Source of the DNA: a virus
DNA: 30,419 bases
IMG/VR virus record: IMGVR_UViG_3300026257_000013
Coordinates: 1-30,419 of that record
Reading direction: 5' to 3' (one strand)
Positions 1 through 30,419 of this stretch are shown piece after piece. The position numbers and the translations under genes were made by a program. The notes below the pieces were generated by a model. That model did not search any database, was not told the DNA's origin, and saw nothing but the letters and a program-made list of their open reading frames with translations. Numbering within the stretch: position 1 is the first letter of the stretch; each line of letters opens with the position of its first letter.

Positions 1-431
1 CCAGACCCCGTAGGAGAAAGAAGTAGCTTACGATTCATACGTATTGCTTCATGCACTGCACGATACTGATAGTCTCTAGGTTTGACCTTAGAGATCTTAT
101 CCATAAAAACTTTTATTGCAGGTAAAGAAGCGAATTCATTTACCTCACGTATATCACCATACCATTCATCGTTTTCTATATGGAGTTTGTAGTCTCGCTC
201 CTGAACGAAACCTAGTAAATGATGAAATAACCCACCATACAGATCACCTGTAGCAGGTGAGTATAGATGTATTGTTCCGTCCCAGTGTCTATATCTGGGA
301 TTTCTTTTTAGGAATTTTGCTTCAGGTACTTCAAATGAAAAGTAATCTGCTAGTTCCTTATGGACATGTGGTTCCTCAGCTTTGATACTGACGTAAACTT
401 CATTCTTCTTTTTTAACGAGAGGTTTGTCAT
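1..431 (-). CDS. uvsW: UvsW-like DNA/RNA helicase, N-terminal part (runs off window)
   Basis: The minus strand is open from an ATG at 431 to the window edge (143 codons), so the C-terminal helicase body is missing. The N-terminal 90 or so residues match the T4 UvsW pattern: a small alpha/beta domain with RxRHWDGxIxL near residues 48-57. After this comes a helicase entry region (RDYQYRAVHEAI), and the Walker A motif starts at the edge (SPTGSG). UvsW of T4 is a superfamily 2 helicase that unwinds R-loops and branched DNA and helps switch to recombination-dependent replication. The start overlaps the uvsY stop as TAATG, so the pair is translationally coupled. Recognition of the family is firm; function is by family. 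Confidence 0.9.
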   Translation of the reverse strand, partial: MTNLSLKKKNEVYVSIKAEEPHVHKELADYFSFEVPEAKFLKRNPRYRHWDGTIHLYSPATGDLYGGLFHHLLGFVQERDYKLHIENDEWYGDIREVNEFASLPAIKVFMDKISKVKPRDYQYRAVHEAIRMNRKLLLSPTGS

Positions 432-904
432 TACTGTCCATTAATAAATTTCTCCCACTCAATAGCACTCTTGACTTGGAACCCTCTGTTTGAAATCTGT
501 TTCATTACCTGATCTAACCAGTAAAGCATCTGATCAAGGAATTTAATTTTCGCTTCTAGATTGATGACTTCATCGTCAGACTCTAGATAGACTCTCATCT
601 TTTCAGATGTTTTAATACTGTTGCCAAATGGTTTGTTGGCATATGTTTTAGCGTCAGCTTCACCTCCATAATACTCACGCTTTTCCCTAACTAGTTTACG
701 AATTTCAAACTCTAACGAGGTTTTGATCTGAGAGATGTCAGTGTAGTGGTGTAAGTATTTATTGTGCTGATAAGGAATGTCAAGAGCTAATTGCCCTAGA
801 TCAGTAGTATATTGTTTATTCTTAAACTGGAAGTCTACATGACTATCCTCTGCCCAGTCTGTTTTCAGTTGTTCAAATTTATTACGAAGAGATTCAAAGT
901 TCAT
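431..904 (-). CDS. uvsY: UvsY-like recombination mediator
   Basis: This protein has 157 residues, close to the 137 of T4 UvsY. Features shared with T4 UvsY include the basic helix with KREYYGG (residues 76-82), the YLESDDEV segment (106-113) and the C-terminal SNRGFQVK stretch. UvsY loads the RecA-like UvsX recombinase onto gp32-coated single-stranded DNA. It starts inside the stop of the gp3-like gene (ATGA overlap) and ends in a TAATG junction with uvsW, so the three genes are read as one unit. The N-terminal 40 residues are an extension relative to T4. No anomaly is seen. Confidence 0.9.
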   Translation of the reverse strand: MNFESLRNKFEQLKTDWAEDSHVDFQFKNKQYTTDLGQLALDIPYQHNKYLHHYTDISQIKTSLEFEIRKLVREKREYYGGEADAKTYANKPFGNSIKTSEKMRVYLESDDEVINLEAKIKFLDQMLYWLDQVMKQISNRGFQVKSAIEWEKFINGQ

Positions 905-1425
905 AAAGTAATTGGGTGCATATTCTTATTGAGTATTTTATGCTTCTGATGCTTGAATGTAACCTGAGCAGTAATGTACTCTACATCAGTCATTGTAGCA
1001 TCAAATTGCATAGAAGTTAAGCTGACAGGGAATAGTCCTTCATACTCCACTACGAATGCTGGATTGTATTGTGAGGTAACTATGTGTAGTTGACCAAGAC
1101 TATACTCTTCTTTTGCTGGAGTATTCTGATCATCATCTGCCCTACCATTATCCCGAATCCATTTGTGTATGGAATAATAATTTTTTAGATCTTCATCTAC
1201 GATGAACTCTATATTAAGATCACCAAACTCTACTCCACCACCAGGAATGATAGGTAGACTTCTGAACCGAGTTGGAACCTCAGTTACAGGCATACTAATA
1301 TCAGGTACGTTTGCTCTTTGACAAAAGAAATCTGTACCTTGAAATTTTTCTAGTTTTAAAAGAAACCCTACTGGGTTTAGGAAGTTCCTATTAGTAGGTT
1401 GCTCTTTATACCATTTAGCTGTCAT
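901..1425 (-). CDS. gp3: Tail completion/sheath stabiliser protein (gp3-like)
   Basis: A 174-residue protein with the look of a tube-fold tail protein: a beta-rich start (FLLKLEKF), a middle segment GGGVEFGDLNIEFIVDEDL (62-80) and the NYYSIHKWI helix. Its place between the capsid gene and uvsY is where other T4-like cyanophages, from memory, carry gene 3. That protein caps the tail tube and stabilises the sheath. The assignment rests on fold-like features and synteny, not on residue-level matches to T4 gp3. It could instead be another gp19-like tube paralogue. A GATAAATA late-promoter octamer lies 22 bases upstream of the ATG, so this gene may be transcribed late as well as by readthrough. 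Confidence 0.65.
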   Translation of the reverse strand: MTAKWYKEQPTNRNFLNPVGFLLKLEKFQGTDFFCQRANVPDISMPVTEVPTRFRSLPIIPGGGVEFGDLNIEFIVDEDLKNYYSIHKWIRDNGRADDDQNTPAKEEYSLGQLHIVTSQYNPAFVVEYEGLFPVSLTSMQFDATMTDVEYITAQVTFKHQKHKILNKNMHPITL

Positions 1426-1445
1426 TATCAGATGAAGGCTACTTA

Positions 1446-1547
1446 CTATTTATCATCGGTTGCAGGATGGCATAAAATGTAGAACCACACTAAACCCAAC
1501 ACCAATATAGCCATTAGTCTCAATGAACTTGGTGAGGTGTCAATCAT
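1446..1547 (-). CDS. Small single-pass membrane protein (33 aa)
   Basis: Reading from ATG 1547 gives a 33-residue protein with a hydrophobic segment at about residues 11-27 (LMAILVLGLVWFYILC) and a short acidic tail. The ATG overlaps the stop of the preceding membrane-protein gene as ATGA, which favours real, coupled translation. The stop codon lies inside a late-promoter octamer that precedes the gp3-like gene. Function is unknown; the size and single membrane span do not allow a specific call. Confidence 0.6.
   Translation of the reverse strand: MIDTSPSSLRLMAILVLGLVWFYILCHPATDDK
1447..1454 (-). promoter_or_regulatory. Late promoter octamer before the gp3-like gene
   Basis: GATAAATA on the minus strand, 22 bases ahead of ATG 1425, overlapping the stop of the 33-residue gene. 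Confidence 0.55.
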
Positions 1548-1870
1548 CTGCCTGGTATATACCGTTGATACTTCTGTGCTTTATTTAAAACTTCTGGTAA
1601 TACATCCTCTTTAACCCTTTCTACAATCTCATCAACAACACTAACATCAATATCCATAAAGGGTGGAATGATACCAAGTATCCTTAACAGTCCATCAACA
1701 AACAACGCAAGACAAATGAACCCTAGTATCATACTGATAATGGTTGCTTTAAAATTATGATCTCGCATTGAGGCTTCGTCTATTGCTCGTGCTTCAGCAA
1801 GAGCATCAGCAATCATTATATCTACTTCTTCCTTTGTATAACAAAGACTCTTGATTTTTTCATCAGTCAT
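1544..1870 (-). CDS. Hypothetical membrane protein
   Basis: This is a 108-residue protein if started at ATG 1870, which has AGAGG three bases upstream. A longer reading from TTG 1891 adds seven residues and has no comparable site. It has an acidic N-terminal helix, one hydrophobic segment (about residues 42-68, ATIISMILGF...) and an amphipathic C-terminal helix rich in Glu, Val and Lys. The start overlaps the previous gene by 8 bases, and the stop is an ATGA overlap with the next tiny gene. I do not recognise the family. Confidence 0.7.
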   Translation of the reverse strand: MTDEKIKSLCYTKEEVDIMIADALAEARAIDEASMRDHNFKATIISMILGFICLALFVDGLLRILGIIPPFMDIDVSVVDEIVERVKEDVLPEVLNKAQKYQRYIPGR

Positions 1871-2054
1871 ATTCCTCTTCATCCCAAACAAATTTACCCA
1901 TCCTTCTCATACGTTCTAACCTTTTAATGATTCGACGTTCCTTAAGGAAGGTAGTTAATAACACTATAGACCACACCCCTGCTCCAAGTAAAGATATTGC
2001 TGCAATAATTATTCCTGTTAATATTGAGTTACTGAATGTCGTACTAATAATCAT
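1863..2054 (-). CDS. Small hypothetical membrane protein (63 aa)
   Basis: A 63-residue protein with one strong membrane span (about residues 11-36) followed by a basic helix (KERRIIKRLERMRRMGK) and an acidic end (WDEEEYD). By the positive-inside rule the basic part should face the cytoplasm. It overlaps the preceding 57-residue gene by about 11 bases and the following membrane-protein gene by 8 bases. Together with its neighbours it forms a run of three small membrane-protein genes. Function is unknown. Confidence 0.7.
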   Translation of the reverse strand: MIISTTFSNSILTGIIIAAISLLGAGVWSIVLLTTFLKERRIIKRLERMRRMGKFVWDEEEYD

Positions 2055-2208
2055 ATTCGTCTAAAATGTCTAAAGCATTATTCAATGCTTGCTGTGCAGC
2101 CCATCGCTCTTTACGATCCCATTCGGGATACCATGATTTACTATCTATACTATTTTTGATTTTCATGAGGCGAGCCGTCATGTCTACCTTTTTAAGTCTT
2201 CCGTTCAT
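2044..2208 (-). CDS. Small hypothetical protein (54 aa)
   Basis: From ATG 2208 the frame runs to TAG at 2044-2046. It encodes a charged, helical protein beginning MNGRLKKVDMTARL, with a WYPEWDRKERWAAQQALNNA segment and an acidic C-terminus (LDEYDY). It is the first gene after the terminator and extended -10 promoter that follow gp23. It overlaps the next gene by about 11 bases. The in-frame codons upstream of ATG 2208 are also open (KFHRYPEY), so a longer form with a non-ATG start is possible. Function is unknown. Confidence 0.65.
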   Translation of the reverse strand: MNGRLKKVDMTARLMKIKNSIDSKSWYPEWDRKERWAAQQALNNALDILDEYDY

Positions 2209-2251
2209 ATACTCAGGATAGCGATGGAATTTGGGTTCGGTCTTACACCAT

Positions 2252-2260
2252 ATTATACCA
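2252..2260 (-). promoter_or_regulatory. Extended -10 (early/middle-type) promoter
   Basis: On the minus strand the sequence reads TGGTATAAT, a perfect extended -10 element (TGn plus TATAAT). No clear -35 box lies about 17 bases upstream, where the terminator T-run sits, which fits an extended -10 promoter. Transcription would start near 2245 and read the small genes, gp3-like, uvsY and uvsW. This is inferred from sequence only. Confidence 0.55.
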
Positions 2261-2264
2261 CCTA

Positions 2265-2298
2265 TTTAATAAAAAAGGGGAACCTTTCGGATCCCCTT
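2265..2298 (-). terminator. Rho-independent terminator after gp23
   Basis: The minus strand forms a hairpin AAGGGGATCC-GAAA-GGTTCCCCTT (one T:T mismatch, GAAA tetraloop) followed by TTTTATTA. It lies 24 bases after the gp23 stop and ends the capsid gene transcript. The extended -10 promoter begins just beyond it. Confidence 0.88.
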
Positions 2299-2321
2299 AG
2301 TGTTTATATCGTGACCGTGTA

Positions 2322-3764
2322 TCACATTAGGTTTGCAACACGTACACGTCTGTAGTACTGGTTAAGTCCCTGTCCTAGTGCTTCTGCATCAGGAGTTCCG
2401 TTGCTTTGTACAACGAATGGGTTAGCAACCATACCGTATCTAGTCTTGAATCCAATCTTGGGTTGGAACGTCGCTGGATCGACACTTCTTAACATCTGGA
2501 GAGGAACGTAAGGACAATAGAATAGTCCAGCGTCATAAGGGGAAGAACCCTTATATCCTACAACATAGTAGTGAGTGTTTGAAACGTTAGCAGAATAAGG
2601 GTCAACATAGACCTTAATGCGTCCGTTCATTGTACCTACAAGTAGGTTTCCAGTGTCATCAACTTCACCGATGGAAGGTCCACCAGATCCTTGAAGACCT
2701 GAAGAGTAGTCTAGAGTACCAGACATAGCAAGAGCACTAGCAACATCAGCAGATGTGATGATGAAGTTACCCTTCCCACGACGAGTTTGCTGCGCGATAG
2801 CGTTAGCATCTCTTTCGATCTGGAACATAAGTCCCTTGAATTTCTCAACCGACCATCTTCCGTTGGAGTCAACGTCTAGGTCGAATACGCCAGCGTTAGC
2901 AACGTTGTTCTGAGCACCAGATTTAGCAACGAAATAAACTGTACGTACAACCTCACGGTTGATTTCTGCAAGGATCTCACTAGACAATAGGTTAGCGAGT
3001 TCTTGCTCTGCATCAAGACCATGAATTGCTTTCAAGTCCTGTGAGAGTTCTAGTGTGTACTCAGCTTTCAACGCCCGTGTCTTTGCAGTAACGGATGTCT
3101 TCTCGATGCTGAATGACATTTCGTTGAACAGGGTTGAACCTGCACCTAATGTCTCAGCGTTTTCACGAGCAATCGCTGTTGTACCGCGCTCATAGTTTGC
3201 AGCAGTAACACCGCCACCAGTTGCGTCGTTAAGAAGACCTGGGTTAGCGTCTGTTGTACCACCGTCACCTAGAGGCTTGGTGTCGTCTGTACCAAGAGGT
3301 GTGTTATCGTAAGCACCAGGACCAGCAGAACTTGCAGAGAAGTTTGAATCTGGTTCGTTGTAGAGTGCTTCGCGACCAGCACGTAGTGCTGCACTGTCGT
3401 CTTGATAATGACTCTTCATTGCAAAGATAAGTCCTGTAGGACCACTCATTGGCTGAACGCCGCAGATATCGTATGCAACAAGGTTAGGCATGGCACGACG
3501 GATCAAGCTGATCATCACTGGGTCGAAACCAGCAAGTCCACCTGTCTTAGTCGTTAAACCACTACCTGAAAGTCCGTCACCACCGATAGCACCAACGGTG
3601 TTACCAGCTTCGTTTAACATTCCACGCTCTTCGCGTAGAGTTTTTTCTGTGTTTTCTAACAGTACCGCGGTAACAGCCTTTCTATAATTGTCCTTGATGG
3701 AGCCAGCTCCCTCATGACTTAGAACAGGTGACCACTTTTCTGTTAGTGCTTTAGCATTAAACAT
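2322..3764 (-). CDS. gp23: Major capsid protein precursor
   Basis: A 480-residue T4 gp23-type capsid protein (HK97 fold) that forms the hexamers of the head. A scaffold-binding N-terminal helix is followed by LNE|A at residues 50-53. This matches the (I/L)xE|A/G cleavage pattern of the T4 prohead protease, so mature protein probably starts at A53. The Gly-rich stretch after it leads into GFDPVMISLIRRAMPNLVAYDI, a typical gp23 segment. Helix and strand segments near the C-terminus (KIGFKTRYGMVANPFV) also match the family. The gene follows gp22 and is closed by a strong terminator, consistent with very high late expression. T4 gp23 is 521 residues; this shorter length is usual for cyanophages. 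Confidence 0.97.
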   Translation of the reverse strand: MFNAKALTEKWSPVLSHEGAGSIKDNYRKAVTAVLLENTEKTLREERGMLNEAGNTVGAIGGDGLSGSGLTTKTGGLAGFDPVMISLIRRAMPNLVAYDICGVQPMSGPTGLIFAMKSHYQDDSAALRAGREALYNEPDSNFSASSAGPGAYDNTPLGTDDTKPLGDGGTTDANPGLLNDATGGGVTAANYERGTTAIARENAETLGAGSTLFNEMSFSIEKTSVTAKTRALKAEYTLELSQDLKAIHGLDAEQELANLLSSEILAEINREVVRTVYFVAKSGAQNNVANAGVFDLDVDSNGRWSVEKFKGLMFQIERDANAIAQQTRRGKGNFIITSADVASALAMSGTLDYSSGLQGSGGPSIGEVDDTGNLLVGTMNGRIKVYVDPYSANVSNTHYYVVGYKGSSPYDAGLFYCPYVPLQMLRSVDPATFQPKIGFKTRYGMVANPFVVQSNGTPDAEALGQGLNQYYRRVRVANLM

Positions 3765-3792
3765 TTTTCTAACTTAAAAAAGGGTAGATAAT

Positions 3793-4986
3793 TTAGTTGT
3801 CGTTCCAGCGAGAGATTGCGTCAACATATGAAGCCATTACTGGATTTATATTTTGATCAACGCCTTCTACTGGAGTTTCATCAGCAACCTCACTTGGGGT
3901 TACGTTTGCTTCTTTAGTGAAGTAGCTCTCCTTGATGGTTTTAACCTTCTTAGAGAAATCTTCTTCAGAAACGAACTCGATTCCCTCAGCGAGAGCCGCG
4001 AGTTTGTCCTTCTGTGTATCTGCAAGTCCTTCTGAAACATTCTTCAGAACAACTATCTTAGCAGATTCATTAAGGCGATTTTGTAATTTCACATTAGACT
4101 TGACCTGTTCGTCAAGGCGTGTTTCCATCTCATGTACTTTCTTGAGACTATCTTCTACCATATCCACTTTATCATCGGGTATGGAGATGTAGTGCTCTTC
4201 AAAGAGATTCTTCAGACCTGCAATGAAGTCTTCTGTAATCTCATTTCTGATTCCGCGATCAACAGCTACTTGATTTTCTTCAAGCCATTGACTTACGGCG
4301 TAATTCACTGTACCGTTTACTTCTTCAGACATTGAAGATTTGTGTTCTGCAATCTTCTGGTCTGTTTCTTCAGCAAAGTGTTTTACAAGCTTGTTATACT
4401 CCTCTGTGAGTTTTGCTTTGAGAGCAGCTTCAAAGATAGTCTTTGTCTTCTCTGCAAACTCAGGAGTCATGTCTGTTCCCTCTAGAAGGGCATTAACGTC
4501 ATCAGCAACGTCAACTTTAAATCCTGCATGAATAGGATATTTAACGGCAGAACCAACACCAGTTCCGTATGCTACCTCAGCACCAACTGTAGGTTGTGTA
4601 CCCTGATCTCCTGCATCATTGATGCTAGAAGTCTGAGCAGATCCATCACTCTGTGCTGCTTTGTCTCCAACAGGAGCGGCTGCCTTAGCACCAGGATTCT
4701 CTTCTCCATCTTCATCGTGTTCGTTAGGAGTAGTAGATGATCCACCAAGATCACTAACCGACTGTGCTCCAGGAACAGCAGATGGTTCTACTTTAGGTTG
4801 TGTGCCTTGATCGCCAGCATTGCCAGAATTAGCAGTCTGAGCGTCAGAGACTTGAGAAGGGTCGCTACCTGTGCCAGGAACGACTGTAGCTTGAACAGTC
4901 GGCATAACCGTCTGATCGTCTTCAGCTATTATTTCCTTGTGCTCAGTCACAAACTCCTCAAACTTTTCTTTAAGCATATCTGACAT
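3793..4986 (-). CDS. gp22: Prohead core scaffold protein
   Basis: Position between protease gp21 and capsid gp23, plus a long charged coiled-coil C-terminal half (about residues 175-350), identify the head scaffold. It forms the core around which gp23 assembles and is then degraded by gp21. At 397 residues it is longer than T4 gp22 (269). The extra length is an Ala/Gly/Ser/Thr/Asp-rich low-complexity segment, about residues 24-148, that contains two copies of AGDQGTQP (57-64 and 125-132). A CATAAATA late-promoter octamer precedes the gene. Confidence 0.93.
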   Translation of the reverse strand: MSDMLKEKFEEFVTEHKEIIAEDDQTVMPTVQATVVPGTGSDPSQVSDAQTANSGNAGDQGTQPKVEPSAVPGAQSVSDLGGSSTTPNEHDEDGEENPGAKAAAPVGDKAAQSDGSAQTSSINDAGDQGTQPTVGAEVAYGTGVGSAVKYPIHAGFKVDVADDVNALLEGTDMTPEFAEKTKTIFEAALKAKLTEEYNKLVKHFAEETDQKIAEHKSSMSEEVNGTVNYAVSQWLEENQVAVDRGIRNEITEDFIAGLKNLFEEHYISIPDDKVDMVEDSLKKVHEMETRLDEQVKSNVKLQNRLNESAKIVVLKNVSEGLADTQKDKLAALAEGIEFVSEEDFSKKVKTIKESYFTKEANVTPSEVADETPVEGVDQNINPVMASYVDAISRWNDN

Positions 4987-5028
4987 TTGAGTTTACCTCG
5001 TAGGTTTCCGTATAATTATTACTAGATT

Positions 5029-5036
5029 TATTTATG
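5029..5036 (-). promoter_or_regulatory. Late promoter octamer before gp22
   Basis: CATAAATA on the minus strand, about 43 bases ahead of the gp22 ATG. It matches the T4 late pattern (TATAAATA) at seven of eight positions and lies in the short gp21-gp22 gap. Confidence 0.6.
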
Positions 5037-5039
5037 AAA

Positions 5040-5684
5040 TCAAAGTTTTGAAAGGAATTCTTCAAAGACTTGTAGAGTCCTTTCTTCTAGTGCTCCGCGA
5101 GATGCCGAGTCTAGATGACGTTTATATTTAGCCACTTCAGTCTCCTTAAGGATACCGTTGTCCCAAACCCATTCCTTACCTTCCATGATGCCATTTACAA
5201 AAGCATCTGGTGCAGAGGGATCTGCTACTATATCAGCGGCTGTTGCAAGTATAAAGTCGTCGCGTACAACTGAAACATTTTCGCTTTGCTGAATGCTTCC
5301 CATACCACGAGATGATACTCCCAACTGAACTCCTTCTTCTAAAAGATTGCTTGCAATCTTGCCCATGGGTGTGTTAAGGATCTGTGCCTTGCCCATAAAG
5401 TTCTTGCCTTCGGCGCGGAGTTCTGTGATTCTATGAGAGACCCTATCTAAATTAATAGAAGGTCCATCAGGATGACCAAGTTCGCCAAGAGCTCTTTTTG
5501 TCTTTACATATTCTTCATTGTACCTAGTTACCTCACGGTCAAGTATTTCGTATGGATATCTACGTCCATTACGATTCACAATTTCAGACTGAAGGAATAC
5601 TCCTTCGATGAAAAGTTTTTTATCCGCACCTTTACCTTCGGTGATGACCTTAACGTTTTCAATCTGTTCCGTTATCAGTTTCAT
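5040..5684 (-). CDS. gp21: Prohead core protein protease
   Basis: A 214-residue serine protease of the T4 gp21 (herpesvirus-assemblin-like) family that processes the scaffold and capsid proteins during head maturation. The catalytic His is in ELGHP (H71), and the nucleophile is in GVSSRGMG (S124 or S125), the conserved arrangement for the family. The N-terminal IVNRNGRRYP segment (35-44) is also characteristic. The gene overlaps the gp67-like gene by 26 bases and is separated from gp22 by a late promoter. Length matches T4 gp21 (212). Confidence 0.95.
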   Translation of the reverse strand: MKLITEQIENVKVITEGKGADKKLFIEGVFLQSEIVNRNGRRYPYEILDREVTRYNEEYVKTKRALGELGHPDGPSINLDRVSHRITELRAEGKNFMGKAQILNTPMGKIASNLLEEGVQLGVSSRGMGSIQQSENVSVVRDDFILATAADIVADPSAPDAFVNGIMEGKEWVWDNGILKETEVAKYKRHLDSASRGALEERTLQVFEEFLSKL

Positions 5685-5901
5685 TAGATGGTTCCTCTGG
5701 GGTATCTGCTACTGGTTCTTGAAAATATGTATTCGCTACCACCTTTTTGTAACCTGCCATAGCATCAGCTGATTTGGCAAACAACATATCTTTGATAGCA
5801 TCAATGGCAGACGCTCTATCGTTCGTAGTGATCTTATCGATCACATCAACAACGACAGGAATTGCCCCTGCTTCAGTATCAACTTCATTTTTTTCAGTCA
5901 T
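5659..5901 (-). CDS. gp67: Prohead core protein gp67-like
   Basis: An 80-residue protein, the same length as T4 gp67, in the same place between portal gp20 and protease gp21. It shares the T4 pattern of an amphipathic segment (VIDKITTND...IDAIKDMLFAK, then a Lys/Ala helix ending NTYF) followed by an acidic tail. T4 gp67 is an internal head-core protein that sets head shape and is cut to internal peptides. The acidic tail is less extreme than in T4. No separate gp68 gene is present between this gene and gp21. Confidence 0.75.
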   Translation of the reverse strand: MTEKNEVDTEAGAIPVVVDVIDKITTNDRASAIDAIKDMLFAKSADAMAGYKKVVANTYFQEPVADTPEEPSNETDNGTD

Positions 5902-5920
5902 AATATTGAGTCAATATAGA

Positions 5921-7603
5921 TTATTTATCAGATTTCTTAGGTTGAGCTGGTGGTTTTGGAGCAGCCTTCATCTTTTCAATCTCTCTTTTGTGATCATCTT
6001 CCGCATTTTGAGCATCCAGTTCAGGAGCAAATGCATCATTCTGACGATCTAATGTGTCAAATGTATTAACATCTTGAGGAGACATAACGAGACCTAATTC
6101 GATCTCCTTATTCATTTGAACTTCGATCTCCTTATATTCCTTATCCCTCTGCTGAAGTACGTTCTTACGTACATACTCAATAGAGAAATACTTACCAACA
6201 AAGGGATCCATTTGAGTGACAGTCAGCATACGCTGATTCATCATCTCAATTTCTTTTAGCTCATTGAAATGATTATCAAACAAGAAGTCATATTGAATAT
6301 GCTCCTTCATGTCTTCCCAATCATCAGGAGCAATTACTCCTTTGAGAATAAGTTGAGTCTTGAGAATATCTTGGAAGAGTTCAGAGAATCTCTTACGTAA
6401 TCTACCAATGAACTTAGTGAATTTGAGTTCGTCTCTAAGTACTTCCGTAGTCTTACCGAGATTAAAACCTTTGTTATCGTCTGTAAGGCGACTAGGTGGA
6501 AGGTTAAGCGAGTTATAAAGCTTCTTCTTAAAGTATTCAACATCTTTAAGTTCTCCAAGATTTTGTCCTCCGGGTAGTGTAGTGATCTCTGTTCCTCTAC
6601 CACCCTCTCTACGAGGTAACCAAAAGTCTTCGAGCATACTCATATGCTTTTTATCGTCACGCATTTCACCAGTAGATGAATCGTAAACAAGCTTGTTACG
6701 ATAACGTGCCATTGTGTCACGAAGGTATTGCTCTGCCTTTACTTTAGGAAGATTACCAACGTCAATATAAAATATCCTTCTCTCTGGTGCGCGAGACAAT
6801 CTGTATATAACCAAAGCATCTTCGATCATACGAAGTTGGTTAAGTGATTTAACTGCCTTGTGGAGGAATCCCAATGTCATACGCTTGTTGAGATCCTGTA
6901 ATCCAGAACCAATAAAGGTAACTGAATCAACTGCCATCTTGATACCTTGAGACAATGACATGTCTCCAATAGGTCCAAGAACACCACCCTTATAGAATCC
7001 TTTTGGATTGTATAAGAAGTAATCTATAAAAGTTCCATATTCTACTTCGAGTGCTGTGCCTTTAACTGCTGCACGACTTACGGGATCTTTTGGAGTGCTA
7101 TCGAGTTTTTGTCGAACCCGTTTGATCTTCATTGGATCAATGTAACGAAGTTCTGTAATACCTTTTTTAGGATTTTCTAAATCAATTACTTTATGATAGA
7201 AAAGTCGCCCGTCGATATACCACGAACGGACGATCTCATGTGCTCTATTGTCAAAGTTTAAAAGCTTCTTGATGTGCTCAAACTCATTGCGAATTTTATT
7301 CTTAACACCACTACCCATTTCGAGATTGTCCAAGTTTATTTCACAAGGACTATCATGAGCATCACTCACAATAAATTCGTTGACTACTTCATCAACCGCA
7401 CTATCCACCTCTGGGTGGATAGCCATGTCGCGATAGCGACGAATCATCTCAAACTCATTACGAGCCTGGTTGTCGGTGTCAACATACGTTCCATAATAAC
7501 CACCCGCTGCTACCGCAATAGGTTCATCAGCTTGAGGTGGGACTGGGGATTGACCCCGTTTTCCCACCTTGCGATTAATTTGGAAGCCAAATAGTTGACT
7601 CAT
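5921..7603 (-). CDS. gp20: Portal vertex protein
   Basis: This 560-residue protein is the T4 gp20 portal, which forms the dodecameric ring for DNA entry and neck attachment. Recognisable family segments include EFEMIRRYRDMAIHPEVDSA near residue 50, RRIFYIDVGNLPKVKAEQYL near 275, and the clip/crown region PGGQNLGELKDVEYFKKKLY followed by LNLPPSRL. T4 gp20 is 524 residues. The C-terminus ends in a Lys/Pro-rich tail. Start ATG 7603 is preceded by a late octamer embedded in a perfect inverted repeat. Confidence 0.97.
   Translation of the reverse strand: MSQLFGFQINRKVGKRGQSPVPPQADEPIAVAAGGYYGTYVDTDNQARNEFEMIRRYRDMAIHPEVDSAVDEVVNEFIVSDAHDSPCEINLDNLEMGSGVKNKIRNEFEHIKKLLNFDNRAHEIVRSWYIDGRLFYHKVIDLENPKKGITELRYIDPMKIKRVRQKLDSTPKDPVSRAAVKGTALEVEYGTFIDYFLYNPKGFYKGGVLGPIGDMSLSQGIKMAVDSVTFIGSGLQDLNKRMTLGFLHKAVKSLNQLRMIEDALVIYRLSRAPERRIFYIDVGNLPKVKAEQYLRDTMARYRNKLVYDSSTGEMRDDKKHMSMLEDFWLPRREGGRGTEITTLPGGQNLGELKDVEYFKKKLYNSLNLPPSRLTDDNKGFNLGKTTEVLRDELKFTKFIGRLRKRFSELFQDILKTQLILKGVIAPDDWEDMKEHIQYDFLFDNHFNELKEIEMMNQRMLTVTQMDPFVGKYFSIEYVRKNVLQQRDKEYKEIEVQMNKEIELGLVMSPQDVNTFDTLDRQNDAFAPELDAQNAEDDHKREIEKMKAAPKPPAQPKKSDK
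5922..5929 (-). promoter_or_regulatory. Late promoter octamer before gp67
   Basis: GATAAATA on the minus strand, 20 bases ahead of the gp67 ATG and overlapping the last codons of gp20. Confidence 0.6.
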
Positions 7604-7614
7604 GACTGCTTCTC

Positions 7615-7635
7615 AATACTATATCAAATAGTATT
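7615..7635. repeat. Perfect inverted repeat upstream of gp20
   Basis: AATACTAT-ATCAA-ATAGTATT gives an 8-bp perfect inverted repeat with a 5-base loop, 12 bases ahead of the gp20 ATG. Its right arm overlaps the AATAAATA late octamer. It has no T-run, so it is not a standard terminator. Confidence 0.7.
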
Positions 7636-7643
7636 TATTATAC
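7632..7643 (-). promoter_or_regulatory. Late promoter octamer, with TATAAT overlap, before gp20
   Basis: On the minus strand the stretch reads GTATAATAAATA. AATAAATA (7632-7639) is a late-type octamer 29 bases ahead of gp20. TATAAT (7637-7642), preceded by TGG, is also an extended -10 match. The gp19 stop codon lies within it. Confidence 0.55.
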
Positions 7644-14356: not shown

Positions 14357-14723
14357 GTATTACACCTTTCATTCCAGCACCAGCATGAGGTTCGCATTGA
14401 AACTCATAATCTCCTGCTTTATCGAAGGTGACATTGAAACTCTCTCCACCTACAAACGCAAGGTCTGGGTGTGAAAGTTCTGGATGATCTGCTACCACGA
14501 AATTATGTGGTGGTAAATCTCCGTTTACTATTGTAACTGTATCTCCAGCAGCAATACTAATTTCATTAGGTTCAAAGACTAAATTGCCTCCTGAACCCAT
14601 AGTAATTTCTGCTGCGTATGCTGATGCTGCGAATACTATTGAGAAGCATAACGCGCATACCATGAATGTAATTCTAGACATCCACCACATAATTTCATCC
14701 TTATTCTTAGTGAGTGTAGTCAT
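14346..14723 (-). CDS. petE: Plastocyanin (photosynthetic electron carrier)
   Basis: 125 residues from ATG 14723, chosen because AGGGAGGAG lies just upstream; the frame is open to 14753 without a better site. An N-terminal signal (SRITFMVCALCFSIVFAASAYA) with an AYA|AE cleavage site at about residue 37 sends the protein to the thylakoid lumen. All four type 1 copper ligands are present: H73 (PPHNF), C110 (FQCEPH), H113 and M118 (GAGMKG). Plastocyanin carries electrons from cytochrome b6f to photosystem I. Known in some cyanophages as a photosynthesis gene taken from the host. It probably keeps electron flow going during infection. It is coupled to the preceding 53-residue gene (TAG-A-ATG). 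Confidence 0.96.
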   Translation of the reverse strand: MTTLTKNKDEIMWWMSRITFMVCALCFSIVFAASAYAAEITMGSGGNLVFEPNEISIAAGDTVTIVNGDLPPHNFVVADHPELSHPDLAFVGGESFNVTFDKAGDYEFQCEPHAGAGMKGVIHVS

Positions 14724-14724
14724 T

Positions 14725-14886
14725 CTACTCCTCCCTAGTGCAATAGTCAACAAAAGAAGGATGCCCCTCTAATTCAGGAACATCCTTTTTGCTGTTTTGT
14801 ATTGCTTCGTATGCGTCTTGTGCATACTCGCAAATTTCGTGGCGTATCTTGAGTGTGTCGTGGTAACCGACTGTGTAGTGAGTCAT
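14725..14886 (-). CDS. Small hypothetical protein (53 aa)
   Basis: ATG 14886 overlaps the stop of the 51-residue gene as ATGA. The 53-residue product (beginning MTHYTVGYHDTLKIRHEICEY, 20-residue limit respected by cutting at EY) is charged and helical and ends TREE. Its last codons carry the Shine-Dalgarno site of petE, so it is coupled to plastocyanin. A weak hairpin (AAGGATG/CATCCTT) falls inside it. Function is unknown. Confidence 0.65.
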   Translation of the reverse strand: MTHYTVGYHDTLKIRHEICEYAQDAYEAIQNSKKDVPELEGHPSFVDYCTREE

Positions 14887-15038
14887 TTGCTTAAAGCGCA
14901 GTACCCTTGTTCACACAGAGTCTCTAACTTATGAATGAGATGTTCGTATTCATCCCACATATATTCAGAACCTGTATTGGTCTGATATTCTTTACAAGCT
15001 TTGATGATACGGGAGACATCTTCTTCGTTAAGTCTCAT
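14883..15038 (-). CDS. Small hypothetical protein (51 aa)
   Basis: ATG 15038 to TGA 14883-14885 encodes a 51-residue protein (MRLNEEDVSRIIKACKEY..., with WDEYEHLIHKLETLCEQGY). It is acidic, helical and has three Cys. It ends in an ATGA overlap with the next small gene. The two together fill most of the 350-base stretch upstream of petE that otherwise looks empty. Function is unknown. Confidence 0.65.
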   Translation of the reverse strand: MRLNEEDVSRIIKACKEYQTNTGSEYMWDEYEHLIHKLETLCEQGYCALSK

Positions 15039-15105
15039 GGCTCATGATGAAATAAGTTACTACTAATTATAAGTAAAACTTCCTATAAAGCAAGCCTGTG
15101 TGTAC

Positions 15106-15372
15106 CTATGCTGACACTGCGTTATTACTGTAATCGTGGCGTTGATATGCAGCAGGTGTGCGTGTAGTATTGTTGTAGTTTCTTGCTTGAAATGTACCTG
15201 GTGTTCTGGTACTGTTGCTGTAATCTTTCGCAACATAATCAGCATTAAAATCCTTATACTGTTTAGTAGCCCATCCCTCGTTACCTGAGAAACGATTGAC
15301 AATTGTGAATCCCAATGCTGGATCCGCTAGAGAGTTATCATAATTTCTTTGTAACCAATCCATATTTGCCAT
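15106..15372 (-). CDS. Small Asn/Tyr-rich repeat protein
   Basis: An 88-residue protein whose C-terminal half is built from a 15-residue repeat: DYSNSTRTPGTFQAR (50-64), NYNNTTRTPAAYQRH (65-79) and a partial third copy DYSNNAVSA (80-88). The N-terminal half (WLQRNYDNSLADPALGFTI) is not repetitive. No membrane segment or signal peptide. The tyrosine/asparagine-rich repeats suggest an adhesive or structural role, but no family is recognised. It sits between gp16 and petE, an insertion-prone site. Confidence 0.72.
   Translation of the reverse strand: MANMDWLQRNYDNSLADPALGFTIVNRFSGNEGWATKQYKDFNADYVAKDYSNSTRTPGTFQARNYNNTTRTPAAYQRHDYSNNAVSA
15109..15225 (-). repeat. 45-base tandem repeat within the Asn/Tyr-rich gene
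   Basis: Two full and one partial copy of a 45-base unit (15 codons) encoding the (D/N)Y(S/N)N(S/T)TRTP pattern. The copies begin at 15225, 15180 and 15135. DNA copies have diverged at third positions, so the protein repeat is being kept. Confidence 0.6.
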
Positions 15373-15381
15373 TGCAGAAAA

Positions 15382-15645
15382 TCAATCTCCTCCTTTGTAA
15401 GCAACCGAAACAACCTTAACACTACCACCATTTGATCCCGCAGTAAGTGTGTCTGTTGGAGACTTTTCTAGAAAAAATATTTTTCCATTATCTGCTGCAA
15501 AACTACCAATGGTATCTCCACCAGCATTTTTTTGAGTCAAAATTATATTTGAACTATGGTTATTAAAAATCCTTACCACCTTTGCTCTATCAACATTGGA
15601 AGGACTAGTGAGATCGCCCTCAACGGCTAAAAGTTTAATTAACAT
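15382..15645 (-). CDS. Small beta-rich hypothetical protein
   Basis: An 87-residue protein with alternating strands (KVVRIFNNHSSNIILTQ, IGSFAADNGKIFFLEKSPTDTL, VKVVSVAYKGGD), suggesting a small beta-sandwich. This composition is often found in small capsid- or tail-decorating proteins, but I see no diagnostic motif. A GATAAATA late octamer lies 26 bases upstream, so it is probably expressed with the virion genes. Confidence 0.7.
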   Translation of the reverse strand: MLIKLLAVEGDLTSPSNVDRAKVVRIFNNHSSNIILTQKNAGGDTIGSFAADNGKIFFLEKSPTDTLTAGSNGGSVKVVSVAYKGGD

Positions 15646-15670
15646 GGTGGTTTCTGTATCCTAACATCTT

Positions 15671-15678
15671 TATTTATC
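15671..15678 (-). promoter_or_regulatory. Late promoter octamer before the 87-residue gene
   Basis: GATAAATA on the minus strand, 26 bases ahead of ATG 15645, in the gap after gp16. It can drive the insertion genes through petE. Confidence 0.6.
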
Positions 15679-15679
15679 A

Positions 15680-16096
15680 TCAGCGTTTACCTCCACCCAT
15701 TTGTTTTAGCATTTTTTGTAAATCTGATGTGCTACCAACAAACATAGCATTGTTAGTAACTTTAGTTGGACCTTTCTTATCTTCGTCAAGATCCTTGACT
15801 TTCTTCTGAAGATCCATAAGTTTGTCAGTCATGTCTGCTACCTGCTTCATAGCGTTCGTAGCAACTTCATATGCTCTTGGATGCCCTGACTCCTGTGCAA
15901 CCTCTAACGCCCCTCTGACTGCCTCCTGACCCTGATCTATGAGTGAGTAGAGTTCTCCTCTTGTATACTCATAGTCCTTGTCACGATCTTCAGAGGAATC
16001 CCTAAGTTGATCCTTCTTTTTAGTAACAGGTTCAGGTGTCTCGGAAATATCTATATTAAGGATGTTCTCCATATTCTTTTCAAGTTGATCTTCCAT
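15680..16096 (-). CDS. gp16: Terminase small subunit
   Basis: A 138-residue protein directly after gp15, the T4 position of gp16. A helical central region with YEYTRGELYSLIDQGQEA, SGHPRAYEVATNAM and the MTDKLMDLQKKVKDL coiled coil is typical of T4-like small terminases. The C-terminal NNAMFVGSTSDLQKMLKQ is the most conserved part in cyanophages. It binds DNA and stimulates the gp17 ATPase. In T4, gp17 follows directly; here about 3.5 kb of other genes separates the two subunits. Confidence 0.9.
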   Translation of the reverse strand: MEDQLEKNMENILNIDISETPEPVTKKKDQLRDSSEDRDKDYEYTRGELYSLIDQGQEAVRGALEVAQESGHPRAYEVATNAMKQVADMTDKLMDLQKKVKDLDEDKKGPTKVTNNAMFVGSTSDLQKMLKQMGGGKR

Positions 16097-16098
16097 AA

Positions 16099-16902
16099 TT
16101 ATAAAATCGTAATACCTTCATTGAATCCGAAATCATCATCTGCTGTTACTAGTAAGTCATCAGCAGCATCAATGTTTCCGTCTTGGTTAATATCAGTCTT
16201 AGCCTTAGGTGTATATGTGCGAGTGACTGCTCTTCTATTTACAGCAAGATCACCAATAGTCTCATGAATGATAGCCTTATTGATAACATCAGCAGTGCTG
16301 TATGGACCGTAGAAGTATGTCTTAACAGTGAAGTTTAGGGTGTATGTAATCCATCTCCTATTTAAAAAACTTTCATCCCACTCATCTTCATAGTTGATAT
16401 TATTCAATACGATTGCTATATCACGTTTCTCATTCATATCTGGAACAAGATTTAGTGTGATAGAAAATGAAGGTTGGAAATATGGGAGAATACTTTCTAA
16501 TATTTGAAGAGCATCATCTTGTGACTGTGCAATGATACCCAACTCAAAACCAAGATTATATGGTACTGGTGTAAACTGAACCCGTACCTCGTCCTGATCA
16601 TTATTAATGATAGTCTTATATTTCTGCGTTGGAGCAGTCTTTCTTGCGGGATCATAATCAATACTATTCATCTCAAAGTAGAGACGCGGAATAGTAATAG
16701 AGACTTTGCGGGTAGCAGACTCCATCTGTTCTAGACGAGTTAAGAACTTCTGTCTAGGTCCATATGCTAGAGGAACTTTAGATTCTTCTAGTACAGCATT
16801 AGTACTAGGGTCTGTCTTCTTCAAACTAATATTATTGAAGAGAGTACCAAAAGCAATAATTGTTTTACGAGTTACCTCGTTATAAAAATGTGATCCTAAC
16901 AT
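16099..16902 (-). CDS. gp15: Proximal tail sheath stabilisation protein
   Basis: A 267-residue T4 gp15-type terminator of the tail, which caps the sheath and joins the tail to the head. Early residues MLGSHFYNEVTRKTIIAFGTLFNNI and the EQMESATRKVSITIPRL segment are family features. The C-terminus carries DINQDGNIDAADD (237-249), whose D/N/D/x/D/x/x/D pattern is that of a dockerin-type calcium loop. The gene starts inside the gp14 stop (TGATG) and ends two bases before gp16. Length is close to T4 gp15 (272). Confidence 0.93.
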   Translation of the reverse strand: MLGSHFYNEVTRKTIIAFGTLFNNISLKKTDPSTNAVLEESKVPLAYGPRQKFLTRLEQMESATRKVSITIPRLYFEMNSIDYDPARKTAPTQKYKTIINNDQDEVRVQFTPVPYNLGFELGIIAQSQDDALQILESILPYFQPSFSITLNLVPDMNEKRDIAIVLNNINYEDEWDESFLNRRWITYTLNFTVKTYFYGPYSTADVINKAIIHETIGDLAVNRRAVTRTYTPKAKTDINQDGNIDAADDLLVTADDDFGFNEGITIL

Positions 16903-17786
16903 CAGATACTACCTGTAAAGTTACCAAATTCACCGAATGGATTACCTTCTGACCAATCAATAATATTGTCAGCAGCATCTTCGATTACTCTATTATCATC
17001 ATACTCACTGTTTGTATTTTGTAGCGTATCAAATGTAGATACCACCCAAACAGCACTACTGGTATCACCAGTTAGAGATTCATTAGCAGAGAAGGTTCCT
17101 TTTCTATTAATGACTTGAAGTATCCTTGTGGCATTATCCCAAGATTTAACTTCTGCTGTAACTCCAGTAGTTCCTCCAGTTACAGTTTCTCCAACGGTAA
17201 AGTCTCCAGTTCCACCAACACCTAATGTGAGTGCGATTGCACTAGAGTATATCGTTTCTATGACATCAATCTCTGCCACTCCAGTATTAATCTCATCAGA
17301 GCTGCTGACGTAAAGTTCAGCAGTTATGGAGTAAAATTGAATCTTACCAAATTGATAGAACGGTTGTTCTAATTGTACGTATTTAATTTCATACAAATCT
17401 TTTGTTAATGGGAAGTATAATAAGTCTCCCTCATTAGGTCTACCAGCAACTGTTAGGGTAGGAGTATTAGCTGCTACTGCCTCATCCCAACGTCTAGTAG
17501 ATACTTTAAAAACGACTTCATCACTTATTGTTAATCCAAACTTACTGATGATCTCGTTATTGTCACCCCAACCCGCAACATTTTGCAGTAGCATTTCTAC
17601 TTGGAACTCATCCTGATACTTGGAATAGATGACATCATCCAATGCATTATCTTTTAGAATAGTTCTAGGAAGATAATAGATATCCGTTCCGAACAATTTG
17701 ATTTGTTCGTCAGCAAGATCTTGATACAAGGCTTGTTCAGTTGCAACACCTTGATAATAAGTAGGAAAATAGGGACTAGTAGGCAT
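16902..17786 (-). CDS. gp14: Neck protein gp14
   Basis: A 294-residue head-completion/neck protein located between gp13 and gp15, as in T4. The segments TEQALYQDLADEQIKLFG, DIYYLPRTILKDNALDDVIY and YQFGKIQFYSITAELY are recognisable gp14 features. Residues about 185-250 form a beta-repeat (FTVGETVTGGTTG..., then FSANESLTGDTSS) of a type common in marine phage structural proteins, apparently inserted. With gp13 it closes the portal and provides the tail joining site. Confidence 0.92.
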   Translation of the reverse strand: MPTSPYFPTYYQGVATEQALYQDLADEQIKLFGTDIYYLPRTILKDNALDDVIYSKYQDEFQVEMLLQNVAGWGDNNEIISKFGLTISDEVVFKVSTRRWDEAVAANTPTLTVAGRPNEGDLLYFPLTKDLYEIKYVQLEQPFYQFGKIQFYSITAELYVSSSDEINTGVAEIDVIETIYSSAIALTLGVGGTGDFTVGETVTGGTTGVTAEVKSWDNATRILQVINRKGTFSANESLTGDTSSAVWVVSTFDTLQNTNSEYDDNRVIEDAADNIIDWSEGNPFGEFGNFTGSI

Positions 17787-17787
17787 T

Positions 17788-18600
17788 TTATCCGATCATA
17801 TCTAGAGGTGGAATTGCATACTTACTTAGAACTTCACCTTCGATCATTCTGATCTCAGACAAAGCATCCTCAAATAACTGTCTACCATTAAGTGACATGC
17901 CACCTGGTAGTTGCACATCATTATACTTGATAAGATTCTGACCCCACTGCTTTTTCATCAGTGAAGTAGCATACCTCTTAACAAACATATCATTATACAT
18001 CTCAGTAGCATCAGTTGGATCGAGTAATCTATGACACTCAATCAATATGTTCTGTCCATTTTGTAGAAAGTCTTTATCGATATCTAAGTATAGACGATCA
18101 CGACGTTGTGTATATCTGAACTGTTGATGAGAACCATTATTCAAAACCATATCTAATGTTTCAAGATATTGTTTGGTCATATAATAGTTTAAGATATCAA
18201 CAGATCCAAATGCATACAAGTCATTCAAAAACATTCGATACTCAATACCGAACAAATTAGAACGGATGGAGTTACCAACCATTCCAAATACTTTACTAAT
18301 ACCAGTTACATGAGCTGGTATAGGGATATAATTTGTGGCTTCTTCCCACACAGCAGTTGCACTACCATCAGTTTTTGATGTAGAAGTTGTCGCAGCAAGA
18401 CGAGTTTTATCGTCAGCAGTTATCTCGTGGTAGAGATAAGTACGTTCCATACCGTTATAACAATTCTCTTGGAAGAATTGAAACGTATCGTCAATTACGT
18501 TATTAACTTGCTCATCATCAATGTTTACCTGCAATACAGGTTCACCTAAGTTCCTCTTACAATAAGTAATCAGTTCAGCTTTTGATGCAGGTGATGCCAT
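17788..18600 (-). CDS. gp13: Neck protein gp13
   Basis: A 270-residue protein starting at ATG 18600. The reading from TTG 18609 begins in the T-run of a terminator and is rejected. Family features: ELITYCKRNLGEPVLQVNID near the N-terminus, VIDDTFQFFQENCYNGMERTY, and the helical C-terminus with KQWGQNLIKYNDVQLPGGM. Gp13 forms a ring below the portal after packaging. It is the first gene after a terminator hairpin whose loop contains the late-like ACTAAATA, so late transcription probably begins here. Confidence 0.93.
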   Translation of the reverse strand: MASPASKAELITYCKRNLGEPVLQVNIDDEQVNNVIDDTFQFFQENCYNGMERTYLYHEITADDKTRLAATTSTSKTDGSATAVWEEATNYIPIPAHVTGISKVFGMVGNSIRSNLFGIEYRMFLNDLYAFGSVDILNYYMTKQYLETLDMVLNNGSHQQFRYTQRRDRLYLDIDKDFLQNGQNILIECHRLLDPTDATEMYNDMFVKRYATSLMKKQWGQNLIKYNDVQLPGGMSLNGRQLFEDALSEIRMIEGEVLSKYAIPPLDMIG

Positions 18601-18606
18601 TAGATA

Positions 18607-18642
18607 CAAAAAATCCCTTCATACTATTTAGTAGAAGGGATT
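18607..18642 (-). terminator. Terminator hairpin between the 72-residue gene and gp13
   Basis: Minus strand: AATCCCTTC ... GAAGGGATT, a 9-bp perfect outer stem, with an inner TACT/AGTA pairing, followed by a T-run (six T, two shared with the stem). It should end transcripts from the oxygenase block. Its loop holds ACTAAATA (18625-18632), a late-promoter-like octamer 25 bases ahead of gp13. Confidence 0.8.
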
Positions 18643-18648
18643 CTAGGT

Positions 18649-18867
18649 TTATTCTGTCGGTGGATTCGCAATCTCTGGAGTGACTGCTTGAGTATCCTCT
18701 GGAGGTTTCTCCTCTTCTCCTGCAAGGAGTCCGAGTGTTTCCAAACCTCCTTCTAATTTTAATTTATATTCTGTTGCTTTTTTCAGATTCTCTTCGAGTT
18801 CTGTAATTTGAGTAGCAGTCTTAGCAATCTGCTCCTCAAAATTTGATTTCAACTGTGCTGGATCCAT
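18649..18867 (-). CDS. Small coiled-coil protein
   Basis: A 72-residue protein with a continuous heptad-like helix (about residues 4-50: LKSNFEEQIAK, ITELEENLKK, YKLKLEGGLE) and a flexible Pro/Glu/Thr-rich acidic tail. It sits six bases after the last oxygenase gene and is followed at once by a terminator. A coiled coil plus disordered tail suggests a small structural or chaperone-like role, but the family is not recognised. Confidence 0.75.
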   Translation of the reverse strand: MDPAQLKSNFEEQIAKTATQITELEENLKKATEYKLKLEGGLETLGLLAGEEEKPPEDTQAVTPEIANPPTE

Positions 18868-18873
18868 ATCTAA

Positions 18874-19416
18874 TCAAGGAATGAAGTTAAAGTTTACTAC
18901 AAATCTAGGTTTTTGTGTAGGTTTGCTGCTTGCGTGAAAACGTAAACCATCAAAGAATACACATCTACCTTTCTTTGGTGAGACGGTATTATTTATACCA
19001 TATTCTCCCATCGGATCACCGTATCTCTTTTCTGAAAAGTACGTATCACCGTCACTATCTGTTGCGTAGTATAAGCATACCATATGATCCTCTGGTATGT
19101 CAACATGCATCTGATCATATTCATTCTCCTTAACTCCTGGAGTTTGAAGGAAACATCTTCCACGTATTACTTTAGAGATGTTTACGTTAGCATTATAACA
19201 TGCCTCAAATACCAAAGGAAGAAACAATCCACTATACTTACTACACGATTTCCCATCCAATAAAAACATATGAGAGAATCCTACTAACTGACTGTCACCA
19301 TCTTCTACTAAGTTATCATGATACACCCATCTAAAATCTGTATCAAATCTTAGAGTCTCTTCAATAAGGTTTTGATAATTTGGATTGATGCAATCATCTT
19401 TAATAATGCTCTTCAT
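18874..19416 (-). CDS. 2OG-Fe(II) oxygenase 6 of 6
   Basis: A 180-residue protein with the 2-oxoglutarate/Fe(II) dioxygenase core: HVD (H104, D106), distal FH in RFHASS (H161), and the 2OG-binding Arg in KPRFVVNF (R171). It resembles prolyl 4-hydroxylase-like or phytanoyl-type small hydroxylases. The substrate is unknown; a protein or nucleotide is possible. Start ATG 19416 overlaps the previous gene by 17 bases. It is the last of six such genes in a row. Confidence 0.85.
   Translation of the reverse strand: MKSIIKDDCINPNYQNLIEETLRFDTDFRWVYHDNLVEDGDSQLVGFSHMFLLDGKSCSKYSGLFLPLVFEACYNANVNISKVIRGRCFLQTPGVKENEYDQMHVDIPEDHMVCLYYATDSDGDTYFSEKRYGDPMGEYGINNTVSPKKGRCVFFDGLRFHASSKPTQKPRFVVNFNFIP
18990..18997 (-). 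promoter_or_regulatory. Possible late promoter octamer within the oxygenase gene
   Basis: TATAAATA on the minus strand, inside a GGTAT/ATACC inverted repeat (18986-19000) in the coding region. It is about 123 bases ahead of the 72-residue gene, farther than other sites. Confidence 0.35.
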
Positions 19417-20017
19417 CTGGACCCTCTACATTCCAAGCAATATTCCCAGACACAGTTGTCCTTTCTTTATCAGTAGATCTAAATGGATATACAGCATGAT
19501 TTGTTGTTGATGGGAACATAAGAATTGTACCGTTCCATGAACTATCTACTGGCAGCACTTCCTTTTCCATTTGAAACGCTCCATCACTATAAAAATTATC
19601 CCTTTCTTCAGGACCATATGGTATATCAACAAATATCACAAAACTAACAACACCAGAATGAACATGCATTGGATTGTATTGGTATTTCTTCTGATAATTC
19701 GCCCACAAATTATGCAACCTTATGAACCGAGTGATATCCTTTGTCTTATTAAACTCCCATGGACATGTGGTATACACCCAATCCCATATTCCATTAACAC
19801 GATCTAAAAGATATTCTTCTAATCCTGGACATTCATATTTCCATTCACTTAAACTTGATTGTTGATCTAGAGCACCAGCCAATCTGGAATTCATATTCCA
19901 TACCTCATCCAATCTTCTTTTCCTAGTATAATCAAGAAGACTATAGTAGATGTCTTGTGGAATTTTCTCTGCTACAAAGTTTAAATTACTTTGACTGTGT
20001 ATATTACTGTCTTTCAT
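19400..20017 (-). CDS. 2OG-Fe(II) oxygenase-like 5 of 6 (HxH variant)
   Basis: 205 residues from ATG 20017 (ATGA overlap with the gene before; the TTG start at 20041 is not needed). The core is PMHVHSGVVSFVIF (H118, H120), distal TNHAVYPF (H174) and KERTTVSGN (R186). The acidic ligand usual in HxD is a His here, as in proteins of the PF13759-type group with H.H....SG. Whether it binds iron normally is open. Substrate unknown. Confidence 0.75.
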   Translation of the reverse strand: MKDSNIHSQSNLNFVAEKIPQDIYYSLLDYTRKRRLDEVWNMNSRLAGALDQQSSLSEWKYECPGLEEYLLDRVNGIWDWVYTTCPWEFNKTKDITRFIRLHNLWANYQKKYQYNPMHVHSGVVSFVIFVDIPYGPEERDNFYSDGAFQMEKEVLPVDSSWNGTILMFPSTTNHAVYPFRSTDKERTTVSGNIAWNVEGPDEEHY

Positions 20018-20529
20018 GAATATAAATCTGCAGCTAAACAATATCGGTTTTCATTTTGAATGCCTTTGCCAGGTATGTGTGGTAAGTTTGATGGAAATAT
20101 AAACCATGTAAATAAGTTCTTCGGTAAGTAATATGGATCATGATTTGGCATAGGGAACATAGTAGTTCCAGACTCACCTAATTTTATATACATTATACCA
20201 GATAATGTATAGGGATTTTCTGGATTGTGTGAGTGCATGTATGGTTCTATTGGATTATCATTCCAATCTATATACACCCATGAATTTATTTGATAATCAA
20301 ATACATCCATACCCCAAAATCTAGAACAAGCATCGTGAAATGACCATCTTAATTTCTTAATAATAGGTTCATCATACTCCAAGAAGTCATCTTTACCATC
20401 ATGGAAGGTGAGTTTGGATACGTGATCCATATTTTTAGTAAGAATATTCTTTTCGATAGAGGTATCAATAAACTTTATAAGTTCATCTCCATCAACATCT
20501 ACTGGATATTCTCTAATTCCTAATACCAT
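20014..20529 (-). CDS. 2OG-Fe(II) oxygenase-like 4 of 6 (HxH variant)
   Basis: 171 residues from ATG 20529, overlapping the previous gene by ten bases. The motif MHSHNPENPYTLSGIMYI (H99, H101) and distal LPHIPGKG (H151) with R162 are typical of the phage 2OG oxygenase family with HxH and a following SG. It is the closest in type to gene 5 of the tandem. The pair may be products of an old duplication, though overall similarity is low by eye. Confidence 0.78.
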   Translation of the reverse strand: MVLGIREYPVDVDGDELIKFIDTSIEKNILTKNMDHVSKLTFHDGKDDFLEYDEPIIKKLRWSFHDACSRFWGMDVFDYQINSWVYIDWNDNPIEPYMHSHNPENPYTLSGIMYIKLGESGTTMFPMPNHDPYYLPKNLFTWFIFPSNLPHIPGKGIQNENRYCLAADLYS

Positions 20530-21101
20530 CGTCTTGATTGTTTCTCATTTATATGATCATGAATTTCAGGAATACAGAAAGAGAATGCTACTGTAGTCCT
20601 GTAACCATTACCTATTAAAGTATTAGGAGAGTGTCCTTTATGATCCCAATTAGATGGTATAAGAACACCTGTATTTGGTATGTATGGTGTGTAGAAAGTC
20701 TTTCCATCTGGTCTCTGAGATACAAATTCACCACCCCATTCTAAACTCCATTCTTTTTGATTAAAAAGTACGAATGTCCATACATCATCTAATGGATAAT
20801 CTTTATGGAATAATGTATTCTGTCCAGCAGTTTGTCCATTAGCATGTATCTTACACAACTTAATATCTCTTCTAAGATGTTTCATCATCTTAAGTCTTAT
20901 TGTTGTGGCACACTTAGTAAATATTAAATCAGTTCTTAAAGGATGTTGCCATGACACAGGATCTCCTTTACCATACGATGCATTATTAAGTGTCCATGTT
21001 GCAAGACTACTTACTGCTGGTGAAGTTCTATTAAAATATTCATACAATGATTCAAACTCACTACGTGATAGAACAGTATCAATAACAATAGGTTCCTTCA
21101 T
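20520..21101 (-). CDS. 2OG-Fe(II) oxygenase 3 of 6
   Basis: 193 residues from ATG 21101, which overlaps the previous stop as ATGA and has GGTGGGG upstream; the longer start at 21119 is rejected. FHKDYPLDDVWTF supplies H99 and D101. GHSPN supplies the distal His (H157) and YRTTVAFSF the 2OG Arg (R168). The SLEWGGEF segment before the distal His is characteristic of prolyl-hydroxylase-like 2OG enzymes. Substrate unknown. Confidence 0.85.
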   Translation of the reverse strand: MKEPIVIDTVLSRSEFESLYEYFNRTSPAVSSLATWTLNNASYGKGDPVSWQHPLRTDLIFTKCATTIRLKMMKHLRRDIKLCKIHANGQTAGQNTLFHKDYPLDDVWTFVLFNQKEWSLEWGGEFVSQRPDGKTFYTPYIPNTGVLIPSNWDHKGHSPNTLIGNGYRTTVAFSFCIPEIHDHINEKQSRRWY

Positions 21102-21664
21102 TTGCCCCACCATAACCATCCTGTCATAATATACTTCTCATGATCATTTGAAATTTGTCCTCTATGTTTATGAGTTAATCCAGCAGGAAATAAAACTGTA
21201 CTACCTTTCTTTGCTTGCACAGTATAATCCTGATGATAAAATTCAGTTCCTCCATTAGGAACATCATTCAGGTATGTAATAAAAACAAAAGCTTTATCAC
21301 AACCATCTAAACCAGATCCATCCACATGCCATGTATAAAAACCTTCACCTGGTTTATAATACTGTATCTGTGGTAACTGCTTCATTGTAAACTCTTGGTT
21401 TCCAACTTCTAGTTCTTGTAAGTATTCATTTATAAAACCATCTAATGCTTTTTGATATGCATCATATTTAAAGTCACTTGGTTTTCCAAACTTTCCAGCA
21501 TCAGTGATAGAGAAATCAGTACTCTTCTTAATATCTGGAATGATACTACCACCACCAACTCTACCAGCATATGTCATTTCATCCTTATCCGCTATATGAA
21601 AAAGCTCTATAAGCTTGTCACATATATCAGGATCTTCTAATTGATATTCGTTAATAAAATTCAT
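21098..21664 (-). CDS. 2OG-Fe(II) oxygenase 2 of 6 (prolyl 4-hydroxylase type)
   Basis: 188 residues from ATG 21664 (ATGA overlap with the previous gene). TWHVDGSG gives H113 and D115, LNDVPNGGTEF is the strand before the site, GLTHKHRG gives H165 and EKYIMTGW the 2OG-binding Lys (K177). The order HxD...GGxTxF...H...K is the prolyl 4-hydroxylase alpha-subunit pattern. It could hydroxylate a proline in a phage structural or host protein; that is inference. Confidence 0.88.
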   Translation of the reverse strand: MNFINEYQLEDPDICDKLIELFHIADKDEMTYAGRVGGGSIIPDIKKSTDFSITDAGKFGKPSDFKYDAYQKALDGFINEYLQELEVGNQEFTMKQLPQIQYYKPGEGFYTWHVDGSGLDGCDKAFVFITYLNDVPNGGTEFYHQDYTVQAKKGSTVLFPAGLTHKHRGQISNDHEKYIMTGWLWWGK

Positions 21665-22251
21665 TTGTATGGTGGCCCCTGTACCCATCCAACTAATGAT
21701 TTCCTCTCACCAGATGTTACTTCTCTAACTCTGTGTGGTGTATCACCCATGAATATTATAACATCTTTCTTCTTCAATGGAATAATCTTTTTCTCATCTA
21801 TCACCATTTCAAATTCACCACCTTCAAAATCATCATTCAATAGTATAACAAAACTAAGTTTACGTATTCTATTTTCATGCCTCTTACCAGGCATCCAATT
21901 AGATTCATCTATATGCCAATCATAGTAACCACCTTTTTTATATACAGTATCCTGCAAAGGTTCTATGAAATCAATATCATAATCCCATTTACACTTATCA
22001 TTAGCAAAACTAATAAACCCATCCATCAATCCATACAAACGTTCATCATCTATAAAACGAGATTTTGATTCTCTATTTGCTAGATCAAGTTCTCCTTTAT
22101 TTTCTAAACCTTCTACCTTAGAAGATTCATAATCATCTATAGGTTTACTTTCACGATCTGTACCTTGACATTTCTTAAGTTGCCTTTCTATAAGATCAAA
22201 ATATTCATCTTCCATATTGATGATTATATACTGGTGTTTAAATGAATTCAT
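21661..22251 (-). CDS. 2OG-Fe(II) oxygenase 1 of 6 (PKHD-type)
   Basis: 196 residues from ATG 22251 (ATGA overlap with the fusion gene). YYDWHIDESNW gives H113 and D115, LNDDFEGGEFEM the following strands, DTPHRV H173 and GERKSLVGWV R183. This order is that of PKHD-type hydroxylases (YbiX/PiuC group). The N-terminal 70 residues are Lys/Glu/Asp-rich and vary from the family. Confidence 0.88.
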   Translation of the reverse strand: MNSFKHQYIIINMEDEYFDLIERQLKKCQGTDRESKPIDDYESSKVEGLENKGELDLANRESKSRFIDDERLYGLMDGFISFANDKCKWDYDIDFIEPLQDTVYKKGGYYDWHIDESNWMPGKRHENRIRKLSFVILLNDDFEGGEFEMVIDEKKIIPLKKKDVIIFMGDTPHRVREVTSGERKSLVGWVQGPPYK

Positions 22252-23996
22252 TTCTGACACACCATTATATGAACACCATTCCACCATCCATTAGGATCCT
22301 CTGGAACAGCAGTCAATATCTTACGATCAAACATAACTTTAATATCATTTTCCCTAACCCATATATTTGCCGACTCTACCACACCCATAAAATTAGCATC
22401 ATCTATTACTATTATAAACTGATCATCCATAATTGTATAGAGGTATGTTAAATTATCATACTGTGCTTGCGAGTCATGATCAGCATCATAGAAAATAACA
22501 TTCGCTTTCTTATTATCCATAGTGTGTTCATCATGAACAATATTAAAATCTGCTATATTCAGATCTTGAATACTTTTCTCATGGAAAACTTGATTCTTTT
22601 TCATACCTTTAAAGAATGCACCTTTAGGATTATTCATCTTAAATCCTTTATGTCCATATACTTTACCACCACTATCCCAACTATCCTCATCACGGAAAGG
22701 AGCAATATCTTCTTCTGAATAATTATCAACAGCAAACGCTGGTATATCTCTATCCATTGTCGCAGCAAAGAATGTACTACCAGCAGCAACACCTAATTCT
22801 AAATACACAGCATCTTCTTTAGAACATAAGTTATTAAGAAAATGTCTAATAATATTTGATGATAAACCTTCGTAATTAAATCCTTTTGGATTAAACTTAC
22901 TATCTCCTCTTGCAGCCTTATCAATAGAATTAAGAACTAGTTCTATATCCTTATCCATAATTCTTTCATTCTTTTTCATCCTAGAATGAATAACTGAATC
23001 ACAATAATTACAATCCCAACAATCAAACTTACACGTCTTAATCTTATCTCTCCAGATATCAATTGGTTTCTCTTGTAATGTAGTATCTTCAATATACTCA
23101 TCAAACTGAGGATATAATAATTCTTCATTAGCATCCCATCTTTTAATGATGTCCATAGATTCCATTAAACGCAAAGCATTCTCTCTACCATGCATCTTGA
23201 ATACATCAATACCTAAATCTACAAACTGTTCCCAATCTTCTTTCCATGGTGGTATAGTTGCTTGCTTTAAAGCATTAGCTGGATCTCTTTCATCCCATCC
23301 AGAACATGACACTCTACTAATAGAATCATTAAAATATTGAGGATCATCTTCTCCTCTTTCCATATTATAATGATAGTGTTCTGGCATGATCGGACATCCA
23401 CCCCAACACCACTCATTAGCAAGTAATGATATCTTAACTGGTTTACCTATTTCAGCACAATATTCCTTTGCTTTTTTAATTCTTAGTAGTTGATCATGAT
23501 CTCTCATTAGATCACGATCTAAATTAATATAATTAAATCCTGCCTTTGCTAAATTAACTATCTCGTTTGCTCTTGTTACTTCTCTGAGTATAGTATTTTT
23601 AATATAGAGTTCTGGAAACTCTTTCTGTATCTGTCCAGTTAACAACCATGTCGTATGAGGTATCGTAGCAATACGAACACCCATATCATATACTGGTTTA
23701 AAATTTTCAATAAAAAGATCCAAGTTCTTTTGATTAGGAAGAACCTGAATATTATTAAACGTTGCTGATAATGGAATACCTGTTTCCTGAGAAACATAGA
23801 GAGCATTGAATGTTGTCTCCCTCATATCCCCATCAATACTATCCCCCATCGCGTCTTGGACGAATGGAGGCATCCGACATGTAAAGTATATGTCGGAAAT
23901 ATATTTCTTATACTGATTCAGGAACGGAATAAAAGTTCCTGTTACAAAATCTTCAGGTAATTTTGTATTCAGCGGGATTGAGAATCTTTGATCCAT
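22248..23996 (-). CDS. U32-like TIM-barrel/SAM-methyltransferase fusion protein
   Basis: 582 residues in two parts. The N-terminal part, to about 300, alternates strands and helices as a TIM barrel, and has LDRDL (159-163) and NEWCWGGCP (194-202) with C231, a layout like U32 proteins (UbiU, RlhA, TrhP), which use an Fe-S cluster for oxygen-independent hydroxylation. A second Cys group, C322/C326/C329/C332, lies between domains. From about 385, YLELGVAAGSTFFA (398-411), AVDNYSEED, IFYDADHD (501-508) and IIVIDDANF form a class I SAM-methyltransferase of the Methyltransf_24 type. The U32 assignment is by pattern and is moderate; the methyltransferase call is firmer. It overlaps the 83-residue gene by 44 bases and is coupled to the first oxygenase. 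Confidence 0.65.
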   Translation of the reverse strand: MDQRFSIPLNTKLPEDFVTGTFIPFLNQYKKYISDIYFTCRMPPFVQDAMGDSIDGDMRETTFNALYVSQETGIPLSATFNNIQVLPNQKNLDLFIENFKPVYDMGVRIATIPHTTWLLTGQIQKEFPELYIKNTILREVTRANEIVNLAKAGFNYINLDRDLMRDHDQLLRIKKAKEYCAEIGKPVKISLLANEWCWGGCPIMPEHYHYNMERGEDDPQYFNDSISRVSCSGWDERDPANALKQATIPPWKEDWEQFVDLGIDVFKMHGRENALRLMESMDIIKRWDANEELLYPQFDEYIEDTTLQEKPIDIWRDKIKTCKFDCWDCNYCDSVIHSRMKKNERIMDKDIELVLNSIDKAARGDSKFNPKGFNYEGLSSNIIRHFLNNLCSKEDAVYLELGVAAGSTFFAATMDRDIPAFAVDNYSEEDIAPFRDEDSWDSGGKVYGHKGFKMNNPKGAFFKGMKKNQVFHEKSIQDLNIADFNIVHDEHTMDNKKANVIFYDADHDSQAQYDNLTYLYTIMDDQFIIVIDDANFMGVVESANIWVRENDIKVMFDRKILTAVPEDPNGWWNGVHIMVCQK

Positions 23997-24204
23997 ATTC
24001 TTCTAGAACCTTATTAATAAATAAACCTTCGTTGTCACTATGTTCTATCAAGAGACTTTTATTCTCTTTACAGATTTCTCTGAGCTTTACTCTATCTAGA
24101 TCTTTATTTTTATCTTCAAGACTGTACTTATCATACATCATGAAATGTATAACAGGCAGAAGCTCTTCATACCTTTCTGCATCAGCGTGCCAGGTTCCTG
24201 CCAT
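23953..24204 (-). CDS. Hypothetical protein (83 aa)
   Basis: A charged helical protein of 83 residues (MAGTWHADAERYEELLPVI, then DKNKDLDRVKLREICKENK). No membrane segment or metal motif. A CATAAATA late octamer lies about 36 bases upstream. It overlaps the fusion gene by 44 bases. Function unknown. Confidence 0.7.
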   Translation of the reverse strand: MAGTWHADAERYEELLPVIHFMMYDKYSLEDKNKDLDRVKLREICKENKSLLIEHSDNEGLFINKVLEEYGSKILNPAEYKIT

Positions 24205-24205
24205 C

Positions 24206-25081
24206 TTAATTGCCCTCTTTTAAATGTAACTGTCCTGTATATTTATGCGCCTCAAACTTGGGCATTGTTATACCTTCCGATTCTATTTGTGCTTGTATAG
24301 CAGGAGCAAATGTTTTATTTAATTTGTCCATACCACCACCAACGAGAGCAGAGAATTGTATTGCTACTTCTAAACACTTAACTTGATCCTGTTCTGGCAT
24401 ATCCAAAATAGAAGTCATGTTACCAGTAGATATTCTACCATAAGATACAATATCCATAGCAGCCTGTTTACCCATACGAGCAATCCAGTATATTCTTTCT
24501 TCCTCTTCTTGTTCTTCTAAGAAATACTCTAGTGGATGGTCATCATCAACAAACTCATTAACAGTCTTCAAGAAATGTGTCATTTCTATTTCTGACTGAC
24601 GTAGTTTCCTTTTCCAAATACCTATGTCATAATCATTTTTTTCTAAATCGATCTGGATAAATCCAGCATCAATTTCATCTCCACCTTCTGCCGCTAAATT
24701 ATCAAGAGTACGAACGAATTTCTTTCTTAATAATTCTGCTTTTCTAAGACTGTGCCTATTTTCCATATAAGCATGATACCTTGTTTCTAGTTCCATCAAT
24801 GCTTGACGAACCTTTCTCCAAGGAGTCAATTGCATATCAACAACAAAATGCTTACTTTGATATTCAGTCATACCGCTATTGAAGCGCATACAACCTTCTA
24901 AAATATCAAAATCTTTCTTTGAGAAATCAAATTCCTCAACGAAAGACTTAGCTAGATTTATCTCTCCAGTATCAGAACTGACTATGTTATTAACATCAGC
25001 AATGATATCTGACAACTCTGCGTTGTAAGATAATCTTGAATTTTTTGGATCTCTGTTAACTAATTCAGAATTTAAAGACAT
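24206..25081 (-). CDS. Hypothetical helical protein (291 aa)
   Basis: A 291-residue protein, mostly helical and charged, with FVVDMQLTPWRKVRQALMELETRYH (about residues 78-102), an Asp/Glu-rich EEQEEEERIYW segment and a C-terminal GGGMDKLNKTFAPAIQAQ. No known motif is visible. It starts 17 bases inside the end of the gene before. Its position between fibre genes and the modification block suggests a virion or fibre-assembly role, but that is only context. Confidence 0.75.
   Translation of the reverse strand: MSLNSELVNRDPKNSRLSYNAELSDIIADVNNIVSSDTGEINLAKSFVEEFDFSKKDFDILEGCMRFNSGMTEYQSKHFVVDMQLTPWRKVRQALMELETRYHAYMENRHSLRKAELLRKKFVRTLDNLAAEGGDEIDAGFIQIDLEKNDYDIGIWKRKLRQSEIEMTHFLKTVNEFVDDDHPLEYFLEEQEEEERIYWIARMGKQAAMDIVSYGRISTGNMTSILDMPEQDQVKCLEVAIQFSALVGGGMDKLNKTFAPAIQAQIESEGITMPKFEAHKYTGQLHLKEGN
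24240..24247 (-). promoter_or_regulatory. Late promoter octamer before the 83-residue gene
   Basis: CATAAATA on the minus strand, 36 bases ahead of ATG 24204, inside the end of the 291-residue gene. It could start the transcript of the fusion and oxygenase genes. Confidence 0.5.
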
Positions 25082-25880
25082 ATGCGTCTACCTCATACTC
25101 TGGTTTTCGATCCCAGTCAGTATCAGATATGGTGCGACCCATTTCAATTGCCTGTGATTGAGGCATCATGATACCGATGTGATCTTCATATAATATATTT
25201 AGGTCCCATACAGTATCGGCATCTTCAAACTTTTTCTTAAGTTTTTGATACGTAACAAGCATGGTAGATAGTTTATCTTCGTATGCCTCAGCTTTAGTAA
25301 GTATTTTATTTGATAGATCTGTTTTATCTAAAGCTCTTTCTGTAGCAAGGTAGTCAAGGAATGGTGTCTTACTTCCATTCTTTCCTTTTTCTCTCAACCA
25401 CTCTCTTGCTTCATGCTTCTGTATTTCCCAAGAAGCAGTTTCTAATTCTGTTGTATCTCTTAGATTTTTAATTCTTACATTAAATTCATCATCAACAATC
25501 TCTACAGCAAAGATACTCATGAAATCAGTAATTTCTTTTCTGATTTCATCTGTCAATTCTACTGGTACTTTAAGAATACCACCAGCAGGAGTCCATGCTT
25601 GAGCAACACCTTGTTGGTTAACCGTTGCCATAATCTTACCAAAAGGTCTAACTTCTGAGAAGAAGTTTGATCCATTCAATGCTTGCTTCTTAGTAACCTC
25701 TTTGTATTTGTGTTCCCACTCTTTAGAGATAACTTGGAAGATGTTTTCACTTACTTCCACACATGCAAAATGCATCAACGAAAATATTTCGTTGTAATGT
25801 AGCCTAGCATCAGCGGTCTCAGCAATATTGACATACTGCTCAGGCTTAATTTCTTTTTCGTTAAGTATTAGGTATCTCAT
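25065..25880 (-). CDS. Hypothetical protein (271 aa)
   Basis: From ATG 25880, whose A is shared with the previous stop (TAATG); the reading to 25925 adds 15 residues that overlap the fibre gene and is not preferred. The 271-residue product has a helical middle (residues about 60-240) with LNGSNFFSEVRPFGKIMA and several Lys/Glu-rich helices, and ends DRKPEYEVDAYVFKF. No known domain is recognised. Coupled to the fibre-like gene upstream and to the 291-residue gene downstream, so the two unknowns may work with the fibre. Confidence 0.75.
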   Translation of the reverse strand: MRYLILNEKEIKPEQYVNIAETADARLHYNEIFSLMHFACVEVSENIFQVISKEWEHKYKEVTKKQALNGSNFFSEVRPFGKIMATVNQQGVAQAWTPAGGILKVPVELTDEIRKEITDFMSIFAVEIVDDEFNVRIKNLRDTTELETASWEIQKHEAREWLREKGKNGSKTPFLDYLATERALDKTDLSNKILTKAEAYEDKLSTMLVTYQKLKKKFEDADTVWDLNILYEDHIGIMMPQSQAIEMGRTISDTDWDRKPEYEVDAYVFKF

Positions 25881-27166
25881 TATTGTGCATAGATTGCGGT
25901 AACAGTAGCAGCAGCTGAACAGCAACCACCTGAAGATTGTCCATAATGTCCTTTAGGTCTTGTAGAAGCACCCATATTAGTCTCAACATCAGTAGAGTAA
26001 TCCCACTTAGTAGTGTGGTTATTCTGCTGACCATCATATTGTCCCATCATGTAACCCCAGTCTTGACCCATCATCATGTTCTCTTCTCCGTAAGAACGAA
26101 CCTTAGATCCATTCTTAATACCAGATCCTGAAGAACCATTATACTTAGTCCAAGGAGTTGTAACGTTGTTACCAGTTCCACAATAGAAGTGACCCCACTT
26201 AGAACCAAGCGGCTTACAAACTCCGTCAGGAGCCATAGAGGAAGACCAACCACCCCAACTATCGTTAGAATGATTACAGTAGTATCTATTACCTGAGAAT
26301 GAAGCCCATGTCTTATCTTCATCGGCAACTGATGAAGTATGGTCATTACCAGAAGGTGAGTTACCTGCCTGATACATGATCTCTGAAGGGAAGTGTAATT
26401 TACCTACAGCAGAGTTACCTCCACCTAAGTTATACCCATGCTGTTGTTTTTGTGCAGATGCACAGGAGTTTCTGTCTCTGTTGACAGGCATGTTCCAACC
26501 ACCAACAGTACCATATCCCATAACACCTCGTGGATCGTCTCCTTCCCAACCGTAGTTAGCAGGTGAGTATGTTCCACCACCAGGGTTACTACCTGATGTA
26601 CCAAACATTCGTCTCATTCCAGTATGGAGGTTGATCGAAGATGTATGGCTTGATGATCCAGTGAATGAGTTAACACACCCATGACCATAACCGAAGTAGT
26701 CACTCCAAGTAACGTCAGCGTATGTTAATGCACGGTCAAGTTGTTCGCCACAGTAGAAAGTAACATCTGTAGCGTGCCAGGTTTTGTTTACTGTTCTCCA
26801 AGGATTAGAACCCTTGTATCCAGCAATCAAGTAACCATGCGTAATCAAACTTCTATATCTCCATCCAGTCATGGGTGAAGAAACGGCATTACTCCCTCCA
26901 GGATATGCCCAGAAAGTTCCGTTTTCTCCATCAGATACTAAGTAAGCACCTCTCGTATCATTAGTGGCTCCTGGTATACCACCTCCTACGTCATCCCAAT
27001 CAGAACCATTCCAGATTTGTGCTTTCGCATCTGAAGAGTTCCAGATCATCTGACCTATATTAGGAGATGCAGGTCTACTGCCACTAGCAAATGAAGGCAA
27101 CTTCAGACCTTGTGTGGCCAAAGATGCATTTCCTGTGACAACAGTTCCAACTGTTAATTGAGACAT
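25880..27166 (-). CDS. Tail-fibre/virion structural protein
   Basis: A 428-residue protein rich in Gly, Ser, Asn, Trp and Tyr. The N-terminal SLATQGLKLPSFASGSRPAS and IGQMIWNSSDAKAQIWNGSDW resemble the start of other fibre-associated proteins in marine phages. The body (GYLIAGYKGSNPWRTVNKTWH, ADVTFYCGEQLDRALTYADV, INLHTGMRRMFG) is typical of a cyanophage structural protein of the fibre cluster. Several Cys (CGE, CVN, SCAS, CCSA) are present. No collagen-like stretch is seen. It is probably a receptor-binding or fibre-tip protein. Confidence 0.75.
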   Translation of the reverse strand: MSQLTVGTVVTGNASLATQGLKLPSFASGSRPASPNIGQMIWNSSDAKAQIWNGSDWDDVGGGIPGATNDTRGAYLVSDGENGTFWAYPGGSNAVSSPMTGWRYRSLITHGYLIAGYKGSNPWRTVNKTWHATDVTFYCGEQLDRALTYADVTWSDYFGYGHGCVNSFTGSSSHTSSINLHTGMRRMFGTSGSNPGGGTYSPANYGWEGDDPRGVMGYGTVGGWNMPVNRDRNSCASAQKQQHGYNLGGGNSAVGKLHFPSEIMYQAGNSPSGNDHTSSVADEDKTWASFSGNRYYCNHSNDSWGGWSSSMAPDGVCKPLGSKWGHFYCGTGNNVTTPWTKYNGSSGSGIKNGSKVRSYGEENMMMGQDWGYMMGQYDGQQNNHTTKWDYSTDVETNMGASTRPKGHYGQSSGGCCSAAATVTAIYAQ

Positions 27167-27188
27167 GATTACCTATTGATCGTAATTG

Positions 27189-27196
27189 TATTTATG
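27189..27196 (-). promoter_or_regulatory. Late promoter octamer before the 428-residue fibre gene
   Basis: CATAAATA on the minus strand, 23 bases ahead of ATG 27166. A second octamer, GATAAATA, lies at 27205-27212. Confidence 0.6.
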
Positions 27197-27548
27197 ACTT
27201 AGGGTATTTATCTTTGATAGCAGCGACAGATTGATACCACTGACCATCTTTTCCAGGAACTACCCCTAGTTCCATATCATGCCAAAGTTTGTCAAGTTGC
27301 TCTTCAATTTGTTCATATTCAAATTTTCTTTTGAAGTCGTAAGTGGCATCAACTACCACACGTTTAGTAATTTGTTGAGTTTGAGTATCCCAATAAAAAT
27401 CAGGAGCCTGTAAACCATCATCATCTACTTTATCAAAAGGTCCATTTACCCATTCAAAATCTTCATGAGTTTCAAATGTAGGTGCATTTGAATCTTGTAT
27501 CTGTTGTACAGTTCCACTTTTTTTATGTACTAATGAAATATATGCCAT
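27192..27548 (-). CDS. Small fibre-cluster protein (possible XkdW-like)
   Basis: 118 residues from ATG 27548, chosen over 27581 because the longer frame overlaps the previous gene. N-terminal MAYISLVHKKSGTVQQIQD is beta-rich. The C-terminal YEQIEEQLDKLWHDMELG, GKDGQWYQSVAAIKDKYPK follows the layout of a family common in marine phages (YPSIGDQLD...LW...FY...IKxxYPK). This group often lies next to tail-fibre genes and may be an assembly or chaperone protein. Function not established. Confidence 0.65.
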   Translation of the reverse strand: MAYISLVHKKSGTVQQIQDSNAPTFETHEDFEWVNGPFDKVDDDGLQAPDFYWDTQTQQITKRVVVDATYDFKRKFEYEQIEEQLDKLWHDMELGVVPGKDGQWYQSVAAIKDKYPKS

Positions 27549-27553
27549 TTTTA

Positions 27554-28309
27554 TTAACTGTAATTGTATACAATAACGCAACCGCCGCCGCCGTTACTAT
27601 TGTTATGAGCAAAACTATTTTGTGAATAGTATCCATGACCACCACCAGAACCCCACTGACCATGAGTTACTTCCTCTTGGTTGTTGTAGTAATGGTGTGA
27701 AGAACCAGCTTTATGCCAGAAACTAGAACCAGCAACTCCTTCGTTGTTTGATCCGTGAGTCATTTCTCCACCACCGCCAGGTAAGTTTATATCACCACCT
27801 GAAGCAGATCCACCAGGTCCACCCTGATGAGGTACATCTGATTGACCACCTTGGCCACCACCAGCAGAACAGTAAGATCCAAAGGAAGATGTCCCTCCTG
27901 AACCACCTCTACCACCGTTACGAGCATAACCTCCACCGCCACCGTATGTGTAGCTAACAGAGTTTACACCAGAAACATCAATCCATTTGATAGCAGTAGC
28001 TCCACCACCGCCACCAGCACCACGATAAGTATTATCGTTAACTCTGGCTCCACCGCCACCACCAGTTACATAAACTAAAACATGACTGCAACCAGCTGGT
28101 TTTGTCCAAGTACCAGAACCACCACTAGTGGATTTAGAGTTCCAAGTACCATTCTGTGAGGTATAAACATTCATACCTAACAACGACCCAGTAGATGCCA
28201 TTGAAGTATAACTGCTTCCATTCCACAGTCTCAAGTCATCATTTTGCAGATCCATTATATTAACTCCTGCGGAGTTTTGGATCTGGTCTACTTTTAATAT
28301 TCCAGCCAT
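27554..28309 (-). CDS. Glycine-rich adhesin-like fibre protein
   Basis: 251 residues. The N-terminal AGILKVDQIQNSAGVNIMD is typical of cyanophage fibre proteins. GTWTKPAGCSHVLVYVTGGGGG (about 65-87) starts a Gly-rich domain with repeated GGGGG blocks up to the C-terminus (NGGGGCVIVYNYS). The layout matches the polyglycine domain of T-even-like adhesins such as gp38 of some phages, where parallel polyglycine II helices pack behind host-binding loops. It is probably a receptor-binding tip. His/Tyr/Asn-rich loops between the Gly blocks may be the contact sites. Confidence 0.75.
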   Translation of the reverse strand: MAGILKVDQIQNSAGVNIMDLQNDDLRLWNGSSYTSMASTGSLLGMNVYTSQNGTWNSKSTSGGSGTWTKPAGCSHVLVYVTGGGGGARVNDNTYRGAGGGGGATAIKWIDVSGVNSVSYTYGGGGGYARNGGRGGSGGTSSFGSYCSAGGGQGGQSDVPHQGGPGGSASGGDINLPGGGGEMTHGSNNEGVAGSSFWHKAGSSHHYYNNQEEVTHGQWGSGGGHGYYSQNSFAHNNSNGGGGCVIVYNYS

Positions 28310-28318
28310 ATTTCCTCG

Positions 28319-30419
28319 TTATACGATAGCCCAGTTACCACCACTATTTATAGTGACTGTGTAACCGTTTGCAATTGTGATAGGCCCTGCACTGACACAA
28401 TTTGTGTTAGCAGGTATTGTTACGTTTTCAGAAACTGTGTTTCTGTTAGCCTTAAAGACTCCGTAAGTATCTATCCACATCTTATCACCATTGATATAAC
28501 CAATTCCTTCAAAGTTAGAAGTACCACCAACATGTAAATCATATGATGGGTTTGACTTGTTTATACCAACCTTAGATAATCTATGGATGTCATTTCCGTT
28601 AGAAGATTCTGTCCAACGTGAAGTAACGAACTCAGCATTGTTCTGATAGAACTGACCGTTAAGGTTCATATCACCTTGTACGGTAAACTGATAATTCCTT
28701 GCGGTATTGTTATTTGGATCAGTACCAGAGTTTGTAGTAGTGTTAATAGAAACTCTATTGTTGCTACCATCAACAGCAATTGCTGGTGTACCATTCCAAG
28801 TTGTTCCACCGTTGTTGGTAGATGCTTGAAGTGTCCAATAATGGTTAGCAACCAACTGGTTACCAAGTCTGAAGTTTCTGTAAGAAGAAGAACCTCTTAA
28901 CTGTATCGAAGCACCACCATTATCATTCGCATCGTCAATATACAGAGTAGTTTGTACTAATGCATCACCATCTACCTCTAAGGTATAATTTGGTTCTCTG
29001 TTGATATTAATACCTAACTTTCTAGATGCAATAACATCACCAACAACACGGAACGCTAGTTCTGATTCAGTACCTTCTAATGTGAAAGTATTTCCATAAT
29101 TACTGTTAGGTGATTGTGAATCTGCATGATTGTATCTAAGAGTACCAACTTGGGAGAAGTCAGAAGCATCTGTAAATCTAATTCTTGCACCTGTAGAAGG
29201 AGCATTAGATGCTGATTTAAGGAATATACCTTCATCACTACGAAGATCAAGAGCAGCACTTGGAGCAGTACCTACGTTAATACCAACTCTATTAGCACTA
29301 GCATCAACGAATAGAACTCCAGAATCAACATTCAAGTCATTATTTACAGATGTAACTCCACTGAATGTTGATGTACCACCAACAGTTAAGTTGGAAGATC
29401 CACCAGCGATTGCTAGTGTACCAGTCATGGTATCACCAGTCTTCAATACGTTGAGTGAAGAAGCACCAGTTAATGTAGCAGTAATAGTTCCAGCAGAGAA
29501 GTTGCCTGAACCATCTCTCTTAACAGCAGTGTTTGCAATGTTATTGACTTGGAAGGTGATGTTACCTGCGTTCCATACAGTAGAACCATTAACTTCTAAA
29601 CCATCAGCATTAGCAACTTTAACTTCTAATGTACCAGAACCATCAGTTGTAGTACCACCAGCAGCAATCAGAGCAACGTTATAGTTTGTTGCAGCAGATG
29701 CGGAAGAGTTAAAGTAAACAGCAGGACTTGATGCCTGACCATCCTTTCTACCAAGTTTCAGTAAAGCAGTACCAGAACTACTCTCAAGTCTAGTTACCTC
29801 GAAGGTGTTATCATCTTCAATAGTAAAGTCTTGGAATGGAACTCTGTTACTTGCAGTACCAACTGTAAGAGCACCAGTGAAGTTACCAGAAGTCAGTCTA
29901 CCAATTAAGATACTGTAATCGTTAAAGTTATCATTAACGTCATCGTTAATAGTAATAGCATCAATCGTGTAACTACCAACTGCCTGTGCGTTAGCATTGT
30001 ATAGGTTAACTGGGTTACCTGGTGTGAATGGTGAACTGTTAAGGATTAAACCTTGTACATAGATCTGATACTTAGCATCACCACTAAATGTCTTAATTAC
30101 TAATCTATCCTGATAAGATCTAGGACTAATGAATCCTGGTAGTCTGTTATCAGACATAATACCAGAGTTCAAGTTGTAAGCATTCTGATACCAGTCACCT
30201 TGCTTATTATCCAACCTATCAGCATCGAGTCCTGAATCTACACCATCGTTAAGTGATGTCCAAACCTTACCCCATGAACCGAATGTAGAAACCCCTGTAC
30301 CAGAACCTCTGATCCACATGTTGTCATTATCAGTAAATGCAAGTTGTCTTACACCACCGTAAGTAGCATCGAAACCTGAACCACCATTTCTGATAGTCAT
30401 GACTAGGTTTCTAGTACCA
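28319..30419 (-). CDS. Long tail-fibre protein, C-terminal part (runs off window)
   Basis: At least 700 residues; the frame is open through the window edge, so the N-terminus is missing and the ATG at 30400 is internal. It is Asn/Ser/Thr/Gly-rich with beta-repeats. GLDADRLDNKQGDWYQNAYNLNSG near the start of the visible part is a repeat unit typical of T4-like fibre and short fibre proteins. Repeats of the type VGGTSTFSGVTSVNNDLNV and ANRVGINVG are common in cyanophage fibres. No chaperone cleavage motif is obvious at the C-terminus (INSGGNWAIV). Confidence 0.85.
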   Translation of the reverse strand, partial: GTRNLVMTIRNGGSGFDATYGGVRQLAFTDNDNMWIRGSGTGVSTFGSWGKVWTSLNDGVDSGLDADRLDNKQGDWYQNAYNLNSGIMSDNRLPGFISPRSYQDRLVIKTFSGDAKYQIYVQGLILNSSPFTPGNPVNLYNANAQAVGSYTIDAITINDDVNDNFNDYSILIGRLTSGNFTGALTVGTASNRVPFQDFTIEDDNTFEVTRLESSSGTALLKLGRKDGQASSPAVYFNSSASAATNYNVALIAAGGTTTDGSGTLEVKVANADGLEVNGSTVWNAGNITFQVNNIANTAVKRDGSGNFSAGTITATLTGASSLNVLKTGDTMTGTLAIAGGSSNLTVGGTSTFSGVTSVNNDLNVDSGVLFVDASANRVGINVGTAPSAALDLRSDEGIFLKSASNAPSTGARIRFTDASDFSQVGTLRYNHADSQSPNSNYGNTFTLEGTESELAFRVVGDVIASRKLGININREPNYTLEVDGDALVQTTLYIDDANDNGGASIQLRGSSSYRNFRLGNQLVANHYWTLQASTNNGGTTWNGTPAIAVDGSNNRVSINTTTNSGTDPNNNTARNYQFTVQGDMNLNGQFYQNNAEFVTSRWTESSNGNDIHRLSKVGINKSNPSYDLHVGGTSNFEGIGYINGDKMWIDTYGVFKANRNTVSENVTIPANTNCVSAGPITIANGYTVTINSGGNWAIV
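28345..28352 (-). promoter_or_regulatory. Late promoter octamer before the Gly-rich adhesin gene
   Basis: TATAAATA on the minus strand, 36 bases ahead of ATG 28309, inside the end of the long fibre gene. It is within a palindrome ACTATAAATAGT-like sequence. Confidence 0.5.

Follow-up and report, generated by a model that had tools for sequence, protein, structure and literature searches.

Six tandem open reading frames of the 2OG/Fe(II)-oxygenase type (A to F) run from 22251 to 18874 on the minus strand of the viral DNA analysed here (the window, a stretch of 30,419 nt), and they are best explained as a conserved module of uncultured cyanomyoviruses (Kyanoviridae-like). With a probability of roughly 45%, the module belongs to a late operon and serves to hydroxylate a host-recognition virion protein expressed together with it, the prime candidate for this putative target being S428, a Gly/Ser-rich adhesin-like protein. 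The 2OG oxygenases of marine cyanophages are common, unexplained and usually taken as tools for reprogramming host metabolism. An ordered, selected and probably late array beside an adhesin-like gene argues for the finishing of virion proteins, and S428 is one named protein in which such a role could be checked by mass spectrometry.

The original prediction placed six consecutive 2OG-type genes of several subfamilies at 18874-22251, and this was borne out by the reading frames, the profile matches and the conserved ligands. All features described here lie on the minus strand, and the starts of A to F were trimmed by comparison with relatives. OxA (21661..22251) matches PF13640 (1.8e-14), conserves an HxD..H..R pattern and aligns with the catalytic core in structures of PiuC, a PKHD-type hydroxylase (E 2.7e-7). 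However, only about 90 residues align and its score against the NCBIfam equivalog PRK05467 does not reach the cut-off (50.7 bits vs 143), so that OxA may be called PKHD-like only. OxB (21098..21664; PF13640 7.3e-11) is P4H-like, with a conserved HxD..H..K pattern in which the Lys in the place of the 2OG ligand is invariant. Prolyl 4-hydroxylases, among them the enzyme of chlorella virus PBCV-1, have this pattern too, although the profile match to solved (bacterial) P4H structures is weak to marginal (0.0016). PMC9301287 cites work on a virus-encoded P4H and on the 4-hydroxyproline of viral proteins.

OxC (20520..21101), of the phrog_274 or FlmC-like kind, matches phrog_274 at 1.4e-16 and has sub-threshold matches to NF052475 (1.3e-4) and PF13640 (0.033), while OxF (18874..19416) matches phrog_274 at 1.9e-35 and PF13640 below the cut-off (2.3e-4); both conserve HxD..H..R. 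OxD (20014..20529; phrog_81 4.9e-5) and OxE (19400..20017; PF13759 8.5e-11, phrog_81 2.6e-23) carry a conserved HxH..H..R and are of the PF13759 type, D being only PF13759-like with a match below the cut-off (0.17). The HxH of D and E recurs in PF13759-type proteins of four related loci (L127, L144, L112 and L165), and the ligands of D are invariant in 17 relatives. Across the families, the metal triad (HxD..H, or HxH in the PF13759 type) and the distal Arg or Lys are kept in at least 97% of members (41-56 aligned per family). The Pfam gathering cut-off of 27 bits is passed by A (54.9), B (43.3) and E (42.6) and missed by C (15.6), D (12.7) and F (22.5); for these last three, the proposed membership in the 2OG superfamily rests on PHROG matches, conserved ligands and the fold of D, not on Pfam. 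The AlphaFold model of OxD is of low confidence (pLDDT 62, pTM 0.67), and its best solved Foldseek matches are 2OG oxygenases such as TlxI and PHD2 (E 4e-4 to 1e-3), with Bacillus and chlorella-virus prolyl hydroxylases lower in the list, which points to a double-stranded beta-helix within the limits of such a model. The profiles of C, E and F found no credible relative among solved structures, no relative turned up when bacterial and archaeal genomes were scanned with the C profile, and a literature search for an "FlmC" oxygenase found no paper. Enzyme activity is a prediction from sequence for all six. Two database labels were set aside: phrog_274 is named "DNA endonuclease V" and its members bear 2OG ligands, and phrog_1644 is named "minor coat protein" and its members match DUF6445, which appears oxygenase-like from its His/Asp pattern.

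The six genes are tightly coupled to one another and to a larger unit. Four ATGA junctions had been claimed and can be read from the sequence (U32/A, A/B, B/C and D/E), but the claimed total of five overlaps was slightly low, as all five junctions internal to the array overlap (C/D by 10 nt and E/F by 17 nt) in addition to the one with the upstream gene. That gene (22248..23996; phrog_1458 8e-227) encodes a U32-like domain fused to an O-methyltransferase domain. Residues 1-277 of its model resemble the U32 peptidase 5d88 (Z 15.6, rmsd 3.4, 218 residues) and thereby have the fold in common with TrhP, RlhA and UbiU, whereas the O-methyltransferase fusion sets it apart from these proteins. U32 proteins carry the Fe-S cysteine motif CX6CX15CX3/4C (PMC6747719); this spacing is absent here, where the invariant cysteines are C197, C201, C231, C322, C326, C329 and C332, and the gene is therefore filed as U32-like only. 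The C-terminal part matches O-methyltransferases at Z of about 15, among them TrmR (Z 15.0, tied with many others) and the small-molecule enzyme TomG. The profile of the whole protein matched no PDB sequence.

The unit begins with T83, a small 83-aa gene (23953..24204), and continues through the U32-like/O-methyltransferase gene and A to F, with 6 nt between F and a last 72-aa gene (18649..18867; phrog_580), to a terminator-like hairpin with a T run (18608..18642; -18.4 kcal/mol, z -4.5). The late promoter described in cyanomyoviruses is NATAAATA (PMC2984593). A motif search located promoter-like sequences of this type, including upstream of the unit as in a T4-like late transcription unit: an ATAAATA about 40 nt before T83 (24240..24246), two ATAAATA before S428 (27189..27211), and a CTAAATA for gp13 lying inside the hairpin (18625-18631). 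In cassette loci, late-type motifs precede S428 in 22/22 cases, T83 in 29/32 and gp13 in 30/30, but array genes A-G in 0/260 and the U32-like gene in 0/34. From these motifs, the array is probably expressed late with the structural genes. The unit lies between tail-fibre/adhesin genes and the neck gene gp13, which agrees with the earlier placement between fibre and neck genes; a host-recognition location and a late-gene context are likewise supported. The coupled U32-like/O-methyltransferase gene, the seventh oxygenase of relatives, the layout of promoters and terminator and the constant adhesin-like neighbour go beyond the original prediction.

The array recurs well beyond the window. We defined the slot as the region between the U32-like/O-methyltransferase gene and gp13 and found 95 contigs with the whole slot; as these were ranked by closeness to the window, the counts are not frequencies among all cyanophages. 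Relatives have arrays of four to seven oxygenases in fixed order, with six in 20 of the 95 contigs and seven in 13, a seventh gene (G) being present in some. Oxygenase-type reading frames make up 291 of 306 in the slot (leaving out the 72-aa gene, and counting phrog_1644/DUF6445 proteins as type H), vs 3 of 427 downstream of gp13 and 36 of 405 upstream. The array is not a product of chance because dozens of contigs carry the block in the same order, at pairwise amino-acid identities down to 49-67%, depending on the family, and an assembly artefact of a single contig is ruled out by the 53 contigs that hold the U32-like gene with A, B and C together. The alternative of scattered homologues without shared occurrence does not apply. 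The genes are under purifying selection (median dN/dS 0.11-0.28 across families), which together with the conserved ligands rules out degenerate copies. Whether the genes are duplicates or separate gains had been posed as a matter for phylogeny, and separate gains are supported. Recognisable similarity is confined to A and B (phmmer 3e-6, every other pair 0.009 or worse), profile-profile comparison revealed no further link, and each family forms one clade in the tree (bootstrap unsettled, with C and D on long branches), so that recent tandem duplication is ruled out. A, B, E, F and G have outside relatives there, and the nearest relatives of most array genes lie elsewhere in other phages. The array thus appears to have been assembled from mostly separate sources. 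In phage records, no match of at least 60% identity was found for any of the six proteins, and none at all for D.

S428 (25880..27166; phrog_1417) has homologues annotated as "sericin 1 precursor-like", and its N-terminus resembles adhesin-like proteins in the slot of relatives; such genes stand beside oxygenases in some related slots (L112 and L165). Two conserved genes, Q286 and R291 (24206..25880; phrog_1604, phrog_1409), separate it from the U32 unit. It is present in 35 of the 35 cassette contigs with sufficient upstream sequence and is lacking from the nine listed single-oxygenase contigs. Relatives of S428 also occur where the slot has no oxygenases (L075, L079 and P-HM2) and so can do without them in some phages, and its linkage to the array may reflect shared ancestry. 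S428 showed no proline repeats of the collagen kind. Twenty-six of its residues never vary among cassette phages and are seldom found in other phages, a contrast confounded by ancestry and not used here.

Under the favoured reading, the unit would be transcribed late alongside S428 and gp13. Each oxygenase, with a substrate pocket of its own, would act during assembly to hydroxylate particular residues in a virion protein of host recognition, with S428 as the leading candidate substrate, and the U32-like/O-methyltransferase protein may add hydroxyls or O-methylate them. The substrate, the order in which the enzymes act and the part played by the latter protein are what we infer. A bolder version, possible if doubtful, describes a protein-finishing line in which this protein and four to seven oxygenases put hydroxyl and perhaps methoxy groups at specific sites of a tail adhesin whose host recognition depends on them. 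Adhesin chemistry would then change with each gain, loss or exchange of a single enzyme.

Other targets have been weighed. It is rather unlikely that the oxygenases work late in infection on proteins of the host (ribosomal, envelope or light-harvesting, for example) or on its surface, with the slot merely a convenient late locus. Prokaryotic 2OG oxygenases hydroxylate ribosomal proteins, according to work cited in PMC9602691, and glycosyltransferases in the host-recognition clusters of pelagimyophages are presumed to change the surface of the host (PMC7029224), but the data suggest no host target, and the late-promoter-like layout and constant adhesin-like linkage fit virion targets better. 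Bulk drawdown of 2-oxoglutarate to shift host nitrogen control, proposed for cyanophage 2OG oxygenases generally (Sullivan et al., 2010; PMC3037559), is very improbable, as six to seven divergent, order-kept and separately selected enzymes would be needless for it. No better odds are given to a recombination hot spot that gathers oxygenase genes with little joint function. Such a process would explain the mosaic of dS along the array, the exchange of D between lineages, the gain and loss of D, F and G and the insertion of speD in some contigs, but a neutral hot spot should gather mixed genes, whereas 95% of slot reading frames are of one enzyme type, in fixed order and with conserved ligands.

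The U32-like/O-methyltransferase gene raises two further readings. Tailoring clusters typically couple oxygenases to a methyltransferase gene, and together with the resemblance to TomG this would suit a pathway in which a metabolite or peptide is tailored. This is unlikely, since neither a scaffold-making enzyme nor a carrier or transporter turned up in the unit and the remaining genes around it are structural or unknown. Modification or repair of nucleic acids, either AlkB-like or as a TrhP/TrmR-style hydroxylation and then methylation of tRNA or rRNA, is about equally unlikely: repair has been proposed for cyanophage 2OG proteins (PMC2984593), the U32 proteins TrhP and RlhA hydroxylate RNA (PMC6599085) and TrmR is among the structural matches, yet the types that the oxygenases match are protein hydroxylases (PiuC, P4H, PHD2) and not AlkB. 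Moreover, the U32-like gene is seen both with and without oxygenases, and its role may therefore be separate.

The region corresponds to what is known in marine T4-like phages as the host recognition cluster, which is hypervariable, holds tail fibres and accessory genes, and ends at neck genes (PMC7029224); the accessory genes emphasised in that work are glycosyltransferases, chiefly in pelagimyophages, while here they are oxygenases. Many 2OG oxygenases per cyanophage were already known, with 24 such genes in the isolate S-SCSM1 (PMC9602691). The repertoire of T4-like cyanophages belongs to the same superfamily and virus group but is mostly dispersed and treated as serving host metabolism or repair (PMC3037559, PMC9602691), unlike the conserved-order array of six to seven genes coupled to a U32-like/O-methyltransferase gene, of which we found no description in the literature. 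In S-SCSM1, 2OG genes also lie among replication genes, and the family as a whole is therefore not virion-specific. In the same isolate, a run of four overlapping oxygenase genes immediately precedes a tail-fibre gene whose product is annotated as a virion protein.

The 30.4 kb window is of the T4-like cyanophage type, and its minus strand carries portal, capsid, sheath, terminase and neck genes together with a plastocyanin gene. In order of transcription, a tail fibre gene running off the contig end is followed by N251, P129, the adhesin-like gene S428, Q286, R291, the small gene T83, a 582-aa U32-like/O-methyltransferase gene, the six oxygenase genes OxA to OxF (22251-18874), a 72-aa gene, the neck gene gp13, and gp14. 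Elsewhere in the window, the tail-tube family phrog_45 is matched by two different genes (901-1425 and 7638-8234), and ARAGORN places a tRNA-like gene of unknown type at 12166-12260, just upstream of the terminase gene.

The six ORFs of the array are consecutive. OxA, OxB and OxE pass Pfam cut-offs for 2OG oxygenases, OxC and OxF match phrog_274, and OxD matches phrog_81. OxD is the weakest member, with a low-confidence model whose top matches among solved structures are 2OG oxygenases. Metal and 2OG ligands are kept within each of the six families, and the tandem of six oxygenases proposed in the original prediction is confirmed and stands on firmer ground than was stated there. Its overlapping junctions hold with a small correction: read from the sequence, the overlap is ATGA at U32/A, A/B, B/C and D/E, 10 nt at C/D and 17 nt at E/F, with a gap of 6 nt 3' of OxF. 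Record labels such as "DNA endonuclease V" (phrog_274) and "minor coat protein" (phrog_1644) on 2OG-type or DUF6445-type proteins look wrong (for example L001, 4238-4837 and 10610-11320).

As a module the array is conserved: searching viral contigs with the U32-like gene, OxC, OxD and gp13 recovered many with identical gene order, in the variants A-B-C-D-E-F, A-B-G-C-D-E-F, A-B-C-E-F, A-B-C-D-E and A-B-C-E, where G denotes an additional, seventh oxygenase (PF13640, 6.7e-7). In a sample biased toward relatives of the window, 95 contigs contain the complete slot between the U32-like gene and gp13; 20 carry six oxygenases (in two of these the sixth sits after the 72-aa gene) and 13 carry seven. 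These 95 form 52 clusters at 95% U32 identity, 20 of which have at least four oxygenases. With the 72-aa gene omitted and families A-H counted (H being DUF6445, of inferred oxygenase type), 291 of 306 slot ORFs are of oxygenase type, against 3/427 downstream of gp13 and 36/405 upstream. In L028 (7818-8195) an inserted gene for a SpeD-like adenosylmethionine decarboxylase (TIGR03330, 4e-32) separates OxA from OxB, with similar ORFs of 117-125 aa in that position in L039 and L043, and L056 (10154-11194), L057 and L058 encode a hydrophobic transporter-like protein of 346 aa in the interval from the 72-aa gene to gp13.

The cyanomyovirus late promoter is NATAAATA (PMC2984593); the window has 27 such motifs on the coding strand and 4 on the opposite strand. 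Within 75 nt upstream in the cassette loci, the motif precedes S428 (22/22), T83 (29/32), N251 (14/14), gp13 (30/30) and one of 31 72-aa genes, and is found before none of 260 array genes and none of 34 U32-like genes. A terminator-like hairpin lies 3' of the 72-aa gene (18608-18642; -18.4 kcal/mol, z -4.5), with similar hairpins in many related loci, and the late-promoter-like motif of gp13 falls inside it as a compact terminator/promoter. This layout is most simply read as a late unit that would start at T83, or be reached by read-through from S428, and end with the 72-aa gene.

In the model of the coupled upstream gene (pLDDT 79, pTM 0.54), residues 1-277 adopt a U32 fold (5d88, Z 15.6), and the C-terminal part folds as an O-methyltransferase. 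Hydroxylases exist among U32 proteins, namely TrhP, RlhA (PMC6599085) and UbiU/V. The canonical U32 cysteine spacing is not found in this gene, which is therefore named U32-like.

Cyanophages commonly have one to five 2OG oxygenases (PMC3037559; range per PMC9602691), and S-SCSM1 has 24 (PMC9602691). Four consecutive overlapping oxygenase genes of S-SCSM1 directly precede a tail-fibre gene whose product is annotated as a virion protein, with further ones among its replication genes, and the OxA-OxF region corresponds to the host recognition cluster (PMC7029224). Among 50,697 phage records, no match of at least 60% identity was seen for any of the six proteins, and OxD has no match at all; in the part of the literature covered, we found no description of a six- to seven-gene array.

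The original prediction named virion proteins as plausible targets, and S428 is a candidate substrate. It is Gly/Ser-rich, and its start resembles adhesin-like proteins of the same slot in relatives. It occurs in 35/35 cassette contigs whose sequence upstream of the U32-like gene covers four or more ORFs and is absent from nine listed single-oxygenase contigs; L075, L079 and P-HM2, by contrast, have S428 relatives but no oxygenases in the slot. The link to the array is suggestive, and shared ancestry may be its cause. Finishing of virion proteins by the array is the best supported reading of a still tentative, candidate role (probability about 0.45).

Because similarity among the six is limited to the pair OxA/OxB, and because of how a tree with other cyanophage oxygenases places the seven families, the array was built mostly by separate gains. 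In this tree, with bootstrap not settled, each of OxA-OxG forms a single clade among the seven, the closest relatives of A, B, E, F and G are from other phages or other positions, and the branches of C and D are long. Median dN/dS is 0.11-0.28. Between the window and the seven-gene contigs, OxD has a dS of about 0.4 against values near or above 1 for its neighbours, which shows mosaic exchange. In L207-L225 an OxC relative (44-49% identity) stands alone in a different genomic context; one of these contigs, L217, is identical in record to L052, and the slot of L052 has a different oxygenase set.
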